Source of the DNA: Candidatus Binatia bacterium | GTDB lineage: Bacteria > Vulcanimicrobiota > Vulcanimicrobiia > Vulcanimicrobiales > Vulcanimicrobiaceae | Direction of reading: 5' to 3' | Assembly (NCBI GenBank): GCA_035544215.1 | Contig: DATKHY010000007.1 | Span: forward strand, 682,001 to 746,000 | DNA: 64,000 bases | Shown: one piece after another, positions 1 to 64,000 of the stretch | How positions within the stretch are numbered: the stretch's first letter is position 1 | Layout: each line of letters starts with the position of its first letter | Position numbers and translations under genes: made by a program | Notes under the pieces: generated by a model | Database searches by the model: none | What the model was told of the DNA's origin: nothing | What the model saw: the letters and a program-made list of their open reading frames with translations, nothing else

Positions 1-1243
1 CCAGTGCGTCGTCGGACGCCGCCGAGTCGACGATTTCGACCGCGCTCTGCTCCGACAGCGATCCGAGGATCCCGTATCCGATCAGGCGCTCGGGGTGCCG
101 TACCCGGCGCGCGCAGGCCTCGAGATCGGTCGCATAGGCGTCGACGAAGAGGACCGTCTCGGGCCCGAGCGTCGCGTCGAGCCGCGCCATCACGTCGCCG
201 CGATCGCTCGCGCCATCGCCGACGTCGATCACGATCGTCGCGCCTTTTTGTAGGTGGCCGAGAAACTCGTCGTTCTCGATGCGGCCCGCGCGTTCGTAGC
301 GCTGCTCGACGGCGTCCGCAAGTTCGTCGCCGAGCCCGCCGAAGCCGACGACCACCACGAACTCATCCGGATCGCGATCGCCGCGCGGCGGTTCCACCGC
401 CGGCTCGAACCGCTCGTTTCTCCCGTCGTGGTAATCGTAGAAGCCCGCGCCGGTCTTGCGTCCGAGCCGCCCCTCGGCGACCATGCGCCGCTGCAGGCCG
501 ACGGGAGCGAGACGCTTTTCCTGCGTGCGCGCGTACACCGACTCGGTCGTTGCGAGATTCACGTCGAGGCCGATCAGATCCATCAACTCGAAAGGACCCA
601 TGCGAAAGCCGGCCGCGCGCGCCAGCGCGTCGAGCTCTTCGGCCGAAGCGACGCCGCTCTCCAGCGCGCGCAAAGACTGCAGATAGTATGGGCGCGCTAC
701 GCGATTGACGATGAAACCCGGCGTGTCCGCCGCGAAGACGGGATGCTTACCCAGCCGTACGGCGATCTCGAAACCTCGATCGATCGTGTCGTCGCTCGTC
801 TGCGGAGCGCCCACGACTTCGATCAGCTGCATGCGCTGCGGGGGGTTGAAGAAATGCAGCCCCAGCACGCGCTCAGGGTTGGGCACGACGTCCGCGAGCT
901 CGGCAACGGCCAGGGACGACGTGTTCGTGGCGAGCAGCGCATCCGGCGCGAGCACGCGCGCGAGTGCGACGAAGACGTCACGCTTGAGCTCAAATCTTTC
1001 GGGCACGGCTTCGATCGCCAGCGTCGCGCCGCTGCTCGACGGCATCGCGTCGCTCCAGCGAATGCGTCGCTCGATCGCGGCATCGTCCGCTCGCTGCGCC
1101 TCGCGCCGCACGAGCGCGACTCCTCGTTCGCGCGAAGCGGCCTGCGGCTCGACGACTTCGACGTCGTAACCGGCCCGCGCGGCGACGAAGGCGATTCCGG
1201 ATCCCATCGTCCCGCCGCCCACGATCAGCACACCGTCTCCCAT
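1..1243 (-). CDS. 3-hydroxyacyl-CoA dehydrogenase, PaaH-like, truncated by window edge
   Basis: NAD-dependent oxidation of 3-hydroxyacyl-CoA to 3-ketoacyl-CoA, in beta-oxidation or aromatic catabolism. The protein starts MGDGVLIVGGGTMGSG, a dinucleotide-binding glycine motif. It continues with NTSSLAVAEL and the family-typical GLHFFNPP segment near residue 128, then a 3HCDH C-terminal domain with PGFIVNRV. After about residue 270 a second Rossmann-like linker (VVVVGFGGLGDEL, RLIGYGILGS) appears, as in the longer PaaH/3-hydroxyadipyl-CoA dehydrogenase type, which carries a duplicated C-terminal domain. The 3' end lies outside the window. The ATG was chosen because no better start lies in frame before the divergent Nudix gene, about 55 bases away. 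The family call is firm; the substrate is unknown. Confidence 0.9.
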   Translation of the reverse strand, partial: MGDGVLIVGGGTMGSGIAFVAARAGYDVEVVEPQAASRERGVALVRREAQRADDAAIERRIRWSDAMPSSSGATLAIEAVPERFELKRDVFVALARVLAPDALLATNTSSLAVAELADVVPNPERVLGLHFFNPPQRMQLIEVVGAPQTSDDTIDRGFEIAVRLGKHPVFAADTPGFIVNRVARPYYLQSLRALESGVASAEELDALARAAGFRMGPFELMDLIGLDVNLATTESVYARTQEKRLAPVGLQRRMVAEGRLGRKTGAGFYDYHDGRNERFEPAVEPPRGDRDPDEFVVVVGFGGLGDELADAVEQRYERAGRIENDEFLGHLQKGATIVIDVGDGASDRGDVMARLDATLGPETVLFVDAYATDLEACARRVRHPERLIGYGILGSLSEQSAVEIVDSAASDDAL

Positions 1244-1297
1244 GTCGAGTCCGCTTCGTGAGAGGAGCCGCAAACGCTTCGTCGGTAGTCATGACCT

Positions 1298-1849
1298 GTG
1301 AAGAAGCCGGTCTGGCGCGTGCGCTCGTCGAGTTACGTCGTCGACTCGCCATTCATGCGGCTGCGCGTCGATGAGGTTGTGCTGCCCGACGGCTCGATCG
1401 TCCCCAACTACTACGTGCGGGAATCGAGCGGTTTCGTCACGGTCCTGGCGCTGACGCGCGACAAGCACGTCGTCCTGGTCCGCCAGTACCGATACGGATC
1501 GGATTCGATCCATCTCGAACTCCCCTCCGGCATGCTGTTACCCGGCGAGGACCCGCGCGAGTGCGCGCTGCGCGAGCTCGCGGAGGAGACGGGCTACGAC
1601 GTGGAACGCTGCGATCTCGTCGGCGAGTATCTACCCGAGCCCGTGCGCTCCGCGGCGCACGCCTACGTCTTCGTGGCGTCAGGCGGCGTCAAAGCGCGCG
1701 AGCTGCAGCTCGACGCGACCGAGGACCTCGAAGTGGAGCTGGCGACGCTCTCGAGTTTCCGGACGATGCTCCGGGATGGGACGATCGACTCGGGCGGGAC
1801 CATCGCTGCCGGCTACCGCGTCCTCGACTATTTGGGGAACCTCCCTTGA
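1298..1849 (+). CDS. Nudix hydrolase, ADP-ribose pyrophosphatase-like
   Basis: Predicted to hydrolyse a nucleoside diphosphate linked to another moiety, most likely ADP-ribose, in the cytoplasm. A complete Nudix box (G-x5-E-x7-R-E-x2-E-E-x-G) is seen as GMLLPGEDPRE then CALRELAEETGYD around residues 78-101. The N-terminal VVDSPFMRLRVDEVVLPDG segment and VRQYRYG preceding the box are typical of the ADP-ribose pyrophosphatase branch. Length (183 residues) fits. The start is GTG; an ATG seven bases upstream is out of frame. It stands alone, divergent from the dehydrogenase. Substrate specificity within Nudix cannot be read from the motif alone. Confidence 0.88.
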   Translation: MKKPVWRVRSSSYVVDSPFMRLRVDEVVLPDGSIVPNYYVRESSGFVTVLALTRDKHVVLVRQYRYGSDSIHLELPSGMLLPGEDPRECALRELAEETGYDVERCDLVGEYLPEPVRSAAHAYVFVASGGVKARELQLDATEDLEVELATLSSFRTMLRDGTIDSGGTIAAGYRVLDYLGNLP

Positions 1850-1885
1850 AACCTGACGCCGTGGCGCCCGGTAGATAACGACGCT

Positions 1886-2098
1886 ATGCGTACTCCGACC
1901 CGACCCGGCTTTCACCCGATGGTCGCGCTGTTTCTCAAACTGACGGCGCTCGTCGCGATCGTTATCGTGGTGTTCGTGCTCACCGGCTACCTTTTGAAGA
2001 TCCTGATCGTGGCCGCCGTCATCGCCGCGGTCTTGCTCGGCGGTTACTGGGTGTACAGCGCGTTCCGCCGCCGCTCGAACCAGCCCATCATTCGTTAG
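1886..2098 (+). CDS. Small two-helix membrane protein of unknown function
   Basis: A 70-residue protein with a short polar N-terminus. Two hydrophobic helices (about residues 13-33 and 36-56) are joined by a tight lysine-containing turn, and the tail is basic (RRRSNQP). I do not recognise a family. It follows the Nudix gene by 36 bases on the same strand and could be co-transcribed. Its last 11 bases overlap the end of the convergent alpha/beta hydrolase gene. The composition is clearly membrane-like, which supports it as a real gene. Confidence 0.6.
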   Translation: MRTPTRPGFHPMVALFLKLTALVAIVIVVFVLTGYLLKILIVAAVIAAVLLGGYWVYSAFRRRSNQPIIR

Positions 2099-2882
2099 CG
2101 GCTAACCAATCCATTAGGGCGTCGCGCACGCGACCCGGCTCCTCGAGCATCGGGAGGTGCGCGCTTTCGCCGCACTCCACGACCCGCGCGCGCGCAAATC
2201 GCCGCGCGACGTCCCGCGACTCTTCGATAGGGACGACCACATCGCGCCCGCCCGCGATCACGAGCACGGGAAGGTCGAGATCGGCGGCGATGTCGTCTGA
2301 AGGGGAGCGCAGCGCCATGCCGCGCAGCGTGGCCGCTGCGCCCGACGGATTCGTTTGCCGCGCGATCGCACAGGCGCGCTCGACCACCTCGCGGCGAGTG
2401 TCGCGCGCGAGCAGGCGCGGCAGGTAAGCCTCGACGACGGGCTCGATCGCACCGGCGCGCTCCGTCCTGTCGGCCAGCTCGCGCCGCGCCGCGGCCTGCT
2501 CCGGCGAATCCGCGGCGAGCCGGCTCGCAACGAGCGCGAGGTGTGAGACGCGCTCCGTAAACATGCGCGCAAACGCTAGGGCGACGTATCCGCCCATCGA
2601 GTGACCGATCAGAGCGGCGCGCTCGATTCCGAGCGCGTCGAGCAGCGTCGCGACATCCGCGGCGAGCCTTTCCATGAGGTACGGTCCGTCCGGAACGCTC
2701 GACTTTCCGGCGCCGCGCAAGTCGAGACGGACGACGCGCGCGATTGTTGCGAGCGCATCGTTCTGTGCGTCCCAGATCGCGCGCGCGAACGGAAATCCAT
2801 GAATCAGAACGACCGCGCGCGATGCCGCGCTTCCATCCACGCGTGCATCGATGCGTGCGCCGTCATCGGTCAAAACTTGCAT
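2088..2882 (-). CDS. Alpha/beta-fold hydrolase
   Basis: Serine hydrolase of the alpha/beta superfamily. The oxyanion segment VVLIHGFPFARAIWD, the nucleophile elbow GHSMGG, the acid in VIAGGRDVVVP and the histidine in ESAHLPMLEEP are all present in order, so the catalytic triad is intact. Length (264 residues from this start) is typical of esterase/haloperoxidase-like members. The ATG giving MQVLTDDGARIDARV was preferred because the upstream in-frame extension runs across a likely divergent promoter and has no hydrolase character. Substrate cannot be predicted. It diverges from the histone-like gene. Confidence 0.88.
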   Translation of the reverse strand: MQVLTDDGARIDARVDGSAASRAVVLIHGFPFARAIWDAQNDALATIARVVRLDLRGAGKSSVPDGPYLMERLAADVATLLDALGIERAALIGHSMGGYVALAFARMFTERVSHLALVASRLAADSPEQAAARRELADRTERAGAIEPVVEAYLPRLLARDTRREVVERACAIARQTNPSGAAATLRGMALRSPSDDIAADLDLPVLVIAGGRDVVVPIEESRDVARRFARARVVECGESAHLPMLEEPGRVRDALMDWLAANE

Positions 2883-2905
2883 TGGCGCTCGTAATACTGT
2901 ATAAG
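2877..2905 (+). promoter_or_regulatory. Candidate sigma70-type promoter for the histone-like gene
   Basis: TTGCAT and TATAAG are separated by 17 bases, 40-55 bases upstream of the histone-like coding region. The -10 matches consensus at five of six positions; the -35 is weak (three of six). It overlaps the start codon of the divergent hydrolase, so the two genes may compete. Confidence 0.45.
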
Positions 2906-2959
2906 GTAGGCAACACCCCTGGTCGATTGCTGACCAGAGAAAGGATGACTCCACAACCA

Positions 2960-3229
2960 ATGGCAGTCAAACGTAGAAAGAAGAAGGCGGCAGCAAAGGC
3001 TGCAGCGCCGAAGCGCAAGGTCACGCGCAAGAAGGCCACACGCAAGAAGGCCGCGCGTAAGGTCGGACGCAAGGTGCGCAAGGCCGCACGCAAGGTCGGG
3101 CGCAAGGCGCGCAAGGCCGTACGCAAGGGCGCACGCAAGGCGCGCAAGGCCGTACGCAAGGGTGCGCGCAAAGTGCGCAAAGCCGCCCGCAAGGGCGCCC
3201 GCAAGGCGCGCAAGAAGGCCGCCGCCTAA
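2960..3229 (+). CDS. Histone H1-like, lysine/arginine/alanine-rich DNA-binding protein
   Basis: An 89-residue protein made almost entirely of K, R, A, V and G. It starts MAVKRRKKKAAAKAAAPK and then carries near-identical 11-residue units of the form ARKAVRKGARK. These correspond to 33-base tandem repeats in the DNA from about 3085 to 3215. Such proteins (HctA/B, eukaryotic H1 tail-like) bind DNA non-specifically and compact the nucleoid. Two in-frame ATGs exist. The first (2945) directly abuts the AGAAAGG sequence with no spacer, so the second is preferred, though its spacing (15 bases) is long. Repeat length suggests copy-number variation between strains. Confidence 0.82.
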   Translation: MAVKRRKKKAAAKAAAPKRKVTRKKATRKKAARKVGRKVRKAARKVGRKARKAVRKGARKARKAVRKGARKVRKAARKGARKARKKAAA

Positions 3230-3245
3230 CCTCAAACGCCTCGAA

Positions 3246-3270
3246 ACTCCGTCGGTATAGCCGGCGGAGT
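3246..3270. terminator. Hairpin preceding the main terminator
   Basis: ACTCCGTCGG and CCGGCGGAGT form a ten-pair stem with one G-T wobble and a TATAG loop. It lies in the convergent gap just before the stronger terminator. It has no following T-run, so it is an accessory structure or part of a tandem terminator. Confidence 0.5.
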
Positions 3271-3273
3271 ATT

Positions 3274-3304
3274 AGCGAGTCGCCTCCGGCGACTCGCTTT
3301 TTCT
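3274..3304 (+). terminator. Rho-independent terminator of the histone-like gene
   Basis: A perfect 11-pair stem (AGCGAGTCGCC / GGCGACTCGCT) with a TCC loop is followed directly by TTTTT. It is the clearest terminator in the window. It lies between the converging histone-like gene and the MFS transporter, whose stop codon touches its distal end. Confidence 0.88.
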
Positions 3305-4542
3305 TATACTTTGCGGACGGCCGGAATAGAAAACCAAATCGCGAGGAACATCGCGACGCAGACGGCGCCGGCGAACGCGAAGGTGGGGCGCAGCCCGATC
3401 GCCGCGGCGATCGCGCCGTCGACGAGCGATCCGAGCGGAACCACGCCGATCGCGATCATCGTGTAGACGGCGAGGGCGCGGCCGCGCACGTCGTCCGGGG
3501 AGAGAACCTGGATCAGCGTATTCGTGACACCCAGCGTCGCGAGCGTACCGATGCCGATCGTGAAGAGCACCGGCAGCGCCCATCCGAGCGTGGGAACGAA
3601 CGCGAGCGCCAACACGCCCGCCGACATCAGCAGCCCCGATTGCAGCCAGAGACGCGAGCGGCGTTCGCGCTGCGCGAAATGCGCGGTGACGAGCGCGCCG
3701 CCGAAACCGCCGACGCCGGCCGCCGACACGGCCCAACCCAAGCCGCGCGCTCCCGCGTGCAGCACGTTGACGGCCAGAGCCGGAATGAGTTGACCGTAAG
3801 GCCGCGTCAGGATCGCCGTGACCAGCTGCGCGAGTAAGATCCAGCGCAGCGCCGGATGCCGCACGATGAAGACGATCCCGTATCGCATGGCGTACAGCGC
3901 GGACTCGCGGCGCGTTGCGGAGGGCGGCGACGGGCGCATCATGATCACCGCCACGACGACGGCGAGCGTCGCCGCCGCGTTGAAATAGAACGCTCCAGCC
4001 ACACCGAACCACACGATCAGCAGACCCGCGAGCGCGGGGCCGATGACAGCCGGTGCGTTGAAGGCGATCGAGTTGAGCCCGACCGCGTTGCCGACGTATT
4101 GACGGTCGACGAGCAGCGGCACCCAGCTCTGGCGCACCGGCGAATCGAAGCCGTTGGCGGCCGAGTTCAGCGCCGAGAGAACGACCAGGCTGGTGAGGTC
4201 CAGCCGATGCGTCGTCGCGAGCACGGCCAGCATGAAGGCGGCGAACGCCATCGTCGTGTTCGTGACGAACAGCACGCGCCGGCGTGGCAAGTCGTCGGCC
4301 ACCACGCCGGCGAGCGGGGACAGCAGCAAAACGGGGATGGCGCGGGCCGCGCCGAGGATGCCGAGCTCGAGCGCGGCGCGGTGCGGCGAGCCGGCCATGC
4401 GCGCGACGAAGAAGCCCATCGCCGTGAACTGCATCCACGTGCCGAGGTTGGAGATCAGCAGCCCCAGCCAGAGCAAACGAAAGTCGCGATAGCGCAGCGG
4501 GGCGAGGATGGACGCGCGGCGCCCGGCGGCCTCTTCGATCAC
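3304..4542 (-). CDS. MFS transporter, EntS/MFS_3-type exporter
   Basis: Twelve-helix major facilitator protein, 412 residues, in the cytoplasmic membrane. It begins with a typical LAPLRYRDFRLLWLGLLISNLGTWMQ first helix. The loop between helices 2 and 3 has GVVADDLPRRRVL (the MFS loop 2-3 motif), and the later helices include DDVRGRALAVYTM. This pattern is that of drug/siderophore exporters. The GTG start overlaps the stop of the upstream kinase gene as GTGA, so the two are translationally coupled. The reading frame extends upstream as an arginine-rich shadow of the kinase gene and should not be taken as part of the protein. Substrate unknown. Confidence 0.88.
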   Translation of the reverse strand: MIEEAAGRRASILAPLRYRDFRLLWLGLLISNLGTWMQFTAMGFFVARMAGSPHRAALELGILGAARAIPVLLLSPLAGVVADDLPRRRVLFVTNTTMAFAAFMLAVLATTHRLDLTSLVVLSALNSAANGFDSPVRQSWVPLLVDRQYVGNAVGLNSIAFNAPAVIGPALAGLLIVWFGVAGAFYFNAAATLAVVVAVIMMRPSPPSATRRESALYAMRYGIVFIVRHPALRWILLAQLVTAILTRPYGQLIPALAVNVLHAGARGLGWAVSAAGVGGFGGALVTAHFAQRERRSRLWLQSGLLMSAGVLALAFVPTLGWALPVLFTIGIGTLATLGVTNTLIQVLSPDDVRGRALAVYTMIAIGVVPLGSLVDGAIAAAIGLRPTFAFAGAVCVAMFLAIWFSIPAVRKV

Positions 4543-5150
4543 GCGCGTCGAGCGCGTACGGCGGCGACGATCGCGGCGGTGGTTTGCGCGGCGTCGATCC
4601 GCGACGTGTCGATGCACAGATCGTAGGCGCGCGCGTCGCCGAAGGCCACGCCGTACCACTCCTGTAGGTACGCGGCGCGAGCGCTGTCGACGCGATCGAC
4701 CTCGGCCTCGGCGACCTCCGGCCGGATACCGGTGGCCTCCACGACGCGCGCGACCCGCCAGGCTCGCGGAGCGTGGAAGAACACGCGCAGCACGTCGGGT
4801 CGAGCGCCGAGGATCGCGAACGCACCGCGTCCGACGATCACCGCGTTGCCGCGCGCCGCGTACTCGCGCACCGCGTCCTGAACCGCGTGCAGAAGCGCCT
4901 CGCCGAAGGGCGGCTCCGCCGAGGCCTGCGCGAGCTCCGGCGTCGCGCGCTCGAGACTCGTGAGAAGCCGCTCACCCAGCGAACGCTGCGCGTCTTCGTT
5001 GGCGTCCACGTCTTGGGGCGTGATGCGCAGCCGCTTGGCGACTACCACCGGAAGCTGCTGGTCCACGTACGCGTAACCGAGCTCCTCCGCGACGCGCGCC
5101 GCTATCGCGAGGGCTCCCGATCCGTATTCGTTGGAGACGGTTACGATCAC
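4539..5150 (-). CDS. Cytidylate-kinase-like family protein
   Basis: 203 residues resembling the cytidylate kinase-like family. It has an N-terminal VTVSNEYGSGALAIAARVAEELGY strand-loop-helix and then YVDQQL, as in CMP kinase homologues. The central NAVIVGRGAFAILG and the arginine-rich VFFHAPRAWRVARVVE region follow the family order. The phosphate-binding loop (EYGSGALAIA) lacks the usual GKST end, so ATP binding may be altered. It starts with GTG and no obvious ribosome site. It is the first gene of a two-gene unit with the MFS exporter and diverges from the ABC ATPase. Physiological substrate unknown. Confidence 0.75.
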   Translation of the reverse strand: MIVTVSNEYGSGALAIAARVAEELGYAYVDQQLPVVVAKRLRITPQDVDANEDAQRSLGERLLTSLERATPELAQASAEPPFGEALLHAVQDAVREYAARGNAVIVGRGAFAILGARPDVLRVFFHAPRAWRVARVVEATGIRPEVAEAEVDRVDSARAAYLQEWYGVAFGDARAYDLCIDTSRIDAAQTTAAIVAAVRARRA

Positions 5151-5176
5151 CGGAAAAGGAGTACGCAGGGCCGAAT

Positions 5177-6193
5177 GTGCGTGTCCTGCCGATCGTAGAA
5201 ACGCGCGACCTGCGCAAAGTCTTTCGCACCCCCAAGCGCACGCCCGGGGCTCTGGGCGCCCTGCGCTCCCTTTTCTCGCGCGAATACGAGGAACGGGTCG
5301 CGGTCGACAAGGTGACGTTTTCGCTGGAACCGGGCGAGCTCGTCGGTTACATCGGCCCGAACGGCGCCGGCAAGTCCACGACGATCAAGATGTTGACGGG
5401 CATCCTCGTGCCGACGTCGGGGCAGGTGAACGTAGCCGGACTCGTTCCGTGGAAGCAGCGCAAGGAAAACGCCCGCAACATCGGCGTCGTGTTCGGGCAG
5501 CGCAGCCAGCTCTATTGGGATCTTCCGCTCGTCGAGTCGTTCGAGCTGCTCCGAGCCATCTACGGAATTCCCGCCGAGCAGTATCGCCGTAACGTAGCTG
5601 AGTTCGTCGACATCCTCGAGATGGACGAGTTCATGAAGACGCCCGTGCGCCAGCTCTCGCTGGGCCAGCGCATGCGCGGCGATTTCGCCGCCGCGCTGCT
5701 GCACAGCCCGAAGATCGTCTATCTCGACGAGCCGACGATCGGATTGGACGTGGTCGCGAAGGAGGCCATCCGCGAGTTCATCGCGCGCATCAACGCGGAG
5801 CGCGGCACGACGATCGTTCTCACGACGCACGACCTCGCCGACGTCGAGCGCCTGTGCCGGCGCATCATCCTGATCGATCGCGGAACGTTGATCTACGACG
5901 GCGACATCGGGCGCATCAAGAGCGAGTATGGACGCTTCCGCACGCTAGTCGTGCGCTTTAGCGGTCCGGTAGAGCAACCCGCACTGGACGGAGCGCAGCT
6001 CGTAAGCAGCGAGGACTCCACCGCGCGCTTTCGCTTCGATCGCAACAGGGAGCGCGCTGATCTGCTCGTGCGGCAAGCGAGTGAGCGTTACTGCGTCGAA
6101 GACGTCAGCTTAGAGGAACCGGACCTCGAATCGATCATCCGCCGCATCTACGTCGAGGGGTACGAGCGGCAACCGGAGGAAGACGCGTCATGA
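5177..6193 (+). CDS. ABC-2 transporter ATPase subunit
   Basis: ATP-binding subunit of an export-type (ABC-2) transporter, 338 residues. It shows Walker A GPNGAGKSTT, a Q-loop region (GVVFGQRSQLYWDLP), a signature written LSLGQRMRGD rather than LSGGQ, Walker B IVYLDEPTIGLD and the switch histidine TTHDLADVE. A C-terminal extension of about 100 residues is usual for the DrrA/NatA-like branch. The QRSQLYWDLP Q-loop is typical of ATPases paired with two ABC-2 permeases of the DUF990-like type. Two such permeases lie downstream. The stop overlaps the next start as ATGA. Exported substrate unknown. Confidence 0.92.
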   Translation: MRVLPIVETRDLRKVFRTPKRTPGALGALRSLFSREYEERVAVDKVTFSLEPGELVGYIGPNGAGKSTTIKMLTGILVPTSGQVNVAGLVPWKQRKENARNIGVVFGQRSQLYWDLPLVESFELLRAIYGIPAEQYRRNVAEFVDILEMDEFMKTPVRQLSLGQRMRGDFAAALLHSPKIVYLDEPTIGLDVVAKEAIREFIARINAERGTTIVLTTHDLADVERLCRRIILIDRGTLIYDGDIGRIKSEYGRFRTLVVRFSGPVEQPALDGAQLVSSEDSTARFRFDRNRERADLLVRQASERYCVEDVSLEEPDLESIIRRIYVEGYERQPEEDAS

Positions 6194-6948
6194 TCCTTTC
6201 CAGCGGCACGAAACGGCCGAAGATCCACTCGAGCGCGTACGTGGCGCCGAGCGCGATCGTGAGCGGCGACGTCACGATCGGCGCGGGCTGTGCGGTGCTG
6301 CACGGCGCCGTCATCGCTGCCGAGGGCGCGGCGCTGCGCATCGGCGATCAGAGCGTCATCATGGAGCACGCCGTACTGCGATCCAGCGGCGGAAGCGCGC
6401 TCGTTTTCCCTTTGAGCGTTGGCGCGCGCTGCATCGTCGGCCCGCATGCGTACGTCGTCGGAGCGACGCTCGGCGATGGCTGTTTCGTAGCTTCCGGCGC
6501 CAAGGTCTTCAACGGCGCGATCCTGGAAGCGGGCAGCGGCGTCGCACTCGGCGGGATCGTCCACGTCAAATCGCGCCTGCGCGCCGGCGCGAGCGTGCCG
6601 ATGCAGCACATCGCGTTCGGCGATCCCGCGTCGATCTACCCGCCGGAGAAGGCACCGGAGATTCACGCCAAGATGAACTTCTTCGCCGACGTCTTCAACC
6701 TCGAAGCCGGCGAGGACATGCGCGCGCGCGCCGCCGAGACGTACTCGAAGTTCCTCCGCAAGTTCCACGCGCAGGACTCGGCGCTCGAGGAGCACCGCAA
6801 CGTCAGGCCGCAGCCGCGGCGGTCGGGCGAGGAGCCGCCCCAAACTCAGGCGACCGAAGTGGACAAGGTCGTCGACGTCATGATGCTCGAGCTCGAAGAG
6901 ATGGAGCATCGCCGCCAGGAGGCCATCAAGCGACAGAAGGGCCGCTGA
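6190..6948 (+). CDS. Left-handed beta-helix (hexapeptide repeat) protein, gamma-carbonic-anhydrase-like fold
   Basis: The first 150 residues have hexapeptide periodicity (AYVAPSAIVSGDVTIGAGC, VGARCIVGPHAYVVGATLGDG), as in CaiE/PaaY/gamma carbonic anhydrase proteins. The C-terminal 90 residues are helical, charged and coiled-coil-like (EVDKVVDVMMLELEEMEHRR). In the positions where these enzymes carry zinc histidines, I read MEHAVL and GPHAYVVG rather than the usual GHxAxxHG, so the metal site appears lost. It overlaps the ABC ATPase stop by ATGA and precedes a permease, so it belongs to the exporter operon. A structural or acyltransferase-like role is possible; I would not call it a carbonic anhydrase. 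Confidence 0.75.
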   Translation: MILSSGTKRPKIHSSAYVAPSAIVSGDVTIGAGCAVLHGAVIAAEGAALRIGDQSVIMEHAVLRSSGGSALVFPLSVGARCIVGPHAYVVGATLGDGCFVASGAKVFNGAILEAGSGVALGGIVHVKSRLRAGASVPMQHIAFGDPASIYPPEKAPEIHAKMNFFADVFNLEAGEDMRARAAETYSKFLRKFHAQDSALEEHRNVRPQPRRSGEEPPQTQATEVDKVVDVMMLELEEMEHRRQEAIKRQKGR

Positions 6949-6953
6949 TTCAC

Positions 6954-7739
6954 TTGACCCCCTATGTCGAGTTCGCGAAAAAGGCGTTCGCGCGTGAGGC
7001 CACCTACCGCATGGAGGTCCTCACCGAAATCGGCTCTCTCGTCCTGCGGGTCTACATCCTGCGATCGCTGTGGACCGCGCTGTACGCGCAGAACGCCGCG
7101 CCGATAAATTTGCCGCTCCACAGCATGATCACGTATGCGACGATCGCGATGCTCATGTCGCTGATCCTCGAGGTGGACGGCACGCGGCTGATACGGGAAA
7201 AGCTGCGCGAGGGAACGATCGCTACGGATTTGATGAAGCCGATCAGCGTACCGCTGTATTTCTTCAGCGACGGGTTCGGCCAGACGGTCCTGCACGCCGT
7301 CCTCGTGATCCCGTCGCTGCTCATTGCGCTGCTCTTGGTGCACATCGACGTGCCGCCGCCGGCGACGTTCGCGGCGTTTCTGCTGGCCTTCGCGATCGGT
7401 TACGGCGTGAATTTCTTCTTGAATTTCCTGATGAACAGCATCGCCTTCTGGACGCTGGAAACGTTCGCGGCACAGCTGATCGTCCGGTGGGCGTCCGACC
7501 TGCTGTCGGGACAGATCATCCCGCTGACGCTCTTCCCGGGGATATTCGGACGCATCGTCTTCGCGCTGCCCTTCGCGGCGATCTACTCGACGCCGCTACT
7601 GATCTACGTCGGCGTAATCCCGCCGGAGCAATGGGCAGTCAGCATCGCGGCGCAGGTCGCGTGGCTGGCGCTGTTTGCGGTCGCCGCGTCCGTCGTGTGG
7701 CGCGCGGCGTCGAACCGCGTCGTCATTCAGGGCGGCTGA
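6954..7739 (+). CDS. ABC-2 transporter permease (first subunit)
   Basis: 261 residues with six predicted membrane helices, matching ABC-2 permeases of the DUF990-like type. It begins with a cytoplasmic amphipathic stretch (YVEFAKKAFAREATYRMEVL), and the intracellular loop LIREKLREGTIATDLMKPISVPLYFF has the G-x-I-x-x-x-L-x-K-P pattern typical of these proteins. The start is TTG, six bases after the hexapeptide gene stop. It should pair with the second permease at 9.4 kb to form the membrane channel. Its last 17 bases overlap the end of the convergent pirin gene. Confidence 0.88.
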   Translation: MTPYVEFAKKAFAREATYRMEVLTEIGSLVLRVYILRSLWTALYAQNAAPINLPLHSMITYATIAMLMSLILEVDGTRLIREKLREGTIATDLMKPISVPLYFFSDGFGQTVLHAVLVIPSLLIALLLVHIDVPPPATFAAFLLAFAIGYGVNFFLNFLMNSIAFWTLETFAAQLIVRWASDLLSGQIIPLTLFPGIFGRIVFALPFAAIYSTPLLIYVGVIPPEQWAVSIAAQVAWLALFAVAASVVWRAASNRVVIQGG

Positions 7740-8451
7740 CGCCCGGTACGTCCCAGAGCACGAGTTCGCCCGCGCCGCCGACTTCGAGTCGGGCGACGTC
7801 GTGCAGCCGCACCGAATCGCCCGCTCCGAGCGCCGTGCCGTTGGCATCGACCGCGCCGCTCGCCACGAAGAGAAAGCCGTAACGCTGCGGCGCGAAGTCG
7901 ACGGCGAGCGACGCGCCTTCGGCGCGCGCGACGCGCAGCGTCGCCCCCTGGGTGATGCGGATCGGGGTCTCGACGCCGGGCTCCCCGCTGACGACGGTCA
8001 GCCAGCGCCCGCGGCGATCGTCGACGGAAAACGCCATCTGTCCGTACGAGGGAGGCGTGCCTAGTTCTCCCGGGAGCACCCACATCTGCACGAGGTGCAG
8101 CGGATCGACCGCGCTGTCGTTGTACTCGCTGTGCGTGACGCCCGTGCCCGCGCTCATGAACTGCACGCCGCCGGGGCCGACGACGCCATAATTTCCCATA
8201 CTGTCGCGATGCGCGAGGGCGCCCGAGAGGACGTACGTGACGATCTCCATGTCGCGGTGGGGATGCGGCGGGAAGCCGGTCCCGCCGGCAATCGTGTCGT
8301 CGTTGAAGACGCGCAGAGCGCCCCAGTTGACGTTGCTTGGATCGAAGTAATCCGCGAAGCTGAACGAATAATACGTTTCGAGCCAGCCGTGATTGGCGTG
8401 CGCGCGCTCGCCGGATCGGACGACGGCGAAGACCGGTGCGGCGGTTTCCAT
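7723..8451 (-). CDS. Pirin family protein
   Basis: Bicupin of the pirin family, 242 residues. The iron-site residues are visible: FPPHPHRDMEIVTYVLSG supplies two histidines, and GTGVTHSEYN supplies the third histidine and a glutamate. Some bacterial pirins show quercetinase activity and others act as regulators; the sequence does not decide. The ATG giving METAAPVFAVVRSGERA is preferred over an upstream extension that lies inside the preceding glycosylase gene. It follows that gene by 16 bases, forming a two-gene unit in inverse orientation inside the ABC exporter region. Confidence 0.9.
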   Translation of the reverse strand: METAAPVFAVVRSGERAHANHGWLETYYSFSFADYFDPSNVNWGALRVFNDDTIAGGTGFPPHPHRDMEIVTYVLSGALAHRDSMGNYGVVGPGGVQFMSAGTGVTHSEYNDSAVDPLHLVQMWVLPGELGTPPSYGQMAFSVDDRRGRWLTVVSGEPGVETPIRITQGATLRVARAEGASLAVDFAPQRYGFLFVASGAVDANGTALGAGDSVRLHDVARLEVGGAGELVLWDVPGVSRPE

Positions 8452-8467
8452 GTCGCTCTCGACCCGT

Positions 8468-9373
8468 TCAGACCGGAACGAGGTTGCGCAGCCGCCCGAG
8501 CAATAGATGATAGTACAGCATCCCGCGGACCGGGCCGAGACGTTCGAGCAGCTCGGTCTGATCGAGCGCGACGTCGCCGGACAGCAGCGCAAGGCTCCGC
8601 GCTACGCCGGAATCCCGCAGCGGAAACACGTCGAGACGCCCGAGGCCGCGCAACAGCACGACCGACGCGCTCCACGGCCCGATGCCGCGAATGCGGCAGA
8701 GTCGCCGCGCCGCCTCGGCAGTCGAGAGCGCGTTCAGGGCGGCCTCGTCGATGCCGCCCTCTACGAACGCGGCCGCCGCCGAGCGGAGGTGGCCGATCTT
8801 GTTGCGCGACAGCCCCGCGCCTCGTAGGATCGCGTCGCCGGCTTCCAGCCAGCGTTGCGCTTGCGGGAAGGCTACGCAGCGGACGCCGCCGGCGGTCACC
8901 CCGTCGCCCAGCCTCTCGACCGCGCGGCGCATGATCGACGCCGCGGCGTGGATCGAGATCTGTTGGAACACGATCGCGTGCGCGCACGCCTCCCAAAGGC
9001 TCGGATAGCGCGGCGGTTTCAGGCCGCGCAGAGCCGCGGCGATCGGGCGCAGCCACGCGATACGAGCGCTGCGCCGATACCACTGCGTCAGGTCGGTGGC
9101 GGTGCCGAGCAGACGCTCGACGACCGGCACCCAGCGCTCGGCGTCGCGCCCAGTCGTTCGGAACTCGATCGAAGACCGATCCGCGACGCGAACCGCCAGG
9201 AGCGCAGCCGAAATGCCGTCGCTCACCGCGCGATAGTACGTCCCGTTCTCGTCGACGACGTCGACGACGTTGCTCGCCAGCCTGCGCAAGGCATCGACCG
9301 TCAGATCCAAGCGAAAGGGCTCGCGAACGGGGACGCGCACCGGTGCCCCGAAGCGCTTGCCGAGAGGACTCAA
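8468..9373 (-). CDS. DNA-3-methyladenine glycosylase, AlkA-like (HhH-GPD)
   Basis: Base-excision repair glycosylase removing alkylated purines. It has an N-terminal AlkA-type domain and a helix-hairpin-helix (LCRIRGIGPWSASVVLLRGL). The GPD segment with the catalytic aspartate is LDVFPLRDSGV. The central CAHAIVFQQISIHAA helix is characteristic of this family. About 300 residues. The start is uncertain: the TTG at the extreme end coincides with the first base of the divergent permease gene, and an in-frame GTG 33 bases inside (9340) is an equally good choice. It precedes pirin in a two-gene unit. Confidence 0.88.
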   Translation of the reverse strand: MSPLGKRFGAPVRVPVREPFRLDLTVDALRRLASNVVDVVDENGTYYRAVSDGISAALLAVRVADRSSIEFRTTGRDAERWVPVVERLLGTATDLTQWYRRSARIAWLRPIAAALRGLKPPRYPSLWEACAHAIVFQQISIHAAASIMRRAVERLGDGVTAGGVRCVAFPQAQRWLEAGDAILRGAGLSRNKIGHLRSAAAAFVEGGIDEAALNALSTAEAARRLCRIRGIGPWSASVVLLRGLGRLDVFPLRDSGVARSLALLSGDVALDQTELLERLGPVRGMLYYHLLLGRLRNLVPV

Positions 9374-10167
9374 TGTTTCAGGCCTACTTGCAATACTGGC
9401 GCATCAACTTCCTCACGCTGCTCGAGTATCGCGCGAACTTCGTGATGTGGTTCGTTTTCACGATCGCCTACCATGGCGTGGCACTCGCAGCCCTGTACGT
9501 GACCATGCGGCAGTTCCCGTCGATGAACGGATGGAGCTTTCGCGAGGTATTCTTCCTCTACGCGCTTTGGATGAGCGGCCACGAGTTGCACAACACGTTC
9601 TTCTTCACCGTCGTCAGCGTCCCCGACTACGTGCGCGAAGGCCGCTTCGACCGCTTCCTGGTCCGCCCGCTCGACACGCTCTTTCAGGTGCTCACGGTGC
9701 CGCAGCAGATCGTGCCGGACGGCCTGGTTCTGGCGATCGCGACGCTCGCCGTGGCGACGAGCGCCGTCCACGTGAAAATCGATTGGGTCTTTCTCGTCTT
9801 CGTGCCGCTCGTCGTACTCGGCGGCGCGTTGATCGATTTGGGCATCTCGCTTGCCGTCGCCACGGTGTCATTCTGGTTCGTTCGCGTCGATACGCTGCGC
9901 TGGGTCGTTATGTCGCTCGAGCAAGACTTCACGCGCTATCCGATCAGCATCTATTCGCGCGGCGTGCGCATCGTGCTGGCGTTCGTATTGCCGTTTGCAT
10001 TCATGAACTACTTCCCGGCGACGTATTTCCTTCAAAAAGCGGATACCGGGCTGCATCTAAATCCGGCGATCGGCCTGCTGACGCCGGCGATAGGGTTGGC
10101 TTGGCTGGCCGCCTCGTATGCCTTTTGGCTCGTGGGGCTGCGCCACTATCAAGGAACCGGCTCGTGA
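9373..10167 (+). CDS. ABC-2 transporter permease (second subunit)
   Basis: 264 residues, six predicted helices, same ABC-2 family as the permease at 7 kb. It starts MFQAYLQYWRINFLTLLEYRANF, and the cytoplasmic loop YVREGRFDRFLVRPLDTLFQ has the diagnostic GxxxxxLVRPL pattern. The GAGAGG ribosome-binding site sits five bases before the ATG. The alkA-pirin pair in reverse orientation separates it from the ATPase and the first permease, which is unusual for this transporter type. The stop overlaps the next gene start as GTGA. Confidence 0.88.
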   Translation: MFQAYLQYWRINFLTLLEYRANFVMWFVFTIAYHGVALAALYVTMRQFPSMNGWSFREVFFLYALWMSGHELHNTFFFTVVSVPDYVREGRFDRFLVRPLDTLFQVLTVPQQIVPDGLVLAIATLAVATSAVHVKIDWVFLVFVPLVVLGGALIDLGISLAVATVSFWFVRVDTLRWVVMSLEQDFTRYPISIYSRGVRIVLAFVLPFAFMNYFPATYFLQKADTGLHLNPAIGLLTPAIGLAWLAASYAFWLVGLRHYQGTGS

Positions 10168-11039
10168 ATCGCGGTGCGTTCGTCGCGTCGATCGGCGCGC
10201 TGCTCGTGCCGGGTCGCGCGGTCGCCGCCGGATCGCTGCACTCGCGCGTCCGCGCGATCGCCCGGGCGCTTCCCGGACGCCTCGGCGTTTACGCGCGCAC
10301 GATGGCCCCGGGGCCGCCGCTCGTCGCCTACGGGGCCTCGGAGCATTTTCCGACGGCCTCGACGATCAAGGTGCTAATCATGGCGACGGCCTTCGCGCGC
10401 GAAGAGGCCGAACCCGGAGCGCTCCACGACAGAATCACCTTCTATCGAAGCGAGCTCATCGGGGGCTCCGACTTCATGACCGACGTCGACGACGGTCACG
10501 TCTTCACCGTGCGCGAGCTCATCACGCCCATGATTCAAGTAAGCGACAACACCGCGGCGAATCTCCTGATCGGCTACTTGGGAGTCGCCGCGATCAACGC
10601 GATGGGCCGCAAGGCCGGAATGGAGCGCACGCATCTCGCGCGGAAGTTCTTGGACTACGCGGCAATCGCGCACCACAACGACAACGTTTCCACGCCGGCC
10701 GATATGGGGCGGCTGCTCTACCTCATCGAACGCGGCGCGCGAGAGCAAACCCGAACGATTCTCTCCGCGAAGCACTGCCGGGCCATGGTCGCGATCATGC
10801 TGGGCCAGACCGATCGCGACGGCATCCCCGCCGCGCTTCCGCTCGGGACGTCCGTGGCGAACAAGACCGGCGAGATCGAAGGGACGCGCGACGACGTCGC
10901 GATCGTCGAGCCGTTCGGCGATTCGCCCTTCGTCCTGGCAATCATGACGCGCGACGCCTACGACTATGCGGCCGCGTACGCCGCGATTCACGCCGTGACG
11001 CGCGTCACGTATGCCGCCGCGGCTCGGACGTTCGAGTAG
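10164..11039 (+). CDS. Exported serine hydrolase with class A beta-lactamase fold
   Basis: 291 residues with a short, moderately hydrophobic N-terminus (about residues 1-22, ending VAAG) that may be a signal peptide. The penicillin-binding motifs are all present: STIK (nucleophile serine and lysine), SDNT, and KTG near the C-terminus. I do not see the class A omega-loop glutamate motif (ExxLN) in the expected region, where FLDYAAIAHHNDN is found. True beta-lactamase activity is therefore uncertain, and a peptidase or inactive homologue is possible. The GTG start overlaps the permease stop (GTGA), coupling it to the ABC exporter. An apparent longer frame upstream is a shadow of the permease. 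Confidence 0.85.
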   Translation: MNRGAFVASIGALLVPGRAVAAGSLHSRVRAIARALPGRLGVYARTMAPGPPLVAYGASEHFPTASTIKVLIMATAFAREEAEPGALHDRITFYRSELIGGSDFMTDVDDGHVFTVRELITPMIQVSDNTAANLLIGYLGVAAINAMGRKAGMERTHLARKFLDYAAIAHHNDNVSTPADMGRLLYLIERGAREQTRTILSAKHCRAMVAIMLGQTDRDGIPAALPLGTSVANKTGEIEGTRDDVAIVEPFGDSPFVLAIMTRDAYDYAAAYAAIHAVTRVTYAAAARTFE

Positions 11040-11040
11040 C

Positions 11041-11070
11041 CCTTCGACTCGCTCCGCTCGCTCAGGACAG
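11041..11070. repeat. Dispersed repeat of the CCTTCGACTCGCTCCGC type
   Basis: CCTTCGACTCGCTCCGCTCG followed by CTCAGGACAG is the reverse complement, with small changes, of the element at 45762. Copies of this type are scattered in intergenic regions of many bacterial genomes. It forms the extreme 3' end of the GIY-YIG gene, providing its stop codon. Confidence 0.7.
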
Positions 11071-11340
11071 GTTCCCGTCCGGGCAACGATGCAGGCAACA
11101 GCCGTAAGCCTCCCCGGCCCCAAGCAAGGCGAGCTTTTCCGCGCGGCGCAGCCGCTTGAAACGCGCCTCCTGCGACTTCGCCGCGGCGAACGTCGCGGGA
11201 TGCCAGCACGCCACCAGGGTGACCGGCAAGCGGCCGCGCGTGTACTTCGCGCCTCCGCGGCGGTGCGCGGTTAGGCGGCGCGGCAGGTCTAGCGTGGCGC
11301 CCGTGTAGAGCGAGCCGTCCCTGCACGCCAGCACGTACAC
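11062..11340 (-). CDS. GIY-YIG nuclease family protein (YhbQ/UPF0213-like)
   Basis: A single-domain GIY-YIG endonuclease homologue of about 92 residues. VYVLACRDGSLYTGATLDLPRR covers the two tyrosine-containing strands. It is followed by the arginine of the active site, then HRRGGAKYTRGRLPVTLV and the C-terminal AKSQEARFKRLRRAEKL typical of YhbQ proteins. The start is uncertain: the GTG directly before YVLACRD was chosen because longer versions overlap the divergent kinase gene. The last residues (HRCPDGNLS) come from an inserted dispersed repeat. Function in vivo is unknown for the family. Confidence 0.8.
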   Translation of the reverse strand: MYVLACRDGSLYTGATLDLPRRLTAHRRGGAKYTRGRLPVTLVACWHPATFAAAKSQEARFKRLRRAEKLALLGAGEAYGCCLHRCPDGNLS

Positions 11341-11392
11341 GGTGGGTTTAGAGTGCGGCGGCTGCGGAAGAATAGGTTCGGTCGACAATATA

Positions 11393-11818
11393 ATGAACGT
11401 TCTCCGCCTCAGCATCCCACCGCTGCCCCGTTACGCCGCCACCGCGCGCACGGCGCTGTGCAACTTCGCGGGCGTGCACGCCCTGGGATCCAGGGACCTG
11501 GAAAACCTGATCTTCGCGCTCGGCGAGGCGCTCGCCAACGCGATCCAGCATGCGGAGACGGTCGAAGCGATCGAGATCATGGCGCACGTCAGCGGGGACT
11601 CTATCGTCGTCAGGATCGCCGACCGCGGGCGCGGCATCGCCGCTCCCCCGCAGGACACGGTCGCGTTCCCGAGCGTGTTCGCCGAAGAGGGGCGGGGCTT
11701 TGCCATCATGCAACGCTGTACCGATTTTCTCAAAGTCGACAGCGAGCCGGGAAACGGAACCGTCGTCACGCTGGGCCGCTATCGCCGCCCCGGTCAGGAG
11801 CTGGGCACCGCGTCGTAA
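11393..11818 (+). CDS. Anti-sigma-factor-type histidine-kinase-like ATPase (RsbW/SpoIIAB family)
   Basis: 141 residues carrying a single HATPase_c domain. The N box is seen as LIFALGEALANAIQHA, the G1 box as VRIADRGRGI and the G2 region as GRGFAIMQRCTD. Proteins like this act as serine-protein kinases or anti-sigma factors in stress responses. No partner anti-sigma antagonist or sigma factor is encoded nearby, so its target must be elsewhere. ATG start chosen at MNVLRLSIPP; the upstream extension is non-homologous and overlaps the divergent nuclease. Twelve bases separate it from the M28 peptidase gene. Confidence 0.85.
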   Translation: MNVLRLSIPPLPRYAATARTALCNFAGVHALGSRDLENLIFALGEALANAIQHAETVEAIEIMAHVSGDSIVVRIADRGRGIAAPPQDTVAFPSVFAEEGRGFAIMQRCTDFLKVDSEPGNGTVVTLGRYRRPGQELGTAS

Positions 11819-11830
11819 AACGTTGGGAGG

Positions 11831-13168
11831 ATGAATCTCAACGTTGCGGGCGCCGCGCTTTTAGCGGCGGCGCTTGGAACCGGCCAGGCGATGCCGGCGC
11901 TCACGCCCTACGCACCCATATCCTCCATGATCGATGCGGTGCAGGCCGCGCGCCTGAAGAGCACGGTCGACCGGCTCGTTGCCTTCGGGACGCGCAACGA
12001 TTTCTCGGAGACGACTTCGACGCCCGGCCACGGCGTCTTCGGTGCTCGGGACTGGATCGTGCAGCAGTTCGCGGCAATAGCGGCGACCGCCGGCGGACGC
12101 ATGAGCGTTACGCTCGACACCTACCGTCAGGGGAAGACGCCCAAGACCCCGCGATCCGTGCTGGAGTCGAGCGTCGTGGCGACGCTGCGCGGGACGATGC
12201 CGGGACGAGTCTACGTCATGTCGAGTCACTACGACGACTGCGACGGACGCTGCACCGACGGCGCCGGAACCGCCCCAGGAGCCGACGACAACGGCTCGAG
12301 CGTCGCGGCCGTGCTCGAGGCGGCGCGCGTCATGGCGCCGACGGAATTTCGCGGCACGATTCTCTTCATATGCTTTGACGGCGAAGAGCTCGGCCTGTGG
12401 GGCTCCGATCATTACGCCCACGAGCTCGCCGCACGTCGAGCTCCGGTTCTCGCGGTGCTCAACAACGACATCATCGGCAACTCTGTAGGCGGCGACGGAG
12501 CGGCGGAACCCAACGTGATCCGAGTGTTCAGCGAAGGGCTTCCCGCCGGCGCGGATCTCGCGCGAACCAACCTCGTCGGGTCGGAGAACGACTCCCCGTC
12601 GCGCGAGCTGTCACGATTCATCGCCGAAGTCGTTCCCGCGTACGTGCCGAATCTGAGCGTGCGTCAGATTTTTCGCGCCGATCGCTTCATGCGCGGCGGC
12701 GACCAGGAGTCGTTCCAAGCCGTCGGATACTCCGCCGCCGTTCGTTTCGTAGAGTCGCACGAAAACTTCACGCACCAGCACCAGGACGTGCGCGTCGAGA
12801 AGGACGTTCAGTACGGCGATCTTCCGCAGTACATTGACGCGGAATACCTGCGGCGCGCCACGCAGGCCAACGTCGCCGCGCTCGCCACGCTCGCCCTCGG
12901 CCCCGCCGCGCCGACCGGCGTGCAGATGGAGTTGCGGCGGCTCGGCTACGACTCGACGCTCCGCTGGAAGCCCGTGGCCGGCGCGGTCTCCTACGAGATC
13001 GTCTGGCGGCGCACCGACGCACCGCAATGGGAAAACGCGCGCAACGTGGGAGACGTGACTACGGCGACGGTTCCGGTTTCGAAGGACGACTTCGTGCTCG
13101 GGGTGCGGAGCGTGGACGCGGACGGGCTTCGCAGTCCGGCGGTCTATCCGATCGCCCTGCGCGAGTAG
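11831..13168 (+). CDS. Exported M28 family metallopeptidase with C-terminal fibronectin-like domain
   Basis: A 445-residue zinc aminopeptidase-type protein. An N-terminal signal peptide (hydrophobic residues 5-20) is followed by an M28 domain. The zinc-ligand positions are present: SSHYDD, PGADDNGSS, CFDGEELG (catalytic and ligand glutamates), NNDIIG and NFTHQHQD. The last 90 residues (TLRWKPVAGAVSYEIVWRR) look like a fibronectin type III module. It probably releases amino acids from peptides outside the cytoplasm. The stop is six bases before the next gene. Confidence 0.9.
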   Translation: MNLNVAGAALLAAALGTGQAMPALTPYAPISSMIDAVQAARLKSTVDRLVAFGTRNDFSETTSTPGHGVFGARDWIVQQFAAIAATAGGRMSVTLDTYRQGKTPKTPRSVLESSVVATLRGTMPGRVYVMSSHYDDCDGRCTDGAGTAPGADDNGSSVAAVLEAARVMAPTEFRGTILFICFDGEELGLWGSDHYAHELAARRAPVLAVLNNDIIGNSVGGDGAAEPNVIRVFSEGLPAGADLARTNLVGSENDSPSRELSRFIAEVVPAYVPNLSVRQIFRADRFMRGGDQESFQAVGYSAAVRFVESHENFTHQHQDVRVEKDVQYGDLPQYIDAEYLRRATQANVAALATLALGPAAPTGVQMELRRLGYDSTLRWKPVAGAVSYEIVWRRTDAPQWENARNVGDVTTATVPVSKDDFVLGVRSVDADGLRSPAVYPIALRE

Positions 13169-13174
13169 GCCAAT

Positions 13175-14257
13175 GTGAGCTTTTCGCTGCGCTCCGCGTG
13201 CGCGCCGGCCGCATTCGTCGCCGCAATCGCGCTCCTGGGGAGCCCAAATCCCGCGCGCGGCGACGCCGCCGACCGAATGCAAAGCTTCGACGGCGGCGTA
13301 GGATGGATCGACGGCTCGCCCGTTACCCCGTCGGATCTGCGCGGGAAGGTCGTCCTCGTCGACTTTTGGGAGTACACGTGCCTCAACTGCCTGCGCACGC
13401 TCCCCTATCTGCGCGAGTGGTACCGGCGGTACCGCGACCGTGGATTCGTCATCATCGGAGTCCATACGCCCGAGTTCGATTTCTCCGGGAAACGCGCGAA
13501 CGTCGTGGCCGCGGCGAAGCGGCTCGGCGTCACATGGCCGATCGCCCTCGACGATCGTTTCACGATCTGGAAGCGCTACGGCAACAACGAGTGGCCGCAC
13601 GAATATCTCTACGATCAAAATGGAAGGCTCGTCGAAAGCGTCCTGGGCGAAGGCGCCTATCCGCAGACGGAGGTGCGAATTCAGGCGCTGCTGCGCGCCG
13701 CAGATCCGCACCTCGAGCTCCCGCCCGTGATGGCGCTGCTGCCGCAGGACAGCTACGACAAACCGGGCGCCGTCTGCTATCCGCACACGCCGGAACTGCT
13801 CGTGGGCCGCAGCCCTATCGCCGACGCGCCGCCATCGACCAATTTCGCGCAGGACACGGACTACTCGGACGCCGGGTCGAGTCCGCAGGACGGGGCGATC
13901 TACCTTCAGGGCTACTGGCATCTGACTTCCGAGGCGGCCGTGTCGGGCGAGAGCAATGGCTACCTGGCGCTGCGCTATCACGCCATCCAGCTCGAGGTCG
14001 TCATGCGACCGGAGGCCGGCGGCGTCATTCGCGTCAACGTCATGCAAGACGGCAAGCCCGTGGCCCGAGAGGACGCCGGTAAGGACTTGCGCTACGACGA
14101 ACGCGGCCGCTCGTACGCGAGCGTGGACTCGTCGCGCGCCTACGACCTCATCATGAACGGCCGCTTCGGAACGCACGACGTCAGGTTGTCGCCAGAGGGC
14201 TCCGGCCTCGGCATCTACGACTTCGCCTTCGAGTCGTGCGAGGTGCCGCAGAAGTAG
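13175..14257 (+). CDS. Exported thioredoxin-like protein (TlpA/DipZ C-terminal type)
   Basis: 360 residues with a signal peptide ending near PARGD. A thioredoxin-fold domain carries the active site CLNC, with FWEYTCLNCLRTLPYLREWY as the recognisable segment. The C-terminal 150 residues (GYWHLTSEAAVSG, FAFESCEVPQK) match the beta-rich domain that follows the redoxin in DipZ/CDSP-type proteins. Likely a periplasmic thiol oxidoreductase. The GTG start follows the peptidase stop by six bases, so they form an operon. The last 43 bases overlap the convergent hemL gene. Confidence 0.88.
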   Translation: MSFSLRSACAPAAFVAAIALLGSPNPARGDAADRMQSFDGGVGWIDGSPVTPSDLRGKVVLVDFWEYTCLNCLRTLPYLREWYRRYRDRGFVIIGVHTPEFDFSGKRANVVAAAKRLGVTWPIALDDRFTIWKRYGNNEWPHEYLYDQNGRLVESVLGEGAYPQTEVRIQALLRAADPHLELPPVMALLPQDSYDKPGAVCYPHTPELLVGRSPIADAPPSTNFAQDTDYSDAGSSPQDGAIYLQGYWHLTSEAAVSGESNGYLALRYHAIQLEVVMRPEAGGVIRVNVMQDGKPVAREDAGKDLRYDERGRSYASVDSSRAYDLIMNGRFGTHDVRLSPEGSGLGIYDFAFESCEVPQK

Positions 14258-15501
14258 CCGCGCATGGCTGCGAGCGTCTCGTCCACGTCCTGCGCGGTGT
14301 GGGCCGTGGACACGAACATCACCTCGTTCTGCGAGGGCGGCAGCAGTATGCCGCGCTCGAGCATCGCGCGATAGTAGGCCGCGTACGCGCCATTGTCGGC
14401 GGCGCGCGCGTCGTCAAAGTTTTGCCCCGCCGGGCCAGGACGAAACTTGAAGTCGACGACCGATTCCTGCTGCACGACGGCGTACGCGAGTCCGCGTTCC
14501 GCAAACAGCGCCCGTATCCCGCGCGCGAGCCGCTCGGCGACCGAGCGCATCGCGGGATAATACTCCGGGTGCGCCTCGAGCAGATCCAGAACGCGGTGTG
14601 CCATCGCGACGCAGAACGGGTTTCCACCGTGCGTGCCGCCCGTGAACGCCGCGCCGCGCGGCGCGAGCGCGGCCATCACGTCCTCGCGTCCGCCGAAGGC
14701 CGCGATCGGAACGCCGCCGCCCATGATCTTGCCGAGCGCGGTCAGATCGGGGGCGACGCGCGTGCGGCTTTGGGCGCCGCCCAGACCAAAACGCAGCCAG
14801 GTTATCACCTCATCGAAGATTAAGAGCGCGCCCCAGCGTCGCGCGCGCTCGCGGAGGCCCTCGAGAAAACCGGCAGCGGGAGCGACGAAGCCCATGTTGC
14901 CGGCGATCGGTTCGACCAGAATCGCTGCGAGCTCGTCGCGCGCTCCCTCGGTACGCTCGTCCACCGAGGCGAGATCGTTGTACCGCGCCACGATCGCATC
15001 GCGTCTGACGCTCTCCGGAATTCCGCTGCGATCGTCGCCTGGACCGGCGGAGGCTCCCGCGTCGAACAGCGCGAGATCGAAGTGCCCGTGATAGCCGCCG
15101 GCAAACTTGAGGACGCGCGGACGACCCGTGAACGCGCGCGCCACGCGCACGGCGCTCATCATCGCCTCCGTGCCGGTCGTGACAAAGCGCAATCGCTCCA
15201 TCGAGGGAAGGTGTCCGCGAATCCGCTCGGCGAGACGGACCTCTTGCGGATGCGTCGCTCCCCAAACGAATCCGTCAGCCGCGAGAGAGTCCAGGCCCTC
15301 GACTAGGGCGGGGTGGCTGTGTCCGAAGAGCAAGGGCCCGTAGGCCATCACGTAGTCGATGTAGCGGCGCCCCGCTTCGTCGTAGGCGTACGCCGCCCGC
15401 GCGGCGGCCTGGACAAACATCGGGCCGCCGACGCTCCACGCCGAGCGTACCGGCGAGTCGCAACCGCCGGCGAGCACGGCGTGCGCACGCTCGATTTGCA
15501 T
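14215..15501 (-). CDS. hemL: Glutamate-1-semialdehyde 2,1-aminomutase
   Basis: Converts glutamate-1-semialdehyde to 5-aminolevulinate in the C5 heme pathway, using pyridoxal phosphate. The protein is 428 residues. It shows SPVRSAWSVGGPMFVQAA, YVMAYGPLLFGHSHP, TTGTEAMMSAVRVARAFTG and the PLP-lysine motif LGKIMGGGVPIAAFGG. GGTHGGNPF follows, as in HemL, although the usual GTLSGNP is altered to GTHGGNP. Length and motif order match. It is transcribed alone and divergently from the Mrp gene. With hemQ at 52 kb it indicates heme synthesis. Confidence 0.92.
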   Translation of the reverse strand: MQIERAHAVLAGGCDSPVRSAWSVGGPMFVQAAARAAYAYDEAGRRYIDYVMAYGPLLFGHSHPALVEGLDSLAADGFVWGATHPQEVRLAERIRGHLPSMERLRFVTTGTEAMMSAVRVARAFTGRPRVLKFAGGYHGHFDLALFDAGASAGPGDDRSGIPESVRRDAIVARYNDLASVDERTEGARDELAAILVEPIAGNMGFVAPAAGFLEGLRERARRWGALLIFDEVITWLRFGLGGAQSRTRVAPDLTALGKIMGGGVPIAAFGGREDVMAALAPRGAAFTGGTHGGNPFCVAMAHRVLDLLEAHPEYYPAMRSVAERLARGIRALFAERGLAYAVVQQESVVDFKFRPGPAGQNFDDARAADNGAYAAYYRAMLERGILLPPSQNEVMFVSTAHTAQDVDETLAAMRGYFCGTSHDSKAKS

Positions 15502-15536
15502 ACTCTCGCGCGCTTCGCAGGTTCAACCAAGAAGCC

Positions 15537-16628
15537 ATGCCCGAGATCGACAGCCCGATAACGGCCCAGACGAAAATCGACGAGCTCGTCGCGCGCTTCC
15601 CCGTAGCCGCCGACGTCATGCGCGCGTTCGGTTTGGGCTGCAGCGGTTGCAGCGTGAGCAAGTACGAGACGGTCGAGCAGGGAGCGCGCGCTCACGGGCT
15701 GCGAATCGAACCGATCGTCGCGGCGCTGGAACGCGCTCGCGCGACGGGCAGCGTGCCGCCGATCGCCGACGAGGATCGCCGACCCGCGCGGCGCGCGCCC
15801 GGCGCGTTTACGAAGCGCGCCGCGATCGCGCACACGGTCCCGATCATGTCGGGGAAGGGCGGCGTGGGCAAGTCGCTCGTCACCGCCCTGCTGGCAATCG
15901 GCTTGCGCCGCAAGCACTACCGCGTGGGCATCTTGGACGCGGACATCACCGGGCCGTCGATTCCGAAGCTCTTTGGCCTCCATGAACCGATGACGGTCTT
16001 GGCCGATCCGGTGAAGACGACGCCGCAGGGCCAGCCGCAGCCGTTGATTACGCCGGCGATTTCGCGCAGCGCCATCGAGATCGTCAGCGCGAACCTGTTG
16101 ACGGACCGCGAGGACACGGCGATGATCTGGCGCGGACCGATCGTCGCCAGCGTCATCCGGCAGTTCTACGAGCAAGTGCTGTGGGACGACCTCGATTTCT
16201 TGCTCGTCGACCTTCCGCCCGGCACCTCGGACGCGCCGCTCACGGTCCTCCAGTCGCTCTCGATCGACGGGGTGGTGCTCGTCACCATGCCGCAGGCGCT
16301 GGCGACGATGATCGTGCGCAAGGCGGCGAACCTCGTGCACCAACTGAAGAAACCGATCCTCGGCGTCGTGGAAAACATGTCGTACTTCATCGCGCCCGAC
16401 ACCGGCGCACGCTACGAGATCTTCGGACCCTCGTACGCCCAGCGTGTCGCGGAGCTCGCCGGCGCGCCGGTCCTGGCTCGGCTCCCGATCGACCCGAACA
16501 AGGCGCGCCTCGCCGACGAGGGGCGGATCGAAGAGCTCGACGACGCCGTCTGCGACGAGCTGGCCGGGCGACTGCTCGACCAGATCGCGACGCATCCCAA
16601 GCCCAAGGAAACGATCTCCATCGTTTAA
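15537..16628 (+). CDS. DUF1858-Mrp fusion: Fe-S carrier-type P-loop ATPase
   Basis: 363 residues. Residues 1-70 form a DUF1858 domain (ITAQTKIDELVARFPVAADV then GLGCSGCSV, cysteines 35 and 38). Residues about 95-350 are an Mrp/ApbC/NBP35 deviant P-loop ATPase with MSGKGGVGKSLV, GILDADITGPSIPK and VDLPPGTSDAPLTV. Mrp proteins carry or insert [4Fe-4S] clusters. In Mrp relatives the segment after ENMSYF normally holds a bridging cysteine (CPxC or CPDTG); here it reads MSYFIAPDTGARYEIFG, without cysteine. The N-terminal CxxC may replace it. Fusion of DUF1858 to Mrp is unusual. Confidence 0.88.
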   Translation: MPEIDSPITAQTKIDELVARFPVAADVMRAFGLGCSGCSVSKYETVEQGARAHGLRIEPIVAALERARATGSVPPIADEDRRPARRAPGAFTKRAAIAHTVPIMSGKGGVGKSLVTALLAIGLRRKHYRVGILDADITGPSIPKLFGLHEPMTVLADPVKTTPQGQPQPLITPAISRSAIEIVSANLLTDREDTAMIWRGPIVASVIRQFYEQVLWDDLDFLLVDLPPGTSDAPLTVLQSLSIDGVVLVTMPQALATMIVRKAANLVHQLKKPILGVVENMSYFIAPDTGARYEIFGPSYAQRVAELAGAPVLARLPIDPNKARLADEGRIEELDDAVCDELAGRLLDQIATHPKPKETISIV

Positions 16629-16641
16629 GAACCCCGCCGGT

Positions 16642-17823
16642 ATGAGCATCCGTAACGTCTTGCTGGGTCTCGGCGCGGGGCTGACTGCCGGCTACGCGCT
16701 GGCGCGCGCGATCGAGGCTGCCGCCGAGTTGCGAAAACCCTCGCCTGCGCTACCGAAGGATGCTCTCGCCTACGCGGGCGTTCGCCGGGCGCTGGAGCTG
16801 GCCGACACCGCCCGTAATGTTGCGGGCGCGCTGGCTTTCGCCTACGGGCCGCTCGCGCGCGCAGCCGATCGAGCGACCGGCTCCGCCCCCGCGTGGCTGC
16901 GCCCGGCGGCATTCGTCGCGCCGCTCTCGCTCGCCGCGGCACTCGTCGATCTGCCGACCTCTTTCGTTCAGGAATACACGCTGGAACGACGCTTCGGCCT
17001 GACCGATCAAAGCCGGGCGGGCTGGCTCTCCGACTACGTGAAGAGCGCGGCGGTCGGCGCGGCGCTCGCGACCCTCATCGCGAGCCTGCTCGGCATCGCG
17101 GTGCGGCATGCCCCGCGCGTCTGGCCGTGGATCGCCAGCGCCGGCACGTTTCCGCTATCCGTGATCGGCAACCTCATCGTGCCGATCTACCTTATGCCGC
17201 TCTTCAACGCGTTCGAACCGGTGGTCGGCTCGCTTGAGGAGCGCCTGCGAAAGCTGGCTTCGCGGTTCGGCGTCGGCGACGCGGCGATTCTGCGGATGGA
17301 CATGAGCCGGCAGACGCGCAAGGCCAACGCCTTCGTCACCGGGATCGGCCGCACGCATCGCATCGTCCTCGGCGATACGCTGATCGCCGCCTTCCCCGAG
17401 AACGAGACCGAGTTCGTGGTTGCGCACGAGCTCGGCCACTACGTCAATCGCGACACGTGGCGGCTCATGGGCATCGGCCAGATCGTGGCGACGGCGCTTT
17501 TCCTGATCGCCGACGCCGCGACGTCGCGCGCCTCCCGCCCGGAGCTGCGCTACGGGCCGCTGCTCCTGGTACGCATCTACGCGACGATCCTCGTCGCGTC
17601 GCAGGCTCTGCGTCCGCTGCTCTTCGCGTTCTCGCGATCCCGGGAATGGGCTGCGGACCGGTTCGCGCTCGCCGCGACCCACGATCCGCAAGCCGGCGTT
17701 TCCGCCTTCCGGCGCCTGCGCGAGCAAAACCTCGCCGACGAAGATCCGCCCCGCTGGTACGAGCTCTTCTTCTCGTCGCACCCGTCGCTGCGCGCGCGCA
17801 TCGCGGCGCTGGAGAAGGCCTAG
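16642..17823 (+). CDS. M48 family zinc metallopeptidase, Ste24-like
   Basis: 393-residue integral membrane peptidase. The zinc motif VVAHELGHYVNRDTW and the downstream SREWAADRFAL (third ligand glutamate position) are present. The N-terminal half has four to five hydrophobic helices and the YTLERRFGLTDQSRAGWLSDYVKS segment, which is characteristic of the Ste24/CAAX protease branch. Bacterial members act in membrane protein quality control; prenyl processing is not expected. ATG at MSIRNVLLGLGAG, 13 bases after the mrp stop, so likely co-transcribed. Confidence 0.9.
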   Translation: MSIRNVLLGLGAGLTAGYALARAIEAAAELRKPSPALPKDALAYAGVRRALELADTARNVAGALAFAYGPLARAADRATGSAPAWLRPAAFVAPLSLAAALVDLPTSFVQEYTLERRFGLTDQSRAGWLSDYVKSAAVGAALATLIASLLGIAVRHAPRVWPWIASAGTFPLSVIGNLIVPIYLMPLFNAFEPVVGSLEERLRKLASRFGVGDAAILRMDMSRQTRKANAFVTGIGRTHRIVLGDTLIAAFPENETEFVVAHELGHYVNRDTWRLMGIGQIVATALFLIADAATSRASRPELRYGPLLLVRIYATILVASQALRPLLFAFSRSREWAADRFALAATHDPQAGVSAFRRLREQNLADEDPPRWYELFFSSHPSLRARIAALEKA

Positions 17824-17827
17824 CTCA

Positions 17828-19249
17828 CTAGACCAGGATGGACGACGGGCGCGTGCGCAGCCAGGCCGCTATGTCGGTCTTGGGCGTGACGTACTTTCCG
17901 GTTCGCAGCTCCTCACGCAGCTCTCCGAACAGCCCGTAGCCCTCGGCGAACGCGTCGTGCTTGTGGATCGATTCCTCGTTGACTTGGCTCGCGAAGACGA
18001 ACGTCTCGTCGTCCAGATCGGCGTACATGTCCAGAGCGCGCGCGAGGATGCCGCGCACGACGTCCTCGACGAACTTCGGATTGTGATGCGCCTTGTTGAC
18101 GATGAAGAATTCGTCGGGCCGCTTCAAGAGGTCGTAGGTCTCGCTCGACATCGCGTTCTCGACGATCTCCACGAGGTCTTCGGCTCGGATGACGTCGCCA
18201 TGCCGCTCTTCTGCGCCGAGCAGGATCGATCCGCGCCCGCGCTGGTTGTGCGTGGCGCCGGGAAGCGCGTCGAGCGCGCGCTGCGCGTCCGCTTCGCTGA
18301 AGCCGACGTCCACGAGCTCGTGCAGCGAGTGTTCGCGCACCATCGCCTGCGCGCACGGACAGGCCGTCATGCCCTCCGCCTCGACGCCGATCACGCGGCG
18401 CGTTCCCGATTCGTCCGCGTGGGCGATGCCGATGAGCGTATAGGTCTCCTCGCCGCGTTTGCCGCTGACCGGCGTCCAGCGCTCTAGGCCGAAGTCGGCG
18501 CGGAGACGCACGTCGGCGCGTATCGCGCGCTGACTGCCGATGATCTCCCGCGCGATTGCTTCGGCGAGGCGCTCGATGCGCGCCGGCCTCGTATCGCGCG
18601 CGAGCACTTCGAGGGTCGCCTCTTCGAGGATCTCGGCGAAGCGCGACATGTGGACGCCGGCCTTGTCGGGCGCGAGGTCGGCGACCATCGAGAGCTCTCC
18701 GTTGTAGACGCGTGCGTGGCCGTCTACCTCGAGATGCAGGACGCGGCGCACGCCCGAGACGCCGGCGCGGTCGAGCGCGAGGCGGATCTCCGGCTCTTCC
18801 GATTGGCGATCGGTATCGAATCGCAGGCCGCGCTCGCGGCGGCGCACGCCGCCGTCCGGGGGCGGCGCAATGATGTGCGGCGCGATTTCGGCCAGCGGCG
18901 CGACGTTGTATGGGCGCGCGTCGAGGTGCGGCTGCACGACGACGCCATCGAAGACCAGCAGATCGACGTCGATCGGACGGGCCGCCAGTCTGCGCGTGCC
19001 GCGAGCGCGGCCGACGGCGACCTCGACGTCGCGCGAGAAGCGCTTGAATGCCTCCGCATCGAGCTCCGAGCGCAGCGCCGCGGCGATGTTGAGATACGCC
19101 GGCCCTTCCGCTCCGTGCGCCGCCGCCGATTCGAAGAACGACGACACGGCGACGATCTGCGCACGCGCGCGCAGCCGCTGCAGCGCCGCGAGGATGTTTC
19201 CCTGCCGGTCGCCGAGATTCGATCCGATCCCGATGTAGAGCTCGTGCAC
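17828..19249 (-). CDS. Fusion of HPPK (FolK) and GTP cyclohydrolase I type 2 (FolE2/MptA)
   Basis: A 473-residue bifunctional folate enzyme. Residues 1-150 are 6-hydroxymethyl-7,8-dihydropterin pyrophosphokinase: IGIGSNLGDRQGNILAAL, the PAYLNIAAAL strand and RPIDVDLLVFDGV. Residues 155-473 are the FolE2/MptA-type GTP cyclohydrolase: HLEVDGHARVYNGELSMVADL, GVHMSRFAEILEE, and the CPCAQ motif. It would supply both the first step (GTP to dihydroneopterin triphosphate) and the pyrophosphokinase step of folate synthesis. The reading frame is continuous with no stop between domains. It diverges from manA by 26 bases. FolB and FolP are not in the window. Confidence 0.9.
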   Translation of the reverse strand: MHELYIGIGSNLGDRQGNILAALQRLRARAQIVAVSSFFESAAAHGAEGPAYLNIAAALRSELDAEAFKRFSRDVEVAVGRARGTRRLAARPIDVDLLVFDGVVVQPHLDARPYNVAPLAEIAPHIIAPPPDGGVRRRERGLRFDTDRQSEEPEIRLALDRAGVSGVRRVLHLEVDGHARVYNGELSMVADLAPDKAGVHMSRFAEILEEATLEVLARDTRPARIERLAEAIAREIIGSQRAIRADVRLRADFGLERWTPVSGKRGEETYTLIGIAHADESGTRRVIGVEAEGMTACPCAQAMVREHSLHELVDVGFSEADAQRALDALPGATHNQRGRGSILLGAEERHGDVIRAEDLVEIVENAMSSETYDLLKRPDEFFIVNKAHHNPKFVEDVVRGILARALDMYADLDDETFVFASQVNEESIHKHDAFAEGYGLFGELREELRTGKYVTPKTDIAAWLRTRPSSILV

Positions 19250-19275
19250 GCCGCCACCTTCGATGGGAATTCACG

Positions 19276-20358
19276 ATGATCCCAGCGTATGTCCGCGGAG
19301 TGCAGCACGACGCCGTCTATCCCTACCTCCTCGACCCAAAATTGACGACGCAGGTATGGGGCGGCGACGAGCTGGTGCGCATCTACGGAAAGCACGGCGA
19401 TCCGAACGCGCGTCTGGGAGAGTCGTGGGAGTGCTGGGACGCCGACCCCGTCACCAACGGCGCTCTGGCCGGCTCGACCGTCGCGGACCTGCGCGCGGAG
19501 CTCGGCGCCACGCTGCTGGGCGATCTCGATCCGAAACAGATCTTCCCAGTGCTCACGAAGATCATCACCGCCCACGATTGGCTGTCGGTGCAGGTGCATC
19601 CCGACGACGCATACGCACGGCGCGTCGAGCACCAACCGTTCGGCAAGACCGAGTGCTGGTACGTCATGGACGCGCAGCCTGGCGCGGAGATCGTCTACGG
19701 CTGGACGCGCGCGACGTCGCGCGACGAATACGAGCGCCGCGTCGCCGACGGCACGCTCGGGGAGCTGCTGCGAAAGATCAGCGTGAAGACCGGCGACACC
19801 GTGTACATTCCGCACGGCGTCGTGCACGCGATCGGACCCGGCGTCACCGTCTTCGAGACCCAGCAGGCGTCGGACTTGACCTATCGCATGTTCGACTACA
19901 ACCGCCTCGGACTCGACGGCAAACCGCGCGAGCTCAACGTGCGCAAGGCCGCCGACGTCTTGAACTACGCGGCGGAAACCGGCGGGACGCTGTTGCAGAT
20001 TCCGTATACGTTCGAAGGGCTCGAGCGCACTGCGCTCATCGCGGACGCTCATTTTGTGGTCGAACGGATCGTCGCTCGTGGCGAACCGGCGACGATGGCA
20101 ACGAACGGGCGGCCGCTGATCCTGATGTCGCTCGACGCCCCGATGGAAGTAACGAGCGCCGAGGCGGTCGTAGCTCTTGGAAGCTATCAGACCGTCTTGA
20201 TCGCCGCCGGCTCGCAGTGGTGCACGGTTCGCGCCGCGCGCGACTGCGCGCCGTTCATGTTCGTGACGCCGCCCGCCAACCGCGAGCTGCTCGCCGCGCG
20301 GCTCATCGCGGCCGGCGTCGCGCAAGATCAGATCGATCGCTTCATGGAGCAGTTCTGA
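19276..20358 (+). CDS. manA: Mannose-6-phosphate isomerase, class I
   Basis: Zinc-dependent interconversion of mannose-6-phosphate and fructose-6-phosphate. The 360-residue protein has the type I features PKLTTQVWGGDEL, LSVQVHPDDAYA (zinc glutamine and histidine), FGKTECWYVMDA (ligand glutamate) and YIPHGVVHAIGPGV with the last zinc histidine. It supplies mannose precursors for glycans. The stop lies eight bases before the lysA start, so these two are co-transcribed. Confidence 0.92.
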   Translation: MIPAYVRGVQHDAVYPYLLDPKLTTQVWGGDELVRIYGKHGDPNARLGESWECWDADPVTNGALAGSTVADLRAELGATLLGDLDPKQIFPVLTKIITAHDWLSVQVHPDDAYARRVEHQPFGKTECWYVMDAQPGAEIVYGWTRATSRDEYERRVADGTLGELLRKISVKTGDTVYIPHGVVHAIGPGVTVFETQQASDLTYRMFDYNRLGLDGKPRELNVRKAADVLNYAAETGGTLLQIPYTFEGLERTALIADAHFVVERIVARGEPATMATNGRPLILMSLDAPMEVTSAEAVVALGSYQTVLIAAGSQWCTVRAARDCAPFMFVTPPANRELLAARLIAAGVAQDQIDRFMEQF

Positions 20359-20366
20359 CGGCGCTC

Positions 20367-21653
20367 GTGCCCTGGGAGGGCGCGCTGGCTCCGGGTCAGA
20401 CGCGCGATCCAAACGGCAACCTGACCATCGGAAGCATTCTCGCGCGGCGCCTGGCAGAAAGGTACGGAACGCCGCTGCTCGTCGTGAATCTCGGCGTCGT
20501 CGACGCGGCGCTCGATGCGCTGGAAGGATGCACGCGTCCGCTCGACGTCGGAGTGTCCTACGCCGCGAAGGCGTTCGCGACGATCGAGTTCGTGCGGTAC
20601 CTGGCACGGCGTGGCATCGGCCTCGACGTCTGCTCGCTCGGCGAGCTCGTCACGGCGGAGCGCGCCGGCTTTCCGCCGGAGCGCGTGACGCTGCACGGCG
20701 CCGGAAAGAGCGACGACGAGCTGGTTGCGGTCTGCCGCGGCCGAGCCGGCTGCGTCGTAGTTGACGGAATCGAGGAGCTCGCGCGTCTCGCGCGCCTGTC
20801 GCGCGACGCCGGCCCGGTGGACGTTCTTCTGCGGCTCAACGTGGGCATCGAGGCGCACACGCACGAGTTTCTGCGCACGGGCGGTGACGATACGAAGTTC
20901 GGGATCCACCAGCGCGACGAGCCCCTCGCCGCGGACCTGCTGCGCGCGTCGAGCGGGCTGCGCTTCGTCGGGCTGCACGCGCATGTAGGCTCGCAGATCT
21001 ACGAATCCTCGCCGTACGTCGCGGCCGCTCACGAGCTCGTCTCCGCCGCGCGGCGCTTCGCCGGCGCCGGTCTGCCGGCACGTCGCGTGGTCATCGGCGG
21101 CGGGTTCGGCGTGCAGACGCGGCCGGGCGAACGCGCCGAATCGCTCGATGTGGGCGCCACGCTGCGCGCCGCGACCGAACGCGTCACGAAGGACGCTCGC
21201 CGCTACGGCATCCCGGCGCCGCGCCTCGAGATCGAGCCCGGACGCGCCGTGGTCGGACCTGCCGGAACCACGCTCTACCGCGTGCTGGCAGTCAAGCGTC
21301 AGACGCGACGGACCTTCGTCGTCGTCGACGGGGGAGTCGCCGAAAATCCGCGCCCCGCCCTGTACGGCGCGTACCATCACGTGGTGCCGGCCGCCGCGCC
21401 GAGCGACGATGTTGCCGAGGTCACGCTGTGCGGCCGATCCTGCGAGAACGACGAGCTCGGGATCGTGCGGCTTCCGTGCGGCGTGCGCGACGGCGACCTT
21501 CTGGCGATGTGCACGACGGGCGCGTATACGTACAGCATGGCTGGAAACTACAACCGCTTTCCGCGTCCCGCCGTCGTCGCGGTCGCGGACGGCTCGGAGC
21601 GCCTGCTGGCGCGCCGCGAGAGCATCGACGACGTCCTGCGGAACGACGCATGA
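20367..21653 (+). CDS. lysA: Diaminopimelate decarboxylase
   Basis: PLP-dependent decarboxylation of meso-diaminopimelate to lysine. Motifs: the PLP lysine in DVGVSYAAKAF, the glycine-rich VVIGGGFGV, GLHAHVGSQIYES, EPGRAVVGPAG and GRSCENDEL (the CxxD/E-type element at the dimer active site). Length 428 residues. The GTG giving MPWEGALAPGQTRDPNGNLTIG is the first start after the manA stop; an apparent fusion with the upstream frame is a shadow of manA in another frame. A short hairpin follows. Confidence 0.92.
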   Translation: MPWEGALAPGQTRDPNGNLTIGSILARRLAERYGTPLLVVNLGVVDAALDALEGCTRPLDVGVSYAAKAFATIEFVRYLARRGIGLDVCSLGELVTAERAGFPPERVTLHGAGKSDDELVAVCRGRAGCVVVDGIEELARLARLSRDAGPVDVLLRLNVGIEAHTHEFLRTGGDDTKFGIHQRDEPLAADLLRASSGLRFVGLHAHVGSQIYESSPYVAAAHELVSAARRFAGAGLPARRVVIGGGFGVQTRPGERAESLDVGATLRAATERVTKDARRYGIPAPRLEIEPGRAVVGPAGTTLYRVLAVKRQTRRTFVVVDGGVAENPRPALYGAYHHVVPAAAPSDDVAEVTLCGRSCENDELGIVRLPCGVRDGDLLAMCTTGAYTYSMAGNYNRFPRPAVVAVADGSERLLARRESIDDVLRNDA

Positions 21654-21655
21654 AG

Positions 21656-21692
21656 GGCACCGTAGCCGGCCCTGCATCCGGCCGACGGTGCC
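21656..21692 (+). terminator. Intergenic hairpin after lysA
   Basis: GGCACCGT pairs with ACGGTGCC and GCCGG with CCGGC, giving a 13-pair stem with a small internal bulge and an eight-base loop. There is no T-run, so it could be a weak or factor-dependent terminator or an mRNA end-protecting hairpin between lysA and msrA. Confidence 0.5.
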
Positions 21693-21709
21693 GCGCGTTG
21701 ATATAACGT

Positions 21710-22198
21710 ATGAACACGCAAACCGCAACATTCGCGGCCGGTTGCTTCTGGGGGGTCGAGGCGGCGTTCCGACAGGTCCCCGGCGTGCTGGACGCGGTCT
21801 CCGGTTACACCGGCGGCCAAACCGACAACCCGACGTACCGGCAGGTCTGCGGCCACACTACCGGCCACGCCGAAGCCGTCGAAGTCACCTTCGATGCACA
21901 GCGCGTCACCTACGACGAGCTCCTGAATGTTTTCTGGCAGATTCACGACCCGACGCAGCTCAATCGCCAGGGGCCCGACGTGGGCGATCAGTATCGCTCG
22001 GCGATCTTCACGCACGGCGCAGAGCAGGAGCGCGCAGCAGCGGCGTCGCGCGATCGCGAACAGCAACGCTACGACCGCGCGATCGTTACGCAGATCGTGC
22101 CGGCCACGCGATTCTGGGCCGCCGAAGAGTATCATCAGCGTTACTTCGAAAAGAACGGCGGCGCGGCGTGTCACGTCATTCCGGGAGGCGCCCGATGA
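21710..22198 (+). CDS. msrA: Peptide methionine-(S)-sulfoxide reductase
   Basis: Reduces methionine-S-sulfoxide in proteins. The active-site [10 protein letters not shown] and the family segments [41 protein letters not shown] and EEYHQRYF are present. 162 residues, no signal peptide, so it is cytoplasmic. The stop overlaps the msrB start as ATGA; the pair forms an oxidative repair operon. Confidence 0.95.
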
Positions 22199-22680
22199 AA
22201 CGCGCGGAGTTCGCAGCAGCCGCCGCTGCGCTGGTCGCCGGGTTCGGCTTCGCGCGGTCCGGACGAGCCTCCGGGCAAGCCTATGCGGTAACGCACAGCG
22301 ACTCCGAGTGGCTCGCCATCTTGGGACCGGAACGCTTTGACATTCTGCGCCGCGGCGGTACCGAACCGGCCTTTTCGAGTCCCCTGATCGGCGAGAAACG
22401 CGCGGGGATCTATCGCTGCGCCGGCTGCGCGTTGACGCTGTTCACTTCTGCAACGAAGTACGACAGCGGCGACGGGTGGCCGTCGTTCTGGAACGTGCTA
22501 CAGAACACAACGCGCACGCAGAACGACTACGCGCTGATCGAGCCGCGCACAGAAGTGCACTGCAGGAGGTGCGGAGGACACCTGGGTCACATCTTCGACG
22601 ACGGGCCGCCGCCTACGCATCTGCGTTATTGCATCGACGGCCTCGCGCTGCGATTCGTCCCGAACAAGGCCGCCACGTAG
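22195..22680 (+). CDS. msrB: Peptide methionine-(R)-sulfoxide reductase with export signal
   Basis: 161 residues. MsrB features are visible: [11 protein letters not shown] and [16 protein letters not shown] hold the four zinc cysteines, GDGWPSFW binds substrate, and [11 protein letters not shown] carries the catalytic cysteine. Unlike its partner it starts [20 protein letters not shown], a positively charged hydrophobic signal-like segment, followed by a linker ending ASGQ. The protein is probably exported. There is no strict twin-arginine motif, so Sec export is likelier. Confidence 0.92.
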
Positions 22681-22687
22681 CGCGCCC

Positions 22688-23509
22688 ATGCGGATCCTGA
22701 TCACCAACGACGACGGCATCGACTCGCCCGGAATTCGCGCGCTGACGGACGCGCTCGGCAGCGAGCACGCGACCGTCGTCGTCGCGCCGTCCGGCAACCG
22801 CAGCGGCGTGTCGCACGCGATCACGGCGGACGAGGCGATCACCCTCGAGCGCCGCGAGGATTGCGGCGTGCTCGCGTACGCATGCTCCGGAACGCCCGCC
22901 GACTGCGTCTTCCTCGGGTCGACCGAGCTATGCCCACGCCCCGACCTCGTCATCAGCGGCATCAATCACGGGCCAAACCTGGCCGACGACGTGTACTATT
23001 CCGGAACCGTCGCAGGCGCCGTGGAAGCCTCGCTGCTGGGGATCCCCGCGCTGGCGGTCTCGCTGGCGTGCGATCACGCGGTGCCGCTCGGGCGACGCTA
23101 TTGGGAGAGCGCGGCGGAGATCGTACGGCGCTGCATCGCGGCCGCGTTCGACGGCTTGAGCGACACCACGCGCTACTGCAACTTGAACGTCCCCAACCTG
23201 CCCCTGGAACAGATCCACGGCGTCGCCGTTACGCGTCTGGGCCGCAAACGCATCTGCGGCCGGATGGTCGGCCAAGAAGGCGACGGCACTACGCGCTACT
23301 ACCGCGCCTGGGAGTCGCCCTTCGAAACAGACCGCGAAACGATCGGCACCGACATCGGCGCCGTGCACGCCGGTTACGCGAGCCTTACACCGCTCTTGCT
23401 CGACCGCACCGCTCCGGTAACTCCGTCGTTGGATTGGCTGCGCCTCGGCAGCCTTCGCCCGGTAAATTCAGCGACCGGCGCGAGCCGGCGCATCAGATTC
23501 TCGAACTGA
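22688..23509 (+). CDS. surE: 5'/3'-nucleotidase SurE
   Basis: Metal-dependent nucleoside monophosphate phosphatase of stationary phase. The metal site is clear: ILITNDDGIDSPG, then VVAPSGNRSGVSH and ISGINHGPNLADDVYYSGTV. It is 273 residues, about 15-20 longer than usual, because the C-terminus runs on into the end of the convergent DAHP synthase gene (136-base overlap). ATG with MRILITNDDG start, eight bases after msrB. Confidence 0.93.
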   Translation: MRILITNDDGIDSPGIRALTDALGSEHATVVVAPSGNRSGVSHAITADEAITLERREDCGVLAYACSGTPADCVFLGSTELCPRPDLVISGINHGPNLADDVYYSGTVAGAVEASLLGIPALAVSLACDHAVPLGRRYWESAAEIVRRCIAAAFDGLSDTTRYCNLNVPNLPLEQIHGVAVTRLGRKRICGRMVGQEGDGTTRYYRAWESPFETDRETIGTDIGAVHAGYASLTPLLLDRTAPVTPSLDWLRLGSLRPVNSATGASRRIRFSN

Positions 23510-24321
23510 TCGCAATCGAGCGATTGCGCGCCGTCCGAGAGCGCGTTCGGCGGATCGGGATGCACCTCGATGAGCAGCCCGTGCGCTCCCGCGGCTAGGC
23601 TGGCGATCGCGATCGGCGGCACCAGCCGCGCGATGCCCATCGCATGCGACGGATCGACGATCACCGGGAGATGCGTCATCTCATCCAGCAGCGGCACGAC
23701 CGAGATGTCGAGCAGGTTACGCGTCGCGACGTCAAAGGATCGCACGCCACGCTCGCAGAGCACGACGCCCTCGTTGCCTCCGAGGAGCACGTATTCCGCG
23801 GCCAACAGCCACTCTTGCACGGTCGCCGAAATGCCGCGTTTCAACAGCACGGGCATGCGCGTCTGACCGACCTCGCGCAGCAGCGGGAAGTTCTGCATGT
23901 TGCGCGCACCGATCTGCAGCATGTCGGCGTAGCGCGCGACCTTCTCGACGTCGCGCGGATCGAGCACCTCGGTCACGACGCCGAGGCCGTAGCGATCGCC
24001 CGCGTAGCGCAGCAACTTGAGCGCCTCTTCGCCGAGGCCTTGAAACGAATACGGCGACGTGCGGGGCTTGTAGGCGCCCCCGCGCAGCACGTTTGCGCCG
24101 GATTGCGCGACGCTGCGGGCCGCGGTCTCGAGCTGTTCGCGCGATTCCACGCCGCAGGGACCGGCGCAAATCGCGACCTCGTCGCCGCCAAACGTCGCAC
24201 CGCTGCGCAACCGCACGACCGTCCGCTCCGACCGCGCGTCACGCCGGACCAGGCGGTACGATTGCGGTACGTTTACCCCTCGCTCCACCTTCCTCGCTTC
24301 GACGAACCCTCGGCGCCTCAT
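23374..24321 (-). CDS. aroF: 3-deoxy-7-phosphoheptulonate (DAHP) synthase, type I beta
   Basis: First enzyme of the shikimate pathway, joining phosphoenolpyruvate and erythrose-4-phosphate. AICAGPCGVESREQL, VLRGGAYKPRTSPYSFQG, MLQIGARNMQNFPLLREVG, LLKRGISATVQEWLLAAEY and VIVDPSHAMG are all conserved. The protein is 315 residues; its last 26 residues (RRSQSNDGVTG on) exceed the family core and overlap surE. There is no chorismate-mutase-like regulatory domain. It is divergent from, and less than 60 bases away from, the ketoacyl synthase/EPSPS-like operon, so it plausibly feeds that pathway with shikimate. Confidence 0.92.
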   Translation of the reverse strand: MRRRGFVEARKVERGVNVPQSYRLVRRDARSERTVVRLRSGATFGGDEVAICAGPCGVESREQLETAARSVAQSGANVLRGGAYKPRTSPYSFQGLGEEALKLLRYAGDRYGLGVVTEVLDPRDVEKVARYADMLQIGARNMQNFPLLREVGQTRMPVLLKRGISATVQEWLLAAEYVLLGGNEGVVLCERGVRSFDVATRNLLDISVVPLLDEMTHLPVIVDPSHAMGIARLVPPIAIASLAAGAHGLLIEVHPDPPNALSDGAQSLDCDQFENLMRRLAPVAEFTGRRLPRRSQSNDGVTGAVRSSKSGVRLA

Positions 24322-24378
24322 GCCGCTCTTACTTAGGACCTCTGAAGGTTCGCTAGCAGGCTACGGGGATTGCGCTGC

Positions 24379-25605
24379 GTGAATCAGGCGGCAGTGGAGC
24401 ACGTTGCGGTCACCGGAGTGGGAGTGGTTTCGCCGATAGGCTATACAGTCGAGTCGTTCTGGCGCAACTTGCTGGACGGGAGGCGCGCGATCGCACCGAT
24501 GGGCAATGGCGCGCGAGTCTCCGGCAACGCGCTGTGGGCGGCGGTTTCCGACGACTTCTTAGAGCACACGGGGCTCCCGCCGGGAGCGCTGCGCAACACC
24601 GATCGTTTCACACAGTACGCGATGGTGGCGACCGCGGCGGCGCTGCGCCGCGCGCGCTACGATCCTCCTGCCGAACGCACTGCGGTCATCATCGGCAACA
24701 CGATGGGCGGCTTTCCTCTCGTCGCGGATTCGCAGACACGCTTCGCCGAGGACGGCGGGCGCGCCGTCAGCCCAAAGCTGATGGCTCTCGTCATACCTAA
24801 CATGGCGAGCGCGTTCATCGCGATGCACTGGAACCTGCACGGCCCGCAGCTCGCGATCAGCACGGCGTGCGCGTCATCGCTCGACGCGATCGGTCTGGCC
24901 TCGGGAATGATCGAGCGCGGCGAGATCGACGCAGCGATCGCCGGCGGCAGCGAGACGCTCCTGAGCCCGCTGGTGTACGAGAGCCTCGTGCGCGCCGGCG
25001 CGCTGTCGCGCAACTCGGACGCCGACCGCGCGTCGCGGCCGTTCGACGTCGATCGCGACGGCTTCGTGATGGGCGACGGCGCCGCCGTGCTCGTGCTCGA
25101 GCGCGCGGAGCTGGCCGCGGCGCGAGGAGCCGAAATTCTTGCCCGCATCCGCGGATACGGATCGGTCGCGGACGGCTATCACATCACGTCGCCCGATCCG
25201 TCGGCAAAGTACGAGGTGATCGCAATGCGCAACGCGCTCGACCGCGCCGGCGACGCGGCGGAGGCCTGCCATGTGGTGTACGCGCACGCGACGGGAACGC
25301 TCGTGGGCGACGCCGCGGAAGCACGCGCTATCGACGGCGTCTATGCCGGCGACGGTGCAGTCGTCACGTCGATCAAGGGCCACATTGGACACAGCATGGC
25401 GAGCTCGGGCGCGATGTGCGCGATCGCGGGAATCGCGGGCATGCACGATTCGCTGATACCCCCGACGGTCGGAACGGAGCGGCTCGATCCTGCGACGCGC
25501 TTCGATCTGGTCAGGGCGCGTGCGCGCGCCCATTCGTATTCGGCCTTTCAAGTCAACGCCTTCGGCTTCGGCGGACAGAACGCGTCGCTCGTCGTATCAA
25601 GGTAG
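24379..25605 (+). CDS. Beta-ketoacyl synthase, FabF-like (stand-alone)
   Basis: A 408-residue condensing enzyme. It has the FabF-like triad: cysteine in AISTACASSLDAIG, histidine in VVYAHATGTLVGD and histidine in IKGHIGHSMASSG. The N-terminus VAVTGVGVVSPIGYTVESFW and the C-terminal FQVNAFGFGGQNASLVV are typical. No acyl carrier protein gene is nearby. It is the first gene of a tightly spaced operon with an EPSPS-like/CoA ligase fusion, and a ribosome-site-like TAGGACG precedes the next gene. In context I infer that it primes or elongates a chain from an unusual acyl-CoA. The GTG start is favoured over a TTG nine bases upstream. Confidence 0.88.
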   Translation: MNQAAVEHVAVTGVGVVSPIGYTVESFWRNLLDGRRAIAPMGNGARVSGNALWAAVSDDFLEHTGLPPGALRNTDRFTQYAMVATAAALRRARYDPPAERTAVIIGNTMGGFPLVADSQTRFAEDGGRAVSPKLMALVIPNMASAFIAMHWNLHGPQLAISTACASSLDAIGLASGMIERGEIDAAIAGGSETLLSPLVYESLVRAGALSRNSDADRASRPFDVDRDGFVMGDGAAVLVLERAELAAARGAEILARIRGYGSVADGYHITSPDPSAKYEVIAMRNALDRAGDAAEACHVVYAHATGTLVGDAAEARAIDGVYAGDGAVVTSIKGHIGHSMASSGAMCAIAGIAGMHDSLIPPTVGTERLDPATRFDLVRARARAHSYSAFQVNAFGFGGQNASLVVSR

Positions 25606-25612
25606 GACGCCG

Positions 25613-28600
25613 ATGAATCTCCTCGTCAAAGGAACGAGCGGACCGCTGACCGGCGAGGTCGAGGTTCCGAACTCGAAGTACCACGCGCACCGCGCGCTCA
25701 TCCTTGCGTCGCTTGCTCAAGGCACGAGCCGGATTCGCGGCCTGTCCGATGCGCGTCACGTGCAATACACGATGGACGTGCTGCGCGCGCTCGGCACGAA
25801 GATCGAAGTGGACGGTCAGACGTTGGTGGTCAGCGGCGGCCCCTATCACGTGAAACGCAAGGTCGTTTCGGTCGGTAGCTCCGGTTCGACGCTCTATTTC
25901 ATGATCGGTCTCGCGGCGCTCGCGGACGCGCCGATCACGCTGACCGCACAGAAGTACTTCCGTCGCCGTCCGGTCGGACCGCTCCTCGACGCGCTCGCGC
26001 ACATGGGCCTGCGTTTCGAATCGGCACGGGGGTGTCCGCCGATTGCGATCGAGCCGGGAAGGCCGCGCGGCGGGACGATCGTCATCCCCGGAACGCTGTC
26101 GCAGTGGATTTCCGGCCTGCTGCTGCTCGCGCCGTTCGCGCGGGAACGGACCGTGATCGAGGTCGAGGGCGAGCCGAACGAGCGGCCGTACATCGCGCTG
26201 ACGGCCGAGATGATGCGCGAGTTCAACCTGCACGTGCGCATCGCGCCCGACTTCCGGCGCTTCGAGGTGGAACCCGGTCAGACCGCGCGTCCCGCGACCG
26301 TCGAGCTCCCGCCCGACATCGGCTCAGCGGCGTTCGGACTCGCCGTTACCGCGATCCATCCGTCCGACGTGCTGTTCCGCGGCCTGCAGAAACTCCCAGG
26401 TGAGCTGCCGGATCATCCCGAGGGCGCGTTCTTGGACATCGTTGCCGATATGGGACTGCCGATGGCGTACGACGCGCACGCGCACGCTGTGCGGGTCCGG
26501 CATGACGGCATCGAGCTGCGCGCCGTGCACGTCGACTGCCGCGACATTCCCGACATGCTGCCGATCCTCTCGACGCTCGGCACGTTCGCTCGCGGCGAGA
26601 CGGTCCTCGAAAACATCGAGCACGTTCGCCTCAAGGAGTCGGATCGGGTCGCAGCGATGCTGCAGCTCAATCGCATGGGCGGCCGGCTCGAGCTCCACGC
26701 CGATCGTCTCGTCGTTCACGGCGTGTCGCAGCTCTTCGGCGCGAAGCTCTCCTCCTTCAACGATCACCGGATCCTGATGTCGCTCGCCGTCGCGGCCTCG
26801 CGCGCCGAGGGGCAGAGCACGCTGACCTATCCGAACGCGTATCGCATCTCGTATCCGCGCTTTCTGGATGCGATGCGCAGCATCGGCGTTCCCATGTCGA
26901 TCACCGACGGACCGGCGAACGGTCGTCACGACAAGCCAAAACCGCTTCTGTCGATGCTCAAGCCGGACCGCGCTGCAACGCTGACGCTCCCCGAGCTGCT
27001 GATCCGGCACGCCGGCGAGTCGCCGATGGAGCTGGCCGTGGTCGAGGCGCGCGACGGCGGCGACGCGACGCTCACGTGGGCGGAGCTGCGCGACAGGGTC
27101 GACCGCACGGCAATGTTGCTGCTGCAGCTCGGCGTGCGCCCGGGCGAGCCCGTCGCGTTCCAGCTGCCCAACTGCATCGAATTCGTTATCGTCGCGCTCG
27201 CGACGCTGCGAATCGGAGCGATCTGCTGTCCGCTGATGCCGATCTTCCGCGAGCGCGAGGTCGCCTTCTGCCTGCGGCGCTCGCGCGCGCGCGTGCTCTT
27301 CGTCCCGGACGAGGCGCGAGGCCGCCGGCACGCCGCCGAGATCGCCGCGATGCTCATCGAAGCCGCGGCCTTCAGGGGCAACCTGCCGCTGCAACTCGAG
27401 CACGTCGTCGTCTCGACGAGCGGCCGTCGGACCCATTCGCTTCCCGCGCCCGACAACGCCGACGGATCGGTGCAGTGGCTCCGCTTTCAAGAGGCGTTGG
27501 CGAACGTCGAAATCGACGCCGGGCTCCTCGACGCGCGGGGGGCCGCGCCGACCGCGCTCGCGCAGCTGCTCTTCACGTCGGGGACCTCGGGCGAGCCCAA
27601 GGGCGTGCTGCATCGCAACGACGTCTTGATGCGCGCCGCCGCGATGGAAGTCGAACACCTAGGGCTGTCGGGCGACGATCGAATCTTCGTTCCATCGCCG
27701 CTCGCGCATCAAACCGGTTTCCTGTACGGAATGTGGCTCGCGATCGTGATGGGCGTCCCTCAGATCCTGCAGTCGGTCTGGGACGCCCCGCGCGCACTCC
27801 GCGCGCTCAACGACTGGGACGGGACGTTCGTGCAAGCCGCGACTCCGTTCTTGGCCGACATGGTCAAGGCCGTCGAGGACGGTAACCGTCCGCCCGCGGC
27901 TCTGCGCATCTTCGTCGCCACCGGAGCGGCGGTGCCGCGGGGGCTGGCCGAACGGGCTACGCGCGTCCTGGGCACCGCGGTGTGCGGCGCGTGGGGCACG
28001 ACCGAGTCGTGTCTCGGGTCCCTCTCCGCGCCCGGGGACGAGGCCGCCAAGGTGTGGGGCACGGACGGCCGCGCGCTGCGCGGCATCGGCCTGCGCATCA
28101 CCGACCCGCAGGGACGCTCGCTTCCGGCCGGAGAGGAGGGCCACTTCGAGGTCCGCTCGCCGACGATGTTTGAGGGGTACGCCGACCATGCCGACTGGAC
28201 GGCGTCGGCGTTCACGAGCGACGGGTGGTTCCGAACCGGCGACCTCGGCGTCATGGACGAGTCCGGTTATATCCGCATCACGGGGCGGCTGCGCGACGTC
28301 ATCAATCGAGGCGGCGAAAAAATTCCCGTCGCGGAGGTCGAGCAGCTGCTCGGAGATCACCCCGCGATCGACGACGTCGCCATCGTTGCGATGCCGGACG
28401 CGCGACTCGGCGAGCGCGCGTGCGCGTTCGTCGTGCTGCGCCAGGGCGCGGGGCTCGATTTCGACCGGATGCAGCACTATCTCGACGCCTGCCAGGTCGC
28501 GAAACACTACTGGCCCGAGCGGCTCGAGATCGTGAACGAGCTGCCGCGAACGCCGTCCGGCAAGGTGCAAAAGTACGTACTTCGCGAGCGCGCCAAGAGC

Positions 28601-28639
28601 TTACGTCCGTCCCCGCGAGTCAAGGAGAAGATTTCTTGA
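25613..28639 (+). CDS. EPSP synthase-like/AMP-dependent acyl-CoA ligase fusion (AnsJK/PlmJK-like)
   Basis: One 1008-residue frame. Residues 1-435 are a 5-enolpyruvylshikimate-3-phosphate synthase fold: [49 protein letters not shown] (Lys341, Glu342, Arg345) and FNDHRILMS. Serine 23 of AroA is a tyrosine, and the PEP-binding arginine of GNSGTxxR is Tyr95 in GSSGSTLYF. Residues 450-1008 are an adenylate-forming ligase: [33 protein letters not shown], the [14 protein letters not shown] hinge and catalytic lysine in TPSGKVQKY. No stop or start lies between the domains. In Streptomyces cyclohexanecarboxyl-CoA genes these domains are adjacent or fused, so I infer activation and dehydration of shikimate-derived acids. 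Confidence 0.9.
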
Positions 28640-29811
28640 AACAACTCGAGCGCGCCGGCGTCTTCGACGAGGCCTCGTTCGCGCGTTTGAAGGAAGAGAT
28701 CGCGGCATACGTCGCGGGCCCGGCGGAAGCGTGGGCGTCGCGAATCGAAGCGGAGAGGCGCGTGCCCCTCGAGCTCTGGGACGAACTGCGCGCGCGCGGC
28801 TACCTCTCGCTGGCTGCGCCCGCGGCATACGGCGGCCGCGAGATCCCGTTCCTACGGTACTTGGAACTCATCGAACTCTTCTCGATGTCGCACGCATCGG
28901 TCCGCATGATCGTGCACGTCGTCAACGGCACATGGCGCGCCATGGATCGCTTTGCGACGCCGGAGCAGCGCCGCAAATTCGTCATCCCGTCGGTCAAGGG
29001 CGAAATCAAAATCGCCTTCACGCTGACCGAGCCGACCGCTGGAACGGGCGCGGATCTGCGTTGCAGCGTCGTGCGCGAGGGCGAAACGTACTACCTGAGC
29101 GGCGAGAAGCACCTCATCACGTTCGGGACGATCTGCGATCACTGGCTGCTCTTCGCGCGCACGGCCGGAACGCGCGGGGCCGAAGGTACCGTCGCGCTCC
29201 TCGTCGACCGGAACGCGCCGGGCGCCACCGTGACCGCCATGGAGGAGTCGATGGGCGTGCGCGGCACCGATCACGCGCGCCTGAGCTTCGATCGCGCGCC
29301 GGTTCCCGTCGCGAATCGGCTGGGAGCCGAAGGCGACGGATTAGCGGTCGCGCTCGGCGGATTCCTGACACCGAGCCGCATCTCGGTGGCGATGAGCTGC
29401 GTCGGATTGGCGCGGCGCGCACAGGACCTGGCTATGGCGTACGCCGCCAGACGCGAGACGTTCGGCAAGAAGCTCGAGCAGCGCCAGGCGATCCGCTTCA
29501 TGCTTGCCGAGAACGCTACCGACATCGAGGCGGCGCGGCAGCTCGTGCTTCACGCCGCGCGGCGGTGGGAAGCCGGCGCAGCGGATGCCGCGATGCTCTC
29601 TTCGATGTCGAAGCTGCAGGCCGTCGAGATGCTGACCCGTGTGACCGACAAGGCGCTCCAGATCCACGGCGGGATCGGCTTCTGGCAGCCGAATGCGATC
29701 GAGCGCGTCTACCGCGACGCGCGTGCACAGCGTTTCGAAGAGGGGACGAACGAGATTCAGAAGACCGTCATCGCCCGCGAGCTCATCGACGGCGGAGGAA
29801 GGGATACGTGA
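28636..29811 (+). CDS. Acyl-CoA dehydrogenase family protein (AnsL/PlmL-like)
   Basis: 391-residue FAD flavoprotein. [63 protein letters not shown] and [14 protein letters not shown] are the usual acyl-CoA dehydrogenase blocks, with the catalytic glutamate in FEEGTNE. The start is TTG, overlapping the ligase stop as TTGA, with a strong AAGGAGAAG ribosome site five bases before it. That site also shows the true start is not downstream. In the proposed cyclohexanecarboxyl-CoA route it would act on a cyclohexenyl-CoA intermediate; a beta-oxidation role is the alternative. Confidence 0.92.
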
Positions 29812-30611
29812 AACGCTTCGAAGCGAAGGTATCGCTCATCACCGGCAGCTCACGCGGAATCGGCCGAGCGTTGGCGCTCACGCTCGCGCGTGAAGGCGCT
29901 TCGGTGGTCGTCAACTACCAGCGCAACGCCGAGATGGCGGAGCAGGCCGTGCGTGAGATCGAGGCGCTGGGCTCGCGCGCGATCGCCGTGCAGGCGAACA
30001 TGGAGAGCACCGAGGATATCGATCGCCTCTTCGAATGCGTCGACGCAGAGTTCGGACGCCTCGATCACTTCGTTTCCAACGCCGCCGCCAGCTCGTTCAA
30101 GAAGATCGCCGACTTGAAGGCGCACAACCTGGACCGCTCGTTCGACCTCAACGTCCGTGCCTTCGTCCTGGGCGCGCAGCGCGCCGTCAAACTCATGAAG
30201 CGCGGCGGCCGGATAGCGGTGCTCTCAAGCTATGGGAGTATCCGCGCGTACCCGACGTACGCGAACCTCGGCTCGAACAAGGCAGCCATCGAGGCGTGGG
30301 TCCGCTACATGGCCGTGGAGTTCGCGCCGGGCGGCATCAACGTCAACGCCGTCAACGGGGGGCTCATCGACACGGAATCGTGCGCGTACTTCTATCAAAA
30401 CGTCGCGGGCATGGCCCCGATCGAGTCCGTCCTGTCCAAGATCCCGAAGGGCCGAATGGGTACTACGCAAGAGGTCGCCGACACGATCGCGTTTCTGCTC
30501 GCGCCGGAGTCCGAGTACATCACCGGCCAGACGATCCGCGTGGACGGCGGCTTGAGCGTGATCGCTCCGCCGTTTTACGCCGACGTGTCTCCGCCGCTTT
30601 CGCTCAGCTAG
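29808..30611 (+). CDS. SDR enoyl reductase, FabL/ChcA-like
   Basis: 267-residue short-chain dehydrogenase/reductase. The cofactor motif is [13 protein letters not shown] and NAAA follows. The catalytic pair is YANLGSNK, a Y-x6-K arrangement typical of enoyl reductases (FabI/FabL) rather than ketoreductases (Y-x3-K). [14 protein letters not shown] and [12 protein letters not shown] are FabL-like. I therefore infer reduction of an enoyl thioester, as in 1-cyclohexenylcarbonyl-CoA reductase (ChcA). The GTG start overlaps the dehydrogenase stop (GTGA), with GGAGGAAGGG just upstream. Confidence 0.9.
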
Positions 30612-30624
30612 GAAGCTCTCAGGA

Positions 30625-32673
30625 GTGGCATCGAGCGACTCGTTCGCGCACGCACTCCGCCCGGGCACGATCGGCGGGCTGGCGCTGCGCAATCGCATCA
30701 TCATGGGCTCGATGCACATGGGCATCGAGTCCGACGGTCCCGCCCTCGCGGCGTTCTACGCCGAACGCGCGCGCGGAGGCGTCGGGCTGATCGTCACGGG
30801 CGGATCCTCGGTGAGCCGCGTCGGCGCAGGCGGCTGCAACTACAGCTTCGTCAACGACGCGGATAGCGAACCGGCGCTTCGCGCGGCGGCCGAGGCCGTG
30901 CACGACGCCGGCGGGCGCATCGCCTTGCAGCTGTTCCACGCCGGTCGATACGCGTACTTCGCGTCGTTCGGGCTGCAGCCCGTCGCTCCGTCCGCCGTCG
31001 CATCGCGCTTCTCCCCCGACCCGCCGCGCGCGATGGACGATGCCGACATCCGCGAGACGATCGGCGACTTCGCGCGCGGGGCAATCCGCGCTCGCGAGCT
31101 CGGATTCGACGCCGTTGAGGTGATGGCGTCGGAGGGCTATCTGCTCAACCAGTTCCTTTCGCCGCTCACCAATCGGCGCGACGACTTCTGGGGTGGCGAT
31201 CTCGAACGGCGGATGAATCTCCCGCGCGCGGTGCTGCGCGAGATCCGAGCCGGCGTCGGCCGCGATTTTCCCGTGATCTTCCGCATCTCCGGCGCCGACC
31301 TGATGACCGGCTCCACGACGCAAACCGAGACGCTGCGCTTCGCGACCGCGCTGGCATCCGACGGCGTCGACGCGCTCAACGTCGGCATCGGTTGGCACGA
31401 GTCGTCGATACCGACCGTGCAGCAGATCGTGCCGAGCGGAGTCTGGGTGCGCTTCGCCGCCGCCGTCAAGCGCGCCGTGGGCGACCTGCCGGTGATCGCC
31501 AGCAATCGCATCAGCAGCCTGGCCGCCGCGGAAGACGTACTCGCCGCGGGCAGCGCCGACTTCGTCTCGATGGCGCGGCCGTTTCTGGCGGACGCTGCGA
31601 TCGTCGCCAAGTCCGCGCAGCCGCAGCTGGTCAACACCTGCATCGCTTGCAACCAGGCCTGCATCGACCAATCTCTCATCGACGCGCCGGTTTCGTGCAT
31701 GGTCAACCCGCGCGCCGGGCGCGAGCGCGAGTTTCCGGAGATTCCGGTGCCCGCAGATCGGGCGCGCCGGTTCGCTGTGATCGGCGGCGGACCCGCCGGA
31801 ATGGAGGCCGCCCGTGCTCTCGCGGCGCTCGGTCATCGCGTCGAGCTGTTCGAGGCCGACGGCGAGCTCGGCGGCCAGTTTCGCATGGCGCGTCGGATTC
31901 CGGGAAAGCGCGACTTCGGCGAGACGATTCGTTACTTCGCGAACGAGCTGCCGCGTCTAGGCGTCGCGCTTCGCCTGAACCGGCGCGTCGCCGGCGCCGC
32001 GGCGCTGCGCGGCTTCGATGCGGTCGTGCTCGCGACCGGCGTCGTCCCGCGCGCCGCGCGCGTCGCCGGCAGCGATCTGCCGCTCGTCGTCTCGTACGCC
32101 GATCTTCTTCTGCACGATCCTGAAGTGGGCGAACGCGTGGCCATCGTCGGCGCTGGCGGCATCGGCGTCGACGTCGCGCACTACCTGAGTTTCGGCGAAT
32201 CCGACGTCGACGAGGGCACGCGCTTCCTCTACGAACAGGGCCTCGCCGCGCCGCCGGACGGTGCGCTCGTCGTAACCGGTCGAAAGCGCGTCGCGCTGAT
32301 GCGCCGCGGGGCGACGATCGGCGAGCGCATCGGCAAGACGACTCGCTGGGCCGTGCTGCGCGCGCTGCGAGCCGCGGGCGTCGAGAGCTACACGGGCGTC
32401 ACCTACGACGCCATAGTGTCCGGGGGCGTCCGTATCCGCGACGAGGAGGGCAACCGGCGAACGATCGCGGTGGACACCGTCGTCATCGCAGCGGGTCAGG
32501 AGCGCAACAACGCGCTCGTGCCGGAGCTTTCTGAGCTCGGCTTGCCTTATCGCGTCGTGGGCGGCGCCAAGGACGCCGCCGAGCTCAATGCGGTGCGCGC
32601 GTTCGACGAGGGCCTGCGCGCGGCATACGAGCTCTCCCGGGAGGTCCGCTCGGCAAGCCGGGCTCACGCATAG
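30625..32673 (+). CDS. NADH:flavin oxidoreductase, FadH/2,4-dienoyl-CoA reductase-like (AnsM/PlmM-like)
   Basis: 682 residues, the size of E. coli FadH. An N-terminal Old Yellow Enzyme barrel (RNRIIMGSMHMG, EVMASEGYLLNQFLSPLTN, DFVSMARPFL) is followed by the iron-sulfur motif CIACNQACIDQ with a fourth cysteine in SCMVNP, then FAD/NAD domains (AVIGGGPAGMEAARAL, VAIVGAGGIGVDVA). Such enzymes reduce 2,4-dienoyl-CoA. The GTG start has GGAAGCTCTCAGGA upstream, 13 bases after the SDR stop. It completes the five-gene operon; here a cyclohexadienyl-CoA would be the inferred substrate. The 3' end overlaps the convergent permease gene by 10 bases. Confidence 0.92.
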   Translation: MASSDSFAHALRPGTIGGLALRNRIIMGSMHMGIESDGPALAAFYAERARGGVGLIVTGGSSVSRVGAGGCNYSFVNDADSEPALRAAAEAVHDAGGRIALQLFHAGRYAYFASFGLQPVAPSAVASRFSPDPPRAMDDADIRETIGDFARGAIRARELGFDAVEVMASEGYLLNQFLSPLTNRRDDFWGGDLERRMNLPRAVLREIRAGVGRDFPVIFRISGADLMTGSTTQTETLRFATALASDGVDALNVGIGWHESSIPTVQQIVPSGVWVRFAAAVKRAVGDLPVIASNRISSLAAAEDVLAAGSADFVSMARPFLADAAIVAKSAQPQLVNTCIACNQACIDQSLIDAPVSCMVNPRAGREREFPEIPVPADRARRFAVIGGGPAGMEAARALAALGHRVELFEADGELGGQFRMARRIPGKRDFGETIRYFANELPRLGVALRLNRRVAGAAALRGFDAVVLATGVVPRAARVAGSDLPLVVSYADLLLHDPEVGERVAIVGAGGIGVDVAHYLSFGESDVDEGTRFLYEQGLAAPPDGALVVTGRKRVALMRRGATIGERIGKTTRWAVLRALRAAGVESYTGVTYDAIVSGGVRIRDEEGNRRTIAVDTVVIAAGQERNNALVPELSELGLPYRVVGGAKDAAELNAVRAFDEGLRAAYELSREVRSASRAHA

Positions 32674-33407
32674 CGCGTGCGTTCGTCACGCCGGTATCCA
32701 AGCGCGGCGGCAGCGGCGAAGAGCGCCGCGTAGGCGACGAGTCCGGCGAGAGCGTGCGTCGCATCCGCGCCGGTCGTGACGCTCCACAGCAGATCGGCGA
32801 ACTGCCGCGTTGGGAGACACGGCGAGATTGCCGCGACCACGCGCGGCAGCTCCTGCGGCGGCATCCACAATCCGCCGCCGTATGCGAGCAGCAAATTGAG
32901 CGCCGTCGCGATCGGCACCGCGGCCCGAGCCGACGTCCAGTAGCCGATCGTGATGCCGATCAGCACGAACGGAACGCCGCCCGCGAGCGAGTAGATCGCT
33001 ACGCGCAGCCATTGTACGGCCGTGAGGTCGATCGGCGTGAACGCGCGCGCCACCAATGCGACGATCGCCGCCGTCAAGAAGCCGAAGAGCACGGCCGTTA
33101 CGATCCGCGCGCCGAAGCGCACGCCGGCGGAGACGGGCAACGTCCGGTTGTACCGCTCCCACGGGCGGCCACGCTCCTGCGCGATCCCGACGCCGAACTG
33201 ATAGAGCGTGACGCCGACGATCGCAAACGCCATGAAGGCGAGCGTCGTTAAGTCCGCGGCTTCCGCGCGAGTCCGCGCGAACGGCAGGGCAAACAGCGCG
33301 TAGAACATCGCCGGGAAAAGAACGGTTGGCACGACGTAACCGGGCCAGCGCAGCAGATCGAGGAATTGGACGCGCGTGTGAGCGCGCAGCAGCGCGACGG
33401 AGTTCAT
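32664..33407 (-). CDS. ABC-2 type transporter permease
   Basis: 247 residues, six predicted helices, ABC-2 family. It begins LLRAHTRVQFLDLLRWPGYVVPTVLFPAMFYALFALPF and ends with a charged RRDERTRYA. GIAQERGRPWERYNRTLPVSAG is the cytoplasmic loop typical of these exporters. The ATG overlaps the stop of the upstream ATPase gene (four bases). It is the last gene of a five-gene operon. Substrate unknown. Confidence 0.88.
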   Translation of the reverse strand: MNSVALLRAHTRVQFLDLLRWPGYVVPTVLFPAMFYALFALPFARTRAEAADLTTLAFMAFAIVGVTLYQFGVGIAQERGRPWERYNRTLPVSAGVRFGARIVTAVLFGFLTAAIVALVARAFTPIDLTAVQWLRVAIYSLAGGVPFVLIGITIGYWTSARAAVPIATALNLLLAYGGGLWMPPQELPRVVAAISPCLPTRQFADLLWSVTTGADATHALAGLVAYAALFAAAAALGYRRDERTRYA

Positions 33408-34225
33408 GCATGACCTCCGGTGAGCGAGAGAAAGGCCTCTTCGAGCGACGGTGCTGCGATCTCCAAATCGGAGAATGCGATGCCGCTCGTCACGAGTTCG
33501 CGAACGTACGCATCCGAGTCGGTCGCGTTCACGACGATCTGCCCGTCCGATCCGACGTAACTCAGCCGCCGCGTGCCCATCCGCGCGCGCAGCGCCCGCG
33601 GATCGCCGTCGAAACGCACGGCGCCGTTGTCGATAACGACGATCCGTGAGGCGAGCGCCTGGGCCTCTTCCAGGTAATGCGTCGTGAAAAGGATCGAGCG
33701 GTGCTCGCTCGCGCGGCGCACGACGTCCCAGAGGTTGCGGCGCGACTCTACGTCGAGCCCGGTCGTCGGCTCGTCGAGCACTACGAGCTCGGGGCGCCCA
33801 ACGAACGCCAGCGCGACCGCCAGGCGGCGCGACTGTCCTTGCGAGAGCGTTCCCGCGCGCCGCCCCGCCAGCGGCGTGAGGCCGAACGTCTCGAGCGCTT
33901 CGGATATTGGCGCCGCGTTCGGGTAGTGCCGCGCGACGTATGCCGCGATCTCGTTGACGCGCAGCATGTCGGGAAAGCCGCTCTCCTGCGGCGTCACGCC
34001 GAGGCGCCGCCGAACGTCGACGCTGCGCGGCGAGCGCCCGAAGAGCCGCACCTCGCCGGAATCGCAGCTGCGCAGACCCACCGCGATCTCTAGTGCCGTG
34101 GTCTTGCCCGCGCCGTTGGGCCCGAGCAGCGCGACGATCTCGCCGCGCTTCACGGCGAACGAGAGCGCGTCCAGCGCGCGAACTTCCCCGTACGACTTGT
34201 CGACGCGATCGAACTCTAAGATCAC
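33404..34225 (-). CDS. ABC transporter ATPase
   Basis: About 273 residues from the GTG giving MILEFDRVDKSYGEVRALD. Walker A GPNGAGKTTALE, signature LSQGQSRRLAVALAF, Walker B LVVLDEPTTGLD and the switch region FTTHYLEEAQAL are complete. It pairs with the permease to form an ABC-2 exporter. The longer frame upstream would overlap the regulator gene and has no ABC character, so it was rejected. Thirteen bases separate it from the regulator stop. Confidence 0.92.
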   Translation of the reverse strand: MILEFDRVDKSYGEVRALDALSFAVKRGEIVALLGPNGAGKTTALEIAVGLRSCDSGEVRLFGRSPRSVDVRRRLGVTPQESGFPDMLRVNEIAAYVARHYPNAAPISEALETFGLTPLAGRRAGTLSQGQSRRLAVALAFVGRPELVVLDEPTTGLDVESRRNLWDVVRRASEHRSILFTTHYLEEAQALASRIVVIDNGAVRFDGDPRALRARMGTRRLSYVGSDGQIVVNATDSDAYVRELVTSGIAFSDLEIAAPSLEEAFLSLTGGHA

Positions 34226-34238
34226 GTTGTGTTCCTCA

Positions 34239-34517
34239 TCAATTGGCAGATTCGAGCAGCGACTGCAGTTGCGAAACGTGCGCCGTAAATGCCTCGCGAC
34301 CACGCTTGGTGAGGCGATAGCGTGTGAGCGGGCGCCGGTTGACGAAGCTCTTCTCCTCAGCGACGTAACCGGCATCGACGAGTTTGCTCAGGTGCGCGCC
34401 GAGGTTGCCGTTGCTGACGTCAAGCGCTCGAGCCAGCTCCGAAAAAGCCACCCAATCGAAGTTCAGGAGCTCCGCGATAACGCCGAGTCGGACCTTCGAC
34501 AGCAAGAGTTCGTCCAT
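34239..34517 (-). CDS. Winged-helix transcriptional regulator
   Basis: 92 residues forming a single winged helix: FSELARALDVSNGNLGAHLSKLVDAGYV is the recognition region and RRPLTRYRLTKRGREAFTAHVSQL the wing and C-terminal helix. This matches small MarR/PadR-like DNA-binding proteins usually placed beside ABC exporters. It probably controls its own operon (membrane proteins, ATPase, permease). No ligand-binding domain is present. Confidence 0.85.
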   Translation of the reverse strand: MDELLLSKVRLGVIAELLNFDWVAFSELARALDVSNGNLGAHLSKLVDAGYVAEEKSFVNRRPLTRYRLTKRGREAFTAHVSQLQSLLESAN

Positions 34518-34532
34518 TTCCTAAACAGCGGC

Positions 34533-35111
34533 TTATTCGCGAGCCAACAGTTCGCTTACACCGAACCCGCCGTAGCCGGCCAGCATTCCGAAGGCGAGGA
34601 CGTAGCCCGCGATGCTCGTAGGTGCGAAGTTGGCTGCGATGAGGCAGGCGACGACGATCACGCCTGCGATTTGCGCGCGACGGTTTCCGTGCATGCCGAT
34701 GTAGAACAGCACGATCGCCTCGGCGACGCTCCAGATCCCCGCCGACGCCAATCCTGAAAAGATCCGGTACGCGGCGGCATCGGCCACGAACGCCAGCGCG
34801 AGCGTCAGCCACAGTACGTTGAAGAATTCACGCTGAATGAGCGAGCTGCGGGAAAGCATATGTCGCGTCCGTCGCGCTCGAACGATCGAGAAGATCGTGC
34901 AGGCGGCGATGACTACCGGAATCGACCAGAGCGCGCCGGCCGGAACCGCGCCGTTATCGAAAAGCTGGAATACGGTTGGGACGAACGCAGAGCCCGCTCC
35001 CCATACCGCGAAATACTCGCCGCCCGCACATAGCCGCTGCTGCGACTCGGCCAGAATGCGGTCGACCATCTCGATATGGTCGCGCGCCTCGGAGGCGTTG
35101 AGATGGTCCAC
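34533..35111 (-). CDS. Multi-pass membrane protein of unknown function
   Basis: 192 residues. A hydrophilic N-terminus (HLNASEARDHIEMVDRILAESQQRL) is followed by five to six hydrophobic segments and a C-terminal GVSELLARE. I do not recognise a characterised family. Genes of this shape often accompany small winged-helix regulators and ABC exporters. The GTG start lies one base after the stop of the upstream small membrane gene. Confidence 0.7.
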   Translation of the reverse strand: MDHLNASEARDHIEMVDRILAESQQRLCAGGEYFAVWGAGSAFVPTVFQLFDNGAVPAGALWSIPVVIAACTIFSIVRARRTRHMLSRSSLIQREFFNVLWLTLALAFVADAAAYRIFSGLASAGIWSVAEAIVLFYIGMHGNRRAQIAGVIVVACLIAANFAPTSIAGYVLAFGMLAGYGGFGVSELLARE

Positions 35112-35112
35112 G

Positions 35113-35325
35113 TCAGACCTCCATCGCCCAGGCCGCGAGCGCTAAGCCGCCGAGCAGCGCGATGGCCCACGCTACCGCGCCTCTCCGCGGGTCGTCGGGC
35201 AGCGCACGCCATAAAAGCGCTACGAGATAGCCATAGCCTGCCCAAACAAGCGCTAGCCTTCCCAAACATGGCCCGCTCTGGTCAGTTGTTGTGGCATAAG
35301 GCTGGCGCAGAATAATCTGTTTCAT
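35113..35325 (-). CDS. Small two-helix membrane protein
   Basis: 70 residues. After a polar start (MKQIILRQPYATTTDQSGP) two hydrophobic segments follow, separated by RALPDDPRRGA. It is first in the ABC/regulator operon. No family recognised. A TTGACG hexamer (complement of 35360-35365) lies about 35 bases upstream and could be a -35, but I see no good -10 at 16-18 bases. Confidence 0.6.
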   Translation of the reverse strand: MKQIILRQPYATTTDQSGPCLGRLALVWAGYGYLVALLWRALPDDPRRGAVAWAIALLGGLALAAWAMEV

Positions 35326-35390
35326 AGACTACTCTGTAATAACATACCTCTGAACCGGCCGTCAAGTGGGTCCGCCGACCTTTTGCGGCG

Positions 35391-35420
35391 TTGACGGTAG
35401 GCGCCGGGCCCTGGTATCGT
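35391..35420 (+). promoter_or_regulatory. Candidate promoter for rplU
   Basis: TTGACG and TATCGT are separated by 18 bases, ending 9 bases before the rplU start codon. The -35 matches at five of six positions, the -10 at four. Transcription would start almost at the ATG, giving a very short leader. Suggestive only. Confidence 0.35.
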
Positions 35421-35429
35421 ACCGAGGTC

Positions 35430-35744
35430 ATGTACGCGATCATCGAATCCGGCGGCAAGCAATACCGAGTCGCCGAGGGCGACGTCATCCGCTGCGATCT
35501 GATCGCGAGCGAGGTCGGTTCCGAGGTGACCTTCGACCGCGTGGTCCTCGCGGGAAGCGAGGAAGCCGTCAAGGTGGGCAGCCCGATGCTGGACGGCGCG
35601 AGCGTCAGCGGCACGGTCCTGCGCCACGCCAAGGACAAGAAAATCTTGGTCTTCCGCTACAAGCCGAAGAAGCGGGTGCGCAAGCTCAACGGCCACCGCC
35701 AGCCCTACGCCGAAGTCAAGATCACCAAGATAACGCTTCCCTAA
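35430..35744 (+). CDS. rplU: 50S ribosomal protein L21
   Basis: 104 residues: MYAIIESGGKQYRVAEGDVI at the start, and the C-terminal KRVRKLNGHRQPYAEVKITKI (reading HRQPY as in L21 proteins). A large-subunit protein that binds 23S rRNA. The ATG is preceded by CCGAGGTC. It is followed at 23 bases by prp, the usual neighbour, but the usual next gene rpmA (L27) is absent. Confidence 0.96.
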   Translation: MYAIIESGGKQYRVAEGDVIRCDLIASEVGSEVTFDRVVLAGSEEAVKVGSPMLDGASVSGTVLRHAKDKKILVFRYKPKKRVRKLNGHRQPYAEVKITKITLP

Positions 35745-35767
35745 AAGGGCGGGCTCCTAAAAACGCC

Positions 35768-36166
35768 GTGCTCGAGGTCACTTTCTACCGGGACGAACGC
35801 GATCGTCTTGCCGGAATATCCGCGCGCGGCCACGCCGATTTCGCCGAACACGGGCAGGATATCGTCTGCGCGGCGGTTTCGGCGGTCTTGCAGGCTGCGC
35901 GCCTTGGGCTCGAGGAGCACGCCGGCGTTGAGCTCGAGGCCCGTCAGACGCATGGCGCACTGCGTCTGCGCTGGCCGGAGGAGCGGCGCGATCTAGCCAG
36001 CCTGCACGCGATCGTCGCGACCGCGGAGCTCGCCGTCGCGCAGATCGCGGGCCGCTTCCCCGATCACGTGCGGGTGCGGCGCCGCCGCGTCACACCCGAA
36101 CCGAGAGGCAAGCCCTCGGGACGGGTAACAAACGTGGCAGACCGAAGGAGACGTTACGATGTCTGA
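35768..36166 (+). CDS. prp: Ribosomal-processing cysteine protease Prp
   Basis: A 132-residue protein matching the Prp/YsxB family. The catalytic histidine is in SARGHADFAEHGQDIVCAAVS and the catalytic cysteine in DIVCAAVSAVL. In Firmicutes, Prp trims the N-terminal extension of L27. The GTG start follows rplU. Its C-terminal 35 residues (VRVRRRRVTPEPRGKP and on) extend past the family core and are strongly basic. Because rpmA is not downstream, its substrate gene must be elsewhere. It overlaps the next gene by 8 bases. Confidence 0.85.
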   Translation: MLEVTFYRDERDRLAGISARGHADFAEHGQDIVCAAVSAVLQAARLGLEEHAGVELEARQTHGALRLRWPEERRDLASLHAIVATAELAVAQIAGRFPDHVRVRRRRVTPEPRGKPSGRVTNVADRRRRYDV

Positions 36167-36431
36167 AAGTTTTCGTACGACGCCACCCGACCAGTCGTGG
36201 TCGACCAGTCCAGGCAACGGTTATCAGGGCGAGCGGCCCGCGCACTCCGACGACGACGCGAGCGAAGCCGGGAAAGTCGTGCTCGTAGGCCTGCTCGGCG
36301 GACTCGTTTCGGCCGCCGGGTACATGATCTATCGCCGCCTGCCCGACGAGCAGAGACAACGCCTCCATTCCCAGGTGCGCCAGCTCGTGCAGGAGCGTAT
36401 CACCGAGCTCCGCCGGAACTTCAATATCTAG
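36159..36431 (+). CDS. Single-pass membrane protein of unknown function
   Basis: 90 residues. A polar, disordered-looking first 35 residues (SESFRTTPPDQSWSTSPGNG) precede one hydrophobic helix (VVLVGLLGGLVSAAGYMIY) and a charged amphipathic C-terminal helix (DEQRQRLHSQVRQLVQERI). It occupies the place where rpmA usually sits but has no L27 similarity. It is translationally overlapped with prp (ATGTCTGA). Confidence 0.65.
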   Translation: MSESFRTTPPDQSWSTSPGNGYQGERPAHSDDDASEAGKVVLVGLLGGLVSAAGYMIYRRLPDEQRQRLHSQVRQLVQERITELRRNFNI

Positions 36432-36676
36432 ACGCGAGGCTCGCTATCTGGACGGGGCTCGGTTTCGGGGGCATCCGGCGGCGGGGGCGCGGGAGGAGGC
36501 ATCGACGCTTCGGGGCCCTCGGCGGCGCGCTCCATCTCGACGATGAAGGAGTGCGACGTGCTTTGAACCTCGCGCATGAACCGGCCCGCCTGACGCATGA
36601 CCTTGGGCAGCCGGTCGGGCCCGAAGAGCAAGAGGGCGAGGACGGAGACGACGAGGATGTCGGGTACCGAGAACAT
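36428..36676 (-). CDS. Twin-arginine translocase TatA/TatB-type subunit
   Basis: 82 residues: MFSVPDILVVSVLALLLFGPDRLPKV is the N-terminal helix plus the hallmark FGPxxLP hinge of TatA/TatB. It is followed by an amphipathic helix (MRQAGRFMREVQ) and a proline-rich tail. It acts in Tat protein export. It cannot be assigned to TatA or TatB with confidence; the long Pro tail and the VMRQAGRFM helix fit either. It overlaps the small membrane protein gene by four bases tail to tail. Confidence 0.88.
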   Translation of the reverse strand: MFSVPDILVVSVLALLLFGPDRLPKVMRQAGRFMREVQSTSHSFIVEMERAAEGPEASMPPPAPPPPDAPETEPRPDSEPRV

Positions 36677-36768
36677 CGGAGCCTATCTTTCCGGAGGCAT
36701 CGCTGGACTTCCGCCGCCCGTCGCGGGAGGGCTTACCTCGGAACCCGTGCAAGCATCAGGACCCGCCC

Positions 36769-37251
36769 GTGAAGATCATCTATACACGCGGCAACCGCAC
36801 CGAAACGCTGGCCTCGCTGGCGACGTTGCGGAAGATCCTTAACCGGTTCGTTGCGCATCGCGTCTTCTACGAAGTGTCGAGTCGCAGCAAACGCGGGCAT
36901 GAGTTCTTTTCCGCGAAGAACGTCTTCGTGGTGGGATTGATCGAGGTAACCAACTTCGACCATCTCAAGATCCTCATCTTCGACGCGAACTGTCAAGCGC
37001 ACTCGGTCGAGATCATCAATCCGCAGACGATGCGGATCTATGACGAGCTTCCGGGTCGCGGCTTCGCCGTCTCCTTCATCAGCGGCGATCAAAGCGGCGT
37101 CGAGACGCGCTGTTACATCCGAGACGAGGGCGAGGATAGCGCTACGGTCCACGAGCGGACCGCGCTGGAAAAGATCACGCTGCCGCAACTCTTCGAATAC
37201 CTCGAAGAGATCACCGCGGCCGAGCCCGCCTCCAAAAAGTCGAAGGGTTAG
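36769..37251 (+). CDS. Conserved hypothetical protein
   Basis: 160 residues with no signal peptide or membrane helix. The start MKIIYTRGNRTETLASLATL is followed by a mixed alpha/beta pattern with strands such as NVFVVGLIEVTNFDHLKILIFDANC and GFAVSFISGDQSGVETRCYIR, then an acidic helix and lysine-rich end. I do not recognise a family. The codon usage and frame length look genuine. It begins with GTG and overlaps the convergent TPR gene by 41 bases. Confidence 0.55.
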   Translation: MKIIYTRGNRTETLASLATLRKILNRFVAHRVFYEVSSRSKRGHEFFSAKNVFVVGLIEVTNFDHLKILIFDANCQAHSVEIINPQTMRIYDELPGRGFAVSFISGDQSGVETRCYIRDEGEDSATVHERTALEKITLPQLFEYLEEITAAEPASKKSKG

Positions 37252-37717
37252 TGCGCGAACGCTGCTCGAGCCGCTGGGCCTCGCGCAGCGATCGAACCGA
37301 GTCCGCGATGCGTCCCAATCGCTTGTACGCGACGCCGAGGTTGAGATGCGCGAGGGCGTACTCCCGGTCGCTCGAGATGGCGCGCTCGTAGTGCGCGATT
37401 GCGCCCTGCACGTCGCCATCTTCGAGCAGCAGGTTTCCGAGATTCGTTAGGGCCGGGGCGTAGCCGCCCACCGATTCGAGCGCGGCAGCGAAGTCGTCGC
37501 GCGCGAGCTCGCGCCGGTCGAGCCCGACGCGCGCGACGCCGCGCTTGTTGAGCAGAAGGGCGCGCTCAACGGGCGAGCTCGGACGCTCGAGCAACTCGCC
37601 GAGGGCGCTTTCGGCGGCGGCAAACTCGCCGCGCTCGAGTGCGGTCAGCGCGGAAGCAATTGGGTCGTTCTTCCTGAACACTGTATGCCGTTCTATGTTC
37701 ACGATCGACGTCGTCAC
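37211..37717 (-). CDS. TPR repeat protein
   Basis: About 168 residues with three to four tetratricopeptide repeats: LTALERGEFAAAESALGEL, APALTNLGNLLLEDGDVQGA and ALAHLNLGVAYKRLGRIADS. TPR arrays mediate protein contacts. Cytoplasmic; partner unknown. The GTG start is uncertain because it overlaps the divergent trmD start; an in-frame GTG 15 bases inside is a reasonable alternative. Confidence 0.75.
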   Translation of the reverse strand: MTTSIVNIERHTVFRKNDPIASALTALERGEFAAAESALGELLERPSSPVERALLLNKRGVARVGLDRRELARDDFAAALESVGGYAPALTNLGNLLLEDGDVQGAIAHYERAISSDREYALAHLNLGVAYKRLGRIADSVRSLREAQRLEQRSRTNPSTFWRRARPR

Positions 37718-38402
37718 GCTTTTCCCGGAGCTCTTCGCGCCGTTCGTCGGGCTGTCGATAGTCGGGCGCGCGATCGAACGCGAGCTAGTGGCCGTGCGCT
37801 ACCACCACCTCCTCGACGAGCTCGGGGAGGGAGAGCGAGCCGACGACGCCCCATTCGGCGGCGGCGCGGGCATGGTGCTGCGCATCGAGCCGATAGCGCG
37901 CGCCCTCGATCGGATTGCCGCCCAGGCGCCCGTAGGCGAGCAGCGCGCGATCGTCGTGCCAAGCCCGAGCGGACGCCCGTTTAAGCAGCGGGAGGCCGCA
38001 CGCTGGGCAGACTCGGACCGGCTGGTCATCGTCTGCGGCCATTACGAGGGCATCGACGACCGCCTGGGCCGGCTCTATCCGCTGGAAGAATGGTCGCTGG
38101 GCGATTTCGTGCTGACAGGAGGCGAGATTCCGGCGCTGGTGTTCATGGATGCGACGGTGCGCCTGCTCCCGGGCGTGCTGCGAGCGGAGTCGCTCGAAAG
38201 CGAGTCATTTGCCGCCGGCGCACTGGACTATCCGAGCTTCACCCGCCCCGCAACTTTCCGCGGCGTGGACGTGCCGGAGGTGCTTCTCTCGGGGAACCAC
38301 GCCAAAATCGCCGAGTGGCGCCGCGAGCAATCGCGCCTGCGTACGCAGGCCCTCCGGCGGGACCTGCTGGAGAACGGCTTGCAGGCTCAGGAAGGCCCAT
38401 GA
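37695..38402 (+). CDS. trmD: tRNA (guanine-37-N1)-methyltransferase
   Basis: 235 residues. [69 protein letters not shown] and [16 protein letters not shown] are the standard TrmD blocks, including the knotted SAM-binding site. It methylates G37 of tRNAs to prevent frameshifting. It precedes rplS as in most bacteria; rpsP and rimM are not adjacent here. Confidence 0.96.
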
Positions 38403-38418
38403 TAGCATAGGGCGTTGT

Positions 38419-38443
38419 GCCGGGCTCCGCGCCCGGCTATTCT
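38419..38443 (+). terminator. Hairpin in the trmD-rplS gap
   Basis: GCCGGGC and GCCCGGC form a seven-pair stem with a five-base loop, followed by TATTCTTT. It could be a weak terminator, attenuator or the L19 mRNA leader structure. Confidence 0.45.
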
Positions 38444-38475
38444 TTGCGCCGCTTTCGCATGGCAGGATTTGCATC

Positions 38476-38829
38476 ATGAACGTCATCGATGTCCTCAACC
38501 GCGACCAAGTCAAGGACGGAATTCCTCAGTTCCGGGCCGGCGACACGGTTAAGGTTTTTTCCAAGGTCACCGAGGGCGGCAAGGAACGGACGCAGATGTT
38601 CGAGGGCGTCGTCATCGTGCGCAAGGGCGGCGGCAGCGGCGAATCGATCACGGTCCGCCGGATCGCGCACGGCGTCGGAGTCGAGAAGACGTTCCTTTTG
38701 CACAGCCCGCGCGTCGAGCGGATCGAAGTGGGCAAACGTGGCGTCGTCTCGCGCAGCCGGCTGTACTATTTGAGCGAAAAGGTCGGTAAGGCCGCTCGCA
38801 TCAAGGAAAAGAAAGCCAAAGGAACCTGA
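38476..38829 (+). CDS. rplS: 50S ribosomal protein L19
   Basis: 117 residues: [39 protein letters not shown] and [27 protein letters not shown] cover the L19 core, with a lysine-rich tail. It sits at the subunit interface. The stop is in frame with the following signal peptidase gene, which bounds that gene's start. Confidence 0.96.
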
Positions 38830-38838
38830 CGCGCCGCG

Positions 38839-39531
38839 CTGACACCGCTCCAACTCATCGCTTTCGTTTGTATCTTGGGTATCGCGCGAATCGCAATCTC
38901 CACAAAGCCGTTCGCGACGGGTGCCGCGAGCGCCCCCGCCGCGACGGTCCGCGGATATCTCGACGCGCTGATCGCCGTCGGTTTGGCCGCGCTGTTCCTG
39001 ATCACGTTCGTCATCCGCACGTTTTACATTCCGTCGGTATCGATGGTGCCGACGCTGCAGGTTCGCGACGTCGTGCTCGTGGACGAGATTGCGTATCGTT
39101 TGCACGCGCCTGCTGTCGGCGACGTCGCCGTGTTCACGCCGCCGGTCGATTCGGGCGGGAGCGATTACGTCAAGCGCGTGATCGGCGTGCCGGGAGACAG
39201 CATCGTGATCGCAGACGGCGTCGTCTACCGGAACGGGACCCCGCTGCGCGAGCCCTACGAGAACCAGCCCCCACGCTACACGCTGACGATTCGAGACTAC
39301 GGCATCTACGTGAACGGGCGCGCGCTCGATCCACATCTGGCGAACATCCCCGCGCGCTCCATGTGGCAGGCACCGGATCGCATCCCCAAGGCCTCGTATT
39401 TCATGCTCGGAGACAACCGCAATTACTCCGATGATTCGCACGTCTGGGGATTCGCGAGGTCGGGCGGCCTCGTCGGGCGAGCCTTCCTCATCCTCTGGCC
39501 GCTGGGCCGCGTGCGCGCGCTAGAGAAGTGA
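38839..39531 (+). CDS. lepB: Signal peptidase I (first of three)
   Basis: Membrane serine protease removing signal peptides. Catalytic serine in YIPSVSMVPTLQ and lysine in DYVKRVIGVPGDS, then GDNRNYSDDSHVWGF. Start logic: the next gene, a close paralogue, begins MTPYELLAIVAVIGAARA. This frame shows LTPLQLIAFVCILGIARIA in the same place, so translation most likely begins at a CTG at 38839. The next conventional start would be a TTG 36 bases later (38875), which would remove the first membrane helix. An in-frame stop at 38827 excludes anything upstream. Confidence 0.88.
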   Translation: MTPLQLIAFVCILGIARIAISTKPFATGAASAPAATVRGYLDALIAVGLAALFLITFVIRTFYIPSVSMVPTLQVRDVVLVDEIAYRLHAPAVGDVAVFTPPVDSGGSDYVKRVIGVPGDSIVIADGVVYRNGTPLREPYENQPPRYTLTIRDYGIYVNGRALDPHLANIPARSMWQAPDRIPKASYFMLGDNRNYSDDSHVWGFARSGGLVGRAFLILWPLGRVRALEK

Positions 39532-39538
39532 TTCGGAA

Positions 39539-40273
39539 ATGACTCCGTACGAGCTGCTCGCGATCGTGGCCGTCATCGGCGCCGCTCGCGCGGTTCTTTC
39601 GCTGCGGCCGGTCGTCGCGGGCTCCTCGGGCCGCAGCACCGCCATCGCCCGCGAGTTTCTGGATCCGTTCATCATCGCCGGGATCGCCGCGTGGGTGCTG
39701 ATCACGTTCGTGGCCCGAACCTACTACATCCCCTCCGGCTCGATGCTGCCGACGCTGCAGATACACGACGTCCTGCTCGTCGACAAGTTCGAGTACCGGT
39801 TCCGCGCTCCGCGAGAAGGCGAGATCGTGGTCTTCCCGCCCCCTGTTCCGACGCCCGACGACTTCATCAAGCGCGTGATCGGGCGGCCGGGCGACACGCT
39901 GCGCATCGCCGGCGGAACGGTCTTTCTCAACGGAACGCCGATGAAAGAGCCCTACGTCGCCGAGAAACCGAGCTACAGCCTCGAAATCCGCGACCACGGC
40001 ATCTACGTCAGCTACGGTGCCGGCTGGCAGCGCCTCGACCCCAGTGCCGCCAACGTTCCGCCCGCCGCCATGTGGAGTGCCGCCAATCGCATCCCGCCCC
40101 ACTGCTACATCATGCTCGGCGACAACCGCAACGATTCGGAGGATTCGCACATCTGGGGATTCGCGCAAGACGCCGGACGTTTTGCTACCGGGGCGCGCAG
40201 CGACGCGCCGGCCGGATTTACCGGACGCGCCTTCCTGATCTTCTGGCCCCCATCGCAAGCCAAGATTCTGTAG
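39539..40273 (+). CDS. lepB: Signal peptidase I (second of three)
   Basis: 244 residues. Two N-terminal hydrophobic segments, catalytic serine in YIPSGSMLPTLQ, lysine in DDFIKRVIGRPGD and the C-terminal MLGDNRNDSEDSHIWGF. It is about 50% identical by eye to the previous gene and clearly a tandem duplicate. Seven bases separate the two. Confidence 0.93.
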   Translation: MTPYELLAIVAVIGAARAVLSLRPVVAGSSGRSTAIAREFLDPFIIAGIAAWVLITFVARTYYIPSGSMLPTLQIHDVLLVDKFEYRFRAPREGEIVVFPPPVPTPDDFIKRVIGRPGDTLRIAGGTVFLNGTPMKEPYVAEKPSYSLEIRDHGIYVSYGAGWQRLDPSAANVPPAAMWSAANRIPPHCYIMLGDNRNDSEDSHIWGFAQDAGRFATGARSDAPAGFTGRAFLIFWPPSQAKIL

Positions 40274-40296
40274 CGCGGTAAGCGAAGTCGCCTTTC

Positions 40297-40806
40297 GTGG
40301 TCCGCTTCTTGCGATGGCGATCGGTGGCGAACCTGGCCTGGCAGCTCGCGGTGCTCGCACTGCTGATTGCAGCCTTCTTCGTCCCCCCACGGCAAGTCTC
40401 GGGTCTCTCGATGGAGCCGTACATCCGCTCCGGCGAGTACGTCCTCATCAACACCTTCGCATACCGGCTGGCGCAGCCTCGGCGCGGCGAGATCGTCGCG
40501 TTCCGGCATGATAGCGACTCGCGCGGGGTCTTCATCAAGCGCGTCGTCGGGTTGCCTGGCGATCGCATTCGCATCGTTCGGGGTCAGGTCTACCTCAACG
40601 GCGCCAAGCTCGACGAACCGTACGTCCAGCATGCCGACGACCACACCTTCGCGGAGACGACCGTGCCTGCCGCGACGGTCTACGTGCTCGGCGACAACCG
40701 CGCGGAGAGCGAAGATTCGCGCTTCTTCGGGCCGGTGACCGACGATCGTCTGATCGGCCGCGCCGTCGCCGGGATCTGGCCGCCGCGCATTCTGGGCGGG
40801 CTGTGA
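40297..40806 (+). CDS. lepB: Signal peptidase I (third of three)
   Basis: 169 residues, shorter and with a single N-terminal membrane helix. Serine in VSGLSMEPYIRSGE, lysine in VFIKRVVGLPGDRI and C-terminal VLGDNRAESEDSRFFG. It is more divergent than the first two and resembles Bacillus SipS-size enzymes. It follows the second gene by 23 bases with a GTG start. Confidence 0.93.
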   Translation: MVRFLRWRSVANLAWQLAVLALLIAAFFVPPRQVSGLSMEPYIRSGEYVLINTFAYRLAQPRRGEIVAFRHDSDSRGVFIKRVVGLPGDRIRIVRGQVYLNGAKLDEPYVQHADDHTFAETTVPAATVYVLGDNRAESEDSRFFGPVTDDRLIGRAVAGIWPPRILGGL

Positions 40807-40810
40807 CGCC

Positions 40811-41617
40811 TTGCGGAGCTCTTCTGGGAACTATCCGGGCCACATGGTGCAGACCACGCGCCGCATCCGGGAATACCTGCGGGTCATCGACGTCGTCGTC
40901 GAGGTCGTCGACGCGCGAATCCCCCGCACCGGCAGGGCGCCGCTGCTGGAACAGCTCGCGGGCAGTCGCCTTCGGTTCGTGGCGTTGAACCGAGACGACT
41001 TGGCCGACCCCGCGACGACGCGCCTCTGGCTCGAGGAGCTCGCCGCGCGCAGCGCGCAGGCGCTGGCGATCGACGGCCGGAAGCGCGGCAGCGTCGCGCG
41101 TCTCGCCACCGCGATCGAAGGTTTCTCGCGTCGCGACGGCCGCGCCGCGAAGGTCGCCCGCGCGATGATCGTCGGACTGCCGAACTGCGGGAAATCCACC
41201 ATCGTCAATGCGCTTCTGCGCAGAGGAGCGGCCAAGACCGAAGACCGCGCGGGCGTCACGCGGCAGATGCAGTGGTTTCGGCTCGCTCCCAACGTCGAGG
41301 TGATGGACACGCCGGGGGTGCTGCCGCCGAAAATTTCCGGCGACGCCGCGCAGTGGAAGCTCGCGATTTGCGGCGCCTTGGCGAGCAATCGCTACGACCC
41401 CGCCGAGGTCGCCGGCGAATTTCACAACTGGCTAATCGAACGGCGCCCGCGCTCGAAGGTTCCCGACCTGCAGACCTTCGCGTCCGAGCGGGGCTTCGTC
41501 CGGCGCGGCGGAGACGTGGACTATCACAACGCGGCACAGTCCTACATCAGCGCATTTAACGACGGCGTCTTCGGACGCATCTCGCTGGACGCTCCGGATG
41601 ACGCCGAAGCAGCGTAA
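40811..41617 (+). CDS. rbgA: Ribosome biogenesis GTPase A (YlqF)
   Basis: 268 residues, a circularly permuted GTPase. The N-terminal segment PGHMVQTTRRIREYLRVIDVVVEVVDARIP is followed by G4 (FVALNRDDL), then G1 GLPNCGKSTIVNAL, then G3 DTPGVLPP. The C-terminal RNA-binding half ends with DVDYHNAAQSYI. It is required for late 50S assembly. The TTG start lies four bases after the lepB stop. It overlaps rnhB by 20 bases. Confidence 0.92.
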   Translation: MRSSSGNYPGHMVQTTRRIREYLRVIDVVVEVVDARIPRTGRAPLLEQLAGSRLRFVALNRDDLADPATTRLWLEELAARSAQALAIDGRKRGSVARLATAIEGFSRRDGRAAKVARAMIVGLPNCGKSTIVNALLRRGAAKTEDRAGVTRQMQWFRLAPNVEVMDTPGVLPPKISGDAAQWKLAICGALASNRYDPAEVAGEFHNWLIERRPRSKVPDLQTFASERGFVRRGGDVDYHNAAQSYISAFNDGVFGRISLDAPDDAEAA

Positions 41618-42308
41618 GGCGCGCAACGCGTACGAGCGCGAGCGCCGCAGGCTGCATCGCCTGCACCGCTTCGAGTATGCGGCGCGCGAGCGCGGATTCG
41701 TGCTGGTCGGCGGCGTCGACGAGGTCGGGCGCGGACCGCTGGCCGGCCCGGTCGTCGCCGCCTGCGTCGTCGCGGAGCAGCCGCTCTTGGTACGGGGGCT
41801 GAACGATTCCAAACAAGTGCGCCCCGAAGTCCGGACGGAGATCGCCGAGATCATCAAGGTCCAAGCGACGGCGTGGGCGATCGGCAGCGCGAGCGTCGCC
41901 GAGATCGACCGGCTCAACATCTACTGGGCGAGCATCCTCGCGATGGAGCGCGCCATTGCCGCGCTGAGTTATGCGCCGCAGTATCTGATCACCGATGCCG
42001 TGAGGATTCGCTCGTTTGCCGGGCCGCAGGAGCCGCTGATTCACGGCGACGCACGCTGCGCTGTCGTCGCGGCGGCCTCGATCCTCGCGAAGGTCCACAG
42101 GGACGCACTGATGGTTGCGCTCGACGCGGAAGATTCCCGCTACGGCTACGCGCTGCACAAGGGCTATTCGACGCCATACCACATCGAGGCGCTGCGCGTG
42201 CACGGGCCGAGCGTCCATCATCGCGCCAACTGGGCACGCGTTCGTGACGCGCAGCTGGCGCTCGGCCTGGAATCGGTCGACGCGATGGAAGCGCTCGAAG
42301 TTGGATAA
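41598..42308 (+). CDS. rnhB: Ribonuclease HII
   Basis: 236 residues. GVDEVGRGPLAGPVVAACVV contains the catalytic Asp-Glu pair, GLNDSKQ and AIGSASVAEID follow, and HGDARCAVVAAASILAKVHRD carries the third carboxylate. It removes RNA from RNA/DNA hybrids. The N-terminal 35 residues are a basic extension not seen in all family members. Overlaps yraN. Confidence 0.94.
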   Translation: MTPKQRKARNAYERERRRLHRLHRFEYAARERGFVLVGGVDEVGRGPLAGPVVAACVVAEQPLLVRGLNDSKQVRPEVRTEIAEIIKVQATAWAIGSASVAEIDRLNIYWASILAMERAIAALSYAPQYLITDAVRIRSFAGPQEPLIHGDARCAVVAAASILAKVHRDALMVALDAEDSRYGYALHKGYSTPYHIEALRVHGPSVHHRANWARVRDAQLALGLESVDAMEALEVG

Positions 42309-42636
42309 CGCCGAGAAGGGCCGTCGCGGAGAGGACCGCGCGAGCAGCTTCCTCGCCGAGTGCGGCTACCGCGTGTTGGCGCGCAACGTTCGTGTACCCG
42401 GCGGAGAGATCGACGCCGTCTGCCTCGATGGTCCGACGCTCGTGATCGTCGAAGTGAAGCGGCGTGACTCTCGGACCTATGGATCCGCGTTGTGCGCCGT
42501 CGATGCGCGCAAGCGCTCCAGGTTGCGGCGCGCGGCCGCCGACTACGCGCAGATCGTCGCCCCCGCCGCGAAGATCCGCTTCGACGTCGTCACGCTGGAC
42601 GGTCCGCGGGTGAGCCTGCACCGAAACGCTTTCTAG
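42301..42636 (+). CDS. yraN: YraN/UPF0102 family endonuclease-like protein
   Basis: 111 residues, a restriction-endonuclease-like fold. KGRRGEDRASSFLAECGYRVLARN, GGEIDAVCLDGPTLVIVEVKRR and KRSRLRRAAADY are the family blocks; the acidic residues and the EVK motif form the nuclease centre. The TTG start overlaps rnhB stop. The function in vivo is unknown, though it is always near rnhB. Confidence 0.9.
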   Translation: MDNAEKGRRGEDRASSFLAECGYRVLARNVRVPGGEIDAVCLDGPTLVIVEVKRRDSRTYGSALCAVDARKRSRLRRAAADYAQIVAPAAKIRFDVVTLDGPRVSLHRNAF

Positions 42637-44255
42637 TGTCCCAAAGCGCCAAACCCGAGCTGCGCCGCAGCGTCACGCCGTGGGGCTCGTTTTCGTGGGG
42701 CTATTCCGACGTCGGCGCCGACATCTTCGTCGGGCTGGGGCTCGTCCTCGCATGGGCCGCCGGCGCCTCGAACGTCGCTTTCCTCTTCGCCGGCATCGTC
42801 TACGTGTGCATCGGCCTTGCGTACACCGAGCTCGCGGCGACATATCCGGTCGCGGGCGGCGGACAGTACTTCGTGATGCGCGGCCTCGGCGATATCTTCG
42901 GTTTTATCGCCGGGTGGGCGGTGCTGCTGGACTTCACGATCGACGTGACGCTCTTCGCCTGGGTCTCCGTCGACTATTCGAGCCAGCTCCTGCCCATGCT
43001 GGTCAACTCGATCCACCCGTGGACCCACTTCGGCGTCGTGCTCGGGCTCGTCGTCGGGCTCTGCATCCTCAACGTCGTGGGCGTCCGCGAGAGCACGGCG
43101 TTCAACGGCGTCGTTTCCGCGCTCGACGTGATCAGCGAAACGTGCATCCTGTGCTTCGGCTTTCTGTTCGCCTTCAGGCCGCATCTACTGATTCACACGA
43201 TGCAGGTGAATTGGCCGTCGCCTTATCAGCTCATGCTCGGAACGTCGCTCGCGATCATCTCGTTCGTCGGTCTGGAGTCGATCTCGCAGGCTGCGCAGGA
43301 GACGCAGCGGCCGGCCTCGATCATCCCGCGCACGTCGGTGTCGCTGATCTTAACGATCCTGATCTTCGCGCTGGCCTATTCGAATCTCGCGCTCGGGCTG
43401 CAGCCCTGGCATCCCATCCTCGACGCGCACGGACACGCGCAGCAGTTCTGGCAGATCTTCCCCAACAACGCCGACAACCAGGGCAAGGCCGTCGCGCTGC
43501 TCTCAGCGCAGATACCGTATTATGGCGCATTTGCCGCGCTCTACGTGCCCGTACTCGGTGCCGTACTCGTGCTGATCTCATCGAACTCGGGCGTGTTCGG
43601 CAGCTCGCGCATCGCTTACGCGATGAGCAGCAGCAACCTGTTGCCGTCGATCTTCCAGCGCGTGCACAGCCGATTCCGCACGCCCGCGGTATCGATCGTC
43701 TTCTTCTCCACGGTCGCGGTGATCGAACTGCTCTTCGCGGCGGCCCCGTCGCTCTATCCGCACGTCGCCGCGCTCTACGGCCGCTTCTTCCACGGGGAGA
43801 ACGGGCTCGAATTCCTTGCGGACCTCTACGCCTTCGGAGCGGCGACGAGCTACTCGTTCGTCTTCCTCGGCCTGATCGGGTTGCGCCTCACGGACCCGTT
43901 GAGCCCGCGCAAATTCAAGATCCCGTTGAACGTGCCGTTCCGGTTCCGCGGAGAGCGCGTCGAATTCCCCATCATCGGCGTCATCGGCTTCGTCGGGATC
44001 GTGTCGATTCTGCTCTTCACGCTGCGCACGCACGCGCTCGGGCGGATCTTCGGCCCGAGCTGGCTGCTGCTCGGCCTCATCATGTACCTCATCTACCGGA
44101 ATCATCGGCGGCTTCCGCTGCTGCGTTCGCAGCGGCGGGATTGGCGCAGCGCCCAGACCGAAATTCTGCGGCGGGCCGGCGAGCTCGAATTGATGGATGA
44201 ATACGTGGCGAACCTTAAGGCCAGCGACCAGCGCCGCGCGGCGCGGCAGGGCTAG
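42636..44255 (+). CDS. APC family amino acid permease
   Basis: 539 residues, twelve predicted helices. The N-terminal SFSWGYSDVGADIFVGLGL, GIVYVCIGLAYTELAATYPVAGGGQY and SLAIISFVGLESISQAAQE are typical APC superfamily features (first helix break and helix 6). The C-terminus carries an amphipathic helix (QTEILRRAGELELMDEYVANL). The start GTG overlaps yraN stop. Substrate unknown. A small membrane protein and a universal stress protein follow. Confidence 0.9.
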   Translation: MSQSAKPELRRSVTPWGSFSWGYSDVGADIFVGLGLVLAWAAGASNVAFLFAGIVYVCIGLAYTELAATYPVAGGGQYFVMRGLGDIFGFIAGWAVLLDFTIDVTLFAWVSVDYSSQLLPMLVNSIHPWTHFGVVLGLVVGLCILNVVGVRESTAFNGVVSALDVISETCILCFGFLFAFRPHLLIHTMQVNWPSPYQLMLGTSLAIISFVGLESISQAAQETQRPASIIPRTSVSLILTILIFALAYSNLALGLQPWHPILDAHGHAQQFWQIFPNNADNQGKAVALLSAQIPYYGAFAALYVPVLGAVLVLISSNSGVFGSSRIAYAMSSSNLLPSIFQRVHSRFRTPAVSIVFFSTVAVIELLFAAAPSLYPHVAALYGRFFHGENGLEFLADLYAFGAATSYSFVFLGLIGLRLTDPLSPRKFKIPLNVPFRFRGERVEFPIIGVIGFVGIVSILLFTLRTHALGRIFGPSWLLLGLIMYLIYRNHRRLPLLRSQRRDWRSAQTEILRRAGELELMDEYVANLKASDQRRAARQG

Positions 44256-44256
44256 C

Positions 44257-44445
44257 GTGCTGCTGCTTCGCGGAATTCTTTCGCTTGCGATTCTGTCGTG
44301 CGGGCTGGTCATCGTGGCGCGCATGCTGGAATCGGCGCGCGAAGGCGGATTCACGATCCTGCCGGGCGTCGTTTTGGGGGCCGCGATGATCGCGCTCGGA
44401 ATGCACCGCTTGGCGCTGATTTGGCGCGCGCGAGGCTCGCCATAA
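44257..44445 (+). CDS. Small membrane protein
   Basis: 62 residues with two hydrophobic helices (LLRGILSLAILSCGLVIVARML and ILPGVVLGAAMIALGMHRLALIW). It lies between the permease and the stress protein. Start GTG, stop overlapping the next ATG (TAATG). No family recognised. Confidence 0.55.
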   Translation: MLLLRGILSLAILSCGLVIVARMLESAREGGFTILPGVVLGAAMIALGMHRLALIWRARGSP

Positions 44446-45068
44446 TGCCGGCGGCCGAGGTTCACGTCACGGCAACCGGCGCGCTCGTCGCACTCTTCAT
44501 CGCCGCCTCCGTGGGGTCGACGCTGTGGTGGATGCTGCATCCGCCGCCCTCACACTTGCAGCAGATCGCCGCAAAAGCCGAGCACGAACTCGAGCGAATG
44601 GTCGGCAGCTTAATCGTCGTCTTCTCGCCGGAGATCGACTCGGCACACATGATGGCGCTGGCCGTGAAGCTCGCACGCGGCGAGCGTTCGGAGCTGCTCG
44701 CTCTGTACATCATTGAGGTGCCCTACACGCTTCCGCCGGACGCGGAGATGGAGTACGAGGAGCGCCAGGCGCTCGATGCCCTCGGCGCGGCCGAGACGAT
44801 CGCCAACAAGAGCAACGTCACCATTCGAACCGAGACGATCAAGACGCGATCGACCAAACAGGCGGTCCTCGACGTCGCGAAGCGAGAGAAGGCCCATCTC
44901 ATCATCCTCGGTTCCTTCCGCGAGGGCAAATATAGCGGTGCGCCGTTGGGCCGCCTCATCGAGGAGATCGCCGCCGATGCGAAATGCGATGTACTCATCG
45001 GCGTTGAAGGTAAACACGGTACGCTGCTCATCGATGAAAGCGTGCAGCCCAGCTCGCAAGCCGTCTGA
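44445..45068 (+). CDS. Membrane-anchored universal stress protein
   Basis: 207 residues. One N-terminal membrane helix (GALVALFIAASVGSTLWWML) is followed by a UspA-like domain: LIVVFSPEIDSAHMMALAVKLA and AHLIILGSFREGKYSGAPLG, the latter an ATP-binding G-x2-G-x9-G-like loop. Usually USP domains are cytosolic; here the anchor and the adjacent permease suggest a membrane-linked regulator. Confidence 0.82.
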   Translation: MPAAEVHVTATGALVALFIAASVGSTLWWMLHPPPSHLQQIAAKAEHELERMVGSLIVVFSPEIDSAHMMALAVKLARGERSELLALYIIEVPYTLPPDAEMEYEERQALDALGAAETIANKSNVTIRTETIKTRSTKQAVLDVAKREKAHLIILGSFREGKYSGAPLGRLIEEIAADAKCDVLIGVEGKHGTLLIDESVQPSSQAV

Positions 45069-45084
45069 TTTTGAGAGGAGCTCT

Positions 45085-45753
45085 GTGAATCTTCGCCGCT
45101 CGTCGCTTTACGGCGCCCTCGCCGCCGGTCTCGGCATCCTGCTGTCGTCCAGCGCGCTCGCCGCCAACACCGCACCCGCGATTACGGCGTTCGACCATGC
45201 GTTTGCGGCGACCAACGACTACACGTGCGTGCTGCACGTTCACGAGGCTAAGGGCAGCGAGACGCAAGATCGCGTGTATCAATACTCGTTCATGAAGCCT
45301 CACTACGCCAAGACGCTGATCCTCGACGGCGACGGCAAGGGCTCGGGCGGCGTATGGGCCGGCACCGATCAGATCAGCGGTCACCAGGGCGGATTCTTAT
45401 CCGGCTTTCACCTGAAAGTCGACGTCCACGATCATCGTGCGGTCTCGCTGCGCGGCGTGACGATCCCCGAGGGGCTGCTGCAGCACATCGTCGAGATGTA
45501 CGGTACGACGCCCGGCAAGCTCACGCAAACCGACGGCGGGAAAGTCGCCGGCGTCCTCACCGACCGGCTCGACCTCAAGGTCACCGACCCGGCCTCGAAC
45601 GCCGACGTGTCGGAACAGATTCTGTACCTCTCCCAGGACACGCACTGGCCCGTCCGCCAGATCATGTACTCGGGTTCGCAGATCGTGCTCGACGAGTCCG
45701 TCGCAGATCTCAAAACGAACACCGGCCTGACCCAATCCGACTTCCCGTTCTAA
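45085..45753 (+). CDS. Exported LolA-like/DUF1571 protein
   Basis: 222 residues. A signal peptide (RSSLYGALAAGLGILLSSSALAAN) precedes a domain with the LolA/LppX-like beta pattern: YTCVLHVHEAKGSETQDRVYQYSFMKPHYAK and ILYLSQDTHWPVRQIMYSGS. DUF1571 members bind lipoproteins or lipids. A GAGAGGAG ribosome site precedes the GTG. A fold-level assignment only. Confidence 0.75.
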   Translation: MNLRRSSLYGALAAGLGILLSSSALAANTAPAITAFDHAFAATNDYTCVLHVHEAKGSETQDRVYQYSFMKPHYAKTLILDGDGKGSGGVWAGTDQISGHQGGFLSGFHLKVDVHDHRAVSLRGVTIPEGLLQHIVEMYGTTPGKLTQTDGGKVAGVLTDRLDLKVTDPASNADVSEQILYLSQDTHWPVRQIMYSGSQIVLDESVADLKTNTGLTQSDFPF

Positions 45754-45761
45754 CCCTGAAG

Positions 45762-45804
45762 TGTCATCCTGAGCGGAGCGAGCGCAGCGAGTGGAGTCGA
45801 AGGA
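45762..45804. repeat. Dispersed repeat
   Basis: TGTCATCCTGAGCGGAGCGA and GTGGAGTCGAAGGA bound a repeat of the same family as 11041-11070. It is an intergenic palindrome-like unit just after the LolA-like gene. Confidence 0.7.
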
Positions 45805-45816
45805 CGCGAGAGGCAG

Positions 45817-46065
45817 TGTCATCCTGAGCCTGTCGAAGGATGACTCAGCGATAGCGTAACGCGCGGAGAAACTCGTAGCCCCGCGACTCGGACGCTCGTC
45901 GCCCACATCCGTGTGGGCTCGTGCTCGCGCGCTTTTCCGCAACACCAAAGGAATACGACATCGTGTCTTTTGCGGAAAAGTCGCACGGCTCAGCTGCGGG
46001 GCTACGAGCTCCTCCGCATGCGTTGGTTTCCTGCAACGGCATGCTTCGACAGGCTCAGGATGACA
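45817..46065. repeat. Nested-palindrome element with 22-bp terminal inverted repeats
   Basis: Perfect 22-bp inverted ends (TGTCATCCTGAGCCTGTCGA starting at 45817, matched by the reverse complement ending at 46065). Inside are CTCGTAGCCCCGC at 45872-45884 pairing with 45996-46008, and TTTTCCGCAA at 45933-45942 pairing with 45970-45979. A GCCCACATCCGTGTGGGC hairpin lies at 45901-45918. All nest about a common centre, so the strand could fold into one long cruciform. It codes for nothing convincing. It is a non-autonomous mobile-like or structural repeat; terminal target duplications were not evident. Confidence 0.75.
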
Positions 46066-46073
46066 GAGGGAGG

Positions 46074-47075
46074 CTACTTCGCTAGGTAGCGCTTGCGCAG
46101 TTCGTCGAGCACGACGGCCAGCAGGATGACCGCGCCGAGCAGCACTTTTTGCAGGTAGGAATCTACGTTGAGCAGGTTCATCGCGTTGTAGAGCACGCCG
46201 ATGAGCAGCGCGCCGAAGAACGTGCCGATCACGCTTCCGCGGCCGCCCGTTAGGCTGGTGCCGCCGACGACGACCGCGGCGATCGACTCGAGCAGCTCGT
46301 CGCCCGTTCCGGTTTGAGGCGACCCCGACGAGAAGAGCGCCATGTACAGGAAGCCAACGATCGCCGCGCACGCGCCGCTGATCACGTACACGGCGGTCTT
46401 GACGCGCGCGACGTTGATGCCGGCGAGCCGCGCCGCCTCCTCGTTGCCGCCGATCGCGAAAACGTAGCGCCCGAAGCGCGTGCGCGTCAGCAGCACCGAC
46501 GCTGCGACGATGACGGCGACCATCCAAATAACCGGCACCGGGATGCTCGGCAGATGCAACGCCGACGTAACCCCGCCGAGGAACGAGCCGATTCCCGTGT
46601 TCTGGAAGTCGCCGCTCTGGAGCGCCACGGGCCGGCCGTGCGCGAGGATGAACGACGCGCCGAGCGCCATCTCGAGCATCGCAAGCGTCGTGATGAACGG
46701 CGGCAGGTTTAGCCTGACGACGGGCAGCGCGTTGATCCATCCGGCGATGCTGCCGACGCCGACGGCCACGATCAGCGTCGCGGCGATCAGCGGAAAGCCG
46801 CTGAGATGCACGGCGTTGGCGAAGAGCGCGGCCACGACGCCCGTCAGCGCGACCAGCGAACCCACGGAAAGGTCGATCCCGCCGGTGATGATCACGAACG
46901 TCTGGCCCACGCCCAGCACGCAGTTGTACGTGATCTGGCGCAGCACGCGCACTATGTTGCTGGGCTCGAGGAACGAACCGTGCGACGCGACGTCGACCAC
47001 GACGACCAACACGATGACGAACGCGGCGGCACCGGCGATGCGCAGCCAGTACCAAACGCGGTTCTGCTCGTTCAC
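46074..47075 (-). CDS. rbsC: Ribose-type ABC transporter permease
   Basis: 333 residues, an RbsC-family inner-membrane permease. GQTFVIITGGIDLSVGSLVALTGVVAA is the family hallmark near the start and GGTSLTGGRGSVIGTFFGALLIGVLYNAMNL near the end. Around ten helices. The GTG overlaps the rbsA stop (GTGA). It ends just outside the nested palindrome. Confidence 0.92.
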   Translation of the reverse strand: MNEQNRVWYWLRIAGAAAFVIVLVVVVDVASHGSFLEPSNIVRVLRQITYNCVLGVGQTFVIITGGIDLSVGSLVALTGVVAALFANAVHLSGFPLIAATLIVAVGVGSIAGWINALPVVRLNLPPFITTLAMLEMALGASFILAHGRPVALQSGDFQNTGIGSFLGGVTSALHLPSIPVPVIWMVAVIVAASVLLTRTRFGRYVFAIGGNEEAARLAGINVARVKTAVYVISGACAAIVGFLYMALFSSGSPQTGTGDELLESIAAVVVGGTSLTGGRGSVIGTFFGALLIGVLYNAMNLLNVDSYLQKVLLGAVILLAVVLDELRKRYLAK

Positions 47076-48565
47076 GCCGCCGCACCCGTCGCGACCGCGA
47101 TGACCTTGTCCGGCGTCGCCTCGGCACGCGTGAACTCCGCTGCGATGCGGCCGGCCCGCACGACCAGGACGCGATGCGCCATGCCGAGCGCCTCCGGCAG
47201 GTCGCTCGACACCATCACGATCGCCGCGCCCCGTCCGGCGAGATCGAGCATAATGCGGTAGATCTCGGCCTTGGCCCCAACGTCGATACCGCGCGTCGGC
47301 TCGTCGAACAGGAAGACGCGCGCGTCGCCGAGGAGCCACTTCGCGAGCACGACCTTCTGCTGGGTGCCGCCCGAGAGGTTGCGCGCGATCTGCTCGGTGC
47401 TGGGCGTCCGAATGTGCAGCTCGTCGATCATCGTTTTGGTCGCAGCTCGCTCGCGAGCGGCATCGATTAATAAATCGCGATCGACGAACGAGGCGAGGTG
47501 CGCCAGCGTCACGTTCTCGCGGACCGTCATACCGAGCACGAGGCCCTGTGCCTTGCGATCCTCCGTGATGAACGCGACGCCCGCCGCTATGGCGTCTCCG
47601 ATGTTTCCGGCGGGCAGCGCTGCGTCGTCGACCCGAACCTCGCCGGCGTCGCGCCGGTCGGCGCCGGAGATGGCTCGCACGATCTCAGTTCTGCCCGCGC
47701 CGATGAGTCCGGCGAGCGCGACGATCTCGCCGGCGCGCACGGAAAAGCTCACGTCGCGAACGACGGGAGCGCGCGTCAGGCCGCGCACGTCGAGCCGCAC
47801 CGCGGCGTCGGGCGACGGCTTCGCGAGCTCGGGAAAGTGCGCGTCCAGCCGGCGCCCGACCATGGCGCGGATGATCTCCTCCTGCGAGAAATCCGCGGCG
47901 TTGCGCGTCTCGACGACCCTGCCGTCGCGCAGCACGGAGACGCGGTCCGCGATGCGCGACAGCTCTTCCATGCGATGCGAGATGTAGATGATGCCGGCGC
48001 CGCCCGCGCGCAGCCGACGCACGATCTCGAAGAGGCGCTCGATCTCGCGGTCGGCGAGTGCGGCCGTCGGCTCGTCCATAACGATGATCCGAGCGGATCG
48101 CGCGAGGACCTTCGCGATCTCGACCAGCTGCTGCTGTCCGACTGAGAATCGCGCAACCGGCACGTCGAGCGGGATGTCGAGTCCGAGCTCGCCGAGCGCG
48201 CGCTCGGCGCGCACGTGCACCGCCGCGGTATCGATGAGCCCCGCGCGCGTCGGTTCGGCGCCCAGCGCGATGTTCGCCGGAGCAGTCAACTGCGGGACGA
48301 GCGTGAACTCCTGATAGATCATCCCGATGCCGAGGTGCTGCGCCTCTTGCGGCGTCGCAATGCGGACCGGCTTGCCGTCGATGCGAATCTCGCCCTCGTC
48401 CGCCTGCAGCGCACCGGCGAGGATCTTCATCAGGGTGGATTTGCCTGCGCCGTTTTCGCCGACGAGCACGAGGACTTCGCCGGCGGAGAGCGTCAGCGAC
48501 ACGTCGGAAAGCGCGCGCACGCCGGGAAAGCTTTTCCCGATCCCGCGCATCTCGAGAAGCGCCAA
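47072..48565 (-). CDS. rbsA: Ribose-type ABC transporter ATPase (double domain)
   Basis: 497 residues with two ABC domains. The first has GENGAGKSTLMKILAG, a degenerate signature (VARFSVGQQQLVEIAKVLA) and IVMDEPTAALADREIERLF. The second has a degenerate Walker A (GLIGAGRTEIVRAIS), signature NLSGGTQQKVVLAKWL and VFLFDEPTRGIDVGAK. This arrangement is that of RbsA/MglA sugar ATPases. It is between rbsB and rbsC. Confidence 0.94.
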   Translation of the reverse strand: MALLEMRGIGKSFPGVRALSDVSLTLSAGEVLVLVGENGAGKSTLMKILAGALQADEGEIRIDGKPVRIATPQEAQHLGIGMIYQEFTLVPQLTAPANIALGAEPTRAGLIDTAAVHVRAERALGELGLDIPLDVPVARFSVGQQQLVEIAKVLARSARIIVMDEPTAALADREIERLFEIVRRLRAGGAGIIYISHRMEELSRIADRVSVLRDGRVVETRNAADFSQEEIIRAMVGRRLDAHFPELAKPSPDAAVRLDVRGLTRAPVVRDVSFSVRAGEIVALAGLIGAGRTEIVRAISGADRRDAGEVRVDDAALPAGNIGDAIAAGVAFITEDRKAQGLVLGMTVRENVTLAHLASFVDRDLLIDAARERAATKTMIDELHIRTPSTEQIARNLSGGTQQKVVLAKWLLGDARVFLFDEPTRGIDVGAKAEIYRIMLDLAGRGAAIVMVSSDLPEALGMAHRVLVVRAGRIAAEFTRAEATPDKVIAVATGAAA

Positions 48566-48566
48566 T

Positions 48567-49535
48567 TTACGGCGAGCTCTGCGGCTGTTCCAAGGACGCT
48601 TTCGTGAAGGTTCCGACCCCGATCTTCACCATCGGCGGCGGCTTCTTTCCTGCGAAATAATTCGCGATCACGTCGACCGTCGTCGAGCCGATCTTGACCG
48701 GGTACTGGATCGCGTCGCCGTACATCTCGCCCTTGCCGATGGCGTCGCGCGCCTCGGGCGTCGCGTCGTATCCGACGATGGCGACCTTGCCGGTCAGTCC
48801 GGCGGCTCGCACCGCGGCGAGCGCGCCGAGCGCGGAATCGTCGTTGATTCCGAAGATGCCCTTGAGGTCGCGATGCGCCTGGAGGATGTCTCCGGTGTCG
48901 CTGCTCGCCTTATCGCGCGTACCGCCGGAGTCGACGTCGGCGACGATGGTGACGGATGGACAGCGCTGTGCGATCGCCTGTTTGAATCCCTTGACGCGAT
49001 CCTGAACGCTCGTCACCTCGGGTTCGTCGATGATCGCGATGCTGCCCGTCTTGACCGCCTGGCAGATCAGCGTTCCCGCCTCGAATCCGCCCTGGACGTT
49101 GTCGCTCGCGATGTGCGCAACGACATGGCCCTGCGAGCTTGTGCTCGCGATGTCGGCGGTGAACACCGGAATGCCGGCCGAATTCGCCTCCGCGATCGCA
49201 CTCCCGATCGCCTGCGAGTCGTATGGCGTTAGCACGATCGCGTCGACGCGCTTAGAGATGAAGTCCTCGACTTGGCTCTGCTGCTTGGCGTTGTCGCGGC
49301 TGGCGTCCACGACGATCAGCCCGTAACCGTACTTCGCCGCCGCGGAGCGCATGCCCGATTCCATGTCTTGGTAGAACTGCGCCTCGCGATTCTGAATCGA
49401 TACCCCGATCGTCTTCTGCCCGGCGGACACGGTCGCCGCGGGCGAAGCGCTCGCCTGCGACGCACCATGCGAGCAGGCGGCCAGACCCGTCGCCGCGAGG
49501 AGCGGCAAAGCGATACGAGCGAGCGCTCTTTTCAA
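48567..49535 (-). CDS. rbsB: Sugar ABC transporter substrate-binding lipoprotein
   Basis: 322 residues, periplasmic-binding protein type I fold. Lipobox LAAC (GLAACSHG) about 21 residues in, so it is membrane-anchored. GVSIQNREAQFYQDMESGMRSAAAKYGYGLIVVDASRD and VGYDATPEARDAI are RbsB-like. The start TTG was chosen by an AAGGAGAAGG ribosome site six bases ahead; an upstream TTG in frame has none. Transports a pentose or similar sugar. Confidence 0.92.
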   Translation of the reverse strand: MKRALARIALPLLAATGLAACSHGASQASASPAATVSAGQKTIGVSIQNREAQFYQDMESGMRSAAAKYGYGLIVVDASRDNAKQQSQVEDFISKRVDAIVLTPYDSQAIGSAIAEANSAGIPVFTADIASTSSQGHVVAHIASDNVQGGFEAGTLICQAVKTGSIAIIDEPEVTSVQDRVKGFKQAIAQRCPSVTIVADVDSGGTRDKASSDTGDILQAHRDLKGIFGINDDSALGALAAVRAAGLTGKVAIVGYDATPEARDAIGKGEMYGDAIQYPVKIGSTTVDVIANYFAGKKPPPMVKIGVGTFTKASLEQPQSSP

Positions 49536-49546
49536 GTCCTTCTCCT

Positions 49547-49560
49547 TTAACAAACGTTAA
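49547..49560. promoter_or_regulatory. Small inverted repeat upstream of rbsB, possible operator
   Basis: TTAAC-AAAC-GTTAA is a five-base inverted repeat with a four-base centre, located about 10-25 bases before the rbsB start. Sugar operons commonly have LacI-family operators here, but no regulator gene is in the window and the match to a consensus is not checked. Confidence 0.3.
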
Positions 49561-49588
49561 GTTTCCCCGCTGTCCACAACTTGTGACG

Positions 49589-50200
49589 TTAGTCTTGTGC
49601 AATCTGTGGAAAAGCCGCCTGCGCAGCCTCGCTCGAGGCGGTCCGGCCGTCCTGATCGCGCCAGAGGTCGGCGAGCGGGACGCGAACGAAGTCGCGCGGC
49701 GACATCCCTTCCGGGTTTCGCTCGATCCACGCCGCAGCGCGCTGCGCCAGATATTCGAAGTCGTGATACTGCGCCTGGCCGCGGGTCCGCCGCATGATCG
49801 CCACCGCCGGGGCGATCTGCCTCCAGCAGTGGGCGATCAGGCGCGCGAACAGATCCATGAACGTGTCTTCGGAGACCAGCCCCCGCTTGACCAGCGTTCC
49901 CATCTCGTTGAGCCAGTTACAGGCCACCATCTCCGGATGCATCTCGGGATCGATGAAGCCGATCGTTTCGAGCTCGCGCCGGTACGCTGGGTCCTCCAAC
50001 TTCTTGGGCAGTTCGTCTTGAATGTACCGCAGCGCGGCCTGCATCGGGCCGGTGCGAAAATCGCGCTCGAGTGATAGCAGGGCCTGCAGCTGGTTGCCCG
50101 CGCGAATGTGCCGAAGCTGAATGAGCGCCGCGATCACGCTCGCGCAGATAACGACGAGCGTTCCGGACTCCGCCAGCGCGCTCACCATCTCGGGTGTCAC
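49589..50200 (-). CDS. DUF4760-like protein
   Basis: About 203 residues. One N-terminal membrane helix (TLVVICASVIAALIQL) is followed by helical DUF4760-type sequence (NQLQALLSLERDFRTGPMQAALRYI and CNWLNEMGTLVKRGLVSEDTFMDLFARLIAHCW). Function unknown. The start GTG giving MTPEMVSALAESG was chosen; a longer extension reads into the comM promoter region. Confidence 0.7.
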   Translation of the reverse strand: MTPEMVSALAESGTLVVICASVIAALIQLRHIRAGNQLQALLSLERDFRTGPMQAALRYIQDELPKKLEDPAYRRELETIGFIDPEMHPEMVACNWLNEMGTLVKRGLVSEDTFMDLFARLIAHCWRQIAPAVAIMRRTRGQAQYHDFEYLAQRAAAWIERNPEGMSPRDFVRVPLADLWRDQDGRTASSEAAQAAFPQIAQD

Positions 50201-50271
50201 GGCGGTCGTTCTTCTTGGCTTGCTTGCGCTACCCCTAGACATTCCAAACCCGTCGAGCAGAAGGCCGGACA

Positions 50272-51807
50272 ATGCTCTCCCTGTCCTTTTCGGCCGCGAT
50301 GCTCGGCATCGAGGGCTATGTCGTGCGCGTCGAAGCGGACAGTGCGCCGGGCACGCCGGGCTTCCTGATCATCGGGCTTCCCGATCGTGCGCTCGGCGAA
50401 GCGCGCGAGCGCGTCCGCGCCGCGATTCTCAACTCGGGGTTCGCTTATCCGGCAGGGCGGCTGCTGGTCAACCTATCGCCGGCGGACGTTCGCAAGGGCG
50501 GCCCGGCGTTCGATCTCGCGATCGCTCTCGCGTTGATGGGAATCGACGAACAGGTCGAGCACGCCGCGCTGCGCGACTTCATCGCGCTGGGCGAGCTCGC
50601 GTTGGACGGCAAGCTGCAACCGGTCGGCGGGATTCTCCCAATGGTGCTGGGCGCGCGTAGCGCCGGCTTCACCAAGCTGATCGTTCCCGCCGGCAACTCC
50701 GACGAGGCCGCTTTGGTCGCCGGCGTCGAGCTCTACGCCGTCGATTCGCTCCAAGCCGCGGTCGCCGTTATGTGCGGCCACGGCGCGAAGTGGCGCAAAC
50801 GCACGGCGGATCCGATGCTCGAGCCCGCCGACGAGATCGTGCACGGCGATTTGGCCGACGTGCGCGGCCAGCTCGCGGCCAAGCGCGCGCTCGAGATCGC
50901 GGCGGCCGGCGGCCACAATCTGCTGCTCGTGGGCCCGCCCGGTTGCGGAAAGACGATGCTCGCGCGGCGGTTGCCGTCGATTCTGCCCGCGATGTCGCCG
51001 CACGAGGCGCTCGAGGTGACGAAGATTTACAGCGTCGCGGGCCTGCTGCTCGGCCGCGCCGGCATCGTTCGCGCACGGCCTTTTCGCTTTCCGCATCACA
51101 CGATCAGCCAAACCGCGCTGGTCGGCGGCGGTGCGCTCGTCAAGCCCGGCGAGATCTCGCTCGCGCATCACGGCGTGCTCTTCCTCGACGAGTTTCCCGA
51201 GTTCACACGCAGCGCGATCGAGGTGATGCGCCAGCCGCTCGAGGAGGGCACGGTCACGATCGCGCGCGCCGCGGGCACATTTACGTATCCCGCGCGCTTT
51301 CAGCTCGTCGCGTCGATGAATCCCTGTCCGTGCGGCTATCGCGGCACGCGCAGCGCCGAGTGCCGGTGCGACGACGCGATGGTCGCGAAGTACGTCAGCA
51401 AGCTATCCGGACCGTTGTTGGATCGCATCGACCTGCAGATCGAAATAGCGCGCGTCCCGTTCGACGATATGGTAGGCTACGAATCCGCGGAGCGCTCTGC
51501 GGTCATCCGGCAACGCGTCGTCGCGTCGCGCGACCGCCAAAGCCGGCGCTTCGCGGGATCGTCGCTGCTGTGCAACGCGGAGATTCCCGGCAACGCGATG
51601 CGCCGCTACTGCGCGCTCGACGACGCCGCGATGCGCCTGCTCGCGCATGCCAGCGCAAAGCGCCAGTTCTCGGCGCGCGCCCTTGATCGGATCGCGCGCG
51701 TCGCGCGGACCATCGCCGACCTCGCCGGCGACGACGCCATCGGCTCCGCGCATGTAGCGGAGGCGATCCAGTACCGCAGCCTGGAGCGTTTGGGCGCTGC
51801 GGCCTAA
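50272..51807 (+). CDS. comM: YifB/ComM family Mg-chelatase-like AAA ATPase
   Basis: 511 residues. The N-terminal Lon-like domain has GFLIIGLPDRALGEARERVRAAI. The central AAA domain has Walker A VGPPGCGKTMLARRLPSILP and Walker B VLFLDEFPEF; MNPCPCGYRGT carries zinc-like cysteines. ComM is a helicase for branch migration in natural transformation. Together with dprA in this window it points to competence-type DNA uptake. Confidence 0.94.
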   Translation: MLSLSFSAAMLGIEGYVVRVEADSAPGTPGFLIIGLPDRALGEARERVRAAILNSGFAYPAGRLLVNLSPADVRKGGPAFDLAIALALMGIDEQVEHAALRDFIALGELALDGKLQPVGGILPMVLGARSAGFTKLIVPAGNSDEAALVAGVELYAVDSLQAAVAVMCGHGAKWRKRTADPMLEPADEIVHGDLADVRGQLAAKRALEIAAAGGHNLLLVGPPGCGKTMLARRLPSILPAMSPHEALEVTKIYSVAGLLLGRAGIVRARPFRFPHHTISQTALVGGGALVKPGEISLAHHGVLFLDEFPEFTRSAIEVMRQPLEEGTVTIARAAGTFTYPARFQLVASMNPCPCGYRGTRSAECRCDDAMVAKYVSKLSGPLLDRIDLQIEIARVPFDDMVGYESAERSAVIRQRVVASRDRQSRRFAGSSLLCNAEIPGNAMRRYCALDDAAMRLLAHASAKRQFSARALDRIARVARTIADLAGDDAIGSAHVAEAIQYRSLERLGAAA

Positions 51808-51816
51808 GCGGAAAGA

Positions 51817-52662
51817 CTAGGCCGGTTCGAACTGCGGGATCGCGTCGCCGTCGAGGAACACGCTGAGCTCCCCTGGCGAGAACTGTAACCCGGCCCAAAA
51901 CTGGCCGAAGTCGCCGTAGCGCGCGCTTGCCTCGTCGAAACGCATCTCGTAGACGAGCTTCTTGAAGACCAGCGGATCGTCGGCATATAAGTCCACGCCC
52001 CACTCGAAGTCGTCGAAACCGATCGAACCGGAGATCACCTGTGTCACGCGCCCGTGATAGGAGCGCCCGACGACGCCGTGCTGGCTCATCATCTTGGCGC
52101 GGGCCTCGTATCCTAGGATGTACCAGTTCTGCACCTCGCCGCGGCGCTTGCTCATCGGATAGAAGCACTGATAGCGGCGAGCAGGTATCTTCGCCCATAG
52201 TCGCGGCGCGACGTACGGACTCTCGGCCTGTTTGCGCACGAGCTCGTCAAATGCGGCGATCCACTCGGGCGATTGCGGCGGGAGCCCGCGCTGATCGAGC
52301 TCGGCGTGAATCTTCGCCGTCGCGTCGTAGAGACCGAGCTCGAGAACCGAGACGTACGATCCGTGCGGCACGAGGAACTCGCGCAGCTCGAGCTTGTCGA
52401 CGAGCGTCTGCGCGTACGCCAGCCCGTCGAAGGTGCGTGCGTAGTGCGTCAACATGAGGTCGGCCTTATGACCGACGACCTGGGTCAGTCCGACGTCGCC
52501 CTCGTCGTTGCTCTTTAGATGGTCGAGAAGGTCGGCCGCATGACCGGCGTACTTGTTACGGCGTTTTTCGGGCAGCGCGTCCCACTGTCGCCGGTTGAAA
52601 GCGAACATCCGATGGAGAATCCACCATCCTTCCAGCGATTCGGGGACGTTCGGGTCGCGCAT
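51817..52662 (-). CDS. hemQ: Heme-dependent peroxidase/coproheme decarboxylase HemQ
   Basis: 281 residues of the chlorite dismutase-like family. YQCFYPMSKRR with the catalytic tyrosine region, MMSQHGVVGRSYHGRVTQVISG and SIGFDDFEWGVDLYADDP are diagnostic of HemQ. It converts coproheme to heme b, so the organism likely uses the coproporphyrin-dependent branch. With hemL it indicates heme biosynthesis. ATG chosen at MRDPNVPESLEG; a longer frame upstream is a shadow of panE. Confidence 0.9.
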   Translation of the reverse strand: MRDPNVPESLEGWWILHRMFAFNRRQWDALPEKRRNKYAGHAADLLDHLKSNDEGDVGLTQVVGHKADLMLTHYARTFDGLAYAQTLVDKLELREFLVPHGSYVSVLELGLYDATAKIHAELDQRGLPPQSPEWIAAFDELVRKQAESPYVAPRLWAKIPARRYQCFYPMSKRRGEVQNWYILGYEARAKMMSQHGVVGRSYHGRVTQVISGSIGFDDFEWGVDLYADDPLVFKKLVYEMRFDEASARYGDFGQFWAGLQFSPGELSVFLDGDAIPQFEPA

Positions 52663-52685
52663 AGCGTCTCTTGCTCGTGTTCGTT

Positions 52686-53660
52686 CTAGCTGCGGGCTAA
52701 CACTTTCGCGCGTTTGACTTCGGCTTCGACCTCCGCCTCGAGCCGGTCCGGCCGCTCGCGGTACTTCGCCCAGAGCGGGGGAGTGTGCGCGATGTCGTTG
52801 AGGACGCGCGCGTAGACCGCGTTGACCGGTGTCGGAACGCGGCGCTCGAGTCCGGCGGCGGCGACCGCTCCGTTGAGCACGTCGACTTCGGTCTGGGGCC
52901 GAGCGCGGCGCAGGTCGAGCAGGAGCGACGGCGGCTTCGTGCCGCGCGCCGACGCGATCGTGTGGGCCAGCAGGCCGCGCGAGACCGGACTGGGCAGGCT
53001 CGCGACGCCGAAAAGGGCCCGCACCGGATAGCGCGGCAGGTCGATGGGTTCGAGCCCAAGAGCGTGCATCACCGCGCGGACCTCGCGTATCATCCGAATC
53101 TCCAGCGTGAAGATGTTGTCGAAGTGCACGAACCGGTTCGGGAGGACGTTGAGGATCGCGCAGCTCGCGTTGGCGACGACGTTGAGCGCCAATTTGCTCC
53201 ATTTCAACGCGCGCCAGTCCTCGACGACCTTGACGGTTAGTCCGGTACTCGCAAACGTCGCGGCGAGCCAGTTGTATGCGTTCGATCCGATGGGTGCGAG
53301 CGCCAGGCCGCCGTCTTTAGCCGGGCGAGCGTTACCGTCGCGGTCACGATCGACCGGGGTCGTCAGCGCCGCCGCGACGACGTTGTCGGCGCCGAAGGCC
53401 TCGGCCAGGCGCTCCTCGTTGCCGACGCCGTTCTGAGGCGAGACGAACACGCACTTCTCCGGATAGGCGATCGCCTTGCGAAGCGTCTCGATCGCGCCGC
53501 CGGTGTCGTATGACTTCGTGGCCACGAGCGCAACGTCGGCGTCGTACGGCGTTACGGCGTCCAGCGAGCGCGGCGCGTACGCGACGTCGACGCCGACTCC
53601 GCGCAGCAGGTCGCCGACGTACGTTCCGACAGCGCCCTTCCCGACGATGTAGACGTTCAC
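52686..53660 (-). CDS. panE: 2-dehydropantoate 2-reductase
   Basis: 324 residues of the ApbA/PanE family. [19 protein letters not shown] is the NADPH-binding start, [17 protein letters not shown] and [16 protein letters not shown] carry the catalytic lysine region. It would make pantoate for coenzyme A. The GTG start overlaps dut stop (GTGA). Confidence 0.88.
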
Positions 53661-54115
53661 GCGGAAACGCCCGTCGAGCCGAAGCCTCCGTCCCCCCGCG
53701 ACGTCGGCGGCAGCTCGTCCACCGCGTCGAAGCTCGCGCGCGAGACCGGCGCGACCACGATCTGCGCGATCCTATCGCCGCGCCGAACGACAAAAGGCTC
53801 GGTCCCGAAGTTTGCGAGCACGACGGCGAGCTCGCCGCGGTAGTCCGCGTCGATCGTTCCGGGCGAGTTCAAGCACGTGACGCCGTTGCGAATCGCAAGG
53901 CCGCTGCGCGGGCGAATCTGCGCCTCGTAACCCGGCGGGACCGCGATCGAGAAGCCGGTCGGAACCAGCGCGCGCGCTCCTGGCAACAGCGTGAGCAGTT
54001 CGCCGACGGCGGCGCACAGATCGGCGCCGGCTGCGTGCTCGCTCATGTATTGCGGCTGCGGCAGGCCTTCCCCGTGCGGCAGGCGCTGCAGCGCGACGCG
54101 GATCTCGGTCATCAC
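53657..54115 (-). CDS. dut: Deoxyuridine triphosphatase
   Basis: 152 residues. [30 protein letters not shown] and RGDRIAQ are trimeric dUTPase motifs and the C-terminal [10 protein letters not shown] arm closes the active site. It prevents uracil incorporation. It follows nrdR by ten bases and precedes panE. Confidence 0.94.
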
Positions 54116-54125
54116 TCGCGGTTCT

Positions 54126-54569
54126 CTAAAGCTGGGCCAGTTCTTCGCGGAAGCTTTCGATGTCGCGGAACGATCGATAGACGCTGGCGAAGCGAATATA
54201 GGCCACCGGATCCAGCTGGCGCAACGCTTCCATCAGCTTCTCCCCAACCAAGGCGGACGGCACCTCGCTCTCCCCGCGGGCGAAGAGCTCGCGCTCTAGG
54301 TCGGCGGCCACCGCTTCCATGCGGCTCGCGGAGATGGGCCGCTTCTCGCACGCCTTGCGCAGCCCAGCGAGGATCTTCTCACGGCTGTACTGTTCCCGGC
54401 GGCCGTCTTTCTTCACGACGAAGAGGCGGGGGGCTTCCATTCGCTCGTACGTGGTAAAGCGATGTTTGCAGCGCGGGTCCAGACACTCGCGCCGCCGGCG
54501 CACCACCGTTTCGTCGTCACGCGAGTCGACGACGCGCGTCTCGCTCTTGCGACAAGTAGGGCAAGTCAG
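54126..54569 (-). CDS. nrdR: Transcriptional repressor NrdR
   Basis: 147 residues. [15 protein letters not shown] and the ATP-cone ([24 protein letters not shown]) are typical of NrdR, repressor of ribonucleotide reductase genes. NrdR proteins start very close to the CPxC. Here the only start so placed is a CTG (LTCPTC), preceded at eight bases by GGAGAG. The conventional starts upstream lie inside the promoter. In the second zinc half, [10 protein letters not shown] has four residues between cysteines, where CxxC is usual. Confidence 0.9.
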
Positions 54570-54611
54570 CGGTAAGTCTCTCCACCCACGGCATATGTTG
54601 TGGGTGCACGT

Positions 54612-54641
54612 ATTATACGTTACTACGGGTGGGGAACGCAA
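54612..54641 (-). promoter_or_regulatory. Promoter of the nrdR operon
   Basis: TTGCGT and a perfect TATAAT, 18 bases apart, on the minus strand; a short leader with a CACCCAC/GTGGGTG hairpin follows before the ribosome site. It excludes upstream starts for nrdR. Confidence 0.65.
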
Positions 54642-54673
54642 AAAGGCCCAACGTGCGTCAGCACGTTGGCGCC
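54640..54673 (-). terminator. Terminator of the zinc-ribbon gene
   Basis: CCAACGTGC and GCACGTTGG form a nine-pair perfect stem with a GTCA loop, extended by GGC/GCC across a bulge; TTTTT follows on the minus strand. It abuts the nrdR promoter. Confidence 0.85.
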
Positions 54674-54698
54674 TTCAGGATTGCAGACCGGCCAGCGC

Positions 54699-54845
54699 TC
54701 AGGCGGCGCCGATTTTGAACATCTTGGTACCACAGACCGGGCACTTGCCCTCGGTCGCGGGGCGCCCGTTCTTCATCGTGATCTGAACCGCGTCTTTGAT
54801 CTCGCGCTTGGCCTTGCACTTGACGCAATACGCTTCTGCTGCCAA
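54699..54845 (-). CDS. 48-residue zinc-ribbon protein (DUF5679-like)
   Basis: MAAEAYCVKCKAKREIKDAV at the start and EGKCPVCGTKMFKIGAA at the end; the two CxxC pairs form a zinc ribbon with a central GRPAT turn. GGAGG lies eight bases before the TTG. Small proteins of this type are common in Chloroflexota and related phyla; function unknown. It is followed by a clear terminator. Confidence 0.85.
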   Translation of the reverse strand: MAAEAYCVKCKAKREIKDAVQITMKNGRPATEGKCPVCGTKMFKIGAA

Positions 54846-54951
54846 TTCCGGTACCTCCGTTGCGGCCTGGCTATTCCTTCGGGGGTTCCCGATTCCCCCC
54901 GGTCACCAATGCCGCTTGCCCTGCGCTCGGGCCCGCGTGAATGCACGCGCG

Positions 54952-55839
54952 ATGCGGAACCCGGCCTATCACACCCGGGAGGCCATCGCGGCGGCGCGGG
55001 CCGGCCGAGGCTTCGAGGCGGCAGCACCGGGCCTCTGGTGCTGCGGCGACCTGAGCGGCCTGGGGCGCACCTGCGTAGCGATAGTCGGCACGCGGGCCGC
55101 GACTCCATACGGCCGGAGGCTCGCCTTTGCGATCGCCGCCGAGCTGGGCCGGACCGGCTGCTGCGTCCTCTCCGGCCTGGCGCTGGGCATAGACGCGGCC
55201 GCCCACGAGGGAGCCTTGGAAGCGGAGGCACCCACGATCGGCGTCCTCGGCAGCGGCCACCACCAGTTCTTCCCGCGCCGCAACCGGCCGCTGGCGGAGC
55301 GCATCCTGGCGGCGGGCGGTGCGGTGCTGTCACCTTATCCGCCGGATCAGCCCGCCTTCCGCGGGCAGTTTCTGGAGCGTAACGGCGTCGTGGCCGCGCT
55401 AGCGGATGCCGTCCTCGTGATCGAGGCGCCCGCCCGCAGCGGCGCGCTCAACACGGCGGGCTGGGCCGCGGGACGGATCCCGGTGCTGGCCGTGCCGGGC
55501 GACGTCGACCGCAGGCACGTTCAGGGCTGCCTGGCGCTGATCCGCGACGGCGCGACCCTGGCACGCGACGCCGGGGACGTGCTAGAGGCGCTCGGGCACG
55601 CGCGGCCGGCGCCGATCGCGACCGCTCGGCGGGCGCCCGACGCCACGTCCAGCGCACTGCTGCGCGCGCTGGAGGGCGGCGCGACGGAGTTCGACGAGAT
55701 CGTCGCCGCGACCGGCGTGCCGGCTTCCGCAGCGCTCGCATCGCTCGCGCTGCTCGAGCTCGAGGGCGCGGTCGAGTCGCGCGGCGCCGCGCGTTACGCG
55801 CGAGTCGAAACTCCACTGGGCGGCGAACATCACATGTAA
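54952..55839 (+). CDS. dprA: DNA-processing protein DprA
   Basis: About 295 residues. VAIVGTRAATPYGRRLAFAI, LSGLALGIDAAAH, ERNGVVAALADAVLVIEAPARSGALNTA and AVPGDVDR form the DprA Rossmann-like domain, and a C-terminal winged helix (SALLRALEGGATEFDEIVAATG) is present. It loads RecA on transforming DNA. The ATG was chosen; an in-frame GTG 15 bases upstream (54937) is possible. The stop overlaps argS by one base. Confidence 0.92.
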   Translation: MRNPAYHTREAIAAARAGRGFEAAAPGLWCCGDLSGLGRTCVAIVGTRAATPYGRRLAFAIAAELGRTGCCVLSGLALGIDAAAHEGALEAEAPTIGVLGSGHHQFFPRRNRPLAERILAAGGAVLSPYPPDQPAFRGQFLERNGVVAALADAVLVIEAPARSGALNTAGWAAGRIPVLAVPGDVDRRHVQGCLALIRDGATLARDAGDVLEALGHARPAPIATARRAPDATSSALLRALEGGATEFDEIVAATGVPASAALASLALLELEGAVESRGAARYARVETPLGGEHHM

Positions 55840-57494
55840 TGGAGGTTGATGACGCGCTGCGCGCTTTTGCCGACGCCGTAACCGGCGTCGTTGCCGCAAA
55901 GTATCCCAACGCGGCTCCGGCCGTCGCCTTCGAAGCGCCGCGCCGTCCCGAGTTCGGCGACTTCTCCACGAACGTCGCGCTCACGCTGGCGAAAGCGGCA
56001 CGGCGCGCGCCGCAGGAGCTCGCGGCGGAGATCGTATGCGACGCAACGCGGCGCTCGCCCGAGCTCGAGCAACTCTTCAGCCGCATCGAACCGGTCGCCG
56101 GATTCATCAACCTGCGTCTTGCGCCGGCGATCTGGCACGCCGCGATCGCGCGTATTCTGCGCGAGGGAGAACGATTCGGCGAACGCCCCCGCAACGGCAA
56201 GCGCGTCTCGCTGGAGTTCGGCAGCGCGAACCCGACGGGACCGCTCGTCGTCGTGCAGGGCCGCTCGATGTCGATCGGTGCAACGCTCGCAAACGCGATG
56301 CGCTTTTGCGGTTACGACGTCTTCGTCGAATGGATCATCAACGACGCCGGCCGGCAGCTCGACGCACTCGGACGCTCCGTCTACGCGCGCTATCGCCAGC
56401 TCTTCGAGCCGTCCTATCCCTTCCCCGAGGAAGGCTATCCCGGTGAATACCTAATGCCGATCGCACAGCGAATTCGCGAACGCGACGGCGAACGATGGGT
56501 AAGCGCCGGCGAATCCGAGTGGCTGCTGTACTTCTCGAATTCCGCGCGCGACGAGATCGTCGCCGAACAGCAGCGCACGGCGCGACGCTTCGGCGTGGAG
56601 TACGACCGTTGGCAGAGCGAACGAGAGCTGCACGAGGCCGGCAAGGTGCGCGAGGGCGTCGACCGGCTGCGCGAGCTGGGCCTCACCTACGAGCAGGACG
56701 GCGCGCTCTTCTTTCGCGCGACGCGTTTCGCCGACGATAAGGACCGCGTCTTGCTGCGCGGCGACGGCCGTCCGACGTATTTTTGCATGGACGTGGCGTA
56801 TCACTATCAAAAGCTGCGCGACAGCGATCGCGTCGTCGACATCCTCGGCCCCGATCACCACGGGTACATCGAGCGCCTCAAGGGTCTGTCGGAGGCACTC
56901 GGATTTCCCGGCCGGCTGGAAGTCACGATCGCACAACAGGTCACGCTGATGCGCGGGAACGAGCAGGTCGGCATGAGCAAACGCGCCGGCGAGATCGTCA
57001 CGCTCGACGAGATCGTCGACGAGGTCGGAGTCGACGCCGCGCACTTCTTTTTCATCCTCCCGGCGGTCGAGTCGCCGCTGCAGTTCGATTTGAAGCTCGC
57101 CGTCGAGAAAGAGAACGAAAATCCCGTGTACTACGTGCAGTACGGTCACGCGCGAATCGCATCAGTCTTGCGCCGGGCCCTGCCGGACGACGTGCGCGCG
57201 GCCGAGACGGCTCCGCTCGCGCCGCTCGACCATCCGATGGAGATCGCGCTGGCTCGCCGGCTGGCCGAATTTCCGAAGGTCGTCGCCGGCGTCGTCGAAT
57301 ACCTCGCGCCGCACCGCCTGGCGCGCTACGCGCGCGACGTCGCCGCGGATTTTCATCAGTTCTACACCGAGTGCAAGATCTTGACGGAAGACGCACCGAT
57401 GCGGCAAGCGAGGATCGCGCTGTGCCTCGCCGCCAAGACCGTCCTGGCCCGAACGCTTTCACTCGCCGGCGTCAGCGCGCCGGATTCGATGTAA
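55839..57494 (+). CDS. argS: Arginyl-tRNA synthetase with altered HIGH motif
   Basis: 551 residues. Arginyl-specific N-terminal domain, FGSANPTGPLVVVQGRSMSIGA at the class I ATP site, DILGPDHHGYIERLKGL, VGMSKRAGEIVTLDEIVDEVG and a C-terminal DALR domain (YVQYGHARIASVLRRA, FHQFYTECKILTE). The normal HVGH of HIGH reads VVVQ, without either histidine, and the KMSK lysine is glycine (GMSK). A functional divergent clade is possible. It is the only argS seen here. Confidence 0.93.
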   Translation: MEVDDALRAFADAVTGVVAAKYPNAAPAVAFEAPRRPEFGDFSTNVALTLAKAARRAPQELAAEIVCDATRRSPELEQLFSRIEPVAGFINLRLAPAIWHAAIARILREGERFGERPRNGKRVSLEFGSANPTGPLVVVQGRSMSIGATLANAMRFCGYDVFVEWIINDAGRQLDALGRSVYARYRQLFEPSYPFPEEGYPGEYLMPIAQRIRERDGERWVSAGESEWLLYFSNSARDEIVAEQQRTARRFGVEYDRWQSERELHEAGKVREGVDRLRELGLTYEQDGALFFRATRFADDKDRVLLRGDGRPTYFCMDVAYHYQKLRDSDRVVDILGPDHHGYIERLKGLSEALGFPGRLEVTIAQQVTLMRGNEQVGMSKRAGEIVTLDEIVDEVGVDAAHFFFILPAVESPLQFDLKLAVEKENENPVYYVQYGHARIASVLRRALPDDVRAAETAPLAPLDHPMEIALARRLAEFPKVVAGVVEYLAPHRLARYARDVAADFHQFYTECKILTEDAPMRQARIALCLAAKTVLARTLSLAGVSAPDSM

Positions 57495-57507
57495 CGCTCG
57501 CACCATC

Positions 57508-59235
57508 GTGTCGGGAGTGCCGGCCGCGCTGTGGCTCCTCGGGCTCTTCGCGGCGGCTCCGGCGCTGCGCGACGACCAACGCTACGGTTTTGCCGACCGG
57601 CTGCGCGATGCGCTGATCCTCGGCGTCGCCATCCCGTTCGCGCTGGGTCTCGCAAACCTGCTCTATCCGGTCGCATGCTGGATCGTGCTCGCCGCGTGCC
57701 TGGCCGTCGCGTATTACCGCAACGCCGCGTGGCGCCCCGCGCGTCTCGCGCAAGCGCCGGCCCCCCCGTATCTGTTGATCGGCGCACTGGTCGCGGTGTC
57801 GTGGCCGCAGCTCATGCGCCCGCTGCTGGACGGCGACTCGCTCTCATACCATCTCCCCAGCGCGGCGTCATGGATTCAAAACCACTCGCTCTGGGCCACT
57901 ACGGCGCGGTATTGGTGGTACCCGCCCGCATCCGAGCTCTTCGCAAGCGCGCTCTACGCCGTCGGCGGCGCGTTCGCTCTGCCCTGGTGCGGCTTCAGCG
58001 CGCTGGCGTTGCTCGGCTTTCGCGTCGCCGCGTGGGCGCGCGAGGACGGCGCGCCGCCGCTGCTCGCCGACGCGCTTGCCGCATGCGCCGTTACCGCGTA
58101 TCCGCTCGCGATCCAAGCCGGGACGCTGCAGAACGACGTCTGGCTGGCGGCGTTCTGGCTCGAGACGCTTTGGCTGCTGCGCGCGGTGCGGCAGCCCGCG
58201 ACGGCGATGCCCGTCGCGGCCGCGACGGCGCTGATTAAGCCGCAGGGCTGGCTCTTGACCGCGCTCGCACTGATCGCGTCGCGAGCGCCCGTGCGCGTAT
58301 GGCTCGCGGCAGGCGGCGCGGTCGGGCTATGGCTCGTTCACGACGCGCTCTTGTGGAACCGCGCCGTCGTTGCGCCGGCGAGCGCGGTGACGGGCACCTT
58401 GTTCGGGTCGACGATCCTCGCGCACGGCGTGCCGGCGCTGGCGTTGCTCGATCGCGTCGCTCTGGCGGCGTCGCCGTTCGCGGTCGTGGCGTTCTGCGCG
58501 GCACTGCTCGGACCGGTCGTCGCCGAGGACCGACGCGTGGGATGGGCGGCGCTCGGCTCCGCGCTGCTCTTCTTCGTGCTGCCATTCGGCTACAGCACGT
58601 GGGTCGCGCAGCTCGCCACCGGCGCGTCGTTGCGCTTCGCGGCGCCGGCGGTCGCGGCCGGCGCCGTGATCCTGACGCGTCCGGCGCGCGGACTCAGCGG
58701 CATTGCGAGCGCGCTGCTGATCTTGTCGGCGCTCTACGGCGTGTGGATCGTGTTCGCGATCTTCTGGAATGACGGGCTCACGCGCATCGCTCTGCCGGTC
58801 GCGCTCCTCGCGGTCGCGCTCGCGGCCGCGGCGCATCGCCGGTGCGTCGCGTGGCCGTACGCGGTCGCGTTCGGCGTCACGGTGGTCGCGACAACCTATC
58901 TCGGCGCGCGCCATCCACTCGACTATTACGCGGACGCGCTGCGCGTCGGGACGACGACGCCTGGGATTTACCGCTGGATCGAAACGCATCGGCCGGCGGC
59001 GCTCGGCGGAGTCGGGATGCGCATCGGCGTCGTGAACGTCGTCTCGCCGGAGACTCGCACGGTCGACCTTTCCGACGACGGCGCGTGCGCTCAGGCGCGC
59101 CGCGACGACGCGCTGCTGGCTGCGGTAGCCGACAACGACCTGCCGCCGGCGATAAACGCGCAGCGCATGCGCCGCGCGCGCGCATGCGGCACCGTGCTGT
59201 ACGACGACGGCATCGCTGTAGTCGCGCAACCCTAA
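57508..59235 (+). CDS. GT-C-type membrane glycosyltransferase-like protein
   Basis: 575 residues, roughly eleven to twelve helices. An early periplasmic loop with DGDSLSYHLPSAASWIQNHSLW carries the Asp and Tyr-His of many GT-C enzymes. The rest is strongly hydrophobic, with a soluble C-terminal 60 residues. The donor would be a polyprenyl-sugar. Annotated by fold and motif only. Confidence 0.6.
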   Translation: MSGVPAALWLLGLFAAAPALRDDQRYGFADRLRDALILGVAIPFALGLANLLYPVACWIVLAACLAVAYYRNAAWRPARLAQAPAPPYLLIGALVAVSWPQLMRPLLDGDSLSYHLPSAASWIQNHSLWATTARYWWYPPASELFASALYAVGGAFALPWCGFSALALLGFRVAAWAREDGAPPLLADALAACAVTAYPLAIQAGTLQNDVWLAAFWLETLWLLRAVRQPATAMPVAAATALIKPQGWLLTALALIASRAPVRVWLAAGGAVGLWLVHDALLWNRAVVAPASAVTGTLFGSTILAHGVPALALLDRVALAASPFAVVAFCAALLGPVVAEDRRVGWAALGSALLFFVLPFGYSTWVAQLATGASLRFAAPAVAAGAVILTRPARGLSGIASALLILSALYGVWIVFAIFWNDGLTRIALPVALLAVALAAAAHRRCVAWPYAVAFGVTVVATTYLGARHPLDYYADALRVGTTTPGIYRWIETHRPAALGGVGMRIGVVNVVSPETRTVDLSDDGACAQARRDDALLAAVADNDLPPAINAQRMRRARACGTVLYDDGIAVVAQP

Positions 59236-59249
59236 GACGTGACCGCGTG

Positions 59250-60611
59250 CTATTCCGAGTCGGGAAGCTCTCCCGAGGCCGGCTGCGATAGGAAGTAGGC
59301 CGGCGGATACGGCGCGGGAATCCGCTTGAACGCGCGAGGTTTCTGCTTGAAATCAAAACTGTCCGTCAGGCTATGCGCTCGAGTATCGGTATAGCCGCGC
59401 CCGGCCGGCCCGAGAGCCGAAAGATGGAATGCTTCCTCGATGAACTTCAGGGTGCTGCCGAACTCGTATTGCGTGTGCGAAACGTATCGGGCTTTCGCGT
59501 ACGGCGATACGATCATGCACGGCACCCGGATGCCGAGACCCACGAAATCGGGCTGGGGCGGCGCGAGGTTATCGTACCAGCCGCCCCAATCGTCCCATAG
59601 TACGACGATCGCGGTGGAGTTCCAATACGGGCTCTCGCCAACGGCATTGACGACGTCGGCGACCCACGAGGGCCCCTTGTCGCTCCGCGAACCGGCGTGG
59701 TCGGAGTCCGCTGCGTCCGGAATCACCCACGATACTTGGGCGAGACGTCCATTTGCGGCGTCCGTTAGGACCGTCGTCTGCGGCGAGATGATGTTGCGTT
59801 TCCAATCGGGCCCAAACCGAACGTTCCGGATGGCCGCATACGGCGACCATAGCCGGCCGCCTGCGTACCTGACGTTCGGCGCGTAATACTTCCACGTCAC
59901 ACCGGCGGCGTCGAGGGTGTCCGCCATCGTGTTGTATTGGGTGAAGCACGGGAATGGCCCGTATCCCCGCTCTACGCGCTGCGGATCGAGCAGGTACGTC
60001 GTCGTGCCCTTCGGAGCGTCGCACCCCCAGGGTTGCCCGGTCGGACCGTCGACTTCGGCAGTATCGGCGTCTAGGTTCGTCGTGCTCGCGATCAGGTCGA
60101 TGTGAGCCGTAAACGTGGGTCCGAACATCGTCGGAAACATATGATCGGCGAGCACGTATTCGCGCGCCATCGTCCAGTACGGCGCGACCAGGTCGCGCCG
60201 GAGATACGAATAGGAGTACTTTCCCGCGGGCAGTCCGTTCGTAAGCCGGTTCTTGTCGAATCCGTTCATTCGCCCGCCATTCCAGTCGGTGATGGCGTCT
60301 TTCCAATTGTGGTAGATGTCCGATCCGTTGAACGTGATTGCCCGCAGGGGCACCTTGACGCCGGTGTGCGTGTAGCCGTACATCGAGGAGTCGGCGCCTT
60401 TGAAGCCGGCAAAGATGTTGTCGAAAGTACGATTCTCCTGAACGATGACGACGACGTGCTTGATGTACTTTCCCACGTCGCCGCCGGGGGGCGGCGACTG
60501 CGTCGGCGGCGGTACCACCGGAATCGTCGACCCGCCCGAGCCGGAGCCGGAACCACACCCCGCTAAAGACGCGACGCAAAGCAGAGCGATTCCGAAAAGA
60601 CGCTTCTCCAT
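59250..60611 (-). CDS. Exported phosphoesterase (phospholipase C/acid phosphatase family)
   Basis: 453 residues. A lipobox LAGC followed by a Gly/Ser/Pro-rich linker. The PF04185 hallmark KHVVVIVQENRTFDNIFAG comes next, then LWDDWGGWYD and GIRVPCMIVSPYAK, which form the metal and substrate site. It would hydrolyse phosphoesters outside the cytoplasm. Confidence 0.88.
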   Translation of the reverse strand: MEKRLFGIALLCVASLAGCGSGSGSGGSTIPVVPPPTQSPPPGGDVGKYIKHVVVIVQENRTFDNIFAGFKGADSSMYGYTHTGVKVPLRAITFNGSDIYHNWKDAITDWNGGRMNGFDKNRLTNGLPAGKYSYSYLRRDLVAPYWTMAREYVLADHMFPTMFGPTFTAHIDLIASTTNLDADTAEVDGPTGQPWGCDAPKGTTTYLLDPQRVERGYGPFPCFTQYNTMADTLDAAGVTWKYYAPNVRYAGGRLWSPYAAIRNVRFGPDWKRNIISPQTTVLTDAANGRLAQVSWVIPDAADSDHAGSRSDKGPSWVADVVNAVGESPYWNSTAIVVLWDDWGGWYDNLAPPQPDFVGLGIRVPCMIVSPYAKARYVSHTQYEFGSTLKFIEEAFHLSALGPAGRGYTDTRAHSLTDSFDFKQKPRAFKRIPAPYPPAYFLSQPASGELPDSE

Positions 60612-60617
60612 AAGTGT

Positions 60618-61691
60618 CTAGCTCCTATTCAGCTGTGCCGTGATCCACGGCGCCATGAAATATCGCCACAGAATCTTGATCAACGCGGCCGCCGGGATCC
60701 CGAGGATCAGCCCGGGGACGCCGAATAGCTCTCCTCCGGCGAAGACCGCGAACAACGCGCCGATCGGCGAGACGCCCACCGACTGGCCCATGATCTTCGG
60801 AACGAGCACGTAGTCGCTGATGCGCGCCATGCCAAACATGATAACCTGGACCCAAATGATCATGTAAAGGCCCTGCGGTGCGGACATCGGAATCGCGACG
60901 AGCTCGGCGATCAGCATGCCGATGATCGGGATCGCGTACGCCACCGCGGAGATGATGCCGATGATCAGCGAAAACTTGAAGCCTAGGAGCGCCGTGGCAA
61001 TCGCGATGACCGCGCCCGTGATCAACGACACGATCACTTGTCCCGAGATGTACCTACCGAACACGTCGGTCACCTCGGCCGCGAGCTTCCGCGCCGTCGC
61101 GCGCTTCTGCTGCGGGAACAGCGCCGCGAAACCCTCGGCGATCTGCGTGTCGTTGAGCAGAAAGAATATCGAGAGGACGATCGCCGCGAATGCGATGAAC
61201 AAGCCGGTCGCCGTGTTGACCGCAATCGCGCCGGCCGAGGCGAGCGCTCCGGTGATGAAACCGGACATCTGCGCGGCGCCGATCTTACCGAAGTTCAGGC
61301 CGTACGCCGGCAGCTTGAGCGTCGGGAAATGTTGCTCGAGTGAGCTCTCCACCCCGATCAGCCAACTCTGAGTCGCGGCCGCGTACGCTGGAATGTTGGC
61401 GACCAGGAGCTGAGTCTGGCTGACGGCGAGCGGCACAACGATCACGAGGAACACCGTCACGAGCACGAGCAGCCCGAAGAACACGATCGCGACGGCGACC
61501 CACTTCGGCATACGCTGTTCGAGGCGCGCCACAATGGGCTGCACTCCGAACGCGATGAACGCGGCGATCACGAAGATCGCGATCGTTTTCGGGATGTGCG
61601 CCGCAAACCACAGCGCTGCCGCCAGCAGGACGATCGCGCCAACGATCCACGCGACGCGGCGCCAGACGTCGGTGCCTACAGCGGCTTGCAC
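60618..61691 (-). CDS. AI-2E family transporter
   Basis: 357 residues, seven to eight helices. VQPIVARLEQRMPKWVAVAIVFFGLL, DYVLVPKIMGQSVGVSPIGALFAVFAGGELFGVPGLILGIP are typical of the AI-2E/TqsA/PerM family. Substrates vary; some members transport sodium or protons. GTG start overlaps the acetyltransferase gene by 16 bases. Confidence 0.9.
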   Translation of the reverse strand: MQAAVGTDVWRRVAWIVGAIVLLAAALWFAAHIPKTIAIFVIAAFIAFGVQPIVARLEQRMPKWVAVAIVFFGLLVLVTVFLVIVVPLAVSQTQLLVANIPAYAAATQSWLIGVESSLEQHFPTLKLPAYGLNFGKIGAAQMSGFITGALASAGAIAVNTATGLFIAFAAIVLSIFFLLNDTQIAEGFAALFPQQKRATARKLAAEVTDVFGRYISGQVIVSLITGAVIAIATALLGFKFSLIIGIISAVAYAIPIIGMLIAELVAIPMSAPQGLYMIIWVQVIMFGMARISDYVLVPKIMGQSVGVSPIGALFAVFAGGELFGVPGLILGIPAAALIKILWRYFMAPWITAQLNRS

Positions 61692-62155
61692 AGCAGCCGA
61701 CGCTCGGTGCGATAGCCGCCCCGCTCGTAGAGGCGGCGTGCCCCGGCGTTCTCCTCGGTGACCATCATTGCAATATACGGTAAACCCCGCCGTCTCGCCT
61801 CATCCTCGGCCGCGGCCAGGAGGGCGGCGCCCACGCCGGATCCGCGGCACTCCGGCTCCACGGCCATGTAGGCGACGAAGCCCTGGGGAAGCGCCGTGAC
61901 CTCGTCGGGGAGCTCGTCGAGGAGTAGCAGAAACCCGACGCGTCGCTCTGCGCTCTGCGCGATTAGCGTCACGTGCGATTGATCGTAGACGACGTCGCAC
62001 AGCCGGTCGAAGGCGAAGCGCACCGCGGACTCGGTCGCGAGGCGCAGCGAACCGACGCTCGACATCGCACAGCGCCGTCCGAGCTCCCTGACGAAGGCGC
62101 GGTCGGCTGCGCCCGCCTCCTCGGCGCCGCCCGAGACTCGAACCTGCAACGTCAC
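61676..62155 (-). CDS. GNAT family N-acetyltransferase
   Basis: 159 residues. YMAVEPECRGSGVGAALLAAAEDEARRRG is motif A for acetyl-CoA, and ARRLYERGGYRTE motif B. The GTG overlaps the pyrE stop (GTGA). The substrate is unknown. Confidence 0.85.
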   Translation of the reverse strand: MTLQVRVSGGAEEAGAADRAFVRELGRRCAMSSVGSLRLATESAVRFAFDRLCDVVYDQSHVTLIAQSAERRVGFLLLLDELPDEVTALPQGFVAYMAVEPECRGSGVGAALLAAAEDEARRRGLPYIAMMVTEENAGARRLYERGGYRTERRLLCKPL

Positions 62156-62724
62156 GCGCGGCGCGACCCGGGATCGCTGATCGGCTCGCCCGCGACGCAA
62201 AGCGGACACTCGTCCTGCGCGTACGACTTCAACGGCAGATCGAGCAACGCGTGCGTCGGGACGCCGAAATCGACGGCGGAGCGCAGCACCATCGCGCCGA
62301 CGCCGACGACGTGCGCGCCGTGGTGCCGAACGACGCCGATGACTTCGCGTACGGAGAATCCGGTCGTGACGACGTCCTCGACGACCAGCGCTCGATCCGC
62401 CGGCGACAGCGTGAAGCCGCGCCGCAACACCGGTGCGCCGTTCTCTTTCTCCACGAAGACGGCTTTGACGCCCAAATGCCGCGCAACCTCGTAGCCGAGG
62501 AGGATTCCGCCGACGGCCGCACTGACGACGACCGTCGGCTGCAGCGCACGGAAGTGCTCGGCGATCGCGCGTCCGGCCGGCTCGAGCAGCAACGGATCCT
62601 CGAGAATCCGAAACTTTTGAACGAAGCGATCGCTGTGGCGCCCGGAGCTCAAACGAAAATGCCCTTCGAGCAGCGCCCCTTGGCGCTTCAGCGCCGAGTG
62701 CAGGTCGAGCTCGACACCGCTCAC
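62152..62724 (-). CDS. pyrE: Orotate phosphoribosyltransferase
   Basis: 190 residues. LLEGHFRLSSGRHSDRFVQKF and the PRPP loop VVEDVVTTGFSVREVIGVVR mark PyrE of the Firmicute/deinococcal length. It forms OMP from orotate. GTG start overlaps pyrF stop (GTGA). Confidence 0.93.
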   Translation of the reverse strand: MSGVELDLHSALKRQGALLEGHFRLSSGRHSDRFVQKFRILEDPLLLEPAGRAIAEHFRALQPTVVVSAAVGGILLGYEVARHLGVKAVFVEKENGAPVLRRGFTLSPADRALVVEDVVTTGFSVREVIGVVRHHGAHVVGVGAMVLRSAVDFGVPTHALLDLPLKSYAQDECPLCVAGEPISDPGSRRA

Positions 62725-63431
62725 GCCGGTACGGTCATTTCCTCGAGAATCGCCTTCACCGCCGCGACCGGATCCTCCGCGTCCACGACCGGCCGGCCCA
62801 CGACGAGGTAATCCGAACCGGCCGCGACGGCCTGTGCCGGCGTCGTCACGCGCTTCTGATCGCCATGCGCGCTGCCGGCCGGGCGAATTCCGGGCGTCAG
62901 CGTGAGGAAGTCGTCACCGAAGAAGCGCTTGAGGTCGCGCACCTCGTGCGCACTGCAGACGACACCCGAGCAGCCCGCGTCGCGCGCGAGCGCGGCCAAC
63001 CGGATCGCGTTCTCGCCGGGACCGCCCTGCAGCCCGAGCTCGTTCAGGTCTTCGGGAGCGATGCTCGTGAGCAGCGTCACCGCCATCACGTGGGGCGGGT
63101 TCACACCGAGCTCCGCCGCACGTTCGCCGGCCGCGTCGACCGCCGCGCGCATCATGTCGAGTCCTCCCAACGCATGGACGTTGACGAGGCGCACGTTCGG
63201 GCGCACGAGATGCACCATCGCGGCGGCCACGGTGCGCGGAATATCGTGCAGCTTCGCGTCGACGAACACGCGCACGTCGCGAGCCTCGCAGTACGACAGG
63301 ATTCGTTCCGGATATCCGGAGAGCGCCTCCAAGCCGACTTTGACGATGACGTCCAGATCGTAGAGCCGGTCCACGAGCCGCTCGGCCTGCTCGGCGCTGG
63401 GCACGTCGAGAGCGACGATCAGCTGGGCCAT
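62721..63431 (-). CDS. pyrF: Orotidine 5'-phosphate decarboxylase
   Basis: 236 residues. IVALDVPSAEQAERLV, FVDAKLHDIPRTVAAAM (the catalytic Asp-Lys-Asp array) and TPGIRPAG with the phosphate site. It makes UMP. The ATG giving MAQLIVALD is four bases after the pyrD stop. Confidence 0.95.
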   Translation of the reverse strand: MAQLIVALDVPSAEQAERLVDRLYDLDVIVKVGLEALSGYPERILSYCEARDVRVFVDAKLHDIPRTVAAAMVHLVRPNVRLVNVHALGGLDMMRAAVDAAGERAAELGVNPPHVMAVTLLTSIAPEDLNELGLQGGPGENAIRLAALARDAGCSGVVCSAHEVRDLKRFFGDDFLTLTPGIRPAGSAHGDQKRVTTPAQAVAAGSDYLVVGRPVVDAEDPVAAVKAILEEMTVPA

Positions 63432-63435
63432 CGCA

Positions 63436-64000
63436 TCATCCCTCGTCTCCTTCGTATTGCTCGGGCGTCGCGAGGGCGACGTTGGCCTTCCCCACGATCG
63501 CGTCGAGCGACGCCAGATCGCGCGCAGCCAGATACGCCTGCAGCTCGTCCGAGATCCGCTCCGGAATGCGCGGATCGGTGAAGTTTGCCGTCCCAATTGA
63601 GATCGCGGTCGCCCCCGCGAGGAAAAACTCGAGCGCGTCGCTCAGATTCTCGATGCCTCCCTGTCCGACGATCGGGATCTTCACCGCCTGTGCGACCTCG
63701 TAGACCGCGAGTACCGCGATCGGACGGATCGCAGGACCCGAGAGACCGCCCGTGATGTTTCCCAATCGCGGGCGCCACGTCTCGACGTCGATCGCCATCC
63801 CGCGAACCGTATTGATGACCGCCAGCGCGTCGGCCCCGGCGGCCTCCGCCTCGCGAGCAACCGCCGTGATGTCCGTAACGTTGGGCGAAAGTTTGACGAT
63901 CAGCGTTTTGTCCGTGGTCGCGCGCGCGGCCCGCACGACCTTCGACGTGAGACCCGCGTCGCAGCCGAACGTCTCGCCCTCACTCGCGACGTTGGGGCAG
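63436..64000 (-). CDS. pyrD: Dihydroorotate dehydrogenase, type 1B, truncated by window edge
   Basis: The visible 187 residues contain CPNVASEGETFGCD (type 1 active-site loop), IVKLSPNVTDI, INTVRGMAID, GGLSGPAIRPIA, GQGGIENLSDALEF and SIGTANF. Type 1B enzymes use a PyrK partner, which would lie beyond the window. The 5' end is missing. Confidence 0.92.
   Translation of the reverse strand, partial: CPNVASEGETFGCDAGLTSKVVRAARATTDKTLIVKLSPNVTDITAVAREAEAAGADALAVINTVRGMAIDVETWRPRLGNITGGLSGPAIRPIAVLAVYEVAQAVKIPIVGQGGIENLSDALEFFLAGATAISIGTANFTDPRIPERISDELQAYLAARDLASLDAIVGKANVALATPEQYEGDEG

Follow-up and report, generated by a model that had tools for sequence, protein, structure and literature searches.

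A fused EPSP synthase-like and acyl-CoA ligase protein as the likely entry enzyme of a shikimate-to-cyclohexanecarboxyl-CoA operon in Vulcanimicrobiota

Introduction

Enzymes that lead from shikimate to cyclohexanecarboxyl-CoA (CHC-CoA) have until now been known mainly from antibiotic-making actinomycetes. The closest described systems are PlmJK of the phoslactomycin cluster and AnsJ/AnsK, AnsL, AnsM and ChcA of the ansatrienin cluster, which belong to the CHC-CoA starter-unit pathway. From labelling work, the first step is expected to convert shikimate into a diene acid by net dehydration. Our literature search found no defined enzyme chemistry for this first step of the shikimate-to-CHC route. 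CHC-CoA is the starter of the phoslactomycin synthase (PMC9730843), and doramectin was made in Streptomyces avermitilis after transfer of a CHC-CoA gene cassette (PMC6164871). Labelled shikimic acid was absent from the C7N unit of ansatrienin, while it efficiently labelled the cyclohexane carboxylic acid moiety (PMC8788734). Omega-alicyclic acids make up about 60% of the membrane fatty acids in two Alicyclobacillus isolates (PMC10562698), and omega-cyclohexyl fatty acids are known from Curtobacterium pusillum (PMC3426160).

Here we analysed a stretch of 64,000 nucleotides from a Vulcanimicrobiota genome, referred to as the window. As in the PlmJK/AnsJKLM-ChcA systems, it encodes an EPSP synthase (EPSPS)-like protein and an acyl-CoA ligase (fused in PlmJK), an acyl-CoA dehydrogenase, a dienoyl reductase and an SDR enoyl reductase. 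The names J and K, borrowed from PlmJK, are used for the two domains of the fusion throughout the paper.

Results and discussion

The fusion gene and its operon

Positions 25613-28639 of the window (plus strand) form a single open frame of 1008 codons with 0 internal stops. At the local base composition, 1008 open codons would occur by chance with a probability of about 5e-10. The GC content by codon position was coding-like in both halves, and a composition-based gene caller gave the fusion the top score among all window genes. The following features were defined:

23374..24321, minus strand: DAHP synthase, divergent upstream neighbour in this genus (PF00793)
24379..25605, plus strand: accessory FabF-like beta-ketoacyl synthase, KAS (TIGR03150, 360 bits; start codon uncertain)
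25613..26896, plus strand: J domain (residues 1-428) with EPSP-synthase fold, proposed to modify shikimate by net dehydration (PF00275, TIGR01356, AlphaFold2)
26897..26980, plus strand: linker between J and K, about residues 429-456 (core at 434-445 disordered in the full-length AlphaFold2 model)
26981..28639, plus strand: K domain, AMP-forming acyl-CoA ligase, about residues 457-992 plus tail (PF00501, PF13193)
28636..29811, plus strand: acyl-CoA dehydrogenase, ACD, putative AnsL-like role (PF00441/PF02770/PF02771)
29808..30611, plus strand: SDR enoyl reductase, putative ChcA-like role (FabL match, Tyr-x6-Lys)
30625..32673, plus strand: 2,4-dienoyl-CoA reductase-type flavin/Fe-S enzyme, OYE, putative AnsM-like role (1ps9 match, four-Cys motif)

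Residues 9-421 of J matched PF00275 (EPSP synthase) with 275.6 bits, and the NCBIfam aroA model TIGR01356 gave 311.9 bits, above its cut-off of 287.25. J domains of other Vulcanimicrobiota pass this cut-off as well, so that J runs the risk of being mislabelled as EPSP synthase in genome annotation. The AlphaFold2 model of the J domain had a mean pLDDT of 93, and its top PDB matches were liganded E. coli EPSPS structures (TM 0.87, 28% identity). In K, the PF00501 and PF13193 matches span residues 465-984, and the ligase motifs (P-loop, TTE, TGD) and the catalytic Lys984 are conserved. The top NCBIfam model for K was cyclohexanecarboxylate-CoA ligase TIGR03208, at 465 bits under the cut-off of 792. 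The full-length AlphaFold2 model showed two separately folded domains, with pLDDT < 50 at residues 434-445 and a pTM of 0.51.

The operon reads KAS-JK-ACD-SDR-OYE, all on the plus strand, with gaps of 7, -4, -4 and 13 bp; KAS thus ends 7 bp upstream of the fusion, and the acyl-CoA dehydrogenase gene overlaps the fusion by 4 bp. KAS scored 360 bits against TIGR03150 (FabF; cut-off 494), compared to 585 bits for the other FabF of the genome, and its Cys-His-His triad (C164, H303, H338) is intact. The acyl-CoA dehydrogenase remained under the cut-offs of both NF043006 and NF042972. For the SDR, the FabL enoyl-ACP reductase 3oic was the top PDB match with 191 bits (next match 143), well ahead of ketoreductases, and its Tyr-x6-Lys motif (Y151, K158) was found in 63/63 relatives. 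The flavoenzyme matched E. coli 2,4-dienoyl-CoA reductase 1ps9 over its full length (537 bits, top PDB match), and 60 of 61 aligned relatives have the motif C339-C342-C346-C358. ChcB, which acts as isomerase in the known pathway, has no counterpart in the operon; elsewhere in the genome, the enoyl-CoA hydratase/isomerase family has nine matches that could stand in for it.

The ligase and the acyl-CoA dehydrogenase score with AliA/AliB-type models, as they would if the operon served to degrade, and not to form, cyclohexanecarboxylate (ali/bad type) or another alicyclic acid. These scores, however, lie far under the cut-offs of the models (ligase 465 versus 792, dehydrogenase 194 versus 650), and BadH/I/K-type genes are absent from the operon. 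Moreover, a degradative route would call for neither an EPSPS-like enzyme nor two enoyl/dienoyl reductases, and relatives of the operon occur in antibiotic clusters. A degradative function is regarded as highly improbable.

The divergent DAHP synthase is probably the housekeeping entry to the shikimate pathway and not pathway-specific, since it is the sole PF00793 gene of the genome. A dedicated extra shikimate supply was ruled out on the same grounds, in a search restricted to PF00793, as distinct from class II DAHP synthases. Its gene (23374-24321, minus strand) and surE (22688-23509, plus strand) overlap convergently by about 136 bp. Similar overlaps of about 150 bp recur in the related loci L027, L028, L029 and L030.

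Distribution of the JK family

One scan of 84,980 species genomes yielded 210 relatives, of which the best 80 were analysed. These 80 came from Vulcanimicrobiota (Eremiobacterota), Actinomycetota and several gammaproteobacterial MAGs. Within the genus, the fusion was found in 17 of 18 genomes; a few copies are partial at contig ends and one MAG copy is frame-broken. Across the phylum Vulcanimicrobiota it was present in 20 of 149 genomes, distributed over three genera. With the fusion carried by 17/18 genomes of the genus, by other genera of the phylum and by most actinobacterial relatives, it is real and not an assembly artefact. The initial annotation had described a continuous 1008-residue frame joining an EPSPS-like domain to an AMP-forming CoA ligase, and the open frame, the Pfam domains and the family-wide fusion all confirm this description.

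The order J-K-ACD-SDR-OYE holds, across three phyla, in most of those 80 loci that are long enough to show it. In a sister family of the same order the five-gene block is intact while the genomic surroundings differ, which identifies the block as the unit. The other Vulcanimicrobiota and the gammaproteobacterial MAGs have, together with JK, a KAS of the same type (57 to 80% identity). Some actinobacterial loci have a FabF gene after the operon and show no PKS.

AroA is separated from the 80 J sequences, which make up a single clade (SH-aLRT 100, stem 1.95 changes per column). Inside the J tree, a quick tree calculated without bootstrap, each named phylum appears as one group. On this basis a recent gene transfer from actinomycetes was unsupported. 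Plasmid-borne relatives were likewise discarded, as the top-listed places match the ligase half only.

Several deviating arrangements were observed. J and K, fused in most relatives, are separate genes in gammaproteobacterial MAGs, in Herbiconiux solani and in a related Microbacteriaceae genome (L062, L065, L067, L086, L088, L095, L103, L113); separate J frames of the MAGs and of Herbiconiux solani measure 431 and 460 codons. In an Acidimicrobiaceae MAG (L057:6220-8100) the K match is split in two pieces inside one 1081-residue frame, which suggests an insertion within the ligase. Beside its regular JK (L049), Actinocatenispora comari encodes another J-like domain, located in a frame of 1017 residues (G150:C64:53451-54659; 259 bits, under the aroA cut-off), possibly a diverged paralogue of the fusion. 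Streptomyces endocoffeicus (L104:10001-11356) has a J gene of 452 codons alone, with neither K nor operon partners. Its neighbours include a LysR regulator and genes of sugar-acid type (hydroxyisobutyrate-dehydrogenase-like, SBD_N/NBD_C kinase-like, MFS), and it may point to J chemistry in the absence of CoA ligation.

Relatives in antibiotic-type clusters

In Streptomyces humidus (L064), four genes directly upstream of JK encode a DegT/StrS aminotransferase, a GFO/IDH oxidoreductase, a HAD phosphatase and a class II DAHP synthase. Of these, the phosphatase scores above the cut-off of the curated model TIGR01454, "AHBA synthesis associated protein" (352.9 versus 246.65). By protein family, the four genes correspond to RifK, RifL, RifM and RifH in a published list (PMC8788734). 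The loci of S. cinerochromogenes (L059) and S. seoulensis (L102), compared by gene size only, have near-identical gene sizes in the same order. An AHBA cassette beside the JK operon is the arrangement to be expected of an ansatrienin-type cluster, which these Streptomyces loci probably represent. A type I PKS adjoins JK in S. sioyaensis (L107), and two KASIII genes and an ACP gene adjoin it in Kitasatospora mediocidica (L072). Together, the AHBA-type neighbourhoods, the PKS and KASIII loci and the CHC literature anchor the operon as a shikimate-to-CHC-CoA module.

Active-site residues of the J domain

For the residue comparison, the J domains of the best 80 of 210 relatives were aligned with 44 AroA sequences, including those of E. 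coli, of the window genome itself and of actinobacterial hosts. The E. coli AroA reference (427 aa) agrees with the PDB chain. Five replacements, given in E. coli numbering, were fixed in 80 of 80 J domains: Ser23Tyr, Arg100Tyr, Ser169Leu, Ser197Glu and Asn94Ser. Unchanged in all 80 were Lys22, Arg27, Gly96, Arg124, Gln171, Asp313, Lys340, Glu341, Arg344, His385 and Arg386. Ser23, Ser169 and Ser197 are contacts of shikimate-3-phosphate (S3P) in E. coli. The 44 AroA carry Ser at these positions, rarely Thr, Cys or Leu at 197, and the window J has Tyr23, Leu162 and Glu190 at these former phosphate-side positions. The PEP contacts in E. coli are Lys22, Gly96, Arg124, Gln171, Arg344, Arg386 and Lys411. 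With the exception of Lys411, none of them varies in J, and nearly all AroA share them. Loss of Lys411 was ruled out as a hallmark of J: the residue is Ile in J, but AroA vary as well (K 16, V 15, T 12 of 44). The charged residues of the PEP/glyphosate site of E. coli EPSPS are Lys22, Arg124 and Lys411 (PMC3411725).

The initial annotation had reported for the window J that Lys22, Arg27, Ser163-Gln164 and the KESDR and DHR motifs are kept while Ser23 is replaced by Tyr, all of which the alignment reproduces. It had further taken Tyr95 for the replacement of the PEP-binding arginine. Tyr95 is a real change, but it aligns with E. coli Arg100 (Arg in 44/44 AroA, Tyr in 80/80 J), and the PEP-site arginine, Arg124, is kept in 80/80 as Arg119 of the window J. 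Canonical PEP residues are thus present in J. The proposed picture of a lost PEP site and a retained S3P face has to be reversed, with the PEP contacts invariant and Ser23, Ser169 and Ser197 replaced, and a loss of enolpyruvyl transfer is not supported when the PEP contacts are retained in 80/80.

According to the alignment, J has lost the phosphate pocket for S3P, while the PEP side stands. With the phosphate-side contacts changed to Leu, Tyr and an acidic Glu, phosphate would be disfavoured; the substrate of J is therefore probably unphosphorylated shikimate, and PEP may still be used. A switch of the acceptor from S3P to free shikimate appears to be the better inference compared to a loss of enolpyruvyl transfer. 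The replacements Ser23Tyr, Ser169Leu, Ser197Glu and Arg100Tyr, seen together with a PEP site that is intact, yield a precise prediction on substrate and cofactor of J that can be tested.

The same fold, a score above the NCBIfam aroA cut-off and the retained PEP contacts would also be expected of an ordinary EPSP synthase, for example a second, glyphosate-tolerant AroA isozyme, fused to a ligase by chance. Against this, the three S3P contacts are replaced in every J member, and J is always accompanied by CoA-thioester enzymes and CHC-type clusters. Furthermore, the search for a second aroA proposed in the initial annotation was successful: the window genome encodes a canonical AroA at G000:C3:529629-530858, by which J was ruled out as the housekeeping AroA of the genome. 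A separate AroA was detected in 12 of 12 actinobacterial hosts tested and, incomplete bins excepted, a canonical AroA stands beside J in every host tested. We consider an ordinary EPSP synthase extremely improbable.

Proposed pathway

In our reading, the fusion is very probably the entry enzyme of a shikimate-to-CHC-CoA operon. The initial annotation had already pointed to an alicyclic acyl-CoA (PlmJK-like) pathway, a call supported by the genes of the operon, by synteny throughout the family and by neighbourhoods of ansatrienin type. Substrate, step order and product of the operon are predictions, and orthology to PlmJK/AnsJ is read from synteny. J would bind free shikimate instead of S3P and remove a ring hydroxyl in a net dehydration to a cyclohexadiene acid, which K would convert to the CoA thioester. 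The dienoyl-CoA reductase, the FabL-type SDR, the acyl-CoA dehydrogenase homologue and an unlinked isomerase would then strip and saturate the ring to give CHC-CoA. In this genus, the FabF-like ketosynthase of the operon would supply type II fatty acid synthesis with the cyclohexyl unit, resulting in omega-cyclohexyl fatty acids.

Two routes were considered for the chemistry of J. In the first one, the enolpyruvyl group of PEP would be transferred to a shikimate hydroxyl and subsequently eliminated as pyruvate. Isochorismate pyruvate lyase is a precedent for the loss of pyruvate from an enolpyruvyl ether. We lean towards this PEP-dependent route, as both the PEP contacts and the catalytic residues have been retained across three phyla; the loss of the Arg100 equivalent speaks against it, and we regard the chances as about even. 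In the second one, J would act within the same pathway as a cofactor-free lyase, with the EPSPS fold holding shikimate for direct loss of water (1,4-elimination) and no PEP involved, which comes near to the proposal of the initial annotation. The consistent exchange of Arg100 for Tyr speaks for such a lyase, and Glu190 and Tyr23 at the former phosphate-side contacts could serve as acid/base groups near a ring hydroxyl. The labelling work of Floss and Reynolds reportedly drew the classical pathway with a simple dehydration, which we also counted in its favour. A cofactor-free enzyme nevertheless leaves the retention of the remaining PEP contacts and of the catalytic Asp313 and Glu341, invariant over three phyla, unexplained. 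The cofactor-free route is quite possible, but falls short of being probable.

Product in this genus

The window genome encodes a housekeeping FabF (585 bits), the KAS of the operon (360 bits) and a single clear FabH. As no full ketosynthase domain turned up beyond the two of FabF type, the search revealed no modular PKS. A second FabF-like ketosynthase at the start of the operon and the missing PKS point to omega-cyclohexyl fatty acids, and we consider it rather probable that CHC-CoA feeds their synthesis in this genus. KAS is given this role tentatively, as FabF-type enzymes do not normally prime chains and FabH would be expected to accept CHC-CoA.

Alternatively, CHC-CoA could be made for a small polyketide-like or other specialised metabolite via the accessory ketosynthase. 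KAS diverges from FabF (360 bits versus the cut-off of 494), and relatives of the operon serve polyketides. Beside the operon of the window, however, PKS, chain-length factor, ACP and tailoring genes are all absent, the genome has only two full ketosynthases, and nearly all genomes of the genus keep the operon, as for a core trait. A specialised metabolite is therefore judged unlikely.

Omega-cyclohexyl fatty acids were reported as possible for Herbiconiux (PMC10011130), and one Herbiconiux species carries J among the surveyed loci (L103). Our literature search found no paper joining Eremiobacterota, cyclohexyl and fatty acid, and no lipid data for Vulcanimicrobiota. The predicted membrane lipid of this largely uncultured phylum could be sought in soil lipid extracts. 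If the prediction is true, the J family serves primary membrane biology in Vulcanimicrobiota. The full combination, in which J spends PEP as a dehydratase, placing the enolpyruvyl group onto free shikimate and expelling it as pyruvate, and an omega-cyclohexyl core membrane lipid is formed in this soil/permafrost genus, is put forward as a tentative and rather doubtful proposal.

Comparison with known systems

The system is real, conserved and coherent: in all likelihood the known CHC-CoA pathway, here in a phylum that is new for it and in a minimal setting that is new as well. In Streptomyces loci, the gene set shared with PlmJK/AnsJKLM-ChcA adjoins either AHBA genes or a type I PKS. Unlike these systems, the window operon occurs in Vulcanimicrobiota, has neither PKS nor AHBA genes, includes a FabF-like ketosynthase of its own and is kept across the genus as a core trait. 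With Alicyclobacillus and Curtobacterium pusillum it would share the omega-cyclohexyl product and the shikimate-derived CHC-CoA primer, here predicted from genes. As would be expected of an omega-cyclohexyl fatty acid producer, the window genome combines CHC genes with fatty acid synthase genes and has no PKS. J shares with AroA the EPSPS fold (TM 0.87), the PEP contacts and the catalytic Asp313, Glu341 and His385. It differs from AroA by Tyr, Leu and Glu at the phosphate-side contacts of S3P, by Tyr at Arg100 and by its separate clade. Enolpyruvyl transferases of the NikO/PolA type are enzymes of the EPSPS/MurA fold that were recruited to a new acceptor in specialised metabolism. J resembles them, by description, as an EPSPS-fold enzyme with a proposed new acceptor, which is free shikimate in our reading of J, whereas the NikO/PolA type acts on nucleotides.
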